DNA of 64,000 nt from Rhodospirillales bacterium. GTDB taxonomy: Bacteria > Pseudomonadota > Alphaproteobacteria > Rhodospirillales > Shumkoniaceae. The notes beneath the pieces are model-generated. The model worked only from the letters and a program-made list of their open reading frames with translations, made no database searches and was not told the origin of the DNA. The stretch is from the NCBI GenBank assembly GCA_016776725.1, contig JADHSV010000007.1, positions 1 to 64,000 of the forward strand. Reading direction: 5' to 3'. Of this stretch, positions 1 through 64,000 are shown in pieces (position 1 is the stretch's first letter; every line of letters begins with the position of its first letter). Position numbers and translations under genes: made by a program.

Positions 1-1
1 G

Positions 2-655
2 GGCGTTGCCGCGACGACTACGTCCGAGGCGGTTTCACAGGCCAGGGCTTTCGAGCAAATGGGCGCCGACGGCATTTTGGCCATCCTGGAAGCCTATTTT
101 CCAGTCGATGATGCGGGTGTGGAAGCCTATTTCCGCGCAGTTGCCAACGCCGTTTCGTGCCCGGTGGTGCTGTATACCAATCCGAATTTTCAACGCTCGG
201 ACTTGTCGTTGCCGGTTATTGAGCGCCTGGCCGAGGTTGGCAATATCGGCTACCTGAAGGACGCATCCACGAATACCGGTCGGCTGCTGTCGATCATGAA
301 CCGCGTGGACGGGAAAATGAAAATTTTTGCCGCGTCCGCCCATATACCGGCCTGCGTAATGATGTTGGGCGGCGTCGGCTGGATGGCCGGACCGGCGTGT
401 TTGATTCCTGAGGCCAGCGTACGCCTGTACGATCTTTGCCGGGCGGGGGAATGGGACCGGGCAATGGAACACCAACGCCGCCTTTGGGCCATCAATCAGG
501 TCTTCACGAAATATTCACTGGCCGCCTGTATAAAGGGCGGACTGGAAATGATGGGATTTGACGTGGGTCGCCCACTGGCCCCGCAACCGGCCCTGCCAAC
601 ACACGGGGAAGCCGAAATCCGCGGGATTTTGAAGGATATTGGTGTTCTCGAGTGA
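2..655 (+). CDS. Dihydrodipicolinate synthase/KdgD-family aldolase (5' end outside window)
   Basis: This is the C-terminal two thirds of a DapA/NAL-superfamily TIM-barrel lyase. The reading frame is open from base 2, so the start lies upstream of the window. Visible family landmarks are the catalytic tyrosine in VVLYTNPNF and the Schiff-base lysine in IGYLKDAS. Family members cleave or dehydrate 2-keto acids (dihydrodipicolinate, N-acetylneuraminate, 5-keto-4-deoxyglucarate). Which reaction applies here cannot be decided from the fragment. Its neighbourhood is rich in sugar-acid catabolism genes, and a uronate dehydrogenase lies at 21.3 kb. That makes a sugar-acid dehydratase/aldolase more likely than lysine synthesis, but this is inference. 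Confidence 0.85.
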
Positions 656-755
656 ACGCGGTATTATTATCAGGTAATTGATGGCCGCGCTTGTGTTGAA
701 TGGGGGGTCCCGGTAGGCTTGGCATACCGGTTGAAGGACGAGTGGCAGGAATTAG

Positions 756-1247
756 ATGGCCGAAAACGACGAAGTTGAAATAATTGAACGCGAAAACGTG
801 CTTAAGGGTAAGGTCGGGACCGAAGGTCCGTCCGAGTCCGATTTTCGCGCCATCGAACGCGCGCAAGCTGCCATTGGCAGCCTTTCCGGAAAATACATCG
901 AAGTCGCCGACGAGGATCTCCTCAACCTGACGACGGCGGCCGAAAAAATGAAAAGCGATCCTGATAACCGCGCCACCCACCTGAAACGCGTTTACCAGGT
1001 ATCCCACGACATGAAGGGGCAGGGCGGTAGCTTTGGCTTTCCCATGATTTCGTTGGTCACCAATCAGCTTTGCCGGTTCATTGAGAAAATAGGCGATGAC
1101 GTTGGTGACGTGGAAACCGAAGTGGTTTCGCTTTATGTCAACGCGCTCAACGTCGTGGTGCGCGGGCGTATCAAGGACGCCGACAACAAACAGGCCAAGG
1201 CCTTGCTCAATGGCCTTGATCTGGTCAGCCAGAAAATCCTGAAATAA
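756..1247 (+). CDS. Stand-alone Hpt (histidine phosphotransfer) domain protein
   Basis: This is a soluble 163-residue protein. The motif SHDMKGQGGSFG, centred on His84, matches the phospho-accepting HxxKG of Hpt domains and sits in a predicted helical bundle. The first 40 residues are charged and look disordered. Hpt proteins shuttle phosphate between hybrid kinases and response regulators. No kinase or receiver gene is adjacent, so the partner is unknown. The gene ends just before the palindromic repeat at 1276, which separates it from a convergent regulator gene. A purine-rich stretch precedes the ATG. Confidence 0.8.
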   Translation: MAENDEVEIIERENVLKGKVGTEGPSESDFRAIERAQAAIGSLSGKYIEVADEDLLNLTTAAEKMKSDPDNRATHLKRVYQVSHDMKGQGGSFGFPMISLVTNQLCRFIEKIGDDVGDVETEVVSLYVNALNVVVRGRIKDADNKQAKALLNGLDLVSQKILK

Positions 1248-1275
1248 CGACCACCTACATCAGGCCGGAAAATAA

Positions 1276-1341
1276 GGCGACAGAATTAGGTGACAGTATA
1301 CTAAATTATTTAAAATAATTTAGTATACTGTCACCTAATTC
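1276..1341. repeat. Long palindromic repeat, copy 1
   Basis: Bases 1283-1311 are an exact reverse complement of 1313-1341, giving 29-bp arms around one central base. The core includes ggtgacagtatactaaat. The asymmetric flank ggcgacagaattagg is shared with the second copy at 40493-40556, but in reversed orientation, so the repeat unit is longer than the palindrome. The AT-rich composition contrasts with the GC-rich surroundings. It lies between convergent gene ends and would fold into a strong hairpin on either strand. It resembles REP-type palindromes mobilised by RAYT (Y1) transposases, but no such transposase is in the window. Confidence 0.9.
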
Positions 1342-1352
1342 ATTGCGTAATT

Positions 1353-1895
1353 CTAGGAACGGTTTTTTCTGAATTCGCCAAGCCAGACGAGGCGCGTTTG
1401 GGCCTGCCCGATCTCGTGGTCGATCCATTCGACGACGAAACCTTGGTCGGACGCGTGGTAATGGCGCAGATCATCGAGACGCGCCAGTTCATTCTCGCAA
1501 AGTTCAATCAACAGATCGACCTGGGCGATTTGGTCTTCGGCATCCAGCAGATGAAGGAAACGGAATTTCAGGGCGACCAGCAGTTTGTTGAGTTCGGCCG
1601 CGCCCGAGCGCAGGCCCGCGGTCAGAAGTGTCTGCAATTCAACCCGGCCCGCTTCGGTGATGCAAATTTGCGTTTCTTTCCCCGCATCCTCGGCGTCCGC
1701 CGTTTCGATCAATCCTTCGTATCTCAGAAGTTCGATGGAGGTTCCCATGAGATCCAGCGACGGACCCAGCATGTGCCCCGTGAAATGACGCACGGCGTTG
1801 GCCAGCGCGGCATAGTGCCGTGGCCCAAGCGCCAAGGTTCCCAAGGCGCACAGGCGAATGGCTTCTTTCGGGGTCAATGTGTTGTCGGCGTACAT
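1353..1895 (-). CDS. PadR-like winged-helix transcriptional regulator
   Basis: This is a 180-residue protein. The start at 1895 is chosen because ctggagag lies just upstream of that ATG; the frame stays open for 19 more codons upstream without a better site. The N-terminal half (about residues 8-90) looks like a winged helix-turn-helix (ALGTLALGPRHYAAL, then IELLRYEGLIE and a wing ending at ITEAGR). The C-terminal half is helical, as in PadR proteins with a dimerisation domain. It diverges from the class V aminotransferase at 2017 and may control it or the catabolic locus beyond. PadR versus another small wHTH family is not certain. Confidence 0.65.
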   Translation of the reverse strand: MYADNTLTPKEAIRLCALGTLALGPRHYAALANAVRHFTGHMLGPSLDLMGTSIELLRYEGLIETADAEDAGKETQICITEAGRVELQTLLTAGLRSGAAELNKLLVALKFRFLHLLDAEDQIAQVDLLIELCENELARLDDLRHYHASDQGFVVEWIDHEIGQAQTRLVWLGEFRKNRS

Positions 1896-2016
1896 GGCGC
1901 TCTCCAGAGTGCTTCTTGAATATAGGCGCACATAAGGCGCGTGTCCAATCACAACGGGGTTGCAGTGGAGCGCGATTTCTGGTCAATGGGCGGCAAATCT
2001 GAAAAGGAGAAGTTAT

Positions 2017-3252
2017 TTGTCCGGCAATGTGATCCTCGATGTTGATTTTGCCCGTTCTTTCTTTCCCGCGCTGAACACTTCCTGGTCTTTTCTGGAGAAT
2101 GCCGGCGGCACCCTGGTTCCGACCACGGTGGTTGATCGGGTCTCCGCCTATATGACGCAAACCCAGGTGCAGCCCGGAACCGACTTCGATGCTTCGCGCA
2201 TTGCCGCCGAACGAATGGACGAAGGCCGCGATTTCATGGCGGCGGTCATCAACGCGAACCCCGATGAAATCGTCATCGGGCCATCGACGACCAACAACGT
2301 CTATGTGCTGGCCAACGCCTTGCGCCCGTGGTTCGCCGATGGTGACGAGGTGATCGTGACCGACGTGGATCACGAGGCCAACAATGGCGCGTGGCGGCGC
2401 TACGCGGACACCGGCCTTGTGGTACGCGAGTGGCAAATGGACCCGGAAACCGGCGAACTTCGCATCACCGACTTGCAGGCTCTTTTGACGGACCGAACCC
2501 GGCTGGTTTGCTTTACCGCATGTTCCAATATCACTGGTTCCATCAATGACATTTCCGCCATTGCGAGGCTCGTTCATGACGCGGGCGCGCTGGTGTGCGT
2601 GGATGGCGTCGCCTTCACGCCGCACCGGCCTGTGGATGTCAAGGAACTGGACGTCGATTTCTATCTGTACAGCATCTACAAGGTGTTCGGACCGCATTCC
2701 GCCTTGCTTTACGCAAAACCCGAACATCTGGCGCGTATGGCGAACCAGAACCACTATTTTGTCGATGGCAATCCGTTCCTGATGCTAAGCCCCGGCGGCC
2801 CGAACCACGAACTGACGGCAGGCGCGGTGGGCGTTTCGGACTATTTCGATGCCCTCTATGAGCATCATTTTGGTGACGAACCCGCTGATACGCGCCAAAA
2901 ACTTACGCGCCTGTTTGGTCTGTTCGCCGATCACGAAACACGTCTTGGCGGTCCATTGGCGCAATATCTCTCGGCCAAACAGGGCCTGCGCCTATTCGGG
3001 CCGCCCTCGGCGGATGCAGAAAAACGCGTTGCCGTTTTTTCCTTCGTGGCCGACGGGCGCGATTCGGCCGAGGTTGCAGGGCGGCTGCAGAAAAGGGGGG
3101 CGGGATTACGATCCGGTGACTTCTATGCCGCCCGTTGCATTGACGGGTTGGGGGTCAGGCCTCAGAATGGCGTTATCAGGGCGTCGTTTGTTCACTACAA
3201 TACGCTCGCCGATGTCGAACGCTTGATTGAGTGTCTCGACGAAGAAGTTTAA
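2017..3252 (+). CDS. Class V aminotransferase, cysteine-desulfurase-like
   Basis: This is a PLP enzyme of 411 residues. The start is taken as TTG at 2017 because aaggag lies seven bases upstream; no ATG in frame has a ribosome site. The PLP-binding lysine is K222 in SIYKVFGPH, preceded by the cofactor aspartate in CVDGVAF (about D196) and by His119 in DHEANNGAW. The fold matches the CsdA/SufS-like subfamily of class V aminotransferases, which may act as desulfurases, selenocysteine lyases or carbon-sulfur/amine lyases. No iron-sulfur assembly genes are nearby. The next gene begins 16 bases downstream, so the two are probably co-transcribed. Substrate unknown. Confidence 0.85.
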   Translation: MSGNVILDVDFARSFFPALNTSWSFLENAGGTLVPTTVVDRVSAYMTQTQVQPGTDFDASRIAAERMDEGRDFMAAVINANPDEIVIGPSTTNNVYVLANALRPWFADGDEVIVTDVDHEANNGAWRRYADTGLVVREWQMDPETGELRITDLQALLTDRTRLVCFTACSNITGSINDISAIARLVHDAGALVCVDGVAFTPHRPVDVKELDVDFYLYSIYKVFGPHSALLYAKPEHLARMANQNHYFVDGNPFLMLSPGGPNHELTAGAVGVSDYFDALYEHHFGDEPADTRQKLTRLFGLFADHETRLGGPLAQYLSAKQGLRLFGPPSADAEKRVAVFSFVADGRDSAEVAGRLQKRGAGLRSGDFYAARCIDGLGVRPQNGVIRASFVHYNTLADVERLIECLDEEV

Positions 3253-3268
3253 AGACAGGGGAAACTAC

Positions 3269-4042
3269 GTGACCGACAAAAAACCGGCGCTGGCCGTTCA
3301 GGGAATATACAAAAGGTTCGGGGAACTGGAGGTGCTGAAGGGCATCGACCTGTGGGCCAAGGAACACGATGTCATTTCAATCATCGGCGCCAGCGGATCG
3401 GGCAAAAGCACCTTCCTTAGGTGCATCAACCTGCTGGAGGTTCCCGACGCCGGACGCGTGGAAGTCGATGGCGAATTAATTGAAATGCACACCTTGAAGG
3501 ACGGGCGCTACGTGCCCGCCAACCAGAAGCAGGTTGACCGCATCCGCGCCAGCGTCGGCATGGTGTTTCAGAACTTCAATTTGTGGGCCCACATGACGAT
3601 CCTCGAAAACGTGATCGAGGCTCCGGTTCATGTCCTTAAAATGCCCAAGGACGCGGCCATCGCAAAGGGCGAGGCGCTGCTGGAAAAGGTGGGAATCGCC
3701 GATAAAAGGCACCATTACCCTTCGCAGCTTTCCGGAGGCCAGCAACAGCGTTGCGCCATCGCACGGACCCTGGCCATGGATCCCAAGCTGCTGCTATTCG
3801 ATGAAGCGACGTCTGCTCTGGACCCCGAACTGGTGGGCGAGGTGCTGAAGGTCATTCGAGATCTGGCCGAGGAAGGCCGCACCATGATCATGGTCACCCA
3901 TGAAATGGGATTTGCTCGCGAAGTATCTGATGAAATCGTCTTTCTTCATAAAGGCAAGGTCGAGGAACAGGGGCCGCCGTCGCTGGTGTTTGAGAACCCC
4001 AAGTCCGAACGGTGCCGTCAGTTTCTGGCGAGTACGCTTTGA
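3269..4042 (+). CDS. Amino-acid-type ABC transporter ATP-binding protein (solitary)
   Basis: This is a 257-residue ATPase of the HisP/OccP/GlnQ class. It shows Walker A GASGSGKST, a Q-loop near VFQNFNLW, signature LSGGQQQR, Walker B LLLFDEATSALD and the switch histidine in VTHEMG. GTG at 3269 is preferred because acagggga lies seven bases before it. Members of this class energise polar amino-acid or opine uptake with two permeases and a periplasmic binding protein. None of these partners is encoded here. The next genes are a TctCBA transporter, which needs no ATPase. The protein must therefore work with components encoded elsewhere or be an orphan. Confidence 0.9.
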   Translation: MTDKKPALAVQGIYKRFGELEVLKGIDLWAKEHDVISIIGASGSGKSTFLRCINLLEVPDAGRVEVDGELIEMHTLKDGRYVPANQKQVDRIRASVGMVFQNFNLWAHMTILENVIEAPVHVLKMPKDAAIAKGEALLEKVGIADKRHHYPSQLSGGQQQRCAIARTLAMDPKLLLFDEATSALDPELVGEVLKVIRDLAEEGRTMIMVTHEMGFAREVSDEIVFLHKGKVEEQGPPSLVFENPKSERCRQFLASTL

Positions 4043-4177
4043 CGGTTCGCAAGGTGTCGCTTCGGCTTGACTGACCTAGCCACTTCGGTCATCCTAACCA
4101 CTTGGTTGATTTCGTTTTTTGGGCGTTCGATCCGTCTGTACGGATGGGGGTGCCCTTCATTGGCAGGGAGGAAGTTA

Positions 4178-5179
4178 ATGAGGAAACTTGGTTTATTGGC
4201 AGCCTTTGCCGCGAGTGCGACGATCGCTCTTGGTGGCGTGGCGATGGCCGATTGGATGCCCAACAAGCCCATTCGCATCATCGTTCCTTGGGGGGCCGGC
4301 GGCTCGACGGATCAGCAGGTCCGCGCGATTGCTCCGGTTCTTGAAGAAGGTCTCGGCCAAAAGGTCGTGGTCGTCAATCAGGGCGGCGGTGGTGGCTCCA
4401 TCGGCACCAAGAGCGCTTTGGAAGCGGCCAAGGACGGCTACACCTGGACCGCGGGTGCGGTCAAGGATCTGGCGACCTATCCGGTTACCGGCAAGCTCGA
4501 CACCAAAGTGCAGGACTGGCATCTGTACTTCACCATCGCCAACATGACCCTCGTATCGGTGCATCCGGATGCGCCCTACAAGGACTTCGGTGATTTCCTG
4601 AAGGCTATGAAGTCTGACCCGAGCTCCGTTTCCGTGGCGACGGCTGGCGTTCCGTCATCCGGCCATTCGGCCATCGAATCCATCAAGACGGCTGCCGGCG
4701 GCGATTACAAGCTGGTCAACTATGACGGCGGCAACCCGGCGGTGAAGTCCACGGTTTCCGGCGAAACCGTTGCGGTTCCGCAGCTTCTCAGCGAACAGAT
4801 CGAATTCATCCGCGCCAAGAGGCTTCGTCCGCTGGCCGTGTTGAAGGGCGACACGCTGACCATTGACGGCTACGGCGACGTTCCGTCGATCACCAAGTGG
4901 CTTCCCGACTTCAAGGCCGGTCCGATCCATTTCGGCATCTGGGCTCCCAAGGGAATCCCCGCCGACGTGGTTGCGAAGATGGACCAGGTTTGGGCCAAAG
5001 TTGCCACCTCGCAGGTGCTTAAAGACTACGCCTACAAGAAGGGCCTGGCGGTGACGCCGTACTTCGGTAAAGAAGCCCTTGAACGTGCGTGGCCGGTGAT
5101 TTCGGCAACGGCGTGGGGTTATCAGGCTGCCGGTAAGGCCGTCGTGAGCCCCGATACGGTCGGTATTCCGAAACCGTAA
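4178..5179 (+). CDS. tctC: Tripartite tricarboxylate transporter substrate-binding protein (TctC family)
   Basis: This is a 333-residue periplasmic solute-binding protein with a signal peptide (MRKLGLLAAFAASATIALGG, cleavage near AMA-DW). The start is fixed by gggagg upstream of the ATG. The mature part follows the Bug/TctC pattern: PIRIIVPWGAGGSTDQQ near the N terminus and the GGGGSIGTKSALEAAKDGYT region. It delivers a carboxylate or similar acid to TctAB. A hairpin with a T-run follows its stop codon, which would favour a high ratio of binding protein to permease. The substrate is not deducible, since Bug proteins cover very diverse ligands. Confidence 0.9.
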   Translation: MRKLGLLAAFAASATIALGGVAMADWMPNKPIRIIVPWGAGGSTDQQVRAIAPVLEEGLGQKVVVVNQGGGGGSIGTKSALEAAKDGYTWTAGAVKDLATYPVTGKLDTKVQDWHLYFTIANMTLVSVHPDAPYKDFGDFLKAMKSDPSSVSVATAGVPSSGHSAIESIKTAAGGDYKLVNYDGGNPAVKSTVSGETVAVPQLLSEQIEFIRAKRLRPLAVLKGDTLTIDGYGDVPSITKWLPDFKAGPIHFGIWAPKGIPADVVAKMDQVWAKVATSQVLKDYAYKKGLAVTPYFGKEALERAWPVISATAWGYQAAGKAVVSPDTVGIPKP

Positions 5180-5195
5180 GACTAAATCGTTGCGG

Positions 5196-5234
5196 GTGGG
5201 CGGATCCGCGTTTACGGGTCCGCCCACTTTTTTT
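5196..5234 (+). terminator. Intra-operon terminator/attenuator after tctC
   Basis: gtgggcggatccg pairs with cgggtccgcccac around a short loop and is followed directly by seven T residues. This is a classical rho-independent shape lying between tctC and tctB. It probably reduces rather than abolishes transcription into the downstream genes. Confidence 0.85.
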
Positions 5235-5260
5235 GTTTTGATAGTATTGTGGAGCCTGTC

Positions 5261-5785
5261 ATGAGGCCGGACACCCCGGATACCATGACCAAAGCCGATT
5301 TTATTACCGGCATCGTGCTGGTGGCATTTTCGACGATTGTTGCGGTTGAATCGTGGCGCATGCCGCGTTTCGAGAATACCAACGTTAACCCCTACAGCGT
5401 ACCCGGTATCGTTCCCGGCATCCTGTCGGTCATTATCATGATCCTGGGTGCGGTTCTGATTGCGCGTTCCATTTACAGGGGCGGACATAGGCTGGGCTGG
5501 ACGTCGGGTACGGTTAAATCGACCCTGACGGCGCCCGAGAACAAGCGACTGTTTTTTGCCGTATTCCTGACGGTCGGTTATGGCGGTGGATTGATCGGCT
5601 CGGCTCCCTACTGGCTGGCGACATTCCTTTTTGTCTTTTTGTTTATTTTGATTTTCGATTTGCAATCCTCGACGACGCGCGCGCGCAAGACCCGCGTTGC
5701 GATTGTCGGGTTCGTGGTGGCGGCGGTGACCTCGGGGTTGGTGACCTGGGTGTTTACCGAGGCCTTTTTGGTCACGCTTCCATAA
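5261..5785 (+). CDS. tctB: Tripartite tricarboxylate transporter small membrane subunit (TctB family)
   Basis: This is a 174-residue integral membrane protein with four hydrophobic segments (about residues 10-30, 45-65, 95-125 and 145-170). ATG 5261 is chosen because ggag lies six bases upstream; an in-frame GTG at 5249 lacks a site. TctB is the poorly conserved small subunit that pairs with TctA to form the sodium- or proton-coupled permease fed by TctC. Its position between tctC and tctA is the standard gene order and strongly supports the call despite low sequence constraint. Confidence 0.85.
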   Translation: MRPDTPDTMTKADFITGIVLVAFSTIVAVESWRMPRFENTNVNPYSVPGIVPGILSVIIMILGAVLIARSIYRGGHRLGWTSGTVKSTLTAPENKRLFFAVFLTVGYGGGLIGSAPYWLATFLFVFLFILIFDLQSSTTRARKTRVAIVGFVVAAVTSGLVTWVFTEAFLVTLP

Positions 5786-5818
5786 GGGGCCAAAAGGGTC
5801 CAAAAGGGGAAAGCCGCT

Positions 5819-7342
5819 TTGCTGCAAAATCTAGTTTCGCTTATCGATGCCATTTACGGGTTTGCTTCGCTGGAAGCCCTGTTCCATGTGACGTGGGCGA
5901 CGGTTCTGGGCATTGTTATCGGGTCGTTGCCGGGATTGACGGCGACTATGGGTGTCGCCCTGATGACCACCCTGACCTACAAACTGCCCCACGATCTGGC
6001 CATCCTGGTGCTGATCTGCATGTACGTGGGGGCCATTTACGGCGGCAGCCGCACGGCCATCTTGCTCAATATTCCGGGGACACCGGCCAGCGCCGCGACG
6101 ACCCTTGACGGCTTTCCTCTGGCGCAGTCCGGGCAGGCCGGTCGGGCCATGGGCATTGCGACGTCGGGTTCGGTTTTGGGCAGCATTATCGGCATGGTTT
6201 TTCTTGCCATTCTGGCGCCGGAACTGGCCGACTACGCGTTGCAGTTCCAATCCTACGAATTTTTCTGGCTGGCCATTTTCGGTGTTGTCATTTCCGGCCA
6301 TCTGACCGCACTCGATGACCCGATCAAGGGATGGATTGCCGGTTTTCTGGGCCTGTTGGTGGCCATGGTCGGTCGCGAGGCGATACACTCTTTTGACCGC
6401 TTCAGTTACGGGATTGTCGAGTTGACCGGCGGCTTCAACCTGATCCCCGCCATGGTCGGCGCGTTTGGTTTTGCCGAGGTTCTTTCGGTGATGCGCCGCC
6501 GCGCCGCCAAAATGGTTGGTAAAAGCAACGACAGTATCATCCCCAAGGTTGGCGAGGTGTTGAAACACTGGCGGACCATCCTGCGCAGCGGTGTCATCGG
6601 CACGACCATTGGCATTATTCCCGGGGTCGGCGAAGACATCGGCGCCTGGGTTTCCTATGCCGCCGCCCGGCGCGCCAGCAAGAACAAAGAGGAATACGGC
6701 AAGGGCTCCATCGAGGGCCTGATGGCGGCGGAAACCGGCAACAGTGCCGCCGTTCCCGGCGCGCTTATTCCGGTTCTGACCCTGGGCATTCCGGGCTCGG
6801 CCCCGGCGGCTGTCCTTCTGGCTGCCATGCTGATCCACGGCATCATTCCGGGGCCCATGATCATGTTCGAATCGCCCGGCTTCATTCAGGAAGTCGTGGC
6901 CATGGTGCTGTTTGCGTCGCTGGCGATCCTGATTTTCGGGTTGTCGTTAACGCGGGTGTTGCTGTTTCTGCTGGCGGTTCCGCGCGAAAAGCTGATGCCC
7001 ATCGTGTTTGTGCTGTGCGCGGTCGGTTCATACGCCATCACCAACCGCTTGTTCGACATCTGGGTGATGATGGGCTTCGGGCTGGCCGGTTATGTACTTC
7101 GCGAAATGAAGTACCCCATGGCGCCGCTGGTACTGGGCATCATTCTGGGCAAGATCCTGGATGACAATCTGCGCCGCAGTCTGGTGTTGACCGACGGTGA
7201 ATTGCTGCCGCTGTTCACCCGGCCCATCTGCGCCGTTATCTGGATCGTTACGCTGGCCACCATCCTGATGAGCATCGAATCGATCCGGGAACCCATTAAG
7301 GGTGTTGTCCGGCGTTTCATTCCGGGCAGCCGGTCGAACTGA
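5819..7342 (+). CDS. tctA: Tripartite tricarboxylate transporter large permease (TctA family)
   Basis: This is a 507-residue polytopic membrane protein of usual TctA length. The TctA hallmark appears near residue 85-100 (YGGSRTAILLNIPGTPAS), and a second conserved glycine/proline-rich repeat lies near the middle (LIPVLTLGIPGSAPAA). About eleven to twelve hydrophobic segments are evident. Translation appears to begin at TTG 5819, with aggggaaa upstream. It catalyses ion-coupled import of the ligand presented by the TctC homologue. The next gene starts 26 bases downstream, tying the transporter to the catabolic enzymes. Confidence 0.93.
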   Translation: MLQNLVSLIDAIYGFASLEALFHVTWATVLGIVIGSLPGLTATMGVALMTTLTYKLPHDLAILVLICMYVGAIYGGSRTAILLNIPGTPASAATTLDGFPLAQSGQAGRAMGIATSGSVLGSIIGMVFLAILAPELADYALQFQSYEFFWLAIFGVVISGHLTALDDPIKGWIAGFLGLLVAMVGREAIHSFDRFSYGIVELTGGFNLIPAMVGAFGFAEVLSVMRRRAAKMVGKSNDSIIPKVGEVLKHWRTILRSGVIGTTIGIIPGVGEDIGAWVSYAAARRASKNKEEYGKGSIEGLMAAETGNSAAVPGALIPVLTLGIPGSAPAAVLLAAMLIHGIIPGPMIMFESPGFIQEVVAMVLFASLAILIFGLSLTRVLLFLLAVPREKLMPIVFVLCAVGSYAITNRLFDIWVMMGFGLAGYVLREMKYPMAPLVLGIILGKILDDNLRRSLVLTDGELLPLFTRPICAVIWIVTLATILMSIESIREPIKGVVRRFIPGSRSN

Positions 7343-7368
7343 TTTGAAACAGGGAAGGGGGGTAGTCG

Positions 7369-8193
7369 ATGCGGATCGCGCTTTGCAACGAAGTTATCCG
7401 CGAGATGGACTTCGCCGCCCAATGTGAATTTGCCGCCGGGCTGGGGTACGATGGACTGGAGATCGCGCCCTTTACGCTGGATGAAAACCCGCATTTGTTG
7501 CCGGCAAACCGACGGGCGGAAATTCGCCGCGCCGCCGAAGACGCGGGAATAGCGATCACCGGTCTGCACTGGCTTCTGATCACGCCCGAAGGCCTTTCCC
7601 TGAATTCACCGGACGACGCCTTGCGCGCCCGCACCAAGGACGTGATGGAACGGCTGGTTGGCCTGTGCGCCGATCTGGGCGGGTCGGTGCTGGTGCACGG
7701 ATCGCCCAAGCAGCGAACCATCCCCGATGGCGAGGACGCGGGGCCGTGGCTGGAACGAACGTTCGACACATTGGGCGCGGCGGCCCGTGCTGCCGAGAGC
7801 GCCGGTGTCACATATTGCATCGAGCCATTGAGCAGCACCGAGACCAACTTTGTCACGACCATTGCCGAGGCCGTGGCGGTGGTTGATGAAATCGGCAGCC
7901 CGGCATTTCGCACCATGATCGACAACAAGGCCGCGACACCTATGGAAGACATGCCGGTGCCTGATCTGATCGATACATGGCTGCCAACGGGAAAGATTGG
8001 GCACATCCATCTGAACGATACGAATTTGCGCGCGCCGGGGCAGGGGGAAGACCGTTTCAGGCCGATCATGAAGGCCTTGAAACGCCAGAAATATGAAGGC
8101 GTGGTTGGAATCGAGCCCTTTATCTACGATCCCGACGGCCCGGCGACGGCGGCTTTCGCCATTGGGTATGTCCGGGGAGTGATGGAGGATTGA
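7369..8193 (+). CDS. Sugar phosphate isomerase/epimerase family TIM-barrel protein (first copy)
   Basis: This is a 274-residue member of the xylose-isomerase-like/AP-endonuclease-2 superfamily. Landmarks are an N-terminal GYDGLEIAPF strand-turn, the metal-ligand glutamate in YCIEPLSS, an aspartate in TMIDNKAA, HIHLNDTN near residue 207, and a terminal glutamate in VVGIEPF. These residues normally bind a divalent metal for keto-aldo isomerisation or C2/C3 epimerisation. A strong aagggggg site precedes the ATG. A second, diverged member of the superfamily ends the same operon at 13458, suggesting two successive isomerisation or dehydration steps. Exact substrate unknown. Confidence 0.85.
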   Translation: MRIALCNEVIREMDFAAQCEFAAGLGYDGLEIAPFTLDENPHLLPANRRAEIRRAAEDAGIAITGLHWLLITPEGLSLNSPDDALRARTKDVMERLVGLCADLGGSVLVHGSPKQRTIPDGEDAGPWLERTFDTLGAAARAAESAGVTYCIEPLSSTETNFVTTIAEAVAVVDEIGSPAFRTMIDNKAATPMEDMPVPDLIDTWLPTGKIGHIHLNDTNLRAPGQGEDRFRPIMKALKRQKYEGVVGIEPFIYDPDGPATAAFAIGYVRGVMED

Positions 8194-8199
8194 AAGTTA

Positions 8200-8215
8200 T
8201 CAACCAACTGGTTGA
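8200..8215. promoter_or_regulatory. Inverted repeat, candidate operator inside the operon
   Basis: tcaacca and tggttga are exact reverse complements separated by two bases, in the 84-bp gap between the isomerase and the MocA gene. The symmetry and length suit a dimeric repressor site. No promoter boxes could be assigned with confidence and the cognate regulator is unknown. Confidence 0.4.
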
Positions 8216-8277
8216 CAAATAAGCCGAAGGCACGTATTTGGTTTTCGGAAATTGGAAAACGTGAAGGGAGCCGCAAG

Positions 8278-9429
8278 ATGGCCGAGAAGCGTCTTGGAAT
8301 TATCATGAACGGGGTCACGGGCCGCATGGGCACCAACCAGCACCTCGTTCGGTCCATTCAGGAAATTCAGAAAGAGGGCGGCGTCGCGCTCAAGGACGGC
8401 ACCCGGGTCATGCCCGACCCGATTCTGGTTGGCCGCAATGCGGACAAAGTCTCCCGTCTTGCCAAGCAAACCGGGATCGAGCGCTGGACGACCGATCTGG
8501 ACGCCGCGCTCGCCGACAAAAACGACGAGCTGTTTTTTGATTCGGCCAGCACTCAACTGCGCGCCAATCTTGTCAAAAAGGCCATCGCCGCCGGCAAGCA
8601 CATCTATGTGGAAAAGCCGACAGCTGACACCCTGGAGGATTCGCTTGAAATTTACCGCATGGCCGAAAAGGCCGGTATCAAGCATGGCGTCGTGCAGGAC
8701 AAGCTGTATCTGCCGGGCCTGTTGAAACTGAAGATGCTGCGCGAAGCCGATTACTTTGGGCGCATTCTCTCGTGTCGGATCGATTTCGGCTACTGGGTCT
8801 TTGAAGGCGATTTGCAGGACATCCAGCGCCCCAGCTGGAACTACCGCAAGAAAGACGGCGGCGGCATCATCCTGGATATGATCCCGCACTGGCGTTACGT
8901 GGTGGACAACCTGTTCGGCGAGATCACGGGTATGTTCTGCATCGGCGCCAACCACATCAAAACCCGCTGGGACGAAGCCGGCGAGCCCTATGACGCCGAC
9001 AGCGACGACGCGGCTTACGCCATTCTGCAACTGAAAGACGGGGCTTTGGCGCAGATCAATTTCGATTGGTGTGTACGGGTGCGCCGCGACGATCTGGTGA
9101 CCTTCAAGATTGATGGCACCCACGGCTCAGCCGTGGCCGGTCTGGTCGATTGCTGGATACAGGACCGGGCAATGACGCCGCGCCCCGTGTGGAACCCCGA
9201 TACCGCGGAACCCACCGATTACTTCAAGGATTGGCAAAAGATGCCGACGGTCGCCGAACCGGTGAACGCCTTCAAGATCGAATGGGAAATGTTCATTCGC
9301 CATATGTTCGACGACGCACCCTTCCCGCATGGTCTTATGGAAGGGGCCAAGGGGTTGCAATTCGTTGAATTGGCAACCAAAAGCTGGGAGGAAAAAGCCT
9401 GGGTGGACGTGCCTGAACTCAAAGGCTGA
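8278..9429 (+). CDS. Gfo/Idh/MocA family NAD(P)-dependent oxidoreductase
   Basis: This is a 383-residue dehydrogenase. ATG 8278 is preceded by gaaggga. The N-terminal nucleotide-binding domain carries a GVTGRMG-type glycine turn (about residues 12-18) instead of the commoner GxGxxG. The family motif AGKHIYVEKPTA near residue 110 contains the lysine that orients substrate and nicotinamide. The C-terminal alpha/beta domain includes the GGIILDMIPHWRYVVD stretch, with aspartate and histidine at the expected catalytic position. These enzymes oxidise sugars, inositols or 3-keto-glycosides. Its place between two sugar isomerases suits oxidation at a sugar carbon followed by isomerisation. Confidence 0.9.
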   Translation: MAEKRLGIIMNGVTGRMGTNQHLVRSIQEIQKEGGVALKDGTRVMPDPILVGRNADKVSRLAKQTGIERWTTDLDAALADKNDELFFDSASTQLRANLVKKAIAAGKHIYVEKPTADTLEDSLEIYRMAEKAGIKHGVVQDKLYLPGLLKLKMLREADYFGRILSCRIDFGYWVFEGDLQDIQRPSWNYRKKDGGGIILDMIPHWRYVVDNLFGEITGMFCIGANHIKTRWDEAGEPYDADSDDAAYAILQLKDGALAQINFDWCVRVRRDDLVTFKIDGTHGSAVAGLVDCWIQDRAMTPRPVWNPDTAEPTDYFKDWQKMPTVAEPVNAFKIEWEMFIRHMFDDAPFPHGLMEGAKGLQFVELATKSWEEKAWVDVPELKG

Positions 9430-9442
9430 CAGGGGAGAGAAA

Positions 9443-10222
9443 ATGGCAGCGCAACGTAAAGTCGCTCTGATAACGGGCGCGCGACGGGGGATCGGTTTTG
9501 GCATCGCAAAAACCTTGGCGGCCGATGGCTGCGATATCGTGGTCTGCGATATCGTCGAGGAAGCCGAGGTCCAGCCCGCATTGAAGGAACTGGCCGATCT
9601 GGGCGCGCAGGCCATCTATGTGAGGGCCGATATCTCGGTCGAGGATGACCGGGCGCGCATGGTCGAAACCATTCGCGAGCGTTTTGGGCGGCTCAATGTT
9701 CTGGTCAACAACGCGGGCGTTGGCCCCTTGTCGCGGGATGACATTCTGGAGGCCACCGAGGAAAGTTTCGAGCGCGTCATGGGCATCAACCTGCGCGGGC
9801 CGTATTTCCTGACCCAGCGGGTCGCCAATTACATGGCCGAACAGAAAAAGGCCGACGAGGATTTCGAGGGATCGATCGTTTTCATTACCTCCGTTTCTTC
9901 GACTGTGGCCTCCATCAGCCGTGGCGAATACTGCATGTCGAAGGCGGGCCTGACCATGGCGGTCAAGTTGTTTGCCGTGCGCATGGCTGAATTCGGAATT
10001 CCCGTCTATGAAATCCGCCCCGGCGTCATCGCTACCGAACTGACAGCGGTGGTGAAGGACAAATACGACAAGATGTTTGCCGAGGGGCTTGCCCTGCAGC
10101 CGCGTTGGGGCCTGCCCGAAGACGTCGCCAAGGCGGTTGCCGGTCTGGTGCGCGGTGACTTGGCATATTCCACGGGACAGGTCATCATGATCGACGGCGG
10201 AATGCAGATTCAGACGCTGTAG
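9443..10222 (+). CDS. Short-chain dehydrogenase (FabG-like), first copy
   Basis: This is a 259-residue classical SDR. It has the cofactor motif TGARRGIGFG, the structural NNAG, a serine in ITSVSS and the catalytic pair in EYCMSKAG (Tyr and Lys). The start at 9443 follows ggggaga. It is a clear paralogue of the SDR at 19318: both share RGEYCxSKAGL and a TAVVxDKY stretch in the substrate loop. They therefore probably act on related hydroxy- or keto-acids rather than on acyl carrier protein, despite the usual 3-ketoacyl-ACP reductase label. It is the fifth enzyme-coding step in the transporter-linked operon. Confidence 0.88.
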   Translation: MAAQRKVALITGARRGIGFGIAKTLAADGCDIVVCDIVEEAEVQPALKELADLGAQAIYVRADISVEDDRARMVETIRERFGRLNVLVNNAGVGPLSRDDILEATEESFERVMGINLRGPYFLTQRVANYMAEQKKADEDFEGSIVFITSVSSTVASISRGEYCMSKAGLTMAVKLFAVRMAEFGIPVYEIRPGVIATELTAVVKDKYDKMFAEGLALQPRWGLPEDVAKAVAGLVRGDLAYSTGQVIMIDGGMQIQTL

Positions 10223-10248
10223 ACAGCGCGAGTACACGGAGGCGAATC

Positions 10249-12228
10249 ATGGCCAAGGAAAAGGGTTCCAAGATCAAGATCAAGCATGGAAAGAAGAAGA
10301 AATCCGTGCCGATCACATGGGTTCACACGCTGGTTGTCGGCAGTGGCGCGGCGGGCCTGAATGCGGCCGTGCAGCTTAACAATCAGGGCGTCGAGGATAT
10401 CGTCATCCTGACCGAGGGCCTAAAAATGGGCACCTCGATCAACACCGGCAGCGACAAGCAGACCTACTACAAGCTGTCGCTGTGCGGCGAGGATCAGGAT
10501 GCGCCCGGCATCATGGCCGAGAACTATTTCGCCGGCGGCAGCATGCACGGCGATTTGGCGCTGGTTGAAGCCAGCATGTCGGCGCGCGGGTTCCTCAATC
10601 TGATTAATCTGGGGGTCCCGTTCCCGCTGGACGCCTACGGGCAGGCCATGGGCTACAAAACCGATCATGATCCGCGCCAGCGCGCGACCTCGGTCGGTCC
10701 CTATACCTCGCGCGAAATGTGCCGCGCGTTAATCGGCGATGCCGAACGACGCGGGATCAAGATCAAGGAAAAGCGCAATGTCGTATCGCTTCTGACGAGC
10801 GGAACCGGCCGCTGGAAACGGGCCTGCGGCGCCATCGCCGTGGACGATAAGGGGCGATTGGAAGCCTATGGCGCGGAAAACGTGATATTCGGCGTCGGCG
10901 GTCCGGGCGGACTTTATAAAACCAGCGTCTATCCGTCGGTTCACACCGGGGCCATCGGTCTGGCCATGATGTCGGGGGCGCGTTCGCAAAGCCTGCCCGA
11001 ATCCCAGTACGGCATGGCGTCGATCAAGTTTCGCTGGAATGTGTCGGGCACTTTCATGCAGGTGGTGCCGCGTTTCATCAGCACCGATGGCGACGGCAAC
11101 GACGAACAGGAATTTCTGCGCCCATACTTCGATACCCTTGGCGACATGAATTCGAGGATATTCCTGAAGGGCTATCAGTGGCCGTTTGACCCGCGCAAGG
11201 TGGTGGGCGGGTCGTCCATCGTCGATATTCTGGTGTACGTGGAGACGGTGATTAAGGGGCGTCGGGTGTTCCTCGACTACCGTACGGACCCCGCCGACTT
11301 CAACATCGACGATCTGGATGAAGAGGCCCACACCTACCTGAAAAACTCCAAGGCCCTGATGGCGACGCCCATCAAGCGGTTGCAAACCATGAACCCGGGG
11401 GCCATTCAGCTTTATCTCGATCACAACATCGATATCCGCACCGAGCCCCTGGAAATCGCCGTGTGCGCCCAGCACAACAACGGCGGGCTGGCGGCCAACC
11501 ATTGGTGGGAATCGCTCAACATCAAGCATCTGTTCCCCATTGGCGAGGTCAACGGAAGCCACGGCGTTTACCGTCCGGGCGGATCGGCCCTCAATGCGGG
11601 GCAAGTGGGCAGCCTGCGCGCCGCCGACTTCATTGCCCACCGGTACGCCGACTGGACCATCGACAAAAAACAGGTCAAGCAGGCCGCCCGCGAGGCGATT
11701 GAAGATGTGGTGGGGTATCTGGATAACAGCGCCCTGTCGGCCACCAGCTGGAAGGAGGCCCGCGAGGAATTCCAGGCCCGCATGACCGAAGCGGGTGCGC
11801 ATATCCGGTCGCTGGATGATCTGAAGGCGGCGGTGGCGGCGGCGCGCGCGCAATGGCGGCGGATTTCAGAGGAAGGCTGCGCCTACAAGGGTGTTCGCAG
11901 CATGATCGAAGCCTTGCGCAACCGGCAACTGTGTTTCGCCCATATGGTTTATCTGGAGGCCTTGCGCTTTCAGGTGGCCAGCGGCGTCGGCAGTCGGGGC
12001 TCGGCCCTGGTTCTGACGGCGCGGGGCGGGACCAAAGCCCATGCCAAGCTGGGGACCGAATGGCGCTTTGCCAAGGAAAACGAGAAATTCCGCACTCAGG
12101 TTCTGGAAACCGACGTTCGCGGCGACAAGGTCGTCTCCAAATGGATCGACCGCAGGCCTGTTCCCGAAACCGATCTTTGGTTCGAGACGGCCTGGGCGGC
12201 GTTCCGCGAAGGAAAAATCTACCGCTAA
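10249..12228 (+). CDS. FAD-dependent oxidoreductase, fumarate-reductase/SdhA-like flavoprotein
   Basis: This is a 659-residue flavoprotein of the FAD_binding_2 family. The dinucleotide-binding motif VVGSGAAGLNAAVQL starts near residue 28, and a GGPGGLY stretch and C-terminal PGGSALNAGQVGSLRAADF segment complete the FAD site. The first 20 residues are strikingly lysine-rich (KEKGSKIKIKHGKKKK) and precede the Rossmann fold. There is no signal peptide, so it is cytoplasmic. No iron-sulfur or membrane-anchor subunit is adjacent, so the electron acceptor is unknown. It could insert a double bond or oxidise a hydroxyl in the substrate of this operon. Confidence 0.82.
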   Translation: MAKEKGSKIKIKHGKKKKSVPITWVHTLVVGSGAAGLNAAVQLNNQGVEDIVILTEGLKMGTSINTGSDKQTYYKLSLCGEDQDAPGIMAENYFAGGSMHGDLALVEASMSARGFLNLINLGVPFPLDAYGQAMGYKTDHDPRQRATSVGPYTSREMCRALIGDAERRGIKIKEKRNVVSLLTSGTGRWKRACGAIAVDDKGRLEAYGAENVIFGVGGPGGLYKTSVYPSVHTGAIGLAMMSGARSQSLPESQYGMASIKFRWNVSGTFMQVVPRFISTDGDGNDEQEFLRPYFDTLGDMNSRIFLKGYQWPFDPRKVVGGSSIVDILVYVETVIKGRRVFLDYRTDPADFNIDDLDEEAHTYLKNSKALMATPIKRLQTMNPGAIQLYLDHNIDIRTEPLEIAVCAQHNNGGLAANHWWESLNIKHLFPIGEVNGSHGVYRPGGSALNAGQVGSLRAADFIAHRYADWTIDKKQVKQAAREAIEDVVGYLDNSALSATSWKEAREEFQARMTEAGAHIRSLDDLKAAVAAARAQWRRISEEGCAYKGVRSMIEALRNRQLCFAHMVYLEALRFQVASGVGSRGSALVLTARGGTKAHAKLGTEWRFAKENEKFRTQVLETDVRGDKVVSKWIDRRPVPETDLWFETAWAAFREGKIYR

Positions 12229-12286
12229 GGTAGGACGGCGAAAAATTTGGAAACGTCCTCCGCAGAGACACTGGAGGAACGAGTTG

Positions 12287-13453
12287 ATGGCGACCTTAAG
12301 ACTGCCGGTGAAAGACGGACCGCTGGCGCTTTATACCATGGGCGAGCCGCGGGACTTCGGCCCCGTGCCCGACCAGCCGCTTTGCCGTGTCGCGATGGCC
12401 GCGCCGCACATGGTCAGCAACCCCCTGGCCCACACCAATCCGTGGACGGAGCCGGTGGTGGCCTGGGACGAGACGCTCAAATACCGGCGCTACCTCTGGG
12501 GCCTTGGTCTGGGCGTGGCCGAGGCCATGGATACGTCGCATCGCGGCAGTGGTCTCGACTGGCCCACGGCGCTGAAACTGATTGAACTCAGCATCGCCGA
12601 ATCGAAGGATTTTCCGGGTGCCGTGTTGTTCTCGGGCGCGGGGACGGATCATCTGGACCCTGCCGATGCGCGAAACCTCAACGATGTGATTGCCGCCTAC
12701 GATCATCAATGTTCCGCGATCGAAAAACTGGGCGGACGCGTCATCCTGATGGCCAGCCGCGCGCTGGCGCGTGTCGCCCAGTCACCGGACGACTACGCGA
12801 CCGTTTACGAGAAGGTTCTTTCGCGGGTTCGCAATCCTGTCATTATCCATTGGCTGGGCGAAATGTTCGATTCGCAACTTGCCGGGTACTGGGGATCGCG
12901 CGATTCGCAGGCGGCCATGGAGAATTGCCTGGGCGTCATCGCCGCCAATGCCGACAAGGTCGAGGGCGTGAAGATTTCCCTTCTGGACAAGGATCTTGAA
13001 ATCAGGATGCGCCGAGTGCTTCCCAAAAGCATCAAAATGTACACCGGCGACGATTTCAATTACCCGGAATTGATCGAAGGGGATGCCAAAGGGTTCAGTC
13101 ACGCGCTTTTGGGGATTTTTGATCCCATCGCGCCTGCTGTGACCGCCGCGCTGTCGGCGCTGACATCGGGAGACCGTACCGCCTACCGTGAAATTATGGC
13201 GCCGACCATTCCCCTGGCCCGCCATATTTTTCGGGCACCCACGCAGTATTTCAAGACAGGCGTTGTCTTTATGGCGTATCTGAATGGCCACCAACCGCAT
13301 TTCATCATGATGGGCGGCCAGCAAAGCGCACACTCGCTGCCCTATCTGGCGGATGTCTTCCGCCTTGCCGATCAGGCCGGTTTGATTGCCGATCCGGATC
13401 GTGCGGTCAACAGAATGAAAACCGTTTTGCGTCTCTATGGAATCGAAGGCTAA
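12287..13453 (+). CDS. DUF993 family protein (dihydrodipicolinate-synthase-like TIM barrel)
   Basis: This is a 388-residue protein resembling DUF993, which is distantly related to the DapA superfamily. The ATG at 12287 follows ggagg at nine bases. The sequence runs as an alpha/beta barrel with AMDTSHRGSGLDW near residue 85, VIIHWLGEMFDSQ in the centre and a probable Schiff-base lysine in KVEGVKISLLD near residue 227. DUF993 proteins often co-occur with MocA dehydrogenases and sugar isomerases, which is the case here. A retro-aldol or dehydratase role is plausible but unproven. Four bases separate its stop from the next start. Confidence 0.75.
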   Translation: MATLRLPVKDGPLALYTMGEPRDFGPVPDQPLCRVAMAAPHMVSNPLAHTNPWTEPVVAWDETLKYRRYLWGLGLGVAEAMDTSHRGSGLDWPTALKLIELSIAESKDFPGAVLFSGAGTDHLDPADARNLNDVIAAYDHQCSAIEKLGGRVILMASRALARVAQSPDDYATVYEKVLSRVRNPVIIHWLGEMFDSQLAGYWGSRDSQAAMENCLGVIAANADKVEGVKISLLDKDLEIRMRRVLPKSIKMYTGDDFNYPELIEGDAKGFSHALLGIFDPIAPAVTAALSALTSGDRTAYREIMAPTIPLARHIFRAPTQYFKTGVVFMAYLNGHQPHFIMMGGQQSAHSLPYLADVFRLADQAGLIADPDRAVNRMKTVLRLYGIEG

Positions 13454-13457
13454 AGAA

Positions 13458-14291
13458 ATGGGTGAAATCCGCTATCCGCTTTCCATCAACCAGGCGACGA
13501 CCAGGAAACAATGGACGCTACGCGAAGCCGTCGAGGGCTACGCAAAGCAGGGTATCCGCGGCATCGCGGTTTGGCGCGACAAGCTTGAAGAATGCGGTGT
13601 GGACGAAGCGGCGCGCATTCTTTCCGATCATGGCATGACGGTATCGGGCCATTGCCGGGGTGGCATGTTCCCGGCGGCCGACAAGGCGGGATTGGAAGCC
13701 GCCATCGACGACAATCTGCGCGCCATCGATGAAGCCGTTGCCATCGACGCGCAGTGTCTGGTTCTTGTTTGCGGCGGGTTGCCCGATGGGTCGAAGGATA
13801 TTGTGCGCGCACGCGCCCAGGTTCGCGACGGCATTGCCGCCATCTTGCCCTATGCGCGGGCCGCCGGAATGCCGCTGGCCATCGAGCCCCTGCACCCCGT
13901 GTATGCGGCGGAACGCGCCTGCATCAACACCATGGCGCAAGCCAACGATATTTGTGACGAACTGGGTGCGGGTGTGGGCATTGCGGTTGATGTCTACCAC
14001 GTCTGGTGGGATCCGGACCTGAAGCGCCAGATCGACCGCGCAGCCGCAGCCGATTCGCGGCGTCTGCTGGCTTTTCATATCTGCGATTGGCTGTCACCGA
14101 CGACGGATATATTGTGTGACCGCGGAATGATGGGTGATGGCGTGATCGACATCACTGAATTCCGGTCGATGATGGAGAATGCTGGATACGAAGGTTATGC
14201 CGAGGTGGAGATTTTTTCGAATCGATGGTGGAACACCGATCCCGACGAGGTGGTTGCCACTTGTATCGAACGACATCGGACCGCGTGCTGA
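13458..14291 (+). CDS. Sugar phosphate isomerase/epimerase family TIM-barrel protein (second copy)
   Basis: This is a 277-residue xylose-isomerase-like barrel. ATG 13458 is preferred over the in-frame ATG at 13437, which would overlap the DUF993 gene, because gaaggctaaag precedes it. Metal-site candidates are the glutamate in LAIEPLHP, aspartate in IAVDVYHVWWD, histidine in FHICDW and the final glutamate in AEVEIFS. The similarity to the copy at 7369 is only at fold level. It closes the run of catabolic genes; a stem-loop begins 47 bases downstream. Reaction unknown. Confidence 0.83.
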   Translation: MGEIRYPLSINQATTRKQWTLREAVEGYAKQGIRGIAVWRDKLEECGVDEAARILSDHGMTVSGHCRGGMFPAADKAGLEAAIDDNLRAIDEAVAIDAQCLVLVCGGLPDGSKDIVRARAQVRDGIAAILPYARAAGMPLAIEPLHPVYAAERACINTMAQANDICDELGAGVGIAVDVYHVWWDPDLKRQIDRAAAADSRRLLAFHICDWLSPTTDILCDRGMMGDGVIDITEFRSMMENAGYEGYAEVEIFSNRWWNTDPDEVVATCIERHRTAC

Positions 14292-14337
14292 CGAAAATCG
14301 GCAATAATTCGGGTTTGGCCCGCGGTCAGGATCCGTT

Positions 14338-14400
14338 TTTTGTCGCGAATTGCCTGCGGAATTTCGGATTCTGCAACTCAGGATGCAAACCGCGACAAAA
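14338..14400. other. Stem-loop in the 372-bp gene-free stretch 14292-14663
   Basis: ttttgtcgcg (14338-14347) is exactly complementary in reverse to cgcgacaaaa (14391-14400), enclosing a 43-base loop. It sits in the gap between the catabolic operon and the broken OmpA gene. It may be a processed 3' end of the operon or a leader element. The rest of the gap (to 14663) shows no convincing reading frame; a promoter for the OmpA gene must lie there but no clear boxes stand out. Confidence 0.45.
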
Positions 14401-14663
14401 GAATGCTAAGATTGAACGTTGCAAAACGGGGGAAACAGCCATATCTCGAAATGGTCTCTAATTTAGCTGTGGTGGCACGGATGTTGCCATTACAATGGTC
14501 GTGTGTTCTTGAGGCCGCTTTTCCGGTTTGTCCGGGAGTGGGAGCAGGCGGAGGTTTCTCCGTCCAAAAAAATACAATGTCAGCGCGGGCATCGACCCGT
14601 GTGGCGGGTCGGTTCTTTCGCGAGAGAGATTGTGGAAACAAGATTTTGTTACGGAGATTGTTC

Positions 14664-15551
14664 ATGACGAATTCAGGAAAACTGTTAATTGGCGGCTTGG
14701 CGATGGTTTTGCTTGCCGGTTGTGGCGGCCAGCAATTGGGGAAAGCGCTTGAGGTTGATCCCAAGGGGTCGACGTTCCAGGGGCATCTTTTCGCCGAATA
14801 CATTGAGCTTTCGCAATTGGAATATAACGAAAGCGACTGGGCGGATTCTGACAAGTTCGCGATGCGTGCGATCTCGGCCGGTACCGGTGGCCCCAGGTCG
14901 TTGGAAAAGATCGCGGATCGTGAATTGCCGGAAGACAAGGTCTATGCGCTGAGTGAAGCGCGCAAACGCCTCGTCAATCTGTTTGGCAAGGGCGCGGCTG
15001 AGAAATATCCGCAGGATGCGGCGCATGCTTAGGCCATGTATGAATGCTGGATGCAAGAGCAGGAAGAAAACTTCCAGCCTGCCGACATCATGCGTTGCCG
15101 GGCGGCTCTTTGGGACGTCCTGCGCAAGTTGGAAGGCGCGCTTGCTCCGGTAGCCATGGCTCCGGCACCCATGCCCGCGCCGGCACCGGCACCTATGCCG
15201 GCTCCGACCATTCCGTCGTCCTTCACCGTGTTCTTTGATTTCGACAAAGCGACGCTATCGGACATGGCCAAAAAGGTCATTGGCGAAGCGATGATTGCCT
15301 CTCGCCAAAGCAAGGCCAAGTCGATTGTGATTACCGGCCATGCGGACAGGGCGGGCACCTCGAAATACAATATGGAACTTTCCAATGCGCGTGTTGCGGC
15401 GGTGGTCGCTGCGTTCAAGGAAGGTGGTCTGGGCTCGGGCGTCAAGATCGTGAGTGCCGGATACGGCGAAGAGTCGCCCCGTATTGCGACTGCGGATGGT
15501 CAGCGTTCTGCGGCCAACCGTCGGGTCAACATCGACCTGAACACGTACTAG
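14664..15551 (+). pseudogene. OmpA-family peptidoglycan-binding lipoprotein interrupted by an in-frame TAG
   Basis: Codons 14664-15029 encode a lipoprotein signal (MTNSGKLLIGGLAMVLLAGC, lipobox LAGC) and the start of a mature domain. TAG follows at 15030-15032. Without any frame change the reading continues from 15033 to the stop at 15549-15551. The distal part holds CWMQEQEENFQP, a Pro/Ala/Met linker (APAPMPAPAP) and a complete OmpA C-terminal domain: TVFFDFDKATL, GHADRAGTSKYN, NARVAAV and SAANRRVNIDL. A single C-to-T change of a CAG glutamine codon would explain it. The distal half alone would lack export and anchoring signals. TAG serves as a normal stop elsewhere here (10220, 15549), so recoding is unlikely. 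A sequencing error remains possible. Confidence 0.85.
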
Positions 15552-15571
15552 GATCATAGCGATCCGATCCG

Positions 15572-15602
15572 GGGGGGCGGGCTTTCCGCCCCCCGAATTG
15601 TT
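15572..15602 (+). terminator. GC-rich hairpin downstream of the OmpA reading frame
   Basis: ggggggcgg (15572-15580) pairs perfectly with ccgcccccc (15586-15594) around a five-base loop. The following gaattgtttg is only moderately T-rich, so termination may be imperfect. Confidence 0.6.
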
Positions 15603-15670
15603 TGCGGGCAGACCAGCGTATGGTTTGGCGCGGTGAAGTGTGACTCGTCTCCTGGAAGGAGTATTCCCTC

Positions 15671-16522
15671 ATGAAACGCGGAATTTTGATAGGTGGCGTC
15701 GGCCTGGTGGTCATCATCGTGGCCGGAGTCTTCTTCCTTTGGTCCAATATCGGCGGGATCATCAAGTCGGCGGTGGAAAAATTTGGAACGGAAATTCTTC
15801 AGGCCGAAGTGACCCTCAACGAAGTCGATATTTCAACGACGTCGGGTGCGGGCGCGCTAAAAGGCCTGAACATCGGCAATCCGTCAGGCTTTGAAACCGA
15901 CAAGGCTTTCAGTCTGGGCCTCGTCAGCGTCAAGATGGATACCGGCACGATTACGTCGGATACCATCGTGATCAAGGAAATTGTCGTACAGGCGCCGGAC
16001 ATTACCTACGAAATCGGTTCCGGCGGCAGCAATCTGGATAAATTGAAGGAAAATGCCGACGCCTACGTCAAGGTAGCTTCGGGTGGTGGTGGCGGCAGCA
16101 GCAGCGCCGACAGCGCCGATGGCAAGAAGCTGATCATTGAGCACCTGTATATTCGGGAAGCCAAAATGAATGTCAGCGCCACCTTCCTGGGCGGCAAGAA
16201 GTTTGGCGCCACCCTGCCGGAAATCCACCTGACAGACATCGGCAAGGAAGACAATGGCGCCGGACCGGGCGAGATTGCCGATCAGGTCATCTCGGCTATT
16301 ACCGACTCGGCGACCGGCGCGGTCTCCGGCATCGATTTCGGCGACATGGCCGGCAAGGTGAGCGAACAGCTTGGCGACATCATGGGAGACGCGGGCGGTA
16401 TGGCCAGCGGAGCCGCGGATGCAGCCAAGGAGCAGGCCAGTGACGTTATGAAGAAAGCCACCGAGAGCGCAGGTGGGGCAGGCGAAGCTTTGAAGGGCCT
16501 GTTCGGCGGATCAAAGAAATAG
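15671..16522 (+). CDS. AsmA-like membrane-anchored periplasmic protein
   Basis: This is a 283-residue protein with a single N-terminal membrane segment (residues 5-25) followed by a beta-rich region. It resembles the AsmA/DUF748 style: VTLNEVDISTTSGAGALKGLNIGNP, then IVVQAPDITYEIG, and later LIIEHLYIREAKMN. A glycine/serine-rich linker (residues 137-145) splits the domain. The last 80 residues are alanine/glycine-rich and helical. tggaagga precedes the ATG. AsmA-type proteins are linked to envelope lipid transport or outer-membrane biogenesis; its neighbour is an OmpA lipoprotein. The exact role is unknown, and the family assignment rests on resemblance only. Confidence 0.6.
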   Translation: MKRGILIGGVGLVVIIVAGVFFLWSNIGGIIKSAVEKFGTEILQAEVTLNEVDISTTSGAGALKGLNIGNPSGFETDKAFSLGLVSVKMDTGTITSDTIVIKEIVVQAPDITYEIGSGGSNLDKLKENADAYVKVASGGGGGSSSADSADGKKLIIEHLYIREAKMNVSATFLGGKKFGATLPEIHLTDIGKEDNGAGPGEIADQVISAITDSATGAVSGIDFGDMAGKVSEQLGDIMGDAGGMASGAADAAKEQASDVMKKATESAGGAGEALKGLFGGSKK

Positions 16523-16544
16523 CCTGAACGTCAACATATAGCTC

Positions 16545-16577
16545 AAAAGCGGCGGCCTTCGGGTCGCCGCTTTTTTA
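16545..16577 (+). terminator. Terminator after the AsmA-like gene (overlaps the convergent stop)
   Basis: aaaagcggcg and cgccgctttttt form a hairpin closed around gccttcgggt, flanked by A's on one side and T's on the other. It can therefore end transcription from both directions, for the AsmA-like gene (plus) and the CoA-transferase gene (minus), whose stop codon it overlaps. Confidence 0.85.
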
Positions 16578-18110
16578 TTTCCGGAAGTGCTTTGCGCTCA
16601 TGGTTTTCGGTGCGTTGACAATTGGCGCGAAATCCATGCGTTCCAGAATGTCGGATTTCAGATCGACGCCGGGCGCGACTTCGGTCAGTTCCACGCCCTC
16701 GGGTGTCATCCTGAAAACCGCGCGTTCGGTAACGTAAACCACTTCCTGCCCGCAACTGCGCGCGCGTTCGGCGCTGAACGTCAGGTGTCCGACCTGATGA
16801 ACGAGTTTGCGCACCGATCCGCCTTCGACGATTTCAAGTCCGCCGTCGGCCAGCCGGGTCCGCAACCCCTTGGTCTCGAACGTCCCGCAAAACACGATCT
16901 TTCCGGCATTTTGCGAGATATCTATAAATCCGCCCGTGCCCACCAACCGATCATTCAGGCGCGACACATTGACGTTTCCCCGGCGGTCCATTTCGCCCAT
17001 GCCCAGGAAGGTGATGTCGATGCCGCCGCCGCTATAGAAATCGAACTGCTTGATGGACGAAAGTATGGCTTCCGGGTTGACTGCCGCGCCAAATAACTCG
17101 CCGTCGATAATGGCGCCGTTGTGGCTGCCTTGCTCAATGGTCAGCCAGTAGTCGTCCAGTTCCCCTGTATCCATCAGCATGTTGGGAATGCCACCGGGAA
17201 TGCCGAAGCCGAAATTGACTACCGCGCCGGAGACCAACTCTTCTGCGGCGCGCCTGGCGATAACCTGACGGATGCCCGGACGAACGGCGGCGTTGGTCAT
17301 GCTTTTCGGATTTTCCGTGCGGGCCTGACCGCTGAGTTCCGGTTCATATACCGCACGGTGGGTCTGGCGCTGGTCGGGATCGATGACCAGTGCATCGACC
17401 AACACGCCGGGAATTCGGATGTCGCGTGGCGGCAAGGCGTTTTGATCGACACGCTTACCCACCTGCGCGATAACCGTTCCGCCGCAATTGTGGGCGGCAA
17501 GGGCGACGGCGTGGGCGTCCAGATCGGCCGCTTCGTGGGCCATGCTGATATTGCCCTTGGGGTCGCCGAAGGTGCCGCGAACGATCCCGACGTCCACCTT
17601 GAAAGGTTTGTATCGAAGCACGTCGCGCCCATCGATGGTCATGAGTTCGACGATTTCATCGGTGGTGCGCGCATTGCACCGTCCGCCGCTCTGGCGCGGA
17701 TCGGCAAAGGTCCCAAGACCGACATGGGTAAACAGGCCCGGGCGGCCCGCCCCGATTTCGCGAAGCAGAAGTGAAATAACCCCGCCCGGCAGGCAGTAGG
17801 CTTCGATTTCTCCGGCCTCCACCATTTCCTGCATCCTGGGCGACCAACTCCAAAGCCCGACAATGACCCGTTTGACCAAACCCTTGTGGGCGAAATGATT
17901 GATGCCCTTGGTGTGGGCGGCGTTGCCGAAGCCCAGGCCGTTGACCAGCGTCAAATCGCGTGGATGGCCGGTTTCCAGAAACCGCGCCTCGATGGCGGCG
18001 CACAGGGCCTCGGGTTCCAGCAGTCCGCCGCCGGCGGCGCAAATCGCCACGGTGTCGCCATCGCAAATCAGGGCGGCGGCGTCTTCAATTGAAATTGTTT
18101 TGCCGGTCAT
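16575..18110 (-). CDS. Acyl-CoA:carboxylate CoA-transferase (fused alpha-beta, family I)
   Basis: This is a 511-residue single-chain CoA-transferase of the YdiF/propionate-CoA-transferase type. The N-terminal half has the CoA-binding AAGGGLLEPE loop (about residues 25-34). The C-terminal half carries the expected catalytic glutamate in LTIEQGSHNGAI, with GFGIPGGIPN just before it. It would move CoA from acetyl- or succinyl-CoA onto a carboxylic acid. It is divergently transcribed, 63 bases apart, from an acyl-CoA dehydrogenase, suggesting activation followed by dehydrogenation of the same acid. No strong ribosome site is visible before the ATG. Confidence 0.88.
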   Translation of the reverse strand: MTGKTISIEDAAALICDGDTVAICAAGGGLLEPEALCAAIEARFLETGHPRDLTLVNGLGFGNAAHTKGINHFAHKGLVKRVIVGLWSWSPRMQEMVEAGEIEAYCLPGGVISLLLREIGAGRPGLFTHVGLGTFADPRQSGGRCNARTTDEIVELMTIDGRDVLRYKPFKVDVGIVRGTFGDPKGNISMAHEAADLDAHAVALAAHNCGGTVIAQVGKRVDQNALPPRDIRIPGVLVDALVIDPDQRQTHRAVYEPELSGQARTENPKSMTNAAVRPGIRQVIARRAAEELVSGAVVNFGFGIPGGIPNMLMDTGELDDYWLTIEQGSHNGAIIDGELFGAAVNPEAILSSIKQFDFYSGGGIDITFLGMGEMDRRGNVNVSRLNDRLVGTGGFIDISQNAGKIVFCGTFETKGLRTRLADGGLEIVEGGSVRKLVHQVGHLTFSAERARSCGQEVVYVTERAVFRMTPEGVELTEVAPGVDLKSDILERMDFAPIVNAPKTMSAKHFRK

Positions 18111-18173
18111 GGATCGGGTCCGATAGAAATCATCAATTCCCCTTGGTATAACAAAGGGGCCACTGGGAGGGAA

Positions 18174-19313
18174 ATGGCGATGTTTCTAAATGAACAGCAC
18201 GAAGCGATCCGCGAGATGACCCATCAGTTCGCGGAGAACGAAATCCGGCCCATCGCAGGTGAGTTGGACGAGACCGAACGGTTTCCGGCCGAGATCTACG
18301 ACCAGATGGCGCAACTGGGGCTGTTCGGCATCAGTACCCCCGAGGAATACGGTGGGGCAGGCTGTGACGTGCTGTCCTATTCCATCGTCATGGAAGAGTT
18401 GTCGCGCGGGTATGCGGCGGTGGCCGATCAATGCGGATTGGTCGAACTGATTAGTACGCTTTTGGTTCAGTACGGAACGGATGCCCAGAAGCAACAATAT
18501 CTTCCGGGTTTGTTGCAGGCCAAACTGCGCCCAGCCTATGGCCTGACCGAACCAGAGGCCGGCAGTGATTTGGCCAACGTGCGCACGAGCGCCGTGCGCG
18601 ATGGCCACGGCTGGGTTTTGAACGGCAGCAAAATCTGGATCAACAATGCGCCGATCTGCGATTTCGCCCTTGTTCTGGCGCGCACCGATAAGGACGCGGG
18701 CCACCGGGGCATGGGCATCTTTATCGTTGAGCGCGCCTACGACGGCGTCAAATCCGGGCCAAAGGAACACAAGATGGGCCAGCGCGCCTCGCTGGTCGGC
18801 GAGCTGGAATTCGACAATGTGCGGCTTCCCGCCGACGCCATGTTGGGGCCGGAAAATCGTGGCTTCCACATTATGATGAGCGTGCTGGAGAAGGGGCGTG
18901 TCGGCATCGGATCGCTGGCGGTGGGCATCATGCAGGGCGCGCTGGATGCGTCGCTGGAGTATGCCGGGGTGCGCAAGCAGTTCGGTCAGGCCATCGGCGA
19001 GTTTCAGGGGGTCCAATGGATGCTGGCGGACATGGCAAAGGACATCACGGCGGGGCGTCTTCTGGTTCAAAACGCGGCCACGCGTATGGATGCCGGGCTA
19101 AGCGCCACGGTGGAAAGTTCCATGGCCAAGTGTTTCGCTTCGGACGCAGCCGTTCAGCACACCAGCAACGCGGTGCAGATTTTCGGCGGCAGCGGCTACA
19201 TTCGCGGGTTCGAGGTCGAACGCCTGTATCGCGATGCCAAAATCACGCAAATCTACGAGGGCACGAACCAGATTCAGCGCATGATTATCGCGCGCAACCT
19301 GTTGAAAGGGTGA
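18174..19313 (+). CDS. Acyl-CoA dehydrogenase
   Basis: This is a 379-residue flavoenzyme of normal ACAD length. It has an N-terminal helical domain, a middle beta domain with YGLTEPEAGSDLANV (FAD and substrate contacts) and a C-terminal helical domain. The catalytic base is the glutamate in IYEGTNQIQRM. gggagg is three bases before ATG 18174 and nine before an in-frame ATG at 18180, so the true start may be the second. It introduces an alpha-beta double bond into an acyl-CoA using ETF. With the divergent CoA-transferase and the following SDR it forms a short beta-oxidation-like module. Confidence 0.92.
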   Translation: MAMFLNEQHEAIREMTHQFAENEIRPIAGELDETERFPAEIYDQMAQLGLFGISTPEEYGGAGCDVLSYSIVMEELSRGYAAVADQCGLVELISTLLVQYGTDAQKQQYLPGLLQAKLRPAYGLTEPEAGSDLANVRTSAVRDGHGWVLNGSKIWINNAPICDFALVLARTDKDAGHRGMGIFIVERAYDGVKSGPKEHKMGQRASLVGELEFDNVRLPADAMLGPENRGFHIMMSVLEKGRVGIGSLAVGIMQGALDASLEYAGVRKQFGQAIGEFQGVQWMLADMAKDITAGRLLVQNAATRMDAGLSATVESSMAKCFASDAAVQHTSNAVQIFGGSGYIRGFEVERLYRDAKITQIYEGTNQIQRMIIARNLLKG

Positions 19314-19317
19314 GGCC

Positions 19318-20103
19318 ATGAGCGGCGGAAACAGACGGCCGGTGGCCCTTGTAACCGGTGGGCGGCGCGGCATTGGGCGGGGGTGCGCCTATGCTCTGGC
19401 GGAAGCCGGATTTGATATCGTTATCGGCGATTTGGAAAAGTGCGCCGATGCCGATGAAACCCTGAAAGGCATCAAGGAACGCGGCGGCGACAGCGAACTC
19501 GTCGAAGCCGACATCGCCGATGTGGACGGCCATTCGGCGCTGCTGGAGGGCGCGCTGGCGGCTTTTGGGTCGGTGGATTGTCTGGTCAACAATGCGGGTG
19601 TTTCGGTGCTCAATCGCGCCGACATCCTGGACATGTCGGTGGAGAGCTTTGATCGCTGTATGAACATCAATCTGCGCGGCACCTTTTTTCTCACCCAGTG
19701 CGTTGCGCGCTGGATGATCGACCATCCGCCCGCGCCCGCCGATCCGTTCCGCTCGGTTGTCACCATTTCCTCGGTGAACGCCGAAATCATGGCAATCACG
19801 CGCGGCGAGTACTGCATATCCAAGGCCGGGTTGGCCATGATGACCAAACTTTTCGGGATTCGTCTGGCCGACGAGGGAATAGGCGTCTTCGAGGTGCGCC
19901 CCGGCATCATCCGCACACCGATGACGGCCGTCGTCGCCGACAAGTACAGCCGGGAAATCGAGAACGGGCTGTCGCCGGACAGGCGCTGGGGCGAACCGCA
20001 CGACGTTGGTAAAACCGTCGCTACCATGGCCACCGGCGGCCTGCCGTTTACGGTGGGCCAGGCGGTCAGCGTTGATGGTGGTTTGGCTTGGAGGCACTTT
20101 TAA
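19318..20103 (+). CDS. Short-chain dehydrogenase (FabG-like), second copy
   Basis: This is a 261-residue classical SDR with TGGRRGIGRG, NNAG, a serine in TISSVN and Tyr-Lys in EYCISKAG. It starts four bases after the acyl-CoA dehydrogenase stop, so the two are co-translated. It is closely related to the SDR at 9443, including the RGEYC and TAVVADKY regions. An insertion with PPAPADP near residue 137 sits before the catalytic serine strand. It could oxidise a hydroxyacyl group or a sugar acid; the following aldolase gene favours the latter. Confidence 0.87.
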   Translation: MSGGNRRPVALVTGGRRGIGRGCAYALAEAGFDIVIGDLEKCADADETLKGIKERGGDSELVEADIADVDGHSALLEGALAAFGSVDCLVNNAGVSVLNRADILDMSVESFDRCMNINLRGTFFLTQCVARWMIDHPPAPADPFRSVVTISSVNAEIMAITRGEYCISKAGLAMMTKLFGIRLADEGIGVFEVRPGIIRTPMTAVVADKYSREIENGLSPDRRWGEPHDVGKTVATMATGGLPFTVGQAVSVDGGLAWRHF

Positions 20104-20209
20104 TTGGCGAAATCGTTACGTTGTGTTTGCGGGTTTGGAAGCAATCGGTTATTTCGGGCGGAAGAAAGTTTACGTCGCCGCCGAGCGCGAAAAATGGGAA
20201 GGGAATACG

Positions 20210-21172
20210 ATGAGTGATATCTACAAGAAATTTCATGAATTGGGATGTATCCCGGTCGTCGCAATCAACGACGCCAAGCATGCCGTTCCGTTGGCCAGGG
20301 CGCTGACTGCCGGTGGACTACCCATCGCCGAGATCACCTTCCGCACCGACGCCGCCGAGGAATCCATCAAGCGCATCGCCAAGGAAGTGCCCGAGGTCAT
20401 GCTGGGCGCCGGAACGGTGCTGACCATTGAGCAGGCCGAACGCGCGGTTGCGGCGGGCGCCGATTATCTTATTTCGCCCGGCATCGACCCCAAGGTGGTC
20501 GGCTGGTGCGTCGACAACAACGTGCCGGTTACGCCCGGCGTGGCTTGCCCCAGCGATATCGCCATGGCGCTCGATTTTGGCATCAACGTCGTCAAATTTT
20601 TCCCGGCTGAAAACCTGGGCGGCCTGTCCACCATGAAGGCCATCAGCGGCCCCTACGGAATGGTCAAATTCATTCCCACGGGCGGCATCAACGCGGGCAA
20701 CATCAACAGCTACCTTTCGTGGAACAAGGTTGTGGCCTGTGGCGGAAGCTGGATGGTCAAATCCGACATGATCGCCGCCGAGCAATTCGACGAGATCGAG
20801 GCGTTGACCCGCGAAGCCGTGCTGACCATGCTGGGCTTCGATCTGGCCCACATCGGCATTGATACCGCCGACGACGCCGAATCGCTTGCCGTTACCGAAA
20901 CCCTGGGCGGATTGTTCTCGCTGCCGGTCAAGAAGGGCAACAGCTCGAACTTTGCCGGAACCATCGCCGAAGTGATGAAGGGCAAGGGTCCCGGAACCAA
21001 GGGCCACATCGCTATTCACACCAACAGCATTGAGCGCGCGGTTGCTTACATGAGCCGCCAGGGCGTGGAATTCAATTGGGACTCGGCCAACCCCAAGGAG
21101 GGCGGCCCACTCAAGGCCCTGTACCTGAAACAGGAAGTCGCCGGTTTCGGCGTCCATCTTCTGCGCCGATAA
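20210..21172 (+). CDS. KDPG/KHG-type 2-keto acid aldolase with extra C-terminal domain
   Basis: This is a 320-residue protein; KDPG aldolases are normally about 210. Residues 1-205 are a complete class I aldolase: the glutamate in IAEITFRT, ISPGIDPKVV, the Schiff-base lysine in VVKFFPAEN and the phosphate-binding FIPTGGIN. Residues 215-320 add a beta-alpha-beta region (FDLAHIGIDTADDAE, then GHIAIHTNSIERAVAYM) resembling a vicinal-oxygen-chelate/glyoxalase fold. The start follows gggaaggga. It would cleave a 2-keto-3-deoxy sugar acid to pyruvate plus an aldehyde. Uronate dehydrogenase is the next gene, consistent with sugar-acid breakdown. Confidence 0.88.
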   Translation: MSDIYKKFHELGCIPVVAINDAKHAVPLARALTAGGLPIAEITFRTDAAEESIKRIAKEVPEVMLGAGTVLTIEQAERAVAAGADYLISPGIDPKVVGWCVDNNVPVTPGVACPSDIAMALDFGINVVKFFPAENLGGLSTMKAISGPYGMVKFIPTGGINAGNINSYLSWNKVVACGGSWMVKSDMIAAEQFDEIEALTREAVLTMLGFDLAHIGIDTADDAESLAVTETLGGLFSLPVKKGNSSNFAGTIAEVMKGKGPGTKGHIAIHTNSIERAVAYMSRQGVEFNWDSANPKEGGPLKALYLKQEVAGFGVHLLRR

Positions 21173-21200
21173 CGGTTTCGGCGATATCACGAAGTGAAAT

Positions 21201-21236
21201 AGCGGCCGCCCGATCCGGGCGGCCGCTTCATTTTTG
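21201..21236 (+). terminator. Terminator after the aldolase gene
   Basis: agcggccgcccg pairs with cgggcggccgct around two bases and is followed by tcattttt. This is a strong rho-independent structure separating the aldolase operon from the uronate dehydrogenase gene. Confidence 0.85.
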
Positions 21237-21296
21237 GATTGCCAACATGGTATCATCGCTCCGAAAAATAATGGTGTGTCTCGATTGGGGGATTTC

Positions 21297-22202
21297 ATGT
21301 ACAACCGCGTATTGATGACCGGCGCCGACGGCGTCATTGGGAAAGTGCTGCGTGAAGAGTTGCGTGGCGTATATCCCATTTTGCGCCTGTCGCACCGCAG
21401 GCCCTTCGGGGATCCGCTTCCCGGCGAGGAAATTGTCCTGGCCAACCTCGACAATTACGATGAGGTAGATGCGGCCATGGAAGGTGTCGATGCGGTCATC
21501 CATCTGGGCGGCAAGGCCGAAGAGGGAACCTGGGACGTGGTTCTGAAAAGCAACGTCATGGGGGCCTTCAATACCTTTGAAGCCGCCCGTCGACATGGCG
21601 TGAAACGCTTCATCTTCGCCAGCACCAACCATCTGATCGGGTACTACCGCCGCGACCGAAAACTGACCGTGGATGACCCCCCGCGTCCCGATTGCCGCTA
21701 TGCCGCCACCAAGGTGTTCGGCGAGGCGCTGGCGCGTCTTTATGCCGACAAGCACGGCATGAGCGTGATTTGTCAGCGCATCGGCTCGTTTCAGCCGCGC
21801 CCGCTCAATGTACGAATGTTAAGCTGCTGGCTGTCCCATCGCGACATGGTGCAGTTAACGCGCGTTTGCCTGGATGCCCCGCTCGATACCCATTTTGAAA
21901 TCGTCTGGGGGGTTTCCGGCAACGATCGCACTTGGTGGGATAACAGCCCCGCCGAACGTCTTGGATACAAACCGCAGGACAATTCCGAGGAGTTTGCCGA
22001 AGAAATCCTTGAAGCCCAGCGCAAGGCGCTGGAAGATGAAAAGGCACGGTCGAAAAGCGGCGCTACCGACGTCGCCGATCAGGCCGCCGTGGTGTCGGCC
22101 ATCAAGGCCGTGCAGGGGAAAGAGCCTCCGGCCGAAGGGTTGTTCCAGGGCGGCCCCTATTGCGCCATGGAGTTTGCCGGTGACCTGGACAAGATAGATT
22201 GA
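21297..22202 (+). CDS. udh: Uronate dehydrogenase-like NAD-dependent SDR
   Basis: This is a 301-residue extended-SDR protein. Features typical of bacterial uronate dehydrogenases are visible: VLMTGADGVIGKV at the N terminus, VIHLGGKAEEG, FASTNHLIGYY, the catalytic tyrosine and lysine in YAATKVFGEALARLY, RMLSCWLSHRDMV and VVWGVSGNDRTWWDNSP-like spacing. The enzyme oxidises glucuronate or galacturonate to the aldarolactone with NAD. The C-terminal 60 residues (from about 240) are longer and more charged than in characterised members. The gene is followed after ten bases by rubrerythrin. The KDPG-type aldolase upstream supports an oxidative uronate route. Confidence 0.82.
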   Translation: MYNRVLMTGADGVIGKVLREELRGVYPILRLSHRRPFGDPLPGEEIVLANLDNYDEVDAAMEGVDAVIHLGGKAEEGTWDVVLKSNVMGAFNTFEAARRHGVKRFIFASTNHLIGYYRRDRKLTVDDPPRPDCRYAATKVFGEALARLYADKHGMSVICQRIGSFQPRPLNVRMLSCWLSHRDMVQLTRVCLDAPLDTHFEIVWGVSGNDRTWWDNSPAERLGYKPQDNSEEFAEEILEAQRKALEDEKARSKSGATDVADQAAVVSAIKAVQGKEPPAEGLFQGGPYCAMEFAGDLDKID

Positions 22203-22212
22203 GGAAACGACG

Positions 22213-22785
22213 ATGGATATCAAGGGCACACAGACCGAGAAGAATATTCTGACCGCCTTCGCCGGTGAATCTCAGGCCCGTAACCGATACACCTTCTTTG
22301 CCGGTAAGGCACGCAAGGAAGGGTACGTGCAGATCGCCAAGGTATTCGAGGAAACCGCCGATCACGAAAAGGCCCACGCCAGTCGTCTGTTCAAGCTGCT
22401 AAAGGGCGGCGAAGTTGAAATATCGGGGTCGTTCCCTGCGGGCGGCAACGGCACGACCGAGGAAAACCTGCGTGCATCGGCGGAAGGCGAAGCCCACGAG
22501 GAACTTGAGATGTATCCGGAGTTCGCCGCAACCGCGCGTGCTGAAGGGCTCGAGGGCATTGCCAAAACCTTTGAAGCCATTGCCGTCGCTGAACGGCAGC
22601 ACGGCAAGCGCTTCCTTGCGTTGGCCGACAATATTGCCGCCGGTCGTGTGTTTGCGCGCGCAGAAAAGGTTCGCTGGAAGTGCCGCAATTGCGGTTATGT
22701 GCACGAAGGCGAGGACGCGCCCAAAACCTGTGCGGCATGCGCTCATCCCCAGGCCCATTTCGAGATTCTGGCCGAAAATTGGTAG
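22213..22785 (+). CDS. Rubrerythrin
   Basis: This is a 190-residue non-haem iron protein. The N-terminal four-helix domain carries the diiron glutamate motifs (AGESQARNRYTFF, then FEETADHEKAHA, and later EEL and ERQHGKRF). The C-terminal rubredoxin domain has two cysteine pairs, CRNCGY and CAACAH. It reduces hydrogen peroxide in the cytoplasm with electrons from a rubredoxin reductase and is common in anaerobes and microaerophiles. It follows udh by ten bases with its own gagga site. A functional link to uronate oxidation is not obvious; sharing a transcript may be incidental. Confidence 0.95.
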   Translation: MDIKGTQTEKNILTAFAGESQARNRYTFFAGKARKEGYVQIAKVFEETADHEKAHASRLFKLLKGGEVEISGSFPAGGNGTTEENLRASAEGEAHEELEMYPEFAATARAEGLEGIAKTFEAIAVAERQHGKRFLALADNIAAGRVFARAEKVRWKCRNCGYVHEGEDAPKTCAACAHPQAHFEILAENW

Positions 22786-22887
22786 TGCCGAATGTGATTT
22801 GTGGGCGCCAATTAGGTTTTGAATGCCCAAAAAGATCGGTAAGGTAAGCAAGGCTTGAGAAGGACCTCGGCTATTGGCAATACGGGC

Positions 22888-24981
22888 ATGAACCAACAGA
22901 CAATTTGTGGCCGTTTGGTTTCGCCCTGCGTGGTTTCGTTGGGGTATGCCGGTATTGGCGTTTGCTGGATTTTGGTCTCGGATCGCCCGGACGAAGTATC
23001 GTCTGGTGACCTCGGTCTTTTCGCGTTGATACAAACATTCGGCGACTGGTTGTTTTTTCTGGCCACCGCCGCGTTGATTTTTGTGTTGATGCGAATGGTA
23101 CAGAAGCGCGCCGACAACGAATTGGCGAGCCTTCGGGCGGTCCTGGATCATTCCCCGGCGTCCATTGCCATGACGGATACGTCAGGGCGGTTCGTTGTGG
23201 TAAATGCGGAGTTTCAGCGGCGATACGGGGTTAGCGAGGATGCGGCGATCGGAAAAACGGTCGAAGAACTGTTTCCGAAGAGGATCTCTCAAGACGTAAA
23301 CGAGCAGGTGCGTGAGATTTCCGAGAAGGGCGAGGTGGCCAAGCGCGACCTGTCCGTTACTTTTGCCGATGGAACAGAGCACACCCTTGAAGTTACCCGG
23401 TTCCCAATTCCCGGCGCAGACGGAAAATCGTTGGGAATTGGCTCTATCTCGATCGATGTTACGGAACGAACGCGGGCCAACGCAGCCCTGGCGGAAAGCG
23501 AGAGCCTGCTACGCGCCATCATCGATAATTGCCCTCTGGTAATCGCGCTCAAGGATATGGAAGGGCGTTACCAACTGGTCAACAAAAAGGCGAAAGCAAC
23601 GTCCGATCTGTATTCGGAGGAAATATACGGGAAAACGGGCTTCGATTTCCGACCGCGCGGCGATGCGGAATTTGCGGCGGCGAAGGATCGCGAGGTCATG
23701 GATACGGGTAAACCCGTTACCTACGAAGTGTGGAATCGACTGACCGACGGGGCGGATCACCATTTCCTGGTTACCAAGTTTCCGGTGTTTGACGGAAATG
23801 GCGAAATGACGGGCGTTGGCATGGCCAGCCTTGAATCCACCAATATGAAGAAGGCCCAGGATGCGTTGAAGGAAAGCGAAACCCTGTTCCGCAATGTTAT
23901 CGACAATTCTCCGCTCTCAATCGGACTAAAGGACCTGGAGGGCCGATATCGGTTGATCAATCGAAGATACAGGGAATCCCTAGGCGCGGTGGGTGAAGAA
24001 TACCGGGGAAAGAAAGTTGGGGATTACCGGTCCGCGGCGGTCGTAGAGGAGGTTCAGCGGCGCGATCGCGAGGTCATGGAGAGCCGCCGTGCCGTCACCT
24101 ATGAGGCGACCAAAATTGGAAGGGATGGCAAGGTACGTTATTTCCTGACCAACAGGTTTCCGGTGTTCGATGCTCAGGGCGACATGTCCGGTATCGGATT
24201 TACGAGTCTGGACGTCTCCGAACGCGTTGATGCCGAACGCCGGGTGCAGGAAATGCAGTCGGATTTCGCCCATGTTTCGCGACTCAGCACACTGGGCGAA
24301 ATGGCGGCCGGATTTGCCCACGAATTGAACCAGCCGCTGGCCGCAATCCGCAACTATGCCGCCGGGTCGATCCGGCGAATTGATGCACGGCATGGCGACA
24401 TCAGCGATGTTCGCGTCGTCATCGAGCGTATTGCCGAACAGGCGGCGCGCGCCGGCGACATCATCATGCGAATTCGCAAATTCATTCGTAAGGAAGAAGG
24501 CGAAAAGAACAGTATCGATGTAGCTTCCGTTATTCACGACTCCATCGGTCTGCTGTATGGCGAGACGCTAAAACACAATGCCGAGATCGTGCCGGAAATG
24601 GCCGACAATTTGCCGCGGGTGGTTGCCGATGTGGTGCAAATTCAGCAGGTCATTATCAATCTCGTGCGCAACGGCTTGGAAGCCATGGACAATGGAGAAG
24701 ACGTCCCGCGTTGCGTAACCATTCGCGCGAATCAGGAGGCCGAATGTGTGCGCGTGGAGGTCGAGGATCAGGGGTCGGGCATCAGTGATGAAGTTCGTGA
24801 GCGACTGTTCGAGCCGTTCTTCACCACCAAGGGTGATGGAATGGGCATTGGTCTATTGATCTGTCAGACCATCGTCGAGGAGCACGGGGGAACCCTCGCC
24901 GTTACGCAGGCTTCGAGCGGCGGCACCGTCGTTTCTTTCACCCTGCCGGTCCGAGATAGCGGGCAGGCGGCTGAAAACTGA
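22888..24981 (+). CDS. Membrane-anchored three-PAS sensor histidine kinase
   Basis: About 697 residues. Two hydrophobic segments lie in the first 75 residues. Three successive PAS domains follow (about 85-200, 205-330 and 335-455), the last two with repeated KDLEGRY-type cores. Next is a HisKA domain with the phospho-histidine in FAHELNQPLAAI and a HATPase domain (NLVRNGLEAM, DQGSGIS, GMGIGLLIC). The kinase core resembles the FixL/DctB group. The start is uncertain: ATG 22888 is used, but an in-frame TTG at 22855 with an upstream aaggtaag is possible. No response regulator gene is adjacent. The signal sensed is unknown. Confidence 0.88.
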   Translation: MNQQTICGRLVSPCVVSLGYAGIGVCWILVSDRPDEVSSGDLGLFALIQTFGDWLFFLATAALIFVLMRMVQKRADNELASLRAVLDHSPASIAMTDTSGRFVVVNAEFQRRYGVSEDAAIGKTVEELFPKRISQDVNEQVREISEKGEVAKRDLSVTFADGTEHTLEVTRFPIPGADGKSLGIGSISIDVTERTRANAALAESESLLRAIIDNCPLVIALKDMEGRYQLVNKKAKATSDLYSEEIYGKTGFDFRPRGDAEFAAAKDREVMDTGKPVTYEVWNRLTDGADHHFLVTKFPVFDGNGEMTGVGMASLESTNMKKAQDALKESETLFRNVIDNSPLSIGLKDLEGRYRLINRRYRESLGAVGEEYRGKKVGDYRSAAVVEEVQRRDREVMESRRAVTYEATKIGRDGKVRYFLTNRFPVFDAQGDMSGIGFTSLDVSERVDAERRVQEMQSDFAHVSRLSTLGEMAAGFAHELNQPLAAIRNYAAGSIRRIDARHGDISDVRVVIERIAEQAARAGDIIMRIRKFIRKEEGEKNSIDVASVIHDSIGLLYGETLKHNAEIVPEMADNLPRVVADVVQIQQVIINLVRNGLEAMDNGEDVPRCVTIRANQEAECVRVEVEDQGSGISDEVRERLFEPFFTTKGDGMGIGLLICQTIVEEHGGTLAVTQASSGGTVVSFTLPVRDSGQAAEN

Positions 24982-24996
24982 CCGGCGAAACACACT

Positions 24997-26094
24997 CTAT
25001 TGCTGAGCCAGCGCGTCCAGGCCGCCTTCGAAATAGCGGAAGGTATCCATACCGCCAAGGATAACGCCGTCGAACCCCTGGCGGACAACGCCGTATATGT
25101 AGGAATTGGCGTCCCCCGAGATTATCTGGCGCCATTCTGGGTGCCAATACTGCACGAAATACCGATCGGGATTGCCGGGAACAGCGGCGCTGATCCAGCC
25201 CGGTGACCCTTCACGCCAGTGGTCTTTCCAGAAAAAGTCGTCACTGGCAGCCGACGCGATATCGACATACGCGAACACCAGCCGTTTGGCGCCAAGCTTC
25301 TTGTATTTCAGCGTTTCCACAGCTTGCCGTGATAATGGCTTGCCCAGCGAATGAAAAATGTTGACGACGACGAGATCGAAGTTGTTTTCGTGCATCTTGA
25401 GGGCGAACTCGTCCACCCGGCCGAAGCCCGAGGATTCGCGGATCATCAGATAGTTATTGACGGATTTAAGCGAAACCACGCTGTTGGCGCTCTCGCCGTA
25501 GGGGCGGCGGGGGTAGGTGGGAACGGTTGCCATGTCGAGGCCGCGCGAGGGCGAACCGAAAAAAATGAACCCCTCCTTTGCCGCCTGGCGGCGGGCTGCG
25601 TCTACCGTCCGGGGCGTCTTGACGTAGTCCTTGACCAGGACCTTCAAGCCAGCCTTTTTTGCTATGCGGGCCAATGGCAGCAGGCTCTCGCGGCGTTTTT
25701 CCTCGGTTGGCTTGTCCAGTTCCGGTACGCCATAGAAAAGCCCGTCCTGCACGATACCGTTGATGGAACGCATGTAAGTGCGGGCCAGGTGCCGCACGTC
25801 CGGATCGGACGGATCGATCTTCACCAGTAATTCCAGGCCGTTCTCTGGAATCACCATGAAATCTGGGCGGTGGCCTCGCGCGAATTTGCCAATGGATTGC
25901 ACAAAACGGCGCATTTCCTCGCGGAAGTCGAGAACCTGAGAGGTCGCTCCGGACGTGGTTGGAGCGGCATTCTGTTCCTGAATGATTTCTCGGCCCTGGG
26001 CGCGCACACCACTGCGCTGCTGCGCTTCTGCCGGATCCGGCGCGAGCAACAGCAAAATCAGAAATAACAGGGCGAACCTAATTCCGCACATCAT
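24997..26094 (-). CDS. Secreted GH114/TM1410-like glycoside-hydrolase-fold protein
   Basis: This is a 365-residue protein with a signal peptide ending near AEA-QQ. ATG 26094 is chosen because aaagg lies six bases upstream. After a 35-residue linker comes a TIM-barrel of the TM1410/GH114 type: LVKIDPSDPDV, LKVLVKDYVKTPRTV, NNFDLVVVNIFHS, AKRLVFAYVDIASA, the PGWISAAVPGNPDRYFVQYW segment and GFDGVILGGMDTF. GH114 includes endo-alpha-1,4-polygalactosaminidases and relatives of the PelA hydrolase. No exopolysaccharide genes are nearby, so the substrate is open. It converges tail to tail with the histidine kinase gene with 15 bases between them. Confidence 0.78.
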   Translation of the reverse strand: MMCGIRFALLFLILLLLAPDPAEAQQRSGVRAQGREIIQEQNAAPTTSGATSQVLDFREEMRRFVQSIGKFARGHRPDFMVIPENGLELLVKIDPSDPDVRHLARTYMRSINGIVQDGLFYGVPELDKPTEEKRRESLLPLARIAKKAGLKVLVKDYVKTPRTVDAARRQAAKEGFIFFGSPSRGLDMATVPTYPRRPYGESANSVVSLKSVNNYLMIRESSGFGRVDEFALKMHENNFDLVVVNIFHSLGKPLSRQAVETLKYKKLGAKRLVFAYVDIASAASDDFFWKDHWREGSPGWISAAVPGNPDRYFVQYWHPEWRQIISGDANSYIYGVVRQGFDGVILGGMDTFRYFEGGLDALAQQ

Positions 26095-26167
26095 GGCCAA
26101 CCTTTTCCCAGATAGGAGAGGAAAATGCTAGCTTAACCGGCAATTATTGCCAATCTATTGCCAAGCG

Positions 26168-27271
26168 CTACTCCAGCATATTCGCCACATGGTTTGCAAT
26201 GGCCATGGACGCAGTCAGTCCCGGGCTTTCCATGCCGTATAGATTGACCAATCCGGCAACACCGTGGGTTTCGGGGCCGTGGATCATAAAATCGGCGTCG
26301 GGCGCGCCCTGCGGTGACACCTTGGGGCGCACGCCTGTATATCCCGGCTGCAGGGCGCCGTCGGCCAAATCGGCCCAATAGGTGCGAATGGCGGCATAGA
26401 AAAGCTCGGCGCGGGCCGGGTCCACATCGTAGTTGATTTCTTCGATCCATTCGACATCGGGGCCGAATCGGGCCTGGCCACCAAGATCCAGCGACAGATG
26501 CACCCCAAGGCCCCCGTCTTCCGGGATGGGATAAACCAGTCTTGAAAACGGCGCGCGGCCCGTCAGCGTGAAATAGGTGCCCTTGGCCAGATAGCGCGAC
26601 GGGATTGTGTCTTGCGGCAGAAACTCGAAGGACGTGGACAACGCCTGCGCGCCCAGTCCGGCGCTGTTGATAATGATGTCGCATGCCAGATCCATGGGCT
26701 CGTCGCCGTGCACGGAAATGACCTTGGCACCGTTTTCCAGGCGTCCGCCCCACACCGGCGACAGAAACGCGACCATGCCGCTGTTGTCCTCGAGATCACC
26801 CTGATAGGCAAGCATGAGGCGGTGGCTGTCCATGATGCCGGACGACGGGGAATACAGTGCGGCCTTGGCCCTTAGGTTGGGCTCCATGGCGACGGCCTGC
26901 GCGCCATCCAGCCATTCAAGGTCCATCACGCCGTTGGCTTCCGCCTTGGCCTTGATGGCTTCGAGCTTCCCGACCTGCGCGTCATCAGTGGCGACGATCA
27001 GTTTTCCGCAGCGATCATAGCCGACCCCGTGGCTGTCAAAGTACTCATAGAGTTGTCCGCGCCCCTCGACGCACATTTTGGCTTTCAGCGAACCGGTCGG
27101 ATAGTAAATCCCCGCGTGAACGACTTCGCTGTTGCGCGAACTGGTGTCTGAACCGATGGCGTCGGATTCTTCGAGCACGATCACCTCGTGTCCGCGTACG
27201 GCCATTTCGCGGGCAATGGCCAAGCCAATCGCGCCGGCACCGATGACCGCGCACTGAATGGATTCCGTCAC
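26168..27271 (-). CDS. L-2-hydroxyglutarate oxidase-like FAD oxidoreductase
   Basis: This is a 367-residue DAO-family flavoprotein. GTG 27271 is taken as start because ggagg lies seven bases upstream and the FAD motif AVIGAGAIGLAIAREM begins eight residues later; the open frame extends further but without a site. SDTSSRNSEVVHAGIYYP matches the LhgO/YgaF signature, and the C terminus has the second FAD contact GMESPGLTASMAIA. It oxidises an L-2-hydroxy acid, typically L-2-hydroxyglutarate, to the 2-keto acid and passes electrons to the quinone pool or oxygen. It is a single gene, divergent from the NCS1 transporter. Confidence 0.85.
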   Translation of the reverse strand: MTESIQCAVIGAGAIGLAIAREMAVRGHEVIVLEESDAIGSDTSSRNSEVVHAGIYYPTGSLKAKMCVEGRGQLYEYFDSHGVGYDRCGKLIVATDDAQVGKLEAIKAKAEANGVMDLEWLDGAQAVAMEPNLRAKAALYSPSSGIMDSHRLMLAYQGDLEDNSGMVAFLSPVWGGRLENGAKVISVHGDEPMDLACDIIINSAGLGAQALSTSFEFLPQDTIPSRYLAKGTYFTLTGRAPFSRLVYPIPEDGGLGVHLSLDLGGQARFGPDVEWIEEINYDVDPARAELFYAAIRTYWADLADGALQPGYTGVRPKVSPQGAPDADFMIHGPETHGVAGLVNLYGMESPGLTASMAIANHVANMLE

Positions 27272-27422
27272 TGGTTTTCCTCCACCCGTTTTGTCTCGTT
27301 TCGTGTTGCGAGTTGCATATAGGGTGTCACCACCCTTTTGACACCCCTCAATTTTCCGGAAACGCCCGGAAACCACGGTGGTTGAGCGAATCGGCTGGAA
27401 CACTTGCTTTACTGGGGGCGTT

Positions 27423-27449
27423 AATTATTTACGTTAATCGGAAATAATT
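27423..27449. promoter_or_regulatory. AT-rich inverted repeat in the 303-bp gap upstream of the NCS1 gene
   Basis: aattattt (27423-27430) and aaataatt (27442-27449) are reverse complements 11 bases apart, in an AT-rich island in otherwise GC-rich DNA. It lies in the gap 27272-27574 between divergent genes and is a candidate operator or promoter. No further gene is seen in this gap. Confidence 0.45.
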
Positions 27450-27574
27450 TGTTGCCACGGGGATTCGCTGGTGGTATGAACGAATTCATCAAGAATTTGC
27501 CAGTTGAAAATTGTGCGGAAGGCACGACCGTGTGTCCCGCGGATCTCTTGGAATAGTTTTGGGGGAGCTAAACT

Positions 27575-29020
27575 ATGTCAGAGCAAAATCTAGAAATTCA
27601 GAAAATCGATCCGACCCTGTACAACTCGGATCTGGCGCCGGTTCCGTATGAAAAACGTAGCTGGGGCTGGTTCGAGATTTTCAACGTTTGGTCCAACGAT
27701 ATCCAAAGTCTTTTCGGATATACGCTGGCCGCATCTCTGTTCATCACATACGGCTTGAATGGCTGGGCGGTTATGGCCGCCATCATTTTGGCCGGCTTCA
27801 TCATCATGGTGCTGGTGAACCTTTCGGGTCAGCCCAGCGTCAAATACGGTATTCCGTATCCGGTCATGGCGCGCGTCAGTATGGGTGTGCGGGGTGCTAA
27901 CTTCCCGGCCATGATCCGCGCCATCATCGCCATTTTCTGGTACGGCGTTCAGACCTATTTTGCGTCGACGGCCCTCGCCTTGATGCTTAAAGCGTTGTTC
28001 GACGTGGGTGGCGGCGCGACCGTATTCGGGCTGACTGGCGTCGATTGGGTTTCCTACGTTATCGTGTGGCTGTTCCAGATTTACATGTTCTGGCGCGGTA
28101 TCGACTGGATCAAGGGCTTCCTGAACTTTGCCGGTCCGTTCGTTTACGTCGTGATGATCGTTCTGATGGGGATCATCTGGTACAAGGCCGGTGGCGGCCT
28201 GCTCTCGGAAGTTGGCGCCATCTTCAGTGGCGGCGAACCCTACGAGCACGGCTCTTTTGCCGCGTTCCTCGCCATCACGGGCACGATGATCGCCTACTTC
28301 GCCGCGGTCGTCATCAACTACGGTGACTTCTCGCGCTTCGTAAAAACCCAGAAGGACATGAAACTCGGCAACCTTCTCGGCCTGCCGCTTAACGTCGCCT
28401 TCTTCTCGTTCATCGCGCTGTTCGTGACCGCCGGCACCGTCGTTCTGTTCGGTGAAAAGCTGACCAACCCGGCTGACATCATCGAGCGTGTCGATGCCTT
28501 GCCGTTGACCATCATTGCCGCATTGACCTTCTTTGCCGCGACAGTCGGCATCAACCTGGTGGCCAACTTCGTGCCGCCGGCATACGACCTTGCCAACCTG
28601 TGGCCCAGCAAGATCGACTTCAGGATCGGCGGGTTGATCACGGCCATCGTGGCGTTCCCGATTGGCGCCCTCTGGGTTTCGGTCATCAGCACGATCGGCA
28701 TCGCCGGTTTCGTCAACACCCTGGGTGCGGTTCTGGCCCCGGTGTACGGCATTATGATTACCGACTACTATCTGGTGAAGAATGGGAAGCTGGATATCCA
28801 GCAGCTGTTCTCGGCAGATCCCGACGGTAAGTACTTTTATGACAATGGCTGGAACAAGAAGGCGCTGATTGCCTTCGGTCTGGGCGCGATTTTCTCGATC
28901 GGCTCGGTCTGGGTGCCGGCGCTGTCCTTCCTGTCGGGTTATGCGTGGGTGATCGGCGCCATCCTGGGTGCGGTCTTCTACTACGTCATCATGCCCAAGA
29001 ACGGGGCTGCTGCCAGCTGA
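27575..29020 (+). CDS. NCS1-family nucleobase/hydantoin:cation symporter
   Basis: This is a 481-residue membrane protein with about twelve hydrophobic segments. The N-terminal PYEKRSWGWFEIFNVWSNDIQS is typical of NCS1 carriers, as is YGIPYPVMARVSMGVRGAN near residue 90. It imports uracil, cytosine, allantoin, hydantoin or a related ring by sodium or proton symport. The gggggag site precedes ATG 27575. A terminator at 29044 isolates it from the dehydrogenase pair downstream, so a pathway link between them is not assured. No pyrimidine- or hydantoin-degrading gene is adjacent. Confidence 0.92.
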   Translation: MSEQNLEIQKIDPTLYNSDLAPVPYEKRSWGWFEIFNVWSNDIQSLFGYTLAASLFITYGLNGWAVMAAIILAGFIIMVLVNLSGQPSVKYGIPYPVMARVSMGVRGANFPAMIRAIIAIFWYGVQTYFASTALALMLKALFDVGGGATVFGLTGVDWVSYVIVWLFQIYMFWRGIDWIKGFLNFAGPFVYVVMIVLMGIIWYKAGGGLLSEVGAIFSGGEPYEHGSFAAFLAITGTMIAYFAAVVINYGDFSRFVKTQKDMKLGNLLGLPLNVAFFSFIALFVTAGTVVLFGEKLTNPADIIERVDALPLTIIAALTFFAATVGINLVANFVPPAYDLANLWPSKIDFRIGGLITAIVAFPIGALWVSVISTIGIAGFVNTLGAVLAPVYGIMITDYYLVKNGKLDIQQLFSADPDGKYFYDNGWNKKALIAFGLGAIFSIGSVWVPALSFLSGYAWVIGAILGAVFYYVIMPKNGAAAS

Positions 29021-29043
29021 TTATTGTCAGTCGACAGTGAATG

Positions 29044-29080
29044 AAAAAGCCGGTGCGGGGGTGACCCCGCGCCGGTTTTT
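29044..29080 (+). terminator. Terminator after the NCS1 transporter gene
   Basis: aaaaagccgg, then gcgggg, pair with ccccgc and gccggttttt around a short loop, giving A- and T-tracts at both ends. It is a strong rho-independent terminator that can also act on the opposite strand. Confidence 0.9.
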
Positions 29081-29151
29081 CCGTTTCGGCCCATCCGACG
29101 AAGCCGGAATTCGTTGCGCTACAGCCATTCTGTTGCTATGAAAAATCAACA

Positions 29152-29167
29152 ATATTGTTAACAATAT
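29152..29167. promoter_or_regulatory. Perfect 16-bp palindrome, candidate operator for the dehydrogenase pair
   Basis: atattgtt followed by aacaatat is a perfect palindrome centred 59 bases before the D-2-hydroxyacid dehydrogenase start. The TTGTTAACAA core resembles sites bound by dimeric regulators such as GntR/FCD proteins. The regulator is not encoded next to it. Confidence 0.5.
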
Positions 29168-29218
29168 GGCCGGGGGGTTGCCGCGTCTCCACTCCGGTGA
29201 AACTGGGAGGAAATGCGC

Positions 29219-30175
29219 GTGACAAAAGTTGCCGTAACGCAGGCGTTCTTCGGACGCCATAAGGTTTTGCGGGCTGAGCTTCTGGCCAAATATTCGGACG
29301 TGACGTTCAAGGAAACAGACTCGATCCTGGAAGGGCAGGATTTGATCGATTTCCTGCGCGGGCATGACAAGGTCATCATGTCCATCGACAAGTTGTCGCG
29401 CGATGTGATCGAGGCCTTGCCCGAACTGAAGGTCGTCTCGAAGTTCGGTGTCGGGATGGATTCCGTAGACGTTAAGGCCATGGCTGATCATGGTGTCGAG
29501 CTTGGTTGGAAGGGCGGTGTCAACAAGCGCACCGTGTCTGAAATGGCGCTGTGTTACCTGCTGTCGCTGATTCGCAATTATCCGACGGCAAATCTGGATA
29601 TGCGCCAAGGGATCTGGAAGCGGCGTCCGGGCCGCGCGCTGTCGGATCGCACCGTGGGTATTCTGGGCTGCGGATTTATCGGACAGGATCTGGGACGGAT
29701 TCTTAGGTATATGGGCTGCACCGTGCTTGCCCACGACATCCGGGATCATCCTGAGTATTACGAAGAAACCGGAGTTTTGCCGGTCAGTCTGGACGAGTTG
29801 CTGGAACGTTCGGAACTGATATCCGTCCACTTGCCAAACACCAAGCTGACGCGTGGCATTCTGTCGGCGGATCGTCTGGCCCAGATGCAGCCGGGGTCCA
29901 TTCTGGTCAACACCGCGCGCGGCGGACTGATCGACGAGGACGCACTGTTGAAGGCTCTCGAATCCGGCCACCTCGCCTCGGCGGCTATTGACGCCTTCCT
30001 GGCCGAGCCGACCGACAGGCAGGAACTGGTCAACCATCCGAACTTCTTCAGTACGCCACACATGGGCGGACTTTCGGAAGAGGCGGTGATGGCCATGGGC
30101 CGACAGGCCATCGCCGGGCTGGACGATCATCGTCTGCCGTCCCCGGACTGGCCGCCGGACGTGTGGGAGGACTGA
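29219..30175 (+). CDS. D-2-hydroxyacid dehydrogenase (phosphoglycerate-dehydrogenase-like)
   Basis: About 318 residues with the D-isomer-specific 2-hydroxyacid dehydrogenase layout. The NAD site is TVGILGCGFIGQDLGRIL (about residues 140-157). The catalytic arginine is in NTARGGLIDEDAL, a glutamate lies near FLAEPTD and the catalytic histidine is in FFSTPHMGG. GTG 29219 is eight bases from gggagg; an ATG at 29213 is only two bases away, so the GTG is preferred. It reduces a 2-keto acid or oxidises a D-2-hydroxy acid with NAD(P). It overlaps the next gene by one base (TGATG), showing co-translation. Confidence 0.9.
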   Translation: MTKVAVTQAFFGRHKVLRAELLAKYSDVTFKETDSILEGQDLIDFLRGHDKVIMSIDKLSRDVIEALPELKVVSKFGVGMDSVDVKAMADHGVELGWKGGVNKRTVSEMALCYLLSLIRNYPTANLDMRQGIWKRRPGRALSDRTVGILGCGFIGQDLGRILRYMGCTVLAHDIRDHPEYYEETGVLPVSLDELLERSELISVHLPNTKLTRGILSADRLAQMQPGSILVNTARGGLIDEDALLKALESGHLASAAIDAFLAEPTDRQELVNHPNFFSTPHMGGLSEEAVMAMGRQAIAGLDDHRLPSPDWPPDVWED

Positions 30176-30951
30176 TGGAAATTAAATTGAATGGCCGCAG
30201 CGCGATCGTAACCGGCGGAAGCCTGGGGATCGGTCGCGCCGTCGCGGCGCGCTTTGCCGCTTCAGGGGCCAACGTCGCCATCGTGGGCAGGCGCACCGAG
30301 GTGCTTGATGAGGCCCGCGAGGCGATTGCGGCGCAGGCCGGGGCAAAGGTGATCGCCATCTCCGGCGATGTGTCGAGGGCGGATGACTGCGAACGGATTT
30401 TCCACGAGACGAACGATACGTTCGGGAAAGTGGATATTCTCGTAAATAATGCAGGATCATCAAAACGTGGGAGATTTTTAGAAGTTTCCGATAAAACGTG
30501 GGAGGACGATCTTGAGCTAAAACTGTTTGCGGCGATCCGTCTTTGCAGGCTCGCCATCCCCGCCATGCAGGCGCAACGCTGGGGGCGCATCATCAACGTT
30601 CTGAACATCGGAGCCAAGGCCCCGTTGGGCGGGGCCGCGCCAACTGCTGTCAGCCGGGCCGCCGGTATGGCGTTGACCAAGGTTCTGGCCGGTGAATTCG
30701 CCGCCGACAATGTGCTGGTCAATTCCCTGCTGGTGGGGCGCATCCGGTCAAACCAATGGGAAATACGCGCCGAGAACGAGGGTAAGGATATCGAGGAATT
30801 CTACGCCGAAATGGGCGAAACCATGCCGCTGCGCCGCATCGGCACAGCCGAGGAATTTGCCAATATGGCGTGTTTCCTGGCCTCTGACGAGGGCTCCTAT
30901 ATCAATGGAACGGCCATAAACGTGGATGGCGGGGCTTCGCCGGTAGTTTAG
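30175..30951 (+). CDS. Atypical short-chain dehydrogenase lacking the usual Tyr-Lys pair
   Basis: This is a 258-residue SDR. The N-terminal cofactor site TGGSLGIGRA and NNAGSS are normal, and the C-terminal VDGGASP is present. At the active site, alignment by the conserved S-x-A-A stretch puts threonine (about T157) and arginine (about R161) where tyrosine and lysine belong (APTAVSRAAG), and the serine strand reads NVLNIG. A subset of SDRs is known to diverge here. The protein may use other residues or have lost redox activity. It is translationally coupled to the D-2-hydroxyacid dehydrogenase and ends by overlapping a convergent gene by four bases. Confidence 0.82.
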   Translation: MEIKLNGRSAIVTGGSLGIGRAVAARFAASGANVAIVGRRTEVLDEAREAIAAQAGAKVIAISGDVSRADDCERIFHETNDTFGKVDILVNNAGSSKRGRFLEVSDKTWEDDLELKLFAAIRLCRLAIPAMQAQRWGRIINVLNIGAKAPLGGAAPTAVSRAAGMALTKVLAGEFAADNVLVNSLLVGRIRSNQWEIRAENEGKDIEEFYAEMGETMPLRRIGTAEEFANMACFLASDEGSYINGTAINVDGGASPVV

Positions 30952-31706
30952 TTGCCGCCAATTTTCCCCCATTCGCCCGCCATATCGGCATAGCGTTTGT
31001 GAAAATCGGTCAACGTTGGGTCGTTGGCCGTTTTTTTCGCGTAGGCGGTCATTATGGGAAGCTGGTTCCTGGCGAAGGCATAGATATCGACCTTCGCCAG
31101 CCTCGGGATCAGGGTCGAGAAGCTGACGATGACCTGACCACCGCTGGGTTTCATGGCAACCTTTTGAATCTCCATGCGCAGGGACGGCACGCTGTCCAGC
31201 AACCATTCGCCGTAGGGCTTCAAAATGGCTGCGTCGCGGACCAACTGTGCGCGCTCGGCATCGTAGTTCTGTCGATCAAGGATGCTTTTGTCCCGGTAAA
31301 CAACCGGCGCGTCGGGCGAGGTATCGCACATCCATTCGGACCGGGGGATCAACAAATCGGCTTGATCGGCTTCGTCGCGATAGGCCGAGAAGGGCATGGT
31401 CCGGCAACGTAAGGGCTTGGTGGCGTGAATGCCGCACAATCCGTCGGCGGTCAGTTCGGGGCAGGGCAGGGTGGGCGGCAGATAAGCGCAGGGCGAAATC
31501 TGAACAGCGGCCAGTTTGCGTTTTCTCAGCTTTATGGTGATGCCCAGCTCGGCCGTTATGTCGAACGACCGCCCGCCCTGACGAACCGGCGTCCACATGA
31601 CGACCAGCGGAAACCGGTCGGCGTGGGCCAGTGTATCGTCAATGGCCAGCGGCAACTGGCCGTAGCAGCACTTTCCACAGGTGGGGCAGGAGAAGCTGCG
31701 TTCCAT
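30948..31706 (-). CDS. YkgJ-family zinc/iron-chelating cysteine-cluster protein
   Basis: This is a 252-residue protein. The N-terminal CPTCGKCCYGQLPL, then CAYL, CPELTADGLCGIHATKPLRCRTMPFS, form the cysteine-rich pattern of the YkgJ/CxxCxxCC family, thought to chelate zinc or a small iron-sulfur cluster. The C-terminal 110 residues, after VVYRDKSILDRQNYDAERA, are helical without recognised motifs. Function is unknown in the family. It lies seven bases downstream of the YchJ-like gene and is probably co-transcribed with it. Confidence 0.82.
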   Translation of the reverse strand: MERSFSCPTCGKCCYGQLPLAIDDTLAHADRFPLVVMWTPVRQGGRSFDITAELGITIKLRKRKLAAVQISPCAYLPPTLPCPELTADGLCGIHATKPLRCRTMPFSAYRDEADQADLLIPRSEWMCDTSPDAPVVYRDKSILDRQNYDAERAQLVRDAAILKPYGEWLLDSVPSLRMEIQKVAMKPSGGQVIVSFSTLIPRLAKVDIYAFARNQLPIMTAYAKKTANDPTLTDFHKRYADMAGEWGKIGGN

Positions 31707-31713
31707 GGCTGGC

Positions 31714-32196
31714 TCACGCCGCGCAGCATTTTTTGTATTTTTTACCCGATCCGCAGGGGCAGGGCTCGTTGCGGCCCACCTTTTCCACCCGGCGGGGCTC
31801 GCCCTTGGGGTTCATTTTGCCATCCACATAAGCCCAACGCCCTTCTTCGCGGCGGAAATTCGAGCGTTCATGATGAACCATCAATTCGCCGTTTTGTCGG
31901 AAGCGGGCGGCGAATTCCACGGTACCCGCGTCGTCGTTCGTGCCGCCTTCGGCGGTATTGAGTATTTCCAAGCTGACCCATTCCACCGAATTTGCCGTGC
32001 TTTCGGCGGCCGAGCGGTTGAAGCCGTCTTTCACGTCGCTGGCATGGGTATTTTCGATGTGGTCCAGATCGCCACGAACAAAGGCCGTGAAGCGCGAGCG
32101 CATCAACGCTTCCGGGGTGGGGGCGGGCGCACCCTCCAGAAAGGGGCCGCAGCATTGTTCAAATGCGGAACCGGAACCGCACGGACACTCGGTCAT
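31714..32196 (-). CDS. YchJ-family SEC-C motif protein (UPF0225)
   Basis: This is a 160-residue protein with a cysteine-rich metal motif at both ends: [19 protein letters not shown] at the start and the SEC-C sequence [13 protein letters not shown] at the C terminus. The central YchJ domain contains [17 protein letters not shown] motifs bind zinc and occur in SecA and other proteins; YchJ itself has no settled biochemical role. It diverges from the rhodanese gene over a 180-bp gap. Confidence 0.88.
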
Positions 32197-32301
32197 GACA
32201 TACGTCTTCCTTGTTTCTAATCGCCGTTAACCGACGAGGTTTCCGATCCGGCAGTATCCTACAGGGTTTTTCCGGCCCGGAAAGCCGGGAAATACTCGCC
32301 C

Positions 32302-32329
32302 TTGACATAAATGCGAATAGTTCTAATTT
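32302..32329 (+). promoter_or_regulatory. Sigma-70-like promoter of the rhodanese gene
   Basis: TTGACA at 32302-32307 is followed after 16 bases by TAATTT at 32324-32329, 47 bases before the rhodanese start. The -35 box is a perfect consensus match. Confidence 0.6.
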
Positions 32330-32376
32330 GCAGAGTCTCAGCCATATTGGCCGGGGCTGTGTGGAAAGGGCGAAAA

Positions 32377-32718
32377 ATGAGCATTCGGGGTGTTGATCCA
32401 ATCACGCTGAAACAATGGATTGATCAAGGCGATGCTGTCCTTGTGGATGTGCGTGAGGACGAAGAATACGCGGACGAGCATATTGCAATGGCTCATCATC
32501 TGCCGTTGTCGTCCTTCGATCCGGCGAAAATACCGGGTCATAAGGGCAGGGTTGTTGTTTATCATTGCGCCAGCGGCAGGCGCACGGCCCACTTTGGCGC
32601 GCAACTGACAACTGCTGTTCCTGCGGCAGGCGATGTTTATCATCTGGACGGCGGTATCTACGCGTGGAAAGAGGCCGGTCTCGCCACCAATAGCCGTGGT
32701 GTTGCCAACGCCGCCTAA
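32377..32718 (+). CDS. Single-domain rhodanese (sulfurtransferase)
   Basis: This is a 113-residue cytoplasmic rhodanese. ATG 32377 follows aaaggg; an upstream in-frame ATG has no site. The domain shows VDVREDEEYADEHI near residue 26 and the active-site loop HCASGRRT, in which the cysteine carries the persulfide. It accepts and donates sulfane sulfur, for example in sulfide detoxification or thiol-cofactor synthesis. The gene stands alone behind its own promoter. No sulfide:quinone reductase or persulfide dioxygenase is next to it. Confidence 0.92.
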   Translation: MSIRGVDPITLKQWIDQGDAVLVDVREDEEYADEHIAMAHHLPLSSFDPAKIPGHKGRVVVYHCASGRRTAHFGAQLTTAVPAAGDVYHLDGGIYAWKEAGLATNSRGVANAA

Positions 32719-32751
32719 ACCTGCTCCGCTTACCCGCGCCCTTGATCTCCC

Positions 32752-32790
32752 GAAAAAAAGCCCCCGCTTCAAAAGAGGCGGGGGCTATAT
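32752..32790 (-). terminator. Terminator between the rhodanese gene and the EamA gene
   Basis: agcccccgcttc pairs with gaggcgggggct through 12 base pairs around aaaa. An eight-A run precedes it, which reads as a T-run on the minus strand, so it chiefly serves the leftward EamA transcript. On the plus strand it is followed only by atata. Confidence 0.8.
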
Positions 32791-32891
32791 AAGGATACGA
32801 GCAAACCTGACTGGCTGGACGAATGCAGAACCAACCAATCGCCAACAGGTTACGGGGCTAGTGCGTCCGACACATTGAAATTTCTTAATTT

Positions 32892-33037
32892 GAGCCCGTT
32901 TAACCGATGGCGGCCCCACTGGCTTCCTGGGCATCGTCAGCGAGCCCTTGCGATGCGACGGCATCGCGGCGTCCCCACTTCCTAGCCAGAAAGTCAGTGG
33001 GGCCGTCTCAGTGACTCCGTATTGGTTAAACGGGCTC
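32892..33037. repeat. 146-bp MITE-like inverted-repeat element
   Basis: gagcccgtttaacc (32892-32905) and ggttaaacgggctc (33024-33037) are perfect 14-bp terminal inverted repeats. Inside, cggccccactg (32911-32921) pairs with cagtggggccg (32995-33005), and ctggct (32919-32924) pairs with agccag (32984-32989). The whole could fold into one long hairpin or behave as a non-autonomous mobile element. No target duplication is evident at the edges. Together with the terminator at 32752, this accounts for the 335-bp gene-free gap 32719-33053. Confidence 0.75.
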
Positions 33038-33053
33038 TAGCCTGCGGAAAGAA

Positions 33054-33947
33054 TTATTTTTTCCCCTGAGCTTCCCGGCGGAAAATGTAAAGCCCGGTGA
33101 CAATGACGATGCCCGCGCCCAGCAGCGTCGCGGCAGCAGGAACGGCCCCCCATATCGCCAGATCGAATATCAAGGCCCAGACAATCTGGGTGTATTCAAA
33201 GGGGCTGACGACCGACGCCGGCGCCAGTTTCAGGGAAAACGTCATGGCGATTTGGCCCAGGGCCCCGACCACCCCGGTGGCGAGGTACAGCCACAGAACG
33301 CTTTGGCTGGGCGTGACCCAGACCCAAGGCATGACGCACGCCGCGATGACGCTTCCCGTAATCATGTAATAGAAAACGATGGTGTACGGGCTTTCCGTGG
33401 TGCTCAGCTTACGCACGAAAATGATGGTCAATGCCCAAAAGACGGTGCCGGTCAGGGCGAAATAGCTGCCCGGACCGATGCTCCCCGTAGGGTCGAGCGC
33501 GACCAGAACGCCACCGAACCCCACCATGATTGCCGCCCAGCGCCGCCAATCCACCTTTTCCCCCAGCAACGGCACGGCGAACAGGGTGGCGAAAATGGGC
33601 ACCGACATGGCAATGGCCATGCCGTCGGCCAGGGCGATGTACTGATAGGCGGTGAAAAAGCAGGCGTTGCCGCCCACGCCCGCCAGCGCGCGCAGCCCGT
33701 GTCCGAGGGGGCGTTTTGTCTTGAGCGTTCCTAACCCGCCCGAAAACATAATGAACGGAATGACGAAAACCGCAGCGATGGTGTTGCGAAAAAACACCGC
33801 CTCGAACGGGTGGTATTCATTGCCGATCACCTTGACCAGCATGTTCATGGACGCAAACAGACCGACAGCGATCACCATCAACGCGATGCCGATGGCGATT
33901 GTCTTGCGGGGTATTGTTGGTGCGGGATTAGAGGGAACGGATGTCAT
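33054..33947 (-). CDS. EamA/DMT-family permease
   Basis: This is a 297-residue membrane protein with ten hydrophobic segments arranged as two EamA repeats (about residues 15-150 and 160-290). Typical elements are PFEAVFFRNTIAAVF in the first repeat and VVSPFEYTQIVWALIFD in the second. DMT carriers usually export amino acids, metabolites or S-adenosylmethionine-type compounds. The gene is single, convergent with the rhodanese gene and divergent from the isomerase gene at 34047. The substrate cannot be inferred. Confidence 0.9.
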   Translation of the reverse strand: MTSVPSNPAPTIPRKTIAIGIALMVIAVGLFASMNMLVKVIGNEYHPFEAVFFRNTIAAVFVIPFIMFSGGLGTLKTKRPLGHGLRALAGVGGNACFFTAYQYIALADGMAIAMSVPIFATLFAVPLLGEKVDWRRWAAIMVGFGGVLVALDPTGSIGPGSYFALTGTVFWALTIIFVRKLSTTESPYTIVFYYMITGSVIAACVMPWVWVTPSQSVLWLYLATGVVGALGQIAMTFSLKLAPASVVSPFEYTQIVWALIFDLAIWGAVPAAATLLGAGIVIVTGLYIFRREAQGKK

Positions 33948-34046
33948 GGAGACAACCTAAACCCGTTGCCCCATAAGATCGATATCCATTCCGTTTGGTG
34001 CATGATAAAAAGCGACCGGAAATTGCACGGAACCTGGATATTGACG

Positions 34047-35141
34047 ATGACCGACATGATTTACCGCCGACCGATGGAACTGCTTCCCAACCGGGTGTGG
34101 CGCACCTATAGCGGCGGCGCGTTTCTGGATCGTATCGAGGGAAAGGCCAATCCCGCCGACTCCAATATGCCCGAGGATTGGATCGGCTCGGCCGTGATCG
34201 CTTCCAACCCTGCGCGCCCCGGCGGCGAAATCCCAGGCGAGGGCCTTTGCATGGCGCGATCCTTTGATGGCCAAACCTTGTCGATGACGGATGTTTTGGA
34301 AACTGATTCCGAAGCCGCCCTTGGGGCGCGGCATGTGGCCGCCTTCGGCGTTCGCCCCGAACTGCTGGTGAAAATTATTGATTCGGCGGTGCGATTGAGC
34401 ATTCAGGCGCACCCCAAGGCGGAATGGTCGCAAGCCCACCTGAACGCCCCCAGCGGCAAGACCGAAGCCTGGTGGATCATCGACACCCGCGAACCCGACG
34501 CCTGGGTGCTGGCGGGCTTTCAAAGGCCGCCCAACCGTGACGAGTGGCGCCGCATGGTCGCCGATCAGGATTCCGACGCCATGCTGAAGTGCTTCGATCC
34601 TGTTCCCGTATCGCCCGGCGATGTGTTGTTGATAGAGGGTGGCCTGCCCCACGCCATCGGCCCCGGTATTACCCTTGTTGAAATTCAGGAGCCCACTGAT
34701 TTCGTGGTTCACTGCGAATTTGCCGACAAGACCCTCAATATTCCCGAAGCCAACCGTACCATGGGATTGGGCGTTGATAAGGTATTGGATATGTTCGATT
34801 TCACCGCTTACACGCCCGCCGAGGTCAAGAAACGCTTTGGCCCCGAACCTCGTATGATCGTGGAAAACGGCGGTGGGCGGGAGGTGGCCCTGCTTGCCGC
34901 GCCGCGCACTAAATTTCTGGAAACCAGACGAACCGACGTGGACGGAACCTTCGATCCCGCGTTCGACGGCAGGTATTCGATCATGATCGTGCTGGAAGGC
35001 GAGGGGAGCATGACGGTGGATGGCGATCGCGTTGCGCTCAAACCTTGGACGCGCCTGTTCCTGCCCGCGGCAATGACCGAGGCGCGTCTGGAAGGACAGC
35101 TTTCCATAGCCCGCTGCCTTCCGCCCAGTCCGGACGCCTAG
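34047..35141 (+). CDS. Mannose-6-phosphate isomerase class I-like protein
   Basis: This is a 364-residue type I PMI. Zinc ligands appear in order: glutamine and histidine in IQAHPKAEW, glutamate in GKTEAWWII, and histidine in GLPHAIGPG. An extra cupin-like C-terminal part follows (about residues 270-364, with a GEGSMTVDG strand). It interconverts fructose-6-phosphate and mannose-6-phosphate or acts on a related sugar phosphate. It sits between a transporter gene and the convergent glgC, so it may feed hexose phosphates toward glycogen, though a nucleotide-sugar role is equally possible. The ribosome site is weak (cctgga). Confidence 0.85.
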   Translation: MTDMIYRRPMELLPNRVWRTYSGGAFLDRIEGKANPADSNMPEDWIGSAVIASNPARPGGEIPGEGLCMARSFDGQTLSMTDVLETDSEAALGARHVAAFGVRPELLVKIIDSAVRLSIQAHPKAEWSQAHLNAPSGKTEAWWIIDTREPDAWVLAGFQRPPNRDEWRRMVADQDSDAMLKCFDPVPVSPGDVLLIEGGLPHAIGPGITLVEIQEPTDFVVHCEFADKTLNIPEANRTMGLGVDKVLDMFDFTAYTPAEVKKRFGPEPRMIVENGGGREVALLAAPRTKFLETRRTDVDGTFDPAFDGRYSIMIVLEGEGSMTVDGDRVALKPWTRLFLPAAMTEARLEGQLSIARCLPPSPDA

Positions 35142-35145
35142 ACGC

Positions 35146-36423
35146 CTAAAGAGCTTCGAGCATCTTTGCCGTTATGAGAGTGACGCCGCTTTCGCTGCGG
35201 TAAAACCGTTTGGCGTCCAGTTCCGGGTCCTCGCCCACAACCAGTCCGCGTGGGATTTCGCAGTTCTGATCGACGACGACCTTGGTCAGTTTGGCGTGAC
35301 GGTTGATACGGCAACTGGGAAGAATGATCGAATCCCGGATCTCCGCGAAGGAGTGGACGTGTACGCCGGTGAACAGCAACGATCGCTTGATTATTGCGCC
35401 TGAAATGATGCATCCGGCCGACACCAGGGCGTCCACGGCCATGCCGCGCCGCTCTTCATCGTCAAACACGAACTTGGCGGCGGGGCGCTGTGCCTGATAG
35501 GTCCAGATCGGCCATTTCTTGTCGTACAGATTAAGCGCCGGGCTGACCGACGTCAGGTCCACGTTGGCTTCCCAGTAGGCGTCGATGGTTCCCACATCGC
35601 GCCAATAGGGCTCGTCGTCTTTTCTTCCGTCCGTGTAAACGCAGCTGTTTCCGAACCGGTGCGCCACAAGGCGGCACTTGGACACCATTCGCGGCACAAC
35701 GTCCTTGCCGAAATCGTGGGACGATGCCCCTTCCTCGGCGTCGCTGCGCAACGCTTCGTACAGGAAATCGGCGTTGAATACATAAATCCCCATGCTGGCG
35801 AAGGCCGCGTCGGGCTGGCCGGGGATGCAGGGCGGATTCTCGGGCTTTTCAAGAAAGCTGATGATTTCGTCGTTTTCGTCCACGCCCACCACGCCGAATT
35901 CTGACGCCTTGTCGATGGGTACTTCAACACATGAAACGGTTGCGTCCGCACCGCTTTTGATGTGTTCGGCCAGCATGCGGCTGTAGTCCTGCCGGTAAAC
36001 GTGATCACCGGCCAGAACGACAATGTATTTGGGGTGGTGCGGCAAAATGGTTTCGATGTTCTGAAACACCGCATCGGCGGTTCCCAGATACCACGAGCCC
36101 GACGCCGTTTGCTGTTGCGCAGGCCAAAGCTGGACAAACTCGTTCAATTCGCCGCGAAGAAATCCCCAGCCGTTCTGAACGTGCTGGATCAGGGTATGGG
36201 CCCGATACTGGGTCAGAACGCTGACCCGGCGAATGCCCGAATTGATGCAGTTGGACAGCGGGAAGTCGATAATCCGGAATTTTCCGGCGAAGGGAACGGC
36301 GGGTTTCGCCTGATTGTCGGTAAGCTGGCGCAGGCGTGAGCCTCGTCCGCCCGCCATGACCACGGCAAATGTCTGGCGCAAGGCCATGTTCATATCGAGA
36401 GAAACGCTTGGGCTGTCCTGCAT
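35146..36423 (-). CDS. glgC: Glucose-1-phosphate adenylyltransferase (ADP-glucose pyrophosphorylase)
   Basis: This is a 425-residue enzyme making ADP-glucose from ATP and glucose-1-phosphate, the committed step of bacterial glycogen synthesis. It shows the nucleotide loop VMAGGRGSRLRQLTDNQAKPA, IIDFPLSNCINSGI, LAGDHVYRQDY, SFLEKPE (sugar-phosphate lysine) and SMGIYVF. The C-terminal left-handed beta-helix region starts near residue 300. ATG 36423 with gggggt five bases upstream is preferred to the longer open frame. It is divergent from glgA across a 106-bp promoter gap. Allosteric control by hexose phosphates is expected from the family. Confidence 0.96.
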   Translation of the reverse strand: MQDSPSVSLDMNMALRQTFAVVMAGGRGSRLRQLTDNQAKPAVPFAGKFRIIDFPLSNCINSGIRRVSVLTQYRAHTLIQHVQNGWGFLRGELNEFVQLWPAQQQTASGSWYLGTADAVFQNIETILPHHPKYIVVLAGDHVYRQDYSRMLAEHIKSGADATVSCVEVPIDKASEFGVVGVDENDEIISFLEKPENPPCIPGQPDAAFASMGIYVFNADFLYEALRSDAEEGASSHDFGKDVVPRMVSKCRLVAHRFGNSCVYTDGRKDDEPYWRDVGTIDAYWEANVDLTSVSPALNLYDKKWPIWTYQAQRPAAKFVFDDEERRGMAVDALVSAGCIISGAIIKRSLLFTGVHVHSFAEIRDSIILPSCRINRHAKLTKVVVDQNCEIPRGLVVGEDPELDAKRFYRSESGVTLITAKMLEAL

Positions 36424-36529
36424 TGTTACCCCCTTCGTTCGGGACTTGCCGGAAATTCCATCCAACTCCCTTGTTCCAATCTGCCTCCAAAGGCGATATT
36501 AAGCCAACGGTATCATATTCGGCGGACAC

Positions 36530-38005
36530 ATGAAGGTTCTTTTCGCGGTTTCCGAGATGTTTCCCTTCGTCAAAACGGGGGGGTTGGGCGACGTTGCCGG
36601 TGCTTTGCCTGTGGCGCTGCAAAACCTGGGCGTGGACGTGCGCGTTCTGATCCCGGCTTATTCCGAAGTTCTCGATAAAGTCGTGGACCTGGCGCCGTGG
36701 GTGTCGCTGGGCGATCCCCTGGGCGCGGGCGAGATCCGCGTAGCATTGGGGCGCGTTCCGGGCTCCGGCGTTCCTGTGTGGCTGGTTGGAAGCCCGGCTC
36801 TATACGAAAGAAAAACGGGTCCGTATCTTGGGCCGGATGGCAAGGATTGGCCCGATAATCATGTGCGTTTTGCGGCCCTTTCCCGCGCCGCCGCAATCAT
36901 TTGCGACGCGGGCACGGTTCTGGGGTGGCAAGCCGACATCCTTCATTCCCACGATTGGCAGGGTGGTTTGGGACCGGCGTATCTGGCCTTGCGCGGTGGC
37001 CGCCGTCCGGGAACCGTTCATACCATTCACAATATGGCGTTCGCCGGAATTTTCCCGGCGACGGAACTGGGCGCCGTCGGATTACCGCTGGAAGCGTTTT
37101 CCATCAACGGCGTCGAGTACCACGAAAAATTGTCGTTCCTGAAAGCCGGAATTCGCTATGCCGACCGATTGACGACGGTCAGCCCCACCCATGCGCGCGA
37201 AATCATGTCGAAGGAATTCGGCTTTGGTTTCGAGGGCGTTCTTGCTTCGCGGGAAGGGCACCTGAAGGGCATCCTCAACGGGATCGACGGCGACATCTGG
37301 AACCCGCGAACCGATGCGTTGATTGAACAGACCTATGATGCCCGCAACCTTGGCAAGAAGGCCCTCAACAAGGCCGCGCTGCAAAAAACGTTTGGTCTTC
37401 CCATCAATCCCAAAGCGCCGCTGTTCGGCGTGGTTAGCCGCTTCACCATTCAAAAGGGCATTGATCTGGTTCTTGAAACCCTGCCCAGGATTATCGAGCA
37501 GGGCGGACAATTGGCGGTTCTCGGCTCGGGCGATGCGGAACTGGAAGACAAATTGACCAAGGCGGCCAAGGATTTTCCGGCCCATGTGGCCGTTCGCGTC
37601 GGGTATGACGAACCGCTTTCGCATCTGGTGCAGGCAGGGTGCGACGGCTTTCTGGTTCCGTCGCGGTTCGAGCCGTGCGGGTTGACGCAGATGTACGCCT
37701 TGCGCTACGGAACGCCGCCGATCGTTCGGCGGACCGGCGGCCTGGCCGATTCGGTGATCGACGTATCCAATGTAGCTGACGGAACCGGGTTCGTGTTCGA
37801 GGCGGCCAAGGGGACGGAACTGAACCGGGCCGTGACGAACGCCATCAAGCTTTACCGGCGGCCCGGCGAATGGCGGGCTTTGCAGCGGCGGGCCATGAAA
37901 CAGGATTTCAGTTGGGAAAAGTCGGCTCGCGATTATATCTCGGTCTACAGCGAATTAACGGATAGCGCGCCGATTCGCGCGCGCGGACGCAGGACAAAAA
38001 GATAA
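36530..38005 (+). CDS. glgA: Glycogen synthase (ADP-glucose dependent)
   Basis: This is a 491-residue GT5 glucosyltransferase. The N-terminal FPFVKTGGLGDVAGALP binds ADP-glucose through the KTGGL lysine. The C-terminal domain carries GVVSRFTIQKGIDLVLETLP, SRFEPCGLTQMYALRYGTPPIVRRTGGL and the catalytic glutamate region. It extends alpha-1,4 chains from ADP-glucose made by GlgC. It starts at an ATG after ggcgga and is followed after four bases by glgP, so synthesis and phosphorolysis genes share a transcript. Confidence 0.96.
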   Translation: MKVLFAVSEMFPFVKTGGLGDVAGALPVALQNLGVDVRVLIPAYSEVLDKVVDLAPWVSLGDPLGAGEIRVALGRVPGSGVPVWLVGSPALYERKTGPYLGPDGKDWPDNHVRFAALSRAAAIICDAGTVLGWQADILHSHDWQGGLGPAYLALRGGRRPGTVHTIHNMAFAGIFPATELGAVGLPLEAFSINGVEYHEKLSFLKAGIRYADRLTTVSPTHAREIMSKEFGFGFEGVLASREGHLKGILNGIDGDIWNPRTDALIEQTYDARNLGKKALNKAALQKTFGLPINPKAPLFGVVSRFTIQKGIDLVLETLPRIIEQGGQLAVLGSGDAELEDKLTKAAKDFPAHVAVRVGYDEPLSHLVQAGCDGFLVPSRFEPCGLTQMYALRYGTPPIVRRTGGLADSVIDVSNVADGTGFVFEAAKGTELNRAVTNAIKLYRRPGEWRALQRRAMKQDFSWEKSARDYISVYSELTDSAPIRARGRRTKR

Positions 38006-38009
38006 CCGT

Positions 38010-40484
38010 ATGAACAAGAACTACGAATTCAAAGGCGAAACCCTTCTTGAATCCCCCAATTTGAATGATGCAGCTTCCCTGAAACGGGCGTTGTGTTCGT
38101 TTTTGATGGTTGATGTGGGTGTGGCACCCGAAGACGCATCGCCCCGCGACTGGTTTTTGGCGCTTGCCTATATTCTGCGCGGCGCGCTGGTTCGCAAGCA
38201 AATCGAAACCCACAAGGCGCAACAGGGCGGCAAGGCCAAACGGCTGCATTATCTGTCGATGGAATATCTGCCGGGGCGAAGCCTGATCAAGAACCTGCTG
38301 GATCTGAACGCCGTGGATATCGCGCGTTCGGCGCTGAATGAGCTGGGCCAGAATCTGGAAGAGGTTGCCGAGGAAGAACCCGACGCCGCCCTTGGAAACG
38401 GCGGATTGGGACGGCTGGCGGCCTGCTTTCTCGATTCCATGGCGACCCACGGGTATCCCTGCACGGGCTACGGCCTGCGTTACGAGTTTGGCATGTTCAA
38501 TCAGGGCATCGAGGACGGACGCCAGGTTGAACGCCCCGAGCGCTGGCTTCGATATGGAAACCCGTGGGAATTTGAGCGTCCCGGTGTGGCCTTTCCCGTA
38601 TTTTTCCACGGAAAGATGGCCGAAGCGCAAAAGGCGGATGGCCGTGATGCACGCCGGTGGATCGACACGGAAGATGTGATCGCCAGGGCCTATGACATTC
38701 CGGTCGCAGGTTTCGGCAACCGGTCGGTGGCCAATTTGCGGCTTTGGGCGGCGCATGCGACCGAGTCCTTCAGCCTGCACGATTTCAATCGCGGCGATTA
38801 CGTGGAAGCGGTTCGTGAAAAGACCCTTTCGGAGAACCTGTCGAAAGTTCTGTATCCCAACGACGCCACCGCGTTTGGCCGCGAATTGCGCTTGAAACAG
38901 GAGCACTTCTTCGTCAGCGCGTCGTTGCAGGACATCATTCGCGGGTACCTTGACCATCACGATACGTTTGATGCGTTCCCCAAAAAGGTCGCCATTCAGC
39001 TGAACGATACCCATCCGGCCCAGGCCGTGGCCGAATTGATGCGTCTGCTCATTGACGAACACGGCGTTGCCTGGGCGGACGCGTGGAAAATTACGTCGCA
39101 GACCTTCGCCTACACCAATCACACACTTTTGCCCGAGGCGCTGGAAACCTGGCCCATCGACATGCTGGCCGCCGTGTTGCCACGGCATCTGGACATCATT
39201 TTCCGCATCAACCACGAATTCTTGAAAACCGTCAAAAAGAACTACCCGAAGAAACCCGAAATGCTGTCGCGGGTGTCATTGGTGGATGACGGATCGCGCC
39301 GCATTCGTATGGCCCATCTGGCCATTGTCGGCAGCCACAAGGTGAACGGCGTGGCCGAACTGCACACCCAGCTTTTGCGCAGCCGAACCTTCGCCGAGTT
39401 TGACAACCTGTTTCCCGGCAAGTTCGTGAACCAGACCAACGGGATCACGCCGCGCCGCTGGCTTCTTCAGGCCAATCCCGCCCTGGCGACATTGATAACC
39501 AGGCACATCGGCGAAGGCTGGGTGACCAAGCTGGAGGAAATCAAGAACCTTCGGCCCATGGCCGACAACAAGCCGTTTCGGGACGAATTCATGGCCATCA
39601 AACAGGCCAACAAGCGCCGGTTCGCCAAATACCTGAACCGGTCCTACGGCGTCGAGGTGGACCCGGCATCCATGTTTGATGTTCAGGTCAAGCGCATCCA
39701 CGAATACAAGCGCCAGCTGTTGAGTCTGATGCACGTGATCACGCGCTACAACCGCATCAAGGACGGCGCCACCGACGTGGTTCCGCGCACGGTGATCTTC
39801 TCGGGCAAGGCAGCACCTGGCTACTATATGGCCAAGCAGATCGTTCGCCTGATCAACGACATTGGGGAAACCGTCAATAACGATCCAGACGTGAACGGAA
39901 TCCTGCGGGTTGTCTTCGTGCCCAACTACAATGTGTCGTCGGCTGAAGTCATTATTCCGGCCTGTGACTTGTCCGAGCAGATTTCCACCGCCGGGACCGA
40001 GGCGTCTGGAACCGGCAACATGAAATTGTCGCTCAACGGGGGATTGACCATCGGCACCATGGACGGCGCCAATATCGAAATTTTCGAGGGCGTCGGGGCC
40101 GAAAACATCTTTATTTTCGGCATGAACGCCGAGGAAGCCCAGGCGCTGCGCGCAAGCGGCTACGATCCGTCCGCCATCTACCGCAAGAACGCGGAACTGA
40201 AACGCGCGCTGGACATGATCGGCCAGGGAGCTTTCTCACCGGACGAGCCGGGCCGCTACCGCGATATCTATGATGCCCACCTGCGCGGCGGCGATCATTA
40301 CCTGCTGCTGGCCGATTACGCCGACTACATGGACTGCCAGCAACGGGTGGACGAGCTGTACCAAACTCCCGATGAATGGGCCCGGCAGGCCGTGTGCAAC
40401 GTTGCCGGCGTCGGCAAATTCTCCAGCGACCGAACCATCCATGGCTACGCCCGCGAAATCTGGAATATCGAACAAACCCGCTAA
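38010..40484 (+). CDS. glgP: Glycogen/maltodextrin phosphorylase
   Basis: This is an 824-residue GT35 phosphorylase of standard length. The start is the ATG four bases after glgA. Visible motifs are LHYLSMEYLPGRSL near residue 75, LGNGGLGRLAACFLDS, and the PLP-lysine region TEASGTGNMKLSLNGGLTIGTMDGAN near residue 665. It releases glucose-1-phosphate from alpha-1,4 chain ends. Co-expression with glgA allows rapid turnover, with GlgX and MalQ from the facing operon removing and recycling branches. The gene ends nine bases before the second copy of the long palindromic repeat. Confidence 0.97.
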   Translation: MNKNYEFKGETLLESPNLNDAASLKRALCSFLMVDVGVAPEDASPRDWFLALAYILRGALVRKQIETHKAQQGGKAKRLHYLSMEYLPGRSLIKNLLDLNAVDIARSALNELGQNLEEVAEEEPDAALGNGGLGRLAACFLDSMATHGYPCTGYGLRYEFGMFNQGIEDGRQVERPERWLRYGNPWEFERPGVAFPVFFHGKMAEAQKADGRDARRWIDTEDVIARAYDIPVAGFGNRSVANLRLWAAHATESFSLHDFNRGDYVEAVREKTLSENLSKVLYPNDATAFGRELRLKQEHFFVSASLQDIIRGYLDHHDTFDAFPKKVAIQLNDTHPAQAVAELMRLLIDEHGVAWADAWKITSQTFAYTNHTLLPEALETWPIDMLAAVLPRHLDIIFRINHEFLKTVKKNYPKKPEMLSRVSLVDDGSRRIRMAHLAIVGSHKVNGVAELHTQLLRSRTFAEFDNLFPGKFVNQTNGITPRRWLLQANPALATLITRHIGEGWVTKLEEIKNLRPMADNKPFRDEFMAIKQANKRRFAKYLNRSYGVEVDPASMFDVQVKRIHEYKRQLLSLMHVITRYNRIKDGATDVVPRTVIFSGKAAPGYYMAKQIVRLINDIGETVNNDPDVNGILRVVFVPNYNVSSAEVIIPACDLSEQISTAGTEASGTGNMKLSLNGGLTIGTMDGANIEIFEGVGAENIFIFGMNAEEAQALRASGYDPSAIYRKNAELKRALDMIGQGAFSPDEPGRYRDIYDAHLRGGDHYLLLADYADYMDCQQRVDELYQTPDEWARQAVCNVAGVGKFSSDRTIHGYAREIWNIEQTR

Positions 40485-40492
40485 CCCGTTCT

Positions 40493-40556
40493 ATTAGGTG
40501 ACAGTATACTAAATTATTTCTAATAATTTAGTATACTGTCACCTAATTCTGTCGCC
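40493..40556. repeat. Long palindromic repeat, copy 2
   Basis: Bases 40493-40518 are the exact reverse complement of 40522-40547 (26-bp arms, three-base spacer). The core is nearly identical to that at 1276-1341, and the flank aattctgtcgcc on its right is the reverse complement of that copy's left flank. The element is therefore inserted in the opposite orientation. It again lies between convergent gene ends (glgP and the gene at 40560) and may double as a bidirectional terminator. Confidence 0.9.
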
Positions 40557-40559
40557 CAA

Positions 40560-41810
40560 TTATTTGAACCGGCCTTTGGATCTGGGGGCGGGGGTGATGG
40601 GGGCCGACTTGGTTGGCGCGGGACTGAACGATTCTTCGGGTTTGTTGGTCCAGGTCATGTTCACGTAGCCGCCCGCGGTGCACACGGCTTCGCGCGGGGC
40701 CGGGTATTTGCGGCAGTATTCGGGGCAGGTTTTGGGATCGAAAGAGGTGGAGCCCGGCTTGCAGCCGTCGTCGTAATTGACCTTGCAGAATACCGTTGCA
40801 ATGGGGACGCAGTCGGGATTGTTGCGCGGCTTGGCCAGGCGACGGCGGATATCGTCGGCTTCGCGTTTTAGCGGTGGCACACGGGCGCGCAAAGGCGCCC
40901 AGGCTGCCGTTCCCTGCGTAAGGCGCGCCACGGCGGCGTCCAGCGCGTCGGCATCCATGGCGTCGAAGGCTGCCACGAAGTCGCCGAAATCGGCTTTGAA
41001 TTGGCGCACGATCGCTGTGGCGTCGGCCAGCAATGAGCGCAACTCGGCACGTTGCGGGGTGTGCTCTGCCAACAGTTTTAGCGAGATGTCGATGTTGCGC
41101 CCGAACGACGTGATGGCCTTGCTAAACGCTTTCAGGTCTTCCCATGATCGCGCCTTGGCGAGTTGAGCCTTGGCTGCCGAAACCACGCGCAGTGTTTGGT
41201 TAAGCGCGCCGACCGATCCCCGGATGGAACGCTCGACCGTTCGGACATAATCGATCAGAAATTGCCTTTCGATATCATGCACGGGCGTCAGGTCGCCGCA
41301 CTGGCAATAATCCTTGTTGATGTCGTCGAGCGGCACCTTTGCGCGCGTGGCCGCCTCTGTATCCTCGGGTTGGCCGAAGGTTGTTTCCAACTCGTCGGCA
41401 AGTTGCCCCAGATGGCCTGCCAGTGTCCCCAATTTGGCGCTCAGGGCCGCCGGAAGTTCCGCGGGCGCACTGGGTTGCGGCGCCGGATCGGGAGCCGGGG
41501 CCTGTGCGGGGGGCGGAGCCGGTGAAGGATCCGGAGCGGGGGGCTGAGCCGGAGCCGGGGCGGGATCAGGAGCCGGGGCGGGATCAGGCGCCGGAGCCCG
41601 AGCCGGAGCGGGCGCAGGAGTCGCCACAGGCGGCGGCGGTGGGTAGCCGCCCAGAGGTGCCCAACCGGAGGACGGTGCGCCCGGAGCAGCGGGCGTTTGT
41701 GGGGGCGGCGTTGCGGTCGAGCCGCCGCCCAGCGGCGTCCATCCTTGCGCCAAGGTCACACCAACGGTCAATAGAACGACCGAAAGCACCAATCCCATTA
41801 ATCGTATCAT
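40560..41810 (-). CDS. Secreted Pro/Ala-rich protein of unknown function
   Basis: This is a 416-residue protein. ATG 41810 gives a clean signal peptide (MIRLMGLVLSVVLLTVGVTLA, cleavage before QGW). Two WxPLGG units follow (GWTPLGGG and GWAPLGGY), then a low-complexity PAPAP/PAPDP tract to about residue 120. A helical core of about 190 residues contains CQCGDL. The C-terminal section has paired cysteines (CVPIATVFCKVNYDDGC, then CPEYC and AVC) suited to disulfides. No family was recognised. It is the last gene of the minus-strand glg cluster, 49 bases after malQ, so it may be co-transcribed; a link to glycogen is not otherwise supported. Confidence 0.75.
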   Translation of the reverse strand: MIRLMGLVLSVVLLTVGVTLAQGWTPLGGGSTATPPPQTPAAPGAPSSGWAPLGGYPPPPPVATPAPAPARAPAPDPAPAPDPAPAPAQPPAPDPSPAPPPAQAPAPDPAPQPSAPAELPAALSAKLGTLAGHLGQLADELETTFGQPEDTEAATRAKVPLDDINKDYCQCGDLTPVHDIERQFLIDYVRTVERSIRGSVGALNQTLRVVSAAKAQLAKARSWEDLKAFSKAITSFGRNIDISLKLLAEHTPQRAELRSLLADATAIVRQFKADFGDFVAAFDAMDADALDAAVARLTQGTAAWAPLRARVPPLKREADDIRRRLAKPRNNPDCVPIATVFCKVNYDDGCKPGSTSFDPKTCPEYCRKYPAPREAVCTAGGYVNMTWTNKPEESFSPAPTKSAPITPAPRSKGRFK

Positions 41811-41859
41811 GTCGCGATGATACCTCATTTGGGGACACGATTGGACGCGAAAATTACCG

Positions 41860-44013
41860 CTATATGCGGCGCTCGGCGGTGATGGCGGCGGCGACGGCGC
41901 GGACCGTCGGATCGCCCGCCATATCCTGGACCGGCAGGCCGATTTTGTGACGCCAGTTGGGGTATTCCTCGATGGTTCCCGGCAGGTTGAGCATTTTTTC
42001 GTCGGCCAGCAAATCGGTTAAACCGGCCAGCATGAGGCACGACGGCGTGCGGGCAACGAAGCGCTCTACGGCCGTAATCAAGGTTTGCAAAGCGTCGTCA
42101 TCCAATGCGGCGTCCAGCGCGAAATCTTCGGCGATCAAGCCCTGATCGACCAGCGCGGCGCGCACCAGTTCGCGATCATGGGAGCGGTCCTCCATTTGCG
42201 CCGCCAGATCTTCGGGCGTGGCTTCAGCGTTCAGATCATGACGCAGGAAAATGTCGGTTCCCTGCCAATGGCCGCGAACGGTGGGCAGGTCGTGGGTGTT
42301 GGCCGTGGCCAGCGCCATTTCGGGATAGACCGAAGGGCGCATGTACAGGCCTTCGGAATGGCGTTCAAACTGGGAAACCCGGTAGGACAGGATGTGTTCA
42401 TCCGCCATGCGTTCGCGGAAATTCGACGGCACGGTTCCCAGATCCTCGCCGATGACGAAGCATTTGTTGCGATGGCTTTCCAGCGCGACGATGGCCAGCA
42501 GGTCGTCAAACGGATAGGCCACGTATGCGCCGCCACCGTCCGGATCATCCACGGGAAGCCAGAACAATTGTTCCAGCGCCATGACATGATCGATGCGCAG
42601 CGCGCCCGCGTGGCGCATGTTGGATTGCACCATTTCAATAAACGGTGCATATGCCCGGTCGCGCAAATGATGAGGGTTGACGGGAGCCATTCCCCAATTC
42701 TGCCCCGCCGCATTGAACTGGTCGGGCGGTGCGCCGAAGCGAATGGCTGAAACGTACAGTTCGGGATCGGTCCAGCTGTCCGCCCCGCCCAAATGACAAC
42801 CCACCGCCAGATCGCGGTTTAGGCCGATTTCCAGCCCCAGATTGCGACATCGCTGGGCGGCGGTCGAAAACTGCTGCTCGGCCAGCCACTGGGCGAAGAT
42901 GCGAAACTCGATCTCATGGGCGTGGGATTCGGCAAAGGCGGCCACTTCCGGTGTGTCCGGGGCGTGGAACTGCGTCGGCCAATCTGTCCATTTGCGCACG
43001 GAAAAGTGCGTGTGCAACGCTTCAAATATGGCAAACCGCCGCAGGGAGTCGCCGCCGGCGCGGCGGAAATCCTCGAACGCGGTGCGGGACGCCGGTTGAC
43101 GGGCTTTGAAACGCTTAAACAGAAGGCGCAGGGCCCTCATTTTCAGCCGGCTTACGGTGGTGTAGTCGATCAATTCCGCGCCACGCGCGCCTTCCAGGTC
43201 TTCACGAAAGCCCTCGCTTGCCAACAGGGCCTGAACCTCGGTGCAATCGCCAAAGCCTTCTACTGCGGAGATGTCGATATTCAGAACGTTCAAGAACGTG
43301 CGGCTGGATGGGCAATAGGGGCTGGCCTCCTCGGGCATGTGCTCGAACAGCGCATGCTGAGGATTGAGGCCGATGGCCGCCGCGCCCAGCAATTTCGCCG
43401 CATCGGCCAGATCAGCCAGATCGGAAAAATCGCCGATGCCCCAATTTCTATCCGACCGAAGAGACGGCAGAAAACAGGCGACGCCCCACTTTCGCTGGCC
43501 GTCTCTCATCCATTTGGGCAAATAGGACGATTGCGGGGCGACGATGAGCATTGTCTCGGCGCCGCCGTCGTCGATCGTCAGACGATGATATCCCCACGGC
43601 AGGCCGTCCGGCAGCGTCACGGCATAATGGTTCAGGGTCTCACCGTCAATTTCGCGGGATTCGGCAATGTCGAAATCGCCGGGGGTGAAATTTCCGGCAA
43701 CGGTATCGCCGTTCTCCAGATTGATCCGCCAGTTCATTTCGTGACCGGAAAGCCGGTCCGGAATGCGTAAGGCAAAATGCGCATCCGAGCGGACAACGCA
43801 CACCGGGTCCAGTCGACTTCGCCACGGTCTTTCTTCCATGCGGCGAATGCCGTCGCCAAGGGCGGCGTCGCTGGAAACATCAAACCCCATGGCCCGCAGA
43901 AGATTGGCCTTGGTTCGGTCGGCAATGGGGCGCAATTCGCCCGTTTGCATCCAGATGGCAGGAACGATTCCGACAAGATCGGCGAGGCGGTTCAGAAAAT
44001 CCGGGTTCGGCAT
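41860..44013 (-). CDS. malQ: 4-alpha-glucanotransferase (amylomaltase)
   Basis: This is a 717-residue GH77 enzyme. The N-terminal 140 residues form the extra beta domain of the long E. coli-type amylomaltases. The catalytic barrel contains ACFLPSLRSDRNWGIGDF, GLNPQHALF, the nucleophile region ALRIDHVMAL and the acid-base glutamate in CFVIGEDLGTVP, then ANTHDLPTVRGHW. It transfers glucan chains between oligosaccharides released during glycogen breakdown. The ATG directly abuts the glgX stop codon, so the two are translationally coupled. Confidence 0.96.
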   Translation of the reverse strand: MPNPDFLNRLADLVGIVPAIWMQTGELRPIADRTKANLLRAMGFDVSSDAALGDGIRRMEERPWRSRLDPVCVVRSDAHFALRIPDRLSGHEMNWRINLENGDTVAGNFTPGDFDIAESREIDGETLNHYAVTLPDGLPWGYHRLTIDDGGAETMLIVAPQSSYLPKWMRDGQRKWGVACFLPSLRSDRNWGIGDFSDLADLADAAKLLGAAAIGLNPQHALFEHMPEEASPYCPSSRTFLNVLNIDISAVEGFGDCTEVQALLASEGFREDLEGARGAELIDYTTVSRLKMRALRLLFKRFKARQPASRTAFEDFRRAGGDSLRRFAIFEALHTHFSVRKWTDWPTQFHAPDTPEVAAFAESHAHEIEFRIFAQWLAEQQFSTAAQRCRNLGLEIGLNRDLAVGCHLGGADSWTDPELYVSAIRFGAPPDQFNAAGQNWGMAPVNPHHLRDRAYAPFIEMVQSNMRHAGALRIDHVMALEQLFWLPVDDPDGGGAYVAYPFDDLLAIVALESHRNKCFVIGEDLGTVPSNFRERMADEHILSYRVSQFERHSEGLYMRPSVYPEMALATANTHDLPTVRGHWQGTDIFLRHDLNAEATPEDLAAQMEDRSHDRELVRAALVDQGLIAEDFALDAALDDDALQTLITAVERFVARTPSCLMLAGLTDLLADEKMLNLPGTIEEYPNWRHKIGLPVQDMAGDPTVRAVAAAITAERRI

Positions 44014-46116
44014 TTAGAGGCTTTCGTACAACAGCGTGAAAGAAAGCGCCGATAGCGAAAACCCGGCGTCGGACGGTGTCCACACGGGTTCGTCCCGCAA
44101 TTGCTGTCTGGCCGTATCGAAAATGACGCGCCAGTTCGTCTTCATGGCGAATTCCGGAAGGTGGAAATGGACGTCTTTGCCGGTCGCGTTGAGAAGGGCG
44201 ATGGCGGAGGTTGACTGGGGGTCCTCGTCATCCGCCAGAAGGTGAAACCCGAAGGTTTGTGCGCCTTCCCAGTCCTGTTTGCCCACGGCGTGACCACCCT
44301 GCGCCAGCCATGTGACTTCCCGCGTTCCAGCTTCCTTGTCTTGCTGCGGCGGGAAAAATCTGCGTCGCCGAAACACATCGTTGTCCAGGCGAATGCGGAT
44401 CAGGTGTTTTACGAAATCAAGGAAGTCCGCCTGCTCCGCGTCAATGGTTTCCCAATCCATCCAGCTGACTTCGTTGTCCTGACAGTAGGCATTGTTGTTG
44501 CCTGCCTGGGTGCGGCCCATTTCGTCTCCGGCGGCGATCATGGGAACGCCCTGGGAAAGCAGCAAGGTGGCCATGAGATTGCGCTTTTGCCGGGCCCTGA
44601 CCGATACGATTTCGGGGTCGTCCGTTGGGCCTTCCACGCCATAATTATTGGACAGGTTGTTTTCCGTGCCGTCCTTGTTGTCTTCCTGATTGGCCAGATT
44701 GTGTTTGTGGCTGTAGGTGACCAGATCCTCCAGCGTAAAACCGTCGTGGGCGGTCACGAAATTGACCGTTGCCGAGGGGCGGCGGCCGTTGTGTTGGAAG
44801 ATGGGGCTGGACCCGGCAATCCCCGACGCCAACGCACCCATCTTGCCACCGTCGCCGCGCCAGAAACTTCGCGTTGTGTCGCGGAATTTGTCGTTCCATT
44901 CCGACCATCCGGGCGGGAAGGCCCCGATGCGATAACCACCAACGCCCAGATCCCACGGTTCGGCAATCAGCTTCACATGGGACAGCGCCGGGTCCTGGCG
45001 AATGGCGCTCAGGAACGGCGAATAGGTGCTGAACCGGTTGGATTCGTCGCGCCCCAGCGTTGCCGCCAGATCAAACCGAAAACCGTCCACGCCCATGTCT
45101 TCGGTCCAATAGCGCAGGGCGTCCATGACCATTTGCAAAACCCGCGGATGGGCGATGTTCAGGGTATTTCCGCATCCTGCGTCGTTGACGTAATAGCGGG
45201 GCTGGTCGGGCGGCAGGCGGTAGTAGCACGCGTTGTCGATCCCACGGAACGAAAGGGTCGGCCCCAGATGATCGCCTTCGCCGGAATGATTAAAGACGAC
45301 GTCAAGAATGACCTCGATACCGGCGTCGTGGAACCGATGAACCATGGAGCGGAATTCGCGCACGATCCCGGTGGTCATGTAGCCCGGTTCGGGTGCAAAG
45401 AAGCAATAGGGATTGTAGCCCCAGTAATTGCGCAGGCCCTTGTCGACCAGATGCGGCTCGTCGGCGAAAGGCTGAACGGGAAGCAACTCGACCGTGGTGA
45501 CGCCCAGATCGACCAGATGATCCAGAATGGCCGGATGACTTAGTCCGGCGAAGCTGCCGCGCAGGTTTTCGGGTATGCGCGGGTGTCTTGCCGTCATGCC
45601 CTTGACGTGCATTTCGTAAATGACCGTATCGCGCCAAGGTACGGCGGGGCGACTGCTCCATGTCAGGTCCATGGAATCGGCCACCACCACCGATTTGGGC
45701 ACGTAGCGCGCGTTGTTGCGCCGGTCGAACGACAGATCGCCACGCGAACTGCCCACCCGATATCCGAAATTGGCCGCGTGCCATTGCAGCCTGCCCATCA
45801 GGGTTTTGGCGTAGGGATCGACCAGCAGTTTGTGATGGTTGAACCGGTGCCCGCGCTTGGGATCGTAGGGTCCGTAAACGCGATAGCCGTAGGGCGTACC
45901 TGGAGCCACCTCGGGCAGATAGCCATGCCAAACCTGATCGGTGTATTCGGGAAGGGCGATGCGGGCGATCTCGCGGCGGCCGGTCGCGTCGAAAAGGCAC
46001 AGCTCGACCTTCTCGGCGTTGACCGAAAACAGCGCGAAATTAACGCCGCGGCCATCCCATGACGCGCCCAGCGGAAAGGGGCTTCCAGGTTCTACGCGGT
46101 AACCGTTTGCCGACAT
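44014..46116 (-). CDS. glgX: Glycogen debranching enzyme (isoamylase type)
   Basis: This is a 700-residue GH13 enzyme. An N-terminal CBM48 domain (PFPLGASWDGRGVNFALFS onward) precedes the barrel, with VILDVVFNHSGEGD, the nucleophile aspartate in VDGFRFDLAATLGRD, the acid-base glutamate in LIAEPWDLG and FVTAHDGFTLEDLV. It hydrolyses alpha-1,6 linkages of short limit-dextrin branches left by GlgP. It starts nine bases after the glgB stop. The gene order glgB-glgX-malQ indicates a single operon. Confidence 0.96.
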   Translation of the reverse strand: MSANGYRVEPGSPFPLGASWDGRGVNFALFSVNAEKVELCLFDATGRREIARIALPEYTDQVWHGYLPEVAPGTPYGYRVYGPYDPKRGHRFNHHKLLVDPYAKTLMGRLQWHAANFGYRVGSSRGDLSFDRRNNARYVPKSVVVADSMDLTWSSRPAVPWRDTVIYEMHVKGMTARHPRIPENLRGSFAGLSHPAILDHLVDLGVTTVELLPVQPFADEPHLVDKGLRNYWGYNPYCFFAPEPGYMTTGIVREFRSMVHRFHDAGIEVILDVVFNHSGEGDHLGPTLSFRGIDNACYYRLPPDQPRYYVNDAGCGNTLNIAHPRVLQMVMDALRYWTEDMGVDGFRFDLAATLGRDESNRFSTYSPFLSAIRQDPALSHVKLIAEPWDLGVGGYRIGAFPPGWSEWNDKFRDTTRSFWRGDGGKMGALASGIAGSSPIFQHNGRRPSATVNFVTAHDGFTLEDLVTYSHKHNLANQEDNKDGTENNLSNNYGVEGPTDDPEIVSVRARQKRNLMATLLLSQGVPMIAAGDEMGRTQAGNNNAYCQDNEVSWMDWETIDAEQADFLDFVKHLIRIRLDNDVFRRRRFFPPQQDKEAGTREVTWLAQGGHAVGKQDWEGAQTFGFHLLADDEDPQSTSAIALLNATGKDVHFHLPEFAMKTNWRVIFDTARQQLRDEPVWTPSDAGFSLSALSFTLLYESL

Positions 46117-46125
46117 TGTTTTCGT

Positions 46126-48336
46126 TTACTCGCCCGATGTCCGCCGGAACACGACCGTTGCCAGCGGAGGCATCGATATACTTATGGAGTGGGGCTTTCC
46201 ATGCCAACCCTCGGACTGGCAGCCGACACCGCCGAAATTGCCCACGTTTCCGCCGCCGTAGTGGTCGGAATCGGAGTTCAGTTCCTCGGCGTACCATCCG
46301 TCCAGCGGGACGCCTATGCGATAGTCATGGCGCACCACCGGCGTGAAGTTGCACACCACCACCATCACTTCGTTGGGAATGGAGCCGCGCCGGATAAAGG
46401 CCAGAATGCCGGCTTCCGCGCTTTCGCAATCGATCCACTCGAAGCCGTCGCCCTGGTTGTCGCGCTCGTGCAGGGTGGGGAAGTCGCGATACAGATGGTT
46501 GACGTCCTTGACCAGATTGCGAATGCCGCTGTACTGGGGCTGGTCCAGCAAGTGCCAGTCCAGGCTTCCGTCGTGATCCCATTCACGTTCCTGGGCAAAC
46601 TCATTTCCCATGAACAGAAGTTTCTTGCCGGGGTAGGCGTACATAAAGGCGTAATAAGCCCGCAGATTGGCGAACCGCTGCCACTCATCGCCCGGCATGC
46701 GCCCAATGATCGAATGTTTGCCATGCACCACTTCGTCATGGGAAAGCGGCAGCACGAAGTTTTCCTGGAATGCGTAGATAAGCCCGAACGTCAGTTCGCT
46801 GTGGTGGAATTTACGGTGTACGGGCTCCCTTGCCATGTACTGCAAGGTGTCATGCATCCAGCCCATGTTCCACTTGAAGCCAAAGCCCAGGCCACCGTCG
46901 TGGGTGGGCCGCGACACCATGGGCCACGAGGTCGATTCCTCGGCAATGGTCATAACGTCGGGAAAGCGCTCGTAGACCCGTTCGTTCAGAGTTTTCAGGA
47001 ATTGAACAGCCTCAATATTTTCGTTGCCGCCAAATTCGTTGGGAAGCCACTCGCCTTCTTCGCGGCTATAATCGCGATATAGCATGGACGCCACGGCATC
47101 CACGCGCAAACCGTCGATGTGGTACTCGTCCAGCCAAAAGAGCGCGTTCGAGATCAGGAAATTGGCGACCTCGTTGCGGCCGTAGTTATAAATCAGCGTT
47201 CCCCAATCCATGTGCCGCCCCAGCAGCGGATCAGCGTGCTCGTACAGGTGGGTTCCGTCGAATTGGACCAGCCCGTGAGCGTCCTCGGGGAAATGGGCGG
47301 CCACCCAGTCGATGATCAGGCCGATCCCGGCGCGGTGGCAGGCATCGACGAAGGCCCTGAAGTCGTCCGGTTCGCCATAACGGCTGGACGGCGCGAAAAG
47401 CCCCGTTGGCTGATAGCCCCAAGATCCCTCGAATGGAAACTCGCTAATGGGCAAAAGCTCGATATGGGTAAAGCCCATTTCCTTCACGTAAGGAATAAGA
47501 GTTTGCGCCATTTCGCCATAGCTCAGGGACCGGTTGCCATCCTCGATCACGCGTCGCCACGATCCCCAATGAACCTCATAAACGGAAATGGGGGCTTCGC
47601 GGCGGTTGGCCGAGGCCCGTTCCGCCATCCATTCGCCGTCGCCCCATTCATAATCGCCAAGGCCCTCGACCACCGAGGCTGTTCTGGGTGCGGTCTCGCA
47701 TCTGAACGCCATCGGGTCGGCTTTTAAATCCTTTACCGTCCCGTCGGCGCCCTTGATTTCCAGCTTGTAGGGCGCGCCTGCGCCAACGCCGGGGATAAAA
47801 ATCTCCCATACCCCGCAGCCCGGATGCAGGCGCATGGAATGTCGGCGTCCGTCCCAGTCGTTGAAGTCGCCGACCACGCTGACGCGCTTGGCGCTGGGTG
47901 CCCACACGGCGAAGTTCACGCCATCGACCCCGTCCATGGTTTTGGGATGCGCGCCCAGTTTGCGATAGGCCGCCAGATCGGTTCCTTCGGCGAGAAAATA
48001 CTGGTCCATCTCGCCCAGTACGGGGCCGAACCGGTACGCGTCCTCAATTTCAAAGCGGTTTCCGCCCGCTTCGACCCGCAGCCGGTAAACGAAAGGTTTT
48101 TTGCGCCGCGCCATCTCGCAGGCGAACAGCCCGGCGGCATGGATTTCCTTGAACTTGCCAACGCACCGCCCGTTTTTTCCGTCAATCAGATCCATGGCCT
48201 GTGCGCCCGGGAAGAATGCGCGCACCACCTGTGATCCGTTCGGTCCGTCGGCATGCATGCCCAGATACGAGAACGGGTCGTGGTGTTCCGCGTTAACGAT
48301 GGCGGCCATTCCTGTGAAGTGGTCGGTGTCAGGCAT
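46126..48336 (-). CDS. glgB: 1,4-alpha-glucan branching enzyme
   Basis: This is a 736-residue GH13 branching enzyme. ATG 48336 (MPDTDHFTGMAAIV) matches the usual family N terminus; the frame is open 40 codons further without resemblance. It has two N-terminal CBM48-like parts (HDPFSYLGMH and VNFAVWAPSAKRVSVVGDFNDWDGRRH). In the barrel, DGLRVDAVASMLYRDYS holds the nucleophile, IAEESTSWP the glutamate and LSHDEVVHGK the third acid. It introduces alpha-1,6 branches during glycogen synthesis. It leads the minus-strand glg operon; its upstream region is shared with the divergent aminotransferase gene. Confidence 0.96.
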   Translation of the reverse strand: MPDTDHFTGMAAIVNAEHHDPFSYLGMHADGPNGSQVVRAFFPGAQAMDLIDGKNGRCVGKFKEIHAAGLFACEMARRKKPFVYRLRVEAGGNRFEIEDAYRFGPVLGEMDQYFLAEGTDLAAYRKLGAHPKTMDGVDGVNFAVWAPSAKRVSVVGDFNDWDGRRHSMRLHPGCGVWEIFIPGVGAGAPYKLEIKGADGTVKDLKADPMAFRCETAPRTASVVEGLGDYEWGDGEWMAERASANRREAPISVYEVHWGSWRRVIEDGNRSLSYGEMAQTLIPYVKEMGFTHIELLPISEFPFEGSWGYQPTGLFAPSSRYGEPDDFRAFVDACHRAGIGLIIDWVAAHFPEDAHGLVQFDGTHLYEHADPLLGRHMDWGTLIYNYGRNEVANFLISNALFWLDEYHIDGLRVDAVASMLYRDYSREEGEWLPNEFGGNENIEAVQFLKTLNERVYERFPDVMTIAEESTSWPMVSRPTHDGGLGFGFKWNMGWMHDTLQYMAREPVHRKFHHSELTFGLIYAFQENFVLPLSHDEVVHGKHSIIGRMPGDEWQRFANLRAYYAFMYAYPGKKLLFMGNEFAQEREWDHDGSLDWHLLDQPQYSGIRNLVKDVNHLYRDFPTLHERDNQGDGFEWIDCESAEAGILAFIRRGSIPNEVMVVVCNFTPVVRHDYRIGVPLDGWYAEELNSDSDHYGGGNVGNFGGVGCQSEGWHGKPHSISISMPPLATVVFRRTSGE

Positions 48337-48492
48337 TGATTGTCGTCGGTTGTTGATGGGTGGGCATGTCCTTATAGCAAGGATCATAGCGCGAAGTGTA
48401 ACGGAAAAGTAGCCTCCAAGCCGGTTGATCGAATATGCGTTCGCTGTCATGTTCATCCCATAAACGTGCCTTGAAAGCTGGGGGAGGAAGTT

Positions 48493-49818
48493 ATGGCCAC
48501 GTCGGTTCGTTCAACCAATGCGATGGATTCTTTCTGGATGCCGTTTACGGCAAACCGACGGTTCATGGAGGACCCCCGGATCGTCAAGTCGGCGGCGGAC
48601 ATGCATTATGTGACCGCCGATGGGCGAAAACTGCTGGATGGAACGGCCGGACTTTGGTGCGTGAATGCCGGTCACGCGCGCCCGAAAATCGTCGAGGCGG
48701 TAAGTGCGGCGATAGCGGAACTGGACTATGCGCCGTCCTATCAGTTCGGTCATCCGGGGGCGTTCGAGCTGGCCGGGCGCATCGCGTCCGTGTTTCCGGG
48801 CGACCTGAACCATGTGTTCTTTACCAATTCGGGGTCCGAATCGGTGGACACGGCGCTTAAAATCGCGCTGGCCTACCACCAGTCGCGCGGCGAGGGGACA
48901 CGCACCCGCCTGATTGGCCGCGAACGCGCCTATCACGGCGTCGGCTTCGGCGGCATTTCGGTGGGCGGCATCGCCACCAACCGCCGCCATTTCGGGTCCC
49001 TGCTGGCCGGTGTCGATCATCTTCCCCACACCCACGCGCCTGAACACAACGCGTATTCGCGCGGAATGCCGGAGTGGGGCGCGCATCTGGCCGATGATCT
49101 GGAACGCATGGTGGCCCTGCATGACCCATCCACCATCGCCGCCGTGATCGTCGAACCGATGGCCGGTTCGGCGGGCGTTTTGCCGCCGCCCAAGGGGTAT
49201 CTGGAGCGCCTGCGCGCCATCTGCGACAAATACGGAATCTTGCTGATTTTCGATGAAGTGATTACGGCGTTCGGCAGGGTTGGTGCGGGTAGTGCCGCCG
49301 AATTGCTGGGCGTTCAGCCCGATTTGATGGCCACCGCCAAGGGCCTGACCAGCGGAACCATACCCATGGGGGCGGTGATCGCGGATGCCAAAATTTACAA
49401 ATCCGTTACCGAAAACTCGGCCACGCCCATCGAATTTTTCCACGGCTATACCTATTCCGGCCACCCGGTGGCGGTGGCAGCGGCCATGGCGACGTTGGAT
49501 ATCTACGCCGAAGAGGGGCTGTTCCAGCGCGCCGCCGAACTGACGCCCTATTTCGAAGACGTCGCCCACAATTTGCGCGACCTTCCCAACGTAATCGACA
49601 TTCGCAACATGGGAATGGTTGCGGGAATTGAATTGGCGCCACGGCCCGGTGCGGTGGGTGAGCGCGGCTTCGAGGCCATGCAGATGGCGTTCGAGCGCGG
49701 CGCCATGATCCGCATCACCGCCGACACCATTGCCTTGTCGCCGCCGCTGATTATCTCAAAAGAACAAATCGATGAACTGTTTGACCTGGTGGCGGGCGTG
49801 ATCCGCGATCTCAAGTAA
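48493..49818 (+). CDS. Class III omega-amino-acid:pyruvate aminotransferase
   Basis: This is a 441-residue PLP enzyme with ggagg before the ATG. FFTNSGSESVDTALKIAL is the phosphate loop, HGVGFGGISVGGI a conserved turn, ILLIFDEVITAFGRVG contains the cofactor aspartate, and the PLP lysine is in ATAKGLTSG. The sequence resembles beta-alanine:pyruvate aminotransferases, which convert beta-alanine or polyamine-derived amines to semialdehydes. It is followed after 15 bases by mtnA, implying co-transcription. Beta-alanine is also the end product of uracil degradation, which would fit the nucleoside theme, but that is inference. Confidence 0.9.
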   Translation: MATSVRSTNAMDSFWMPFTANRRFMEDPRIVKSAADMHYVTADGRKLLDGTAGLWCVNAGHARPKIVEAVSAAIAELDYAPSYQFGHPGAFELAGRIASVFPGDLNHVFFTNSGSESVDTALKIALAYHQSRGEGTRTRLIGRERAYHGVGFGGISVGGIATNRRHFGSLLAGVDHLPHTHAPEHNAYSRGMPEWGAHLADDLERMVALHDPSTIAAVIVEPMAGSAGVLPPPKGYLERLRAICDKYGILLIFDEVITAFGRVGAGSAAELLGVQPDLMATAKGLTSGTIPMGAVIADAKIYKSVTENSATPIEFFHGYTYSGHPVAVAAAMATLDIYAEEGLFQRAAELTPYFEDVAHNLRDLPNVIDIRNMGMVAGIELAPRPGAVGERGFEAMQMAFERGAMIRITADTIALSPPLIISKEQIDELFDLVAGVIRDLK

Positions 49819-49833
49819 AAGGAAAGGCGAAAA

Positions 49834-50928
49834 ATGAAAGTCGACGGCACCGCATATCGGACAATCTGGCTGAACGCCGACGGCTGGTCCGTCAATATCA
49901 TCGATCAAACCAAACTGCCCCACGAGTTCGTTGTCGCGCGCCTGACCAATCTGGATGAAGCCGCCCACGCCATTTCGGCCATGCTGGTGCGTGGTGCGCC
50001 GCTGGTCGGCGCGACGGCGGCCTACGGCATGTGTCTGGCCGTGCGTGAAGACCCCTCCGATGCAGGCGTCGCGAAGGCCTCGGACATCCTGTTCGCCACC
50101 CGCCCGACAGCCGTCAATCTACGCTGGGCGCTGGACGTGATGGGCGACCGGCTGGCGGCGGTCAAACCGGAATCCCGCGCAGCCGTTGCCTACACATGCG
50201 CCGCCGAAATTTGCGACGACGATGTGCAGACGTGTTCGTCCATCGGCGATCACGGGCTGGGGCTCATTCGTGGCGCGTGGAAAAAAAGGGGCAAGCCCGA
50301 AACCGTCAACGTGCTGACCCACTGCAACGCCGGTTGGCTGGCCACGGTGGATTGGGGAACCGCGTTGTCGCCGGTCTACAAGGCCCATGACGCGGGCCTG
50401 CCGGTCCATGTGTGGGTGGATGAAACCCGCCCGCGCAACCAGGGCGCCAGCCTGTCGGCGTGGGAATTGGGCCGCCACGGGGTGCCGCATACGGTGATCG
50501 CCGATAACGTCGGCGGCCATTTGATGCAGCATGGCATGGTCGATCTTTGCATCGTTGGCACCGACCGCACCACGGGCACCGGCGATGTCTGCAACAAGAT
50601 CGGAACGTATCTGAAGGCGCTGGCCGCCCGCGACAACAACGTGCCGTTCTATGTGGCCCTGCCGCACTCTACCATCGACTGGACCTTGGAAAACGGCGTC
50701 GTCGAAATCCCCATCGAACAACGCGACGCCACCGAAGTAACCGAAATCGCAGGCCGCGCCGCCGACGGCTCAGTCACCACCGTGCGTCTCACCCCCGACG
50801 GCAGCCAAGCCGCCAACTACGCCTTCGACGTAACGCCGAGACGGCTGGTTACGGGGCTTATTACCGAGCGTGGCGTCTGCGAAGCTTCACGAGACGGGCT
50901 GGTGGGACTTTATCCGGAACGGAGGTAG
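49834..50928 (+). CDS. mtnA: S-methyl-5-thioribose-1-phosphate isomerase (MtnA family)
   Basis: This is a 364-residue protein of the eIF2B-related aldose-ketose isomerase family. The catalytic cysteine is in [10 protein letters not shown] and the catalytic aspartate in [31 protein letters not shown] near residue 52 binds the sugar phosphate. MtnA converts methylthioribose-1-phosphate to methylthioribulose-1-phosphate in methionine salvage, and can act on 5-deoxyribose-1-phosphate in the DHAP shunt. No mtnB, mtnC, mtnD or MTA phosphorylase gene is adjacent. The punA-type gene nearby could in principle make its substrate, though family-2 PNPs favour guanosine/inosine. Confidence 0.92.
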
Positions 50929-51004
50929 GGAAGCAAAGTCAGACGCTATAATCGTGTATGCGAATGAATCAGCGGCCTAAACCAGAATTCTCACGCGCTC
51001 TTCA

Positions 51005-51763
51005 CTAAGGCCTAACCACCGCGTTCCCCTCGCCGATCCACGTCTTAATACCTTTGGTCAGGTTGTGGATGTTGGTGAAGCCGGCTTGTTCGGTCAGGGC
51101 GCGGGCCAGTGTTGATGAGCGGTTGCCGCTGCGGCAGACGAGGATGACTTTTTCGTCCGCCTTCACGTAGGCCTCAAAGGCGGCGGGGAAGGTGCGCACG
51201 AATTGGCCGGTGCGGTCAAAGGCCGTGAGCATTTTGCTGCCTTCGATGATGCCGGTGGATGCCCATTCGTCCGGGCGGCGGATATCGACGATCTTGAAGC
51301 CCTCGTCGCGCATGATTTTGAGGGTTTCGTTGTCAATGTTGGTGACTTTCGGCGGTGATGAAACGGCCAGCAGTTCGACCTCGAAGCGCAGCGTGGCGTT
51401 ACCCGGTATCGGTCCTGTGCCGTTTGGGCCATAGGCCAGTTCCGGCGGGATGATCAGTTCGCGCTTGCCGCCGACCTTCATGCCTTCCACACCCTTGTCC
51501 CAGCCTTGAATGACGCGGCCCTCGCCCAGGGTGAAGGCGAACGGTTTTCCACGATCCAGACTGGAGTCAAATTTCGTTCCGTCGGTCAGCCAGCCCGTGT
51601 AGTGGACGGAAACCCGCATGTTCGGCACGGCTATTTCGCCGCTTCCAACGGTAATGTCGTTGATCTCAAGCCCGGCGGCCTGTGCGCCCGCCAAAGGCGC
51701 AGCAAGGACGCACAGCGCAAAAAGCGCCCGGACGGCTACGGACAAAGTCTTCTTAAACATCAT
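51005..51763 (-). CDS. Periplasmic FKBP peptidyl-prolyl isomerase fused to a rhodanese domain
   Basis: This is a 252-residue protein. A signal peptide (to about AQA-AG, residue 30) precedes an FKBP domain (about 35-135: [46 protein letters not shown]). A rhodanese domain follows (about 145-250), with the persulfide cysteine in [10 protein letters not shown] and the CxxxxR loop intact. FKBPs isomerise X-Pro bonds, and rhodaneses handle sulfane sulfur; joining both in one exported protein is unusual. The gene starts five bases after the histidine kinase stop, so the pair is one transcript. Its role could be folding or oxidative repair of envelope proteins. Confidence 0.9.
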
Positions 51764-51768
51764 TTTTC

Positions 51769-53187
51769 TTAGGCCTCTTGTGTGGATTTTTCGTTCATTG
51801 GAAGGGTAACGGTAAAGAGGGTTCCGGCGCCCATTTCGCTGTCGACGATAATTTCGCCCTGATGGGCTTCGACGATTTTTTTGACGATGGCCAGACCCAA
51901 CCCCGTGCTTTTCTCGCCGCCGGTCGGTTGCGCGCTGAGGCGCTCAAAGGTACCAAACAGCTTTTTCTGTTCTTCGGCGGGAATACCCGGCCCCTGATCC
52001 TGTACGCCGATACGCGCAAAACCGTTTGCGGCGGTGGCTGTAACCCGGATGGCGGTCTTCTCGGGAGAGAATTTGACCGCGTTGCCAAGCAAATTGTCCA
52101 GCACCTGGGAGACTCGTTCGCGGTCAAACGCAAATTTCGGAATCTCGTACATTTCGGCGGAAATCTCGATATCCTTGTCTCCTGCGCTCAGCGAGATGAG
52201 ATCGACCCTCTCGGAAATGACATCGGCAACATCCAGAATTTCGGGCTTCAACGTGAACTTCCCGCTTTCGATGGCCGTGATATCGAGCAGGTCGTTGAGC
52301 AGATTGAGCATCTGCCCGCTCACGCGGTTGATGGTCTCGATGAATTCATTTTTCTTTTCGTCGGCCAATTCCAGCTTGATGATCATCTGGCTCATGCCGC
52401 CGATGACGTTAATGGGGTTGCGCAAATCATGGGCGGCAATGCCCAGAAACTTGTTCTTCAGTTCGTTCAGGTTGCGCAGTTCCGCTTCCGATTCCTGCAG
52501 CCGGATTTCCGAGATGATTTTTTCTTCCGTGACGACGGCCAGTTTTCGCAAAAGCACAAAAAACCCGATGCCGCTCAGAATAAAAATAGGAGCAAGAACG
52601 ATCCCGAAACTAATCATTCGCTGGCCTTCGGCAACAACCCGCGAAATGCGTTCGGTTTGGAAATGCTGGGCCTGTTCCCATACGGCTTCCAGACTGTCCA
52701 GCGCGGCAAATGCCAATGAATCATCTACCTTGACCGTCTCGTCCGTCACCGTTGGGCTGCTGCCCATTCGGGCGTGGCGCACGGCGTTGGCAATTTGACC
52801 GTCATAGTCGTCCACGACGACCCCAATCTGGGCCAGGGCCGATGTCTCCCAATCGGCGTTGGGAAGGGCGCGGTATCTGGCGATGGCGGCTCTCAGGTCC
52901 GCCATGTTTTGCCGGGCTCTTTGTATGTACTTGTCATCCTGACGCAGGATATAGTTTTTGAAATTGTGGATGAAACCGCCGTATCCGAATGCGCGCCGAA
53001 TATGGCTCAATTGAGCCTCTTTTTCGTGGGCAACCTCCTGGAATTGGGTCCAGTCATGCGAAACACTCAGGAACAGGCCGGACACGCGAAAGCCGATCAA
53101 GGCGCCACCGGCAATGACAAGGACAATCAAAAAAGCTGCAACGATTGCCAGTATCCGAAATTTTCTGATTTCCCGATGAGACGCCAC
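51769..53187 (-). CDS. Membrane sensor histidine kinase with periplasmic helical sensor
   Basis: About 472 residues. GTG 53187 is chosen because ggag lies seven bases upstream and the first membrane helix starts eight residues later; an ATG at 53241 has no site. Two membrane segments (about 10-35 and 190-215) flank a helical periplasmic region with [16 protein letters not shown], a motif I recall from other alphaproteobacterial sensors. A coiled coil leads to HisKA ([14 protein letters not shown]) and HATPase ([30 protein letters not shown]). No response regulator is adjacent. It lies 89 bases downstream of deoB and upstream of the FKBP-rhodanese gene. Confidence 0.88.
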
Positions 53188-53276
53188 CGAACCACTCCAA
53201 TTATTGTACCCCGGTTGCGCGCCGGATTTCACATCGATCATATACGAATGACACCGGATTGCAAAAACCGGATCGA

Positions 53277-54497
53277 CTAAATAAAAGCCGTTCCGTGATT
53301 CAATGGTGCGAGGCCCAGGTGTGCGGCAATCGTTTGGCCGATATCGGCAAATGTTTTGCGCGGGCCGATGGATTTGGGCGCAATGTCGGGGCCGAAGGCA
53401 ATAACAGGGACGTTTTCACGGGTGTGGTCGGTTCCACGCCACGACGGGTCGCAGCCATGATCGGCGGTAATCACCGCAAGGTCGCCGGGCCGCAGGGCGT
53501 TCATCAATTGTGGCAGGCGGGCGTCGAAGTGTTCCAACGCGCCCGCGTAACCGGCAATGTCGCGACGGTGGCCGAAATGCATGTCGAAATCGACGAAATT
53601 GGTGAAGATCAGGCTGCGTTCGCCCGCGGTCTCCATGGTTTTCAGGGTGGCATCGAACAGGGCGTCGTGGCCGCTGGCCTTGATCTCGTGTGTGGTTCCA
53701 CGGTGCGCGTAGATGTCGCCGATCTTGCCAATGGCGAAAACCTCGCCGCCGTCTTGCGTCAGCTTGTCCAGCAGGGTGGGGGCGGGCGGCGGCGTGGCGT
53801 AATCGCGGCGGTTTGCGGTGCGTACGAAATCGGCCCGCGTTTCGCCGACGAAGGGGCGCGCGATGACCCGACCAATTTCGTATTCGTCAACCAACGCCCG
53901 CGCGATCTCGCAAATCTCGTACAGGCGTTGCAGGCCGAAATGGGTTTCGCTGGCCGCAATCTGATACACGCTGTCCGCCGATGTGTAGACGATGGGTTTG
54001 CCCGTGCGTACATGTTCCTCGCCCAACGCGTCGATAATCTGCGTGCCGGATGCGTGGCAGTCACCAAGAATTCCCGGCAGGCCCGCTTCGCGGACAAAAG
54101 CGTCGGTCAATTCGGGCGGAAATGACGGACAGGTATCGGGGAAATAACCCCAATCGAAATCGACCGGAACGCCCGCGATTTCCCAATGGCCGCTGGGGGT
54201 ATCCTTGCCCCGGCTTTGTTCAGCCGAAAAACCGTAGACGCCGGTAGGTTCGGTAACTTCGCCAAATCCTTGTGGCAATTTCCCCGCGCTTTGGCGAGCC
54301 GCCAGACCAAGGCCCAGCTTCTCAAGATTGGGAATGGACAGGGGGCCCGAGCGTCCGCCGTCTACGTCCGCCTTTCCGGCGGCGCAGGCTTCCGCGATAT
54401 GGCCCAGCGTATCGCTGCCCACGTCGCCAAACGCTTCGGCATCGTCGGCAGCGCCTATACCGAAGGAGTCCATCACCAGAATAAGCGCACGCGTCAT
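53277..54497 (-). CDS. deoB: Phosphopentomutase
   Basis: This is a 406-residue alkaline-phosphatase-superfamily mutase. Metal-site residues appear in [18 protein letters not shown] at the N terminus and [20 protein letters not shown] near the C terminus, with [13 protein letters not shown] carrying the phosphothreonine-type region. It converts (deoxy)ribose-1-phosphate to the 5-phosphate. The ATG overlaps the deoA stop (ATGA). It links nucleoside phosphorolysis by DeoA and PunA to DeoC or the pentose phosphate pathway. Confidence 0.96.
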
Positions 54498-55822
54498 GTG
54501 TCGGCCTGCCCGATGCGCCGGATAACGACCGGGGCGGTGGCGGGAGCATCGTCGCCCACGGATATGGCCGCACGAAGTCGTTGCGCGGCCAAGTCGAGCG
54601 CGGCTTCGTCCCGGGCATGGATCACGGCCAGCGGCCTGTCTCCATCGAGCGCATCGCCAATGGCGCAAACGCCCGACAGACCGACCGCATGATCGATGGT
54701 GTCTTCGGCTCGCCGCCGTCCGCCGCCCAACTCGATTATCGCGACGCCGACGGCCCTTGTATCCATGGATGTTACGACGCCTGGACTTTCGGCGAATACG
54801 GGGCGCACCAATGGTGCCACAGGCAGATGTGTGTCGGCGTGTTCAACGAAATCGGATGGGCCGCCCAGTTCGGCGACCATTTGCGCAAAACGCTCGCAGG
54901 CCGCGCCGCTGTCCAGCGATTGTTGCAGACGCGTGCGCGCGTCGTCGGTATCGCGCGCAATGCCACTCATCACCAGCAATTCCGCCGACAGGGCCATGGT
55001 TGCCTCGTGCAACGCCGGGTCACGGTGTTCTCCGGTCAGGTAATTGACGCATTCCATGACTTCCAAAGCGTTGCCCGCGTTTGATCCCAATACCTGGTTC
55101 ATATCGGTGATCAGGGCCGATGTGGCAAGGCCCGCACCGTTGGCGACGGAAACGATGCTTTTCGCCAGGTCGACCGCCATTTCCATGGATGAGGCGAATG
55201 CGCCCGACCCGGTTTTAACATCCATGACCAGGCCGGTTAGACCGGCCGCCAGCTTCTTGGACAGGATGGATGCCGTGATCAACGGAATGGATTCCACCGT
55301 TGCCGTCACGTCGCGAATGCCATAAAACCGCCGGTCGGCGGGGGCCAGATCCTGTGTCTGGCCGATGATGGCGCAGCTCGCCGACGCCGTCACCTCGCGG
55401 AATTTCCCCAGATCCGGTGTGGTGTCATAACCGGGAACGCTGTCCAGCTTGTCCAGCGTACCGCCCGTGTGGCCCAGCCCGCGCCCCGAAATCATGGGCA
55501 CAAATCCGCCGCAGGCCGCGATCATGGGGGCCAGAAGCAGGCTGACCTTGTCGCCCACGCCGCCGGTGGAATGCTTGTCGAGAACCGGGCCATCCAGACC
55601 GGCATTGGCCCAATCCAGCACCGTGCCCGAGTTCATCATCTCGCGGGTCAGGCTAACGGTTTCGTCGCGTTCCATGCCGCGTAAAAAAACGGCCATGGCG
55701 AACGCCGCTGCCTGGCCTTCGCTAATGGAATTGTCGGTAATGCCGCGCACGATGAAGGCGATCTCGTCGTTGGAGAGAGGCTCGCCATCGCGTTTCCTGC
55801 GAATGACCTCCTGGGCGAGCAC
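54494..55822 (-). CDS. deoA: Thymidine phosphorylase
   Basis: This is a 442-residue pyrimidine-nucleoside phosphorylase, matching the usual 440. GTG 55822 is taken as start, because [16 protein letters not shown] is the standard N terminus and GTG lies four bases after the deoC stop, so translation is coupled. The phosphate-binding loop is [11 protein letters not shown] and TGSGAF provides the base-binding region. It splits thymidine or deoxyuridine into base and deoxyribose-1-phosphate. The longer open frame upstream only overlaps deoC. Confidence 0.95.
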
Positions 55823-55826
55823 AGCC

Positions 55827-56561
55827 TTATGCCCCGCCCGTATAGACCAGAAGATCGTCAAGCAGGCCGCTGGCGCCGAAGCGGAAGGTTTCCGGGCTGA
55901 CCCAATCGGTCCCCATGATTTTGTCGGCAGCCAGCAGATATGCCGCCGCGTCCTCCAGGGTGCGAATTCCGCCAGCTGCCTTGAAGCCGACCGGGCGGTC
56001 GGTTTCGCGAATGACCGCCAGCATGGCTTTCGCAGCCTCGATGGTGGCCGACACGGCGACTTTGCCGGTTGATGTCTTGATGAAGTCCGCCCCGGCGGCA
56101 ATAGCGTCGCGCGCGGCTTCCATGATGTTTTCGCGCGACTTCAGCTCGCCCGTTTCCAGAATAACCTTCAGGTGTGTATTCGCCCCGCATGCGGCCTTGC
56201 ACGCGGCAACCAGGTTTTTGGCCGTCTCGCGGTCCCCGGCCAGCCACGCGACGTAGGGCAAAACCACGTCTACCTCGTGCGCGCCATCAGCCACGGACTT
56301 GCGGGTTTCGGCGACGGCCCTTTTCAAGTCGGTTGATCCGTGCGGGAAATTGGCGACCGTCGCCACCCGTACGCCGTTGTCGTCCAGCTCGTCGCGGCTA
56401 AGGGCCACGAACGGCGACCACACGCAAACGGCAGCGACGTTTACGCCATCGTGCACGGTTCTTGCACAAAGATCGATGACGTCGCGCTCGACGCAATCGT
56501 CGTTCAGATTGGTCAGGTCCAGCAGGCCCAGCGTACGCAGGGCAACCGCGCGTTTATCCAT
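55827..56561 (-). CDS. deoC: Deoxyribose-phosphate aldolase
   Basis: This is a 244-residue class I aldolase. The Schiff-base lysine lies in [12 protein letters not shown] and the second active-site lysine in [20 protein letters not shown] opens the barrel. It cleaves deoxyribose-5-phosphate to acetaldehyde and glyceraldehyde-3-phosphate. Its ATG overlaps the last eight bases of the punA gene in another frame. Acetaldehyde dehydrogenase is not encoded in the visible operon. Confidence 0.96.
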
Positions 56562-57369
56562 GACTGATGTCCTCCAGAACGGCGTCCAGCAGCCGCACCA
56601 GATCGGCTGCGCCCTCGGCCGACTTGGCCATGCTCATTTCGTGAGAGAGCGCCGTTTCGCCCATTCCCGCGGCGGGATTGGCAATAATGGAAACCGCGGC
56701 GACGCGCATTCCAAGCCACCTGGCGATCAGCACTTCGGGAACCGTGGACATGCCCACGGCGTCGGCGCCCAGTACCCGGGCGGCGCGGACTTCGGCAGGC
56801 GTTTCGAAGTTCGGCCCGGAAAACCAGATATATGTTCCTTCGTGAAGGGTGACGCCCAACGATCCCGCCGCATCGCGGAAGCTTTGAATCAGCTTCCTGT
56901 CGTACCCTTGCGTCATATCGACGAATCTTTCGTTGCCGCCCTCGCCGATCAGGGGGTTCATCCCGGCGTAATTGATGTGATCGGTGATCATCATCAGGCT
57001 TCCAGGGCCGGCTTCGGTGCGCAGAGAGCCGGCGGAGTTGGTCAGGATGGCGGTTTTGCAGCCTAAGTCGGAAAGGGTGCGCAACGGCGGCTTCATGGCG
57101 TCGGCCAGCCCGTTTTCGTAATAATGGGTGCGGCCTTGCATAATGGCCACGTCCACGCCCGACAGGCGGCCCAGAACCAAAGATCCCGCATGGCTCTGCA
57201 CCGTGGGGACGGGAAAGCCGGGCAGGTCGGAATAGGGAATTGTAACCGCGTTTTTCACCGCTTCGGCCACCGCGCCCAGACCGCTTCCCAAGACCATGGC
57301 CACCGATGGCGCCAACCCTGGCGTGCGCTCGCGAATGATCTGTGCGCTAACGTCAAAATCTTCGGTCAC
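56554..57369 (-). CDS. Purine-nucleoside phosphorylase (trimeric, family 2)
   Basis: This is a 271-residue PNP/MTAP-family phosphorylase. The phosphate-binding serine is in MVLGSGLGAVAEA, the glycine-rich HYYENG follows MQGRTH, and the base site is in LTNSAGSLR and GPNFETPAEVRA. The glutamate and asparagine expected for 6-oxopurines are in FETP and IANPAAG. GTG 57369 overlaps the cdd stop as GTGA, which fixes the start. It makes (deoxy)ribose-1-phosphate from inosine or guanosine for DeoB. The PunA type is more likely than MTA phosphorylase but not proven. Confidence 0.93.
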   Translation of the reverse strand: MTEDFDVSAQIIRERTPGLAPSVAMVLGSGLGAVAEAVKNAVTIPYSDLPGFPVPTVQSHAGSLVLGRLSGVDVAIMQGRTHYYENGLADAMKPPLRTLSDLGCKTAILTNSAGSLRTEAGPGSLMMITDHINYAGMNPLIGEGGNERFVDMTQGYDRKLIQSFRDAAGSLGVTLHEGTYIWFSGPNFETPAEVRAARVLGADAVGMSTVPEVLIARWLGMRVAAVSIIANPAAGMGETALSHEMSMAKSAEGAADLVRLLDAVLEDISHG

Positions 57370-57767
57370 TCTAAGTTCTCCGGTCCGAATGAATGGGGCA
57401 GCAACTCGCCCAGGGTTGTTGTCATGCGAACGCCCTCGGGGCTGCACACATGAAGGGGTGTGTCCGAATGGGCGAATTCACGCAGCCTTTGGCGGCAGCC
57501 GCCGCACGGTGTGCAGGGCTCGTCGCCGCCACCGGCAACGGCAACTTCGATGATTTTGCTCTCGCCCGCCATGATCAGCGCCGAAATGGCCGAAGTTTCG
57601 GCGCACCATCCCTCAGGATAGGCAGCGTTTTCGATATTGCATCCCGAGTAAATGCGGCCCGAACCTCCGCGAACAGCCGCGCCGACGGCAAAGCCGGAAT
57701 ATGGCGAATAGGCCAATTCCATGGCTTCCTGCGCGGCTTTGACAATGTCGCCGGGATCGCTGCTCAT
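57366..57767 (-). CDS. cdd: Cytidine deaminase
   Basis: This is a 133-residue enzyme of the short, tetrameric class. Zinc ligands and the catalytic glutamate are in NAAYPEGWCAETSAI and PCTPCGGCRQRLREF (one plus two cysteines, as in Bacillus Cdd). SGFAVGAAVRGG near residue 20 starts the substrate pocket. It deaminates cytidine and deoxycytidine to uridines that DeoA-type phosphorylases can split. Its ATG overlaps the permease stop by one base. Confidence 0.96.
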   Translation of the reverse strand: MSSDPGDIVKAAQEAMELAYSPYSGFAVGAAVRGGSGRIYSGCNIENAAYPEGWCAETSAISALIMAGESKIIEVAVAGGGDEPCTPCGGCRQRLREFAHSDTPLHVCSPEGVRMTTTLGELLPHSFGPENLE

Positions 57768-58738
57768 CAGTGTTCCTTTATATAGGGAACGCCATCGGCC
57801 TTGGGCGGGATCGCCTTACCGATGAAGCCGGCCAGAAGAACCACCGTCAACACATAGGGCAGGGCCTCGATAAACTGAACCGGAATTTGTCCCACAATTG
57901 GAAGTTCCGCGCCCTGAACGCGGATAGCGACGGCCTCAAGGAAACCGAAAAGAAGGCAGGCCAGCATGGTCGGCAGCGGCTTCCATTTTCCGAAGATCAT
58001 GGCCGCCAGCGCGATGTATCCCTTGCCCGCCGTCATGTCGCGAACGAAAGATGCGCCCATGGCCGTGGACAGATAGGTGCCCGCGATACCGCAAAGAATT
58101 CCGCAGATGATGACAGCGCGGTAGCGCAGGAAAAAGACGGAAATTCCAGCCGTATCGACGGCCTGCGGGTTTTCGCCGACGGCGCGCAGGCGCAATCCGA
58201 AGCGGGTTTTGAACAGCATCCAGTAAATGAACGGGACGGCAAGGAAAGCCACATAGACGATCAGGTTGTGGCCGCTCAGCAGTTCCGAATAAAGCGGGCC
58301 AATAACCGGGACATCGGCCACGGCTTCAGCCCCGGGCCATTCCAGCGGCATGAAACGTCCTTCGTGGGGAAGTTGCGGCGTCGATCCGCCCTGAGAGAAC
58401 CATTTGGCCCCCAGCACGATGGTCAGGCCCGATACGAAGATGTTGATCGCCATCCCCGAAACGATGTGGTTGCCCGCGTGGGTAATGCACGCAAAACCGT
58501 GAATTAGTGCTAGCAGGACCGACACGCCAATGCCAGCGGCGAGGGCGATCCAGGCCGATCCTGTTATGGCGGCGACCGCGGCTGCTGCAAACGCTGCCCC
58601 AAGCATCTTTCCTTCCAGCCCGATATCGATAACGCCGGAACGCTCCGACACAAGCCCCGCCAGCGCCGCCAGAATCAACGGCGTGGAAACCCGCAATGTG
58701 GCATCGAGAACCAGAACGAAAAGGGTGAAGTCTTCCAT
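57767..58738 (-). CDS. Nucleoside ABC transporter permease, second subunit
   Basis: This is a 323-residue membrane protein of the BPD_transp_2 (branched-chain/ribose type) family with eight to nine hydrophobic segments. The SERSGVIDIGLEGKMLGAAF motif near residue 30 and GLRLRAVGENPQAVDTAGI near 185 are typical of the NupQ/BmpC-like subunit. It pairs with the 374-residue permease upstream, from which it is separated by 17 bases. Together with the ATPase and the BMP protein it forms a purine/pyrimidine nucleoside importer. Confidence 0.92.
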   Translation of the reverse strand: MEDFTLFVLVLDATLRVSTPLILAALAGLVSERSGVIDIGLEGKMLGAAFAAAAVAAITGSAWIALAAGIGVSVLLALIHGFACITHAGNHIVSGMAINIFVSGLTIVLGAKWFSQGGSTPQLPHEGRFMPLEWPGAEAVADVPVIGPLYSELLSGHNLIVYVAFLAVPFIYWMLFKTRFGLRLRAVGENPQAVDTAGISVFFLRYRAVIICGILCGIAGTYLSTAMGASFVRDMTAGKGYIALAAMIFGKWKPLPTMLACLLFGFLEAVAIRVQGAELPIVGQIPVQFIEALPYVLTVVLLAGFIGKAIPPKADGVPYIKEH

Positions 58739-58755
58739 CTTGCGTACCCCGCCCT

Positions 58756-59880
58756 TTACTCTGCCGGTGCCGCAGCTGAGCGGCGTGGCATAAACCAGCG
58801 GAACACGGCTTCCACCTGAGGCTTGAACATGAACTCAAGCGCGCCGGCGAAAATAATGACGAGACCCTGAATAACGATGACCAATTCGCGCGTGATGGTC
58901 GGAATTTCAAAGGACAACTCGGCGCCGCCCTGATAAAGCGCGCCGAAAAGTATGGCGGCCAGACAAACACCCACCGGATGACTGCGGCCCATGAGGGCCA
59001 CCGCGATGCCCACAAACCCGTATCCGCCCGAAAAATGCAGAAGCAGACGGTGGTGGTAGCCCATGATCTCGTTCAGGCCCAAAAAACCGGCCAGAGCACC
59101 CGAAATGCACATGGTGACGATGATGCTCTTGGTTTCCGAAATCCCCGCATAGGCCGCCGCCGTGGGGCTGGTGCCCACGGTTCGCATCTCATAGCCCCAA
59201 CGGGTGTGCCACACGTAGCCCCAGACAAGTACACAGCAAACCAGGGCCCACAGGAACGAAAGGTTCCAAGGCGATTCGGCGAATTCGACGCCGAGCCATG
59301 CCAGGGCCTCGTGAACGAAAGGAATCGCCGCTTCGCCGAATTCGCGGCTTTCGGGCTGCATGGAACCGGGCTGGATCAGAACGTTGACCAGCAGATAGAC
59401 CATGACCGACGAGGCGATGAAATTGAACATGATCGTGGTGATAACGATGTGGCTGCCGCGCTTGGCTTGCAAATAAGCGGGGATAAAGGCCCACGCCGCG
59501 CCGAACAGCGCAGCCCCGATGACGCACAGCGGTATCAGGACGATGGGCGGCAGAAAACCGAAGTGCAGGCCGACCAGGGTGATGCCAAGGCCGCCAATAT
59601 AGGCCTGCCCTTCACCGCCGATGTTGAACAACATGCAGTGAAACGCGATGGAGACGGCCAGGCCGGTGAAAATGAAGTTCGTGGCGTAGAAAAGGGTGTA
59701 GCCGATGGCTTCTTCAAACCCGAACGCGCCCCAGATCAGGATTTGCACGACCTCCAGCGGATTTTCGCCGATGATCAGAACCACCAGGCCCGAAACCAGA
59801 AAGGCGGCGATCAGATTGACGATCGGCAAAACGACGACGTTCGCCCAGCGAGGAATATCCGTTCCCATAGGCCCGGCCAT
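58756..59880 (-). CDS. Nucleoside ABC transporter permease, first subunit
   Basis: This is a 374-residue BPD_transp_2 permease. ATG 59880 is seven bases from gaggagg; a GTG one codon earlier is possible. FNIGGEGQAYIGGLG near residue 85 and YEMRTVGTSPTAAAYAGI near 240 mark the NupP/YufP-like subunit, which is longer than its partner. Ten hydrophobic segments are apparent. The start overlaps the ATPase stop codon (TGATG), so the genes are coupled. Confidence 0.92.
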   Translation of the reverse strand: MAGPMGTDIPRWANVVVLPIVNLIAAFLVSGLVVLIIGENPLEVVQILIWGAFGFEEAIGYTLFYATNFIFTGLAVSIAFHCMLFNIGGEGQAYIGGLGITLVGLHFGFLPPIVLIPLCVIGAALFGAAWAFIPAYLQAKRGSHIVITTIMFNFIASSVMVYLLVNVLIQPGSMQPESREFGEAAIPFVHEALAWLGVEFAESPWNLSFLWALVCCVLVWGYVWHTRWGYEMRTVGTSPTAAAYAGISETKSIIVTMCISGALAGFLGLNEIMGYHHRLLLHFSGGYGFVGIAVALMGRSHPVGVCLAAILFGALYQGGAELSFEIPTITRELVIVIQGLVIIFAGALEFMFKPQVEAVFRWFMPRRSAAAPAE

Positions 59881-61433
59881 CACGCAGCCTCCTCGTCGTC
59901 ATCGGGGTTGATCCCCGCCATCATCAGGCCGAGAATCCGCTCGTTGGCCTCGCTGGCCGGGATTTCACCGACGATGTGGCCATCGAACATCACCAGAATG
60001 CGGTCGGACAGGGACATGATTTCGTCCAGTTCCACCGACACCAGCAGCACCGCCTTTCCGGCGTCGCGCATTTCAATCAGGCGCTTGTGAATAAACTCTA
60101 TGGCTCCGATATCGACGCCACGGGTCGGCTGGCCCACCAGCAGAATATCCGGGTCGCGGTCGATTTCGCGGGCCAGCACGATTTTTTGCTGGTTGCCGCC
60201 CGAGAAATTGCCGGTGACCAGATTGGGGTCTTGGGGGCGAACGTCAAACGCCTCCATTTTCCGCAATGATTCCTGGATGACCTTTGGCCGGTCAATAACC
60301 GGTCCGCGGCAACACTCATCTTCATTGTGATACCCCAGAATGGAGCATTCCCAGGCCTCAAACGGGATCACCAGCCCCATTCGCTGACGGTCTTCCGGCA
60401 CATGGGCAAGGCCCATATGGCGCACATCGGCCGCACCCTGTGGCGGCCCGCCGACAAAGGGTTTGCCGTTGATCAGGATTTTTCCGCCCGTCACCTTGGT
60501 AATCCCGGACAGGGCGGCCAGCAGATCGCTTTGGCCATTTCCCGAAACTCCGGCGATGCCGACGATTTCACCGGCGCGGACATTGAAACTTACGCCCTTC
60601 ACCCTGACCACACCCGACTTGTCGGTTGCGGTCAGGTTTTCGACCTCAAGGACGGCGTGTGCGGGCGAGGCTTCGCCCTTTTCGACCCGCAGCAACACCT
60701 TGCGCCCGACCATCAGTTCGGCCAGTTCTTCGGTGCTGGTTTTGGCTGTTTCCCGGTGCGCGACCATTTCGCCCTGGCGCATAACCGAAACGGCATCCGT
60801 AATGGCCATGATTTCGCGCAGCTTGTGGGTAATCAGGATGATGGTTTTTCCCTGATCCTTGAGCGCATTGAGAATTCGGAAAAGATGGTCGGCCTCTTGC
60901 GGCGTCAACACGCCGGTGGGCTCGTCCAGAACCAGGATTTGCGCACCCCGGTAAAGCGCCTTTAGAATTTCCACGCGCTGTTGAAGTCCGACGGGAAGGT
61001 CGCCGATCAGGGCGTCGATATCGACTTCCAGTTCGTATTCGCGTTCCAGCCGGTTCAGTTCCTCGCGGGCCTTATCGACGCCTTTCCTAAGAAGCGCGCC
61101 GCCCTCGGCGCCGAGGATAATATTTTCCAGCACCGAGAACGTGTCCACCAGCATGAAATGCTGGTGGACCATTCCGATTCCGGCATCGATTGCGTCTTGC
61201 GACGCATGGATGTTCAGCTTTTCGCCGTTGACGAATATGTCTCCCGCATCGGCCTTATAGAAGCCGTACAGGATGCTCATCAGCGTCGATTTGCCCGCTC
61301 CGTTTTCGCCGATAATGCCGTGAACGCTGCCAGCGGAAACGTTCAGGTTAATATCCTTGTTGGCGTGAACGGCGCCGAAGCTTTTGTCGATGCCGACAAG
61401 TTTGATGGCGGGTGCCACATTGTTTTCGCTCAT
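59880..61433 (-). CDS. Nucleoside ABC transporter ATP-binding protein (two NBDs)
   Basis: This is a 517-residue tandem ATPase of the RbsA/NupO/YufO type. NBD1 has Walker A GENGAGKSTLMS, Walker B ILVLDEPTGVLTP and the H-loop in ILITHKLRE. NBD2 has a degenerate Walker A (GVSGNGQSDLL), signature FSGGNQQKIVLARE, and DILLVGQPTRGVD, in which glutamine replaces the usual Walker-B glutamate neighbourhood. That asymmetry is normal in this family. It powers uptake together with the two following permeases. Confidence 0.94.
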   Translation of the reverse strand: MSENNVAPAIKLVGIDKSFGAVHANKDINLNVSAGSVHGIIGENGAGKSTLMSILYGFYKADAGDIFVNGEKLNIHASQDAIDAGIGMVHQHFMLVDTFSVLENIILGAEGGALLRKGVDKAREELNRLEREYELEVDIDALIGDLPVGLQQRVEILKALYRGAQILVLDEPTGVLTPQEADHLFRILNALKDQGKTIILITHKLREIMAITDAVSVMRQGEMVAHRETAKTSTEELAELMVGRKVLLRVEKGEASPAHAVLEVENLTATDKSGVVRVKGVSFNVRAGEIVGIAGVSGNGQSDLLAALSGITKVTGGKILINGKPFVGGPPQGAADVRHMGLAHVPEDRQRMGLVIPFEAWECSILGYHNEDECCRGPVIDRPKVIQESLRKMEAFDVRPQDPNLVTGNFSGGNQQKIVLAREIDRDPDILLVGQPTRGVDIGAIEFIHKRLIEMRDAGKAVLLVSVELDEIMSLSDRILVMFDGHIVGEIPASEANERILGLMMAGINPDDDEEAA

Positions 61434-61481
61434 GTGCTCACCCGGCCATCAAAACCCGTTCAAACAGCGTTGTGTTGCCCG

Positions 61482-62477
61482 TTAGTAGGGGCATTTGCTG
61501 TCGGCCATGTAGTCATGGACGACAATCTTGCCGCTGACGATTTCCTGCGTGGCCTTTGCCACCGCCGCTTTCATGTCGGCGGAAACCAGCTTCGCATTGT
61601 TGTCGTCGAGGGCCCAGCCGACGCCGTCTTCCTTGAGACCCAGGGCCGAGAAACCGGCTTTCCAGGTGCCGTCCTTGGCTGCCTTGAAGGTGTTGTAGGC
61701 GGCAACGTCGACGCGCTTGAGCATGGACGTCAGAACCGACCCCGGATGCAGGTGGTTTTGGTTGGAATCAACGCCGATGCCCAACTTGCCCGCATCCGCT
61801 GCGGCCTGCAGCACGCCAATGCCGGTTCCCCCGGCAGCGTGATACACCACGTCCGCGCCGCGGTCGAACTGCGACTTGGCCAATTCGCCGCCCTTGACCG
61901 GATCGCTCCACGCTGCACCCGTGGAACCTGTCATGTTTTGGAACACGTCCATTTTTGCATTCACATGCTTCACGCCGCCCACATAACCGCAGGCGAACTT
62001 GCGAATAAGCGGGATGTCCATGCCGCCGACGAACCCGACCTTGCCGCTTTTCGCCGACATGGCGGCCAGAATGCCAACCAGGAACGAGCCTTCATGTTCC
62101 TTGAACACGATGGACTCCACGTTGGGCAGATTGACGACCATATCGATGATCGCGAAACGGACCTTCGGGAATTCCTTGGCGACTTTTTCCACGGCTGCGG
62201 CCTGCGAGAAACCGACCGCCAGAATGGGGTCGATGCCGCGGCGCGCGAAGTTGCGCATGGCCTGCTCGCGCTGCGAGTCGTTGGCGATCTCGAATCCGCG
62301 ATATTCAATGCCGAATTCTTTTTTGAATTTTTCTGCGCCGTTGTAGACGCCTTCGTTAAACGATTTATCAAACTTGCCGCCCAGATCGTAAATGATGCCG
62401 GGTTTGAAGTCTGCTGCGATGGAAACGGCCGCCGACATGGTGATGGCGACGGCGGCGATGGAAAGAAGTTTTTTCAT
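61482..62477 (-). CDS. BMP-family periplasmic nucleoside-binding protein
   Basis: This is a 331-residue binding protein of the BMP/PnrA/Med family. The signal peptide MKKLLSIAAVAITMSAAVSIA is cleaved before ADF and has no lipobox cysteine, so the protein is soluble periplasmic, not a lipoprotein. KPGIIYDLGGKFDKSFNEGVYNG is the family N-terminal motif, and the ligand cleft includes GVDSNQNHL. The gene opens the transporter operon, with gagggg before its ATG and 48 bases to the ATPase gene. The downstream cdd-punA-deoCAB genes identify nucleosides as the likely cargo. Confidence 0.92.
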   Translation of the reverse strand: MKKLLSIAAVAITMSAAVSIAADFKPGIIYDLGGKFDKSFNEGVYNGAEKFKKEFGIEYRGFEIANDSQREQAMRNFARRGIDPILAVGFSQAAAVEKVAKEFPKVRFAIIDMVVNLPNVESIVFKEHEGSFLVGILAAMSAKSGKVGFVGGMDIPLIRKFACGYVGGVKHVNAKMDVFQNMTGSTGAAWSDPVKGGELAKSQFDRGADVVYHAAGGTGIGVLQAAADAGKLGIGVDSNQNHLHPGSVLTSMLKRVDVAAYNTFKAAKDGTWKAGFSALGLKEDGVGWALDDNNAKLVSADMKAAVAKATQEIVSGKIVVHDYMADSKCPY

Positions 62478-62587
62478 GTGATCGCCCCTCTGTTGAATAT
62501 GTCTCCCATCTCAAACAATCGGCGGGAGACGTTCTAGAATTCATGATGCCATAAACATATCCCGATTGAACCGGCACTGCGATACCC

Positions 62588-62604
62588 TATTGCGCCATAT
62601 TGCG
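62588..62604. promoter_or_regulatory. Helix-phased direct repeats in the divergent control region
   Basis: TATTGCG occurs at 62588-62594 and again at 62598-62604, exactly ten bases apart. It lies in the 269-bp gap between the BMP gene (minus) and the 5'-nucleotidase gene (plus). Same-face repeats suit a regulator that binds cooperatively and controls both directions. The gap also has an AT-rich stretch near 62675-62690 (gaatattatatact) likely to hold the nucleotidase -10 region. Confidence 0.45.
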
Positions 62605-62746
62605 ATTGTCCCGTTTGAATTTTGTCCACAGGCAATTTTCGATCATCGCTCGACCACCGGGAATTCAACTCATAGAATATTATATACTAGGGGGGCGGAT
62701 TGAGAGATATTTTGCTCCGCAAAACAGCATTCTGGGGAGAAATAAC

Positions 62747-64000
62747 ATGCTCATCATGACTCGTCGCTGGCTGCTTGCGCTGGTTGCAGCGGTCACGATG
62801 GTTGCAGCGTCTATGGTTTCGCTGAGCGCTGCGCCGACGAAGGTGACATTCCTTCACACCAATGACGTTTACGAAATTTCGCCCAGTGGCGGGCAGGGCG
62901 GTCTGGCCGAACTGATGACCCTTATCCGCAAGGAGCGGGCCGCGTCCGAACATGCCATTACCACCTTTGGCGGCGATCTGATTTCGCCGTCCGTCATGTC
63001 GGGTCTGACCAAGGGCGCGCAGATGATCGACGTCATGAACGCCATCGGCGTGGATGTGGCCGTGCCGGGCAACCATGAATTCGATTTCGGCCCCGAAGTT
63101 GCGGCCAAGCGCATGGGCGAGTCCAAATTCCCGTGGCTGGCGGCCAATGTTTCGGGTGCGGCCAATATGACCGACGTGCACACCATCAGGGCCGGCGACT
63201 TCACCATCGGTTTCTTTGGATTGCTTGCACCCGAGACCGACGTTCTTTCCTCGCCGGGCAAGGGCATCAAATTCGCCGACGTGTTTGAAACGGCGGAAGC
63301 GGCGGTCAAGAAGCTGAAAGCCGCCGGGGCCGACGTGATTGTCGCCCTGACGCACGTTGATATCGCCGTTGACCGGGAGCTGGCGGGGGTTCGCGGCATC
63401 AACCTGATTTTGGGCGGCCACGATCACGATCCGATCACCTTCTATGAAGGCGGCGTATTGATCCACAAGTCGGGTTATGACGCCCACTATCTGGGCGCTA
63501 TCGACGTGTCGCTGGAATGGTACGAAAAGCGCGGCAAGAAGCGCCTGCGTGTGCTTCCGGCATGGCGCATGGTATCGACCGCGGGCGTGACGCCCGACCC
63601 CGAAGTCAAGGCCATCGTGGATGGGCACAATGCCAAGCTCGACGCCGAAATGGGCAAGGTCATCGGCAAGACGTCGGTGGAACTGGATTCGCGCCGCTCC
63701 AGCGTACGCACGGGCGAAACCAATTTCGGCAGCCTCATCGCCGACGCCATGATGAAAGAAGTTGGCTCTGACGTGGGCCTGACCAACGGCGGCGGCATCC
63801 GTGGCGACAAAACCTATGACGCCGGGACCGAACTGACCCGCAAGGACATCCTGAGCGAACTTCCCTTCGGCAACGTGACCGTCAAGCTTGCCGTGTCGGG
63901 TGCGGACCTTTGGGCGGCGCTTGAAAACGGCTTCTCGAAGATCGAGGACAAGGCCGGACGCTTCCCGCAGGTGGCCGGTATGACCGTTGTTTACGATCCC
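62747..64000 (+). CDS. Periplasmic 5'-nucleotidase/UshA-type metallophosphatase (3' end outside window)
   Basis: The first 418 codons are present and open to the last base. A signal peptide (to about LSAAPT, residue 28) leads into the calcineurin-like domain: FLHTNDVYEI, TFGGDLISPS, PGNHEFDFG, ALTHVDIA and LGGHDHDP supply the metal ligands. The 5'-nucleotidase C-terminal domain begins near residue 300 (GETNFGSLIADAM, LTNGGGIRGD). ggggaga precedes the ATG. UshA-type enzymes strip phosphate from extracellular nucleotides. Being divergent from the nucleoside importer, it would supply that system's substrates. Confidence 0.93.
   Translation, partial: MLIMTRRWLLALVAAVTMVAASMVSLSAAPTKVTFLHTNDVYEISPSGGQGGLAELMTLIRKERAASEHAITTFGGDLISPSVMSGLTKGAQMIDVMNAIGVDVAVPGNHEFDFGPEVAAKRMGESKFPWLAANVSGAANMTDVHTIRAGDFTIGFFGLLAPETDVLSSPGKGIKFADVFETAEAAVKKLKAAGADVIVALTHVDIAVDRELAGVRGINLILGGHDHDPITFYEGGVLIHKSGYDAHYLGAIDVSLEWYEKRGKKRLRVLPAWRMVSTAGVTPDPEVKAIVDGHNAKLDAEMGKVIGKTSVELDSRRSSVRTGETNFGSLIADAMMKEVGSDVGLTNGGGIRGDKTYDAGTELTRKDILSELPFGNVTVKLAVSGADLWAALENGFSKIEDKAGRFPQVAGMTVVYDP

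Follow-up and report, generated by a model that had tools for sequence, protein, structure and literature searches.

The gene at positions 14664-15551 of the window (the 64,000-nucleotide stretch of a Rhodospirillales contig analysed here), which its sequence places in the PapS family, is interrupted by a single in-frame TAG at a conserved glutamine codon, and is probably a young nonsense null allele that arose by one recent, genuine C-to-T change. The region forms one frame of 295 codons, read directly from the DNA and its translation (MTNSGKLLIGGLAMVLLAGCGG...AAHA*AMYECWMQEQEENFQP...NIDLNTY*), where the first asterisk is the internal TAG at 15030-15032 and the second the native stop. Along this frame lie a lipoprotein signal (LLAGC), an N-terminal domain, a Pro/Ala linker and an OmpA domain, in that order. 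The OmpA domain scores 56.4 bits against the PF00691 cut-off of 27.2; the N-terminal 122 residues matched no Pfam family. The sequence, the translation and the PF00691 match thus bear out the sequence-only reading that lipoprotein signal, linker and complete OmpA domain share one frame broken only by this stop. Coordinates are collected in Table 1.

Table 1. Features of the interrupted gene and its immediate surroundings (positions in the window).
Feature	Position	Strand	Basis or remark
Shine-Dalgarno-like GGAG just 5' of the ATG	14652..14663	+	Sequence ACGGAGATTGTTCATG read directly
5' part of the papS-family gene, 122 codons: lipoprotein signal with lipobox (LLAGC) and most of the PapS-type N-terminal domain	14664..15029	+	
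In-frame TAG in an invariant Gln column (CAG in the C4 orthologue)	15030..15032	+	
3' part in the same frame: end of the N-terminal domain (AMYECWMQEQEENFQPADIMRC), Pro/Ala linker, OmpA domain	15033..15548	+	PF00691; dN/dS 0.135 against C4
Possible restart ORF, 171 aa, ATG one codon after the TAG	15036..15551	+	
Native stop of the papS-family gene, TAG	15549..15551	+	Sequence and translation
Terminator-like hairpin 3' of the gene, 10 pairs, 9 GC	15572..15594	+	Three such sites found against 2.0 expected by chance in the region
Downstream gene, weak DUF748 match below cut-off	15671..16522	+	Same order in two relatives of the family

PapS of R. rubrum (Rru_A3328) is an abundant, porin-associated and peptidoglycan-binding outer-membrane lipoprotein that combines an N-terminal domain of its own with an OmpA-like domain (PMC11369160). 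It occurs widely in Rhodospirillales, often as several copies; besides peptidoglycan it binds the porins Por39 and Por41, and R. rubrum needs it for its cell curvature; W22 and W58 are its porin-binding tryptophans, each dispensable alone (PMC11369160). A 273-residue family member in genome G229 carries W22, W58 and R223 exactly as in the published numbering, and this agreement in length and in all three residues identifies it as R. rubrum PapS. The intact orthologue of the window gene, on contig C4 of the same bin, aligns with this protein over its full length (BLASTP, 30% identity, E 9e-34), and both contain the block AxAQxxFDCW...EE..QP.xI..C. By eye, the lipobox is LLAGC within the first 20 residues of the window frame and LLTAC in R. 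rubrum PapS. An arginine of the window gene aligns with R223 and is the equivalent of the mDAP-binding residue; the equivalent of W58 is present and that of W22 absent. On the strength of its N-terminal domain, its lipobox and an OmpA domain with the predicted mDAP-binding arginine, the gene is assigned to the PapS family, an identity more precise than the OmpA lipoprotein proposed earlier. A working PapS-family member would be one continuous protein; the TAG divides this one, making it a broken member. No NCBIfam cut-off was reached for Pal or any other named OmpA lipoprotein, and Pal itself (TIGR02802) was rejected at 61 bits against an equivalog cut-off of 125.35.

The surrounding gene order (a sugar-isomerase-like gene, the lipoprotein, a DUF748-like gene and a convergent CoA-transferase-like gene) recurs in two relatives of the same family, which makes the window gene a positional orthologue. 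In both relatives a short extra OmpA lipoprotein lies between the sugar-isomerase-like and papS-family genes (L077 5332-5835 on the minus strand, L078 3702-4241 on the plus strand); neither has a PapS N-terminal domain, and the window has no counterpart.

The interrupted column is occupied by glutamine in 31 of 31 aligned homologues, namely the C4 orthologue and 30 further proteins encoded in the same bin or by relatives throughout the order, with a stop in the window alone. R. rubrum PapS likewise has glutamine here, at position 121 (Q121). The column sits inside the conserved block AxAQxxFDCWMQEQEENFQPxDIxxC, and the syntenic C4 gene, which is uninterrupted and encodes an 86% identical protein, has CAG at the position of the TAG. 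The CAG-to-TAG change put forward from the sequence therefore finds its expected source codon. The part before the TAG was aligned with 30 homologues and R. rubrum PapS and is itself 86% identical to the C4 orthologue; the window frame as a whole aligns to residues 1-296 of that intact orthologue with one TAG inside. Since all 31 homologues run through the position with glutamine, the continuity of the frame across the TAG is not due to chance. A search of the order found a match to the gene in 268 of 317 genomes, and among the roughly 150 best matches listed an in-frame stop occurred only in the window (TAG) and in genome G262 (TAA). When the distal half was searched against named genomes, the matches were mostly other OmpA proteins, with one clear PapS-type relative (L040).

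The continuity of these homologues also bears on the idea that the two halves form a natural pair, a short porin-binding lipoprotein followed by a re-initiated OmpA fragment. The ATG one codon after the TAG would suit such an arrangement, but the restart frame has no signal peptide, and its product should not reach the periplasm; nor does it have a good ribosome-binding site. Moreover, no relative is split at this point, and the cut falls inside the conserved block with two conserved cysteines on its far side. A naturally split gene with a separate OmpA gene downstream, which the earlier reading had named as the finding that would overturn it, was accordingly rejected, and we regard a functional split pair as hardly credible.

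The lesion appears to be young. Measured against the C4 orthologue, dN/dS stands at 0.158 for the part 5' of the TAG and at 0.135 for the 3' part; the distal part is thus as constrained as the proximal one, which argues for a recent change. With two outgroups to polarise them, the amino-acid changes after the TAG comprise one derived in the window and five derived in C4, and thus show no accumulation on the branch of the window. A decaying old pseudogene was rejected, as there is no relaxation beyond the stop. The dN/dS values of other genes in this stretch lie at 0.03-0.12, so constraint on the papS-family gene was already somewhat weaker before the lesion. About 20 other orthologue pairs between the window and C4, spread over 25.8 kb, contain no interrupting stop (one pair reports a stop which, judged by its coordinates, lies upstream of the start codon). 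Taken with the undecayed constraint after the TAG, this leaves two choices: a young lesion that stands alone, or one that is not real. The orthologue comparison served to look for other split genes because a scan by codon bias had produced numerous antisense false positives.

The possibility that the lesion is not real deserves weight because the bin is of metagenome type (52 contigs, 73.9% complete, 3.6% contaminated): a single base decides everything, and an assembly error, too, would leave the gene undecayed. The T at 15030 could be a mistake of assembly or consensus calling, or could come from a minority strain in a mixed bin, the gene being intact in the population. Spurious internal stops introduced by assembly are common in public genomes (PMC11017572), and nothing beyond the stop has decayed. 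Contig C4 (L075, L105, L106), 28 kb long, is colinear with window positions 1-25806 at 77-86% nucleotide identity, over nearly its whole length and bounded only by contig ends, and relatives were therefore probably mixed in the sample. However, C4 differs from the window by about 15% here, and a chimera between the two would be visible at more than a single base; the uninterrupted orthologue pairs likewise indicate that the contig is not rich in errors. On balance an artefact or strain base seems unlikely, if still a serious contender, and we infer that the base at 15030 is real.

Contig C4 is probably a co-binned congener, and otherwise a large duplication; the bin holds just one copy of the 1.9 kb by which it extends past the window's end. 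Two further observations concern these contigs. For the protein at 22873-24951 of the window, the C4 orthologue aligns in several overlapping pieces, which suggests internal repeats differing in copy number or order. A perfect palindrome with arms of 26-29 nt and a GGTGACAGTATACTAAATTATT core occurs at 1283-1341 and 40493-40547 of the window, with about 15 or more additional copies on the contigs of the bin, and looks like a dispersed extragenic palindromic repeat.

A different account would have the amber codon read through or suppressed, by near-cognate readthrough, a suppressor tRNA or an altered code, so that full-length protein is still made. The intact, constrained distal part would be expected under this account, yet the translation machinery of the bin speaks against it. 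Release factor 1 is complete and free of stops (519 bits against a cut-off of 423), and TAG ends 17 of the 44 gene-like ORFs of the contig (TAA 15, TGA 12), making it the commonest terminal stop there as well as the native stop of the papS-family gene itself. No CTA anticodon, the mark of the amber suppressor whose search the earlier reading had proposed, occurs among the 22 tRNA genes recovered from this 74% complete genome, a set from which several standard tRNAs are also missing; that search is thus incomplete and could have overlooked a suppressor. RNA folding at the stop is ordinary (z -1.16 and 0.46), on which ground a structured readthrough element was rejected, and every homologue encodes glutamine here directly. 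Recoding or suppression was rejected on the intact RF1, the use of TAG and the lack of a CTA anticodon among the 22 tRNA genes: the lesion does not look like a new genetic code, and suppression or readthrough is very unlikely. It is less probable still that amber readthrough yields both a short lipid-anchored and a full-length wall-binding form of PapS that together tune cell curvature. The sequence-only reading had left the lesion as young or suppressed; its first half is upheld by the undecayed constraint beyond the stop, and its second is made unlikely by the evidence of RF1, TAG usage, recovered tRNAs and folding.

If the nonsense mutation is taken as real, a single recent C-to-T change would have turned the conserved glutamine codon into an amber stop, and translation would stop within the N-terminal domain, after residue 122, short of both the linker and the OmpA domain that binds peptidoglycan. 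The shortened product would keep its lipid anchor, with the lipobox, and the W58 equivalent; what follows in the N-terminal domain, with its two conserved cysteines, would be missing, as would all of the peptidoglycan-binding domain, and the product should be unable to bridge the outer membrane and the cell wall. If translation began again at the ATG one codon further on, an OmpA fragment lacking a signal peptide would result. A non-functional product, and hence a null allele, is expected.

Such a loss is plausibly tolerated, by analogy with R. rubrum, where a papS deletion lowers the yield moderately and does not alter the growth rate (PMC11369160), a phenotype that makes the loss tolerable. 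The bin also holds a second, intact papS-like gene on its contig C35, which may serve as the paralogue that makes the loss bearable if both contigs come from one organism. Other genomes of the order carry comparable lesions. In G262, from another family, a papS homologue (L113, contig C16) has the TAA at positions 540-542, inside the CWM-EQEE block; this lesion and the window TAG are independent. In G209 (L115, contig C35 of that genome) a decayed papS homologue with an in-frame TAG is recognisable only in its N-terminal part. Together with the window lesion, these two cases suggest that a genome with paralogues can do without an individual papS copy. Several codons of the glutamine-rich block of the family are one transition away from a stop.

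On its own, the interruption is a routine single-gene lesion and ordinary as such. It offers a natural loss-of-function candidate for the recently described PapS family of cell-curvature proteins. Like ordinary nonsense pseudogenes (PMC11017572), the gene has a single internal stop and is otherwise intact; it differs from them in the invariant column and the known gene family, and in nothing more. With Pal it has in common that it is a lipoprotein with an OmpA domain, and it differs in its additional N-terminal domain. The closest comparison is with R. rubrum PapS, which likewise combines a lipoprotein signal, a PapS-type N-terminal domain, a linker and a C-terminal OmpA domain with the mDAP-binding arginine, in a family often present in several copies per genome across the order. 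Unlike R. rubrum PapS, the window gene is cut by a TAG at the equivalent of Q121 and has only the W58 equivalent of the two porin-binding tryptophans.
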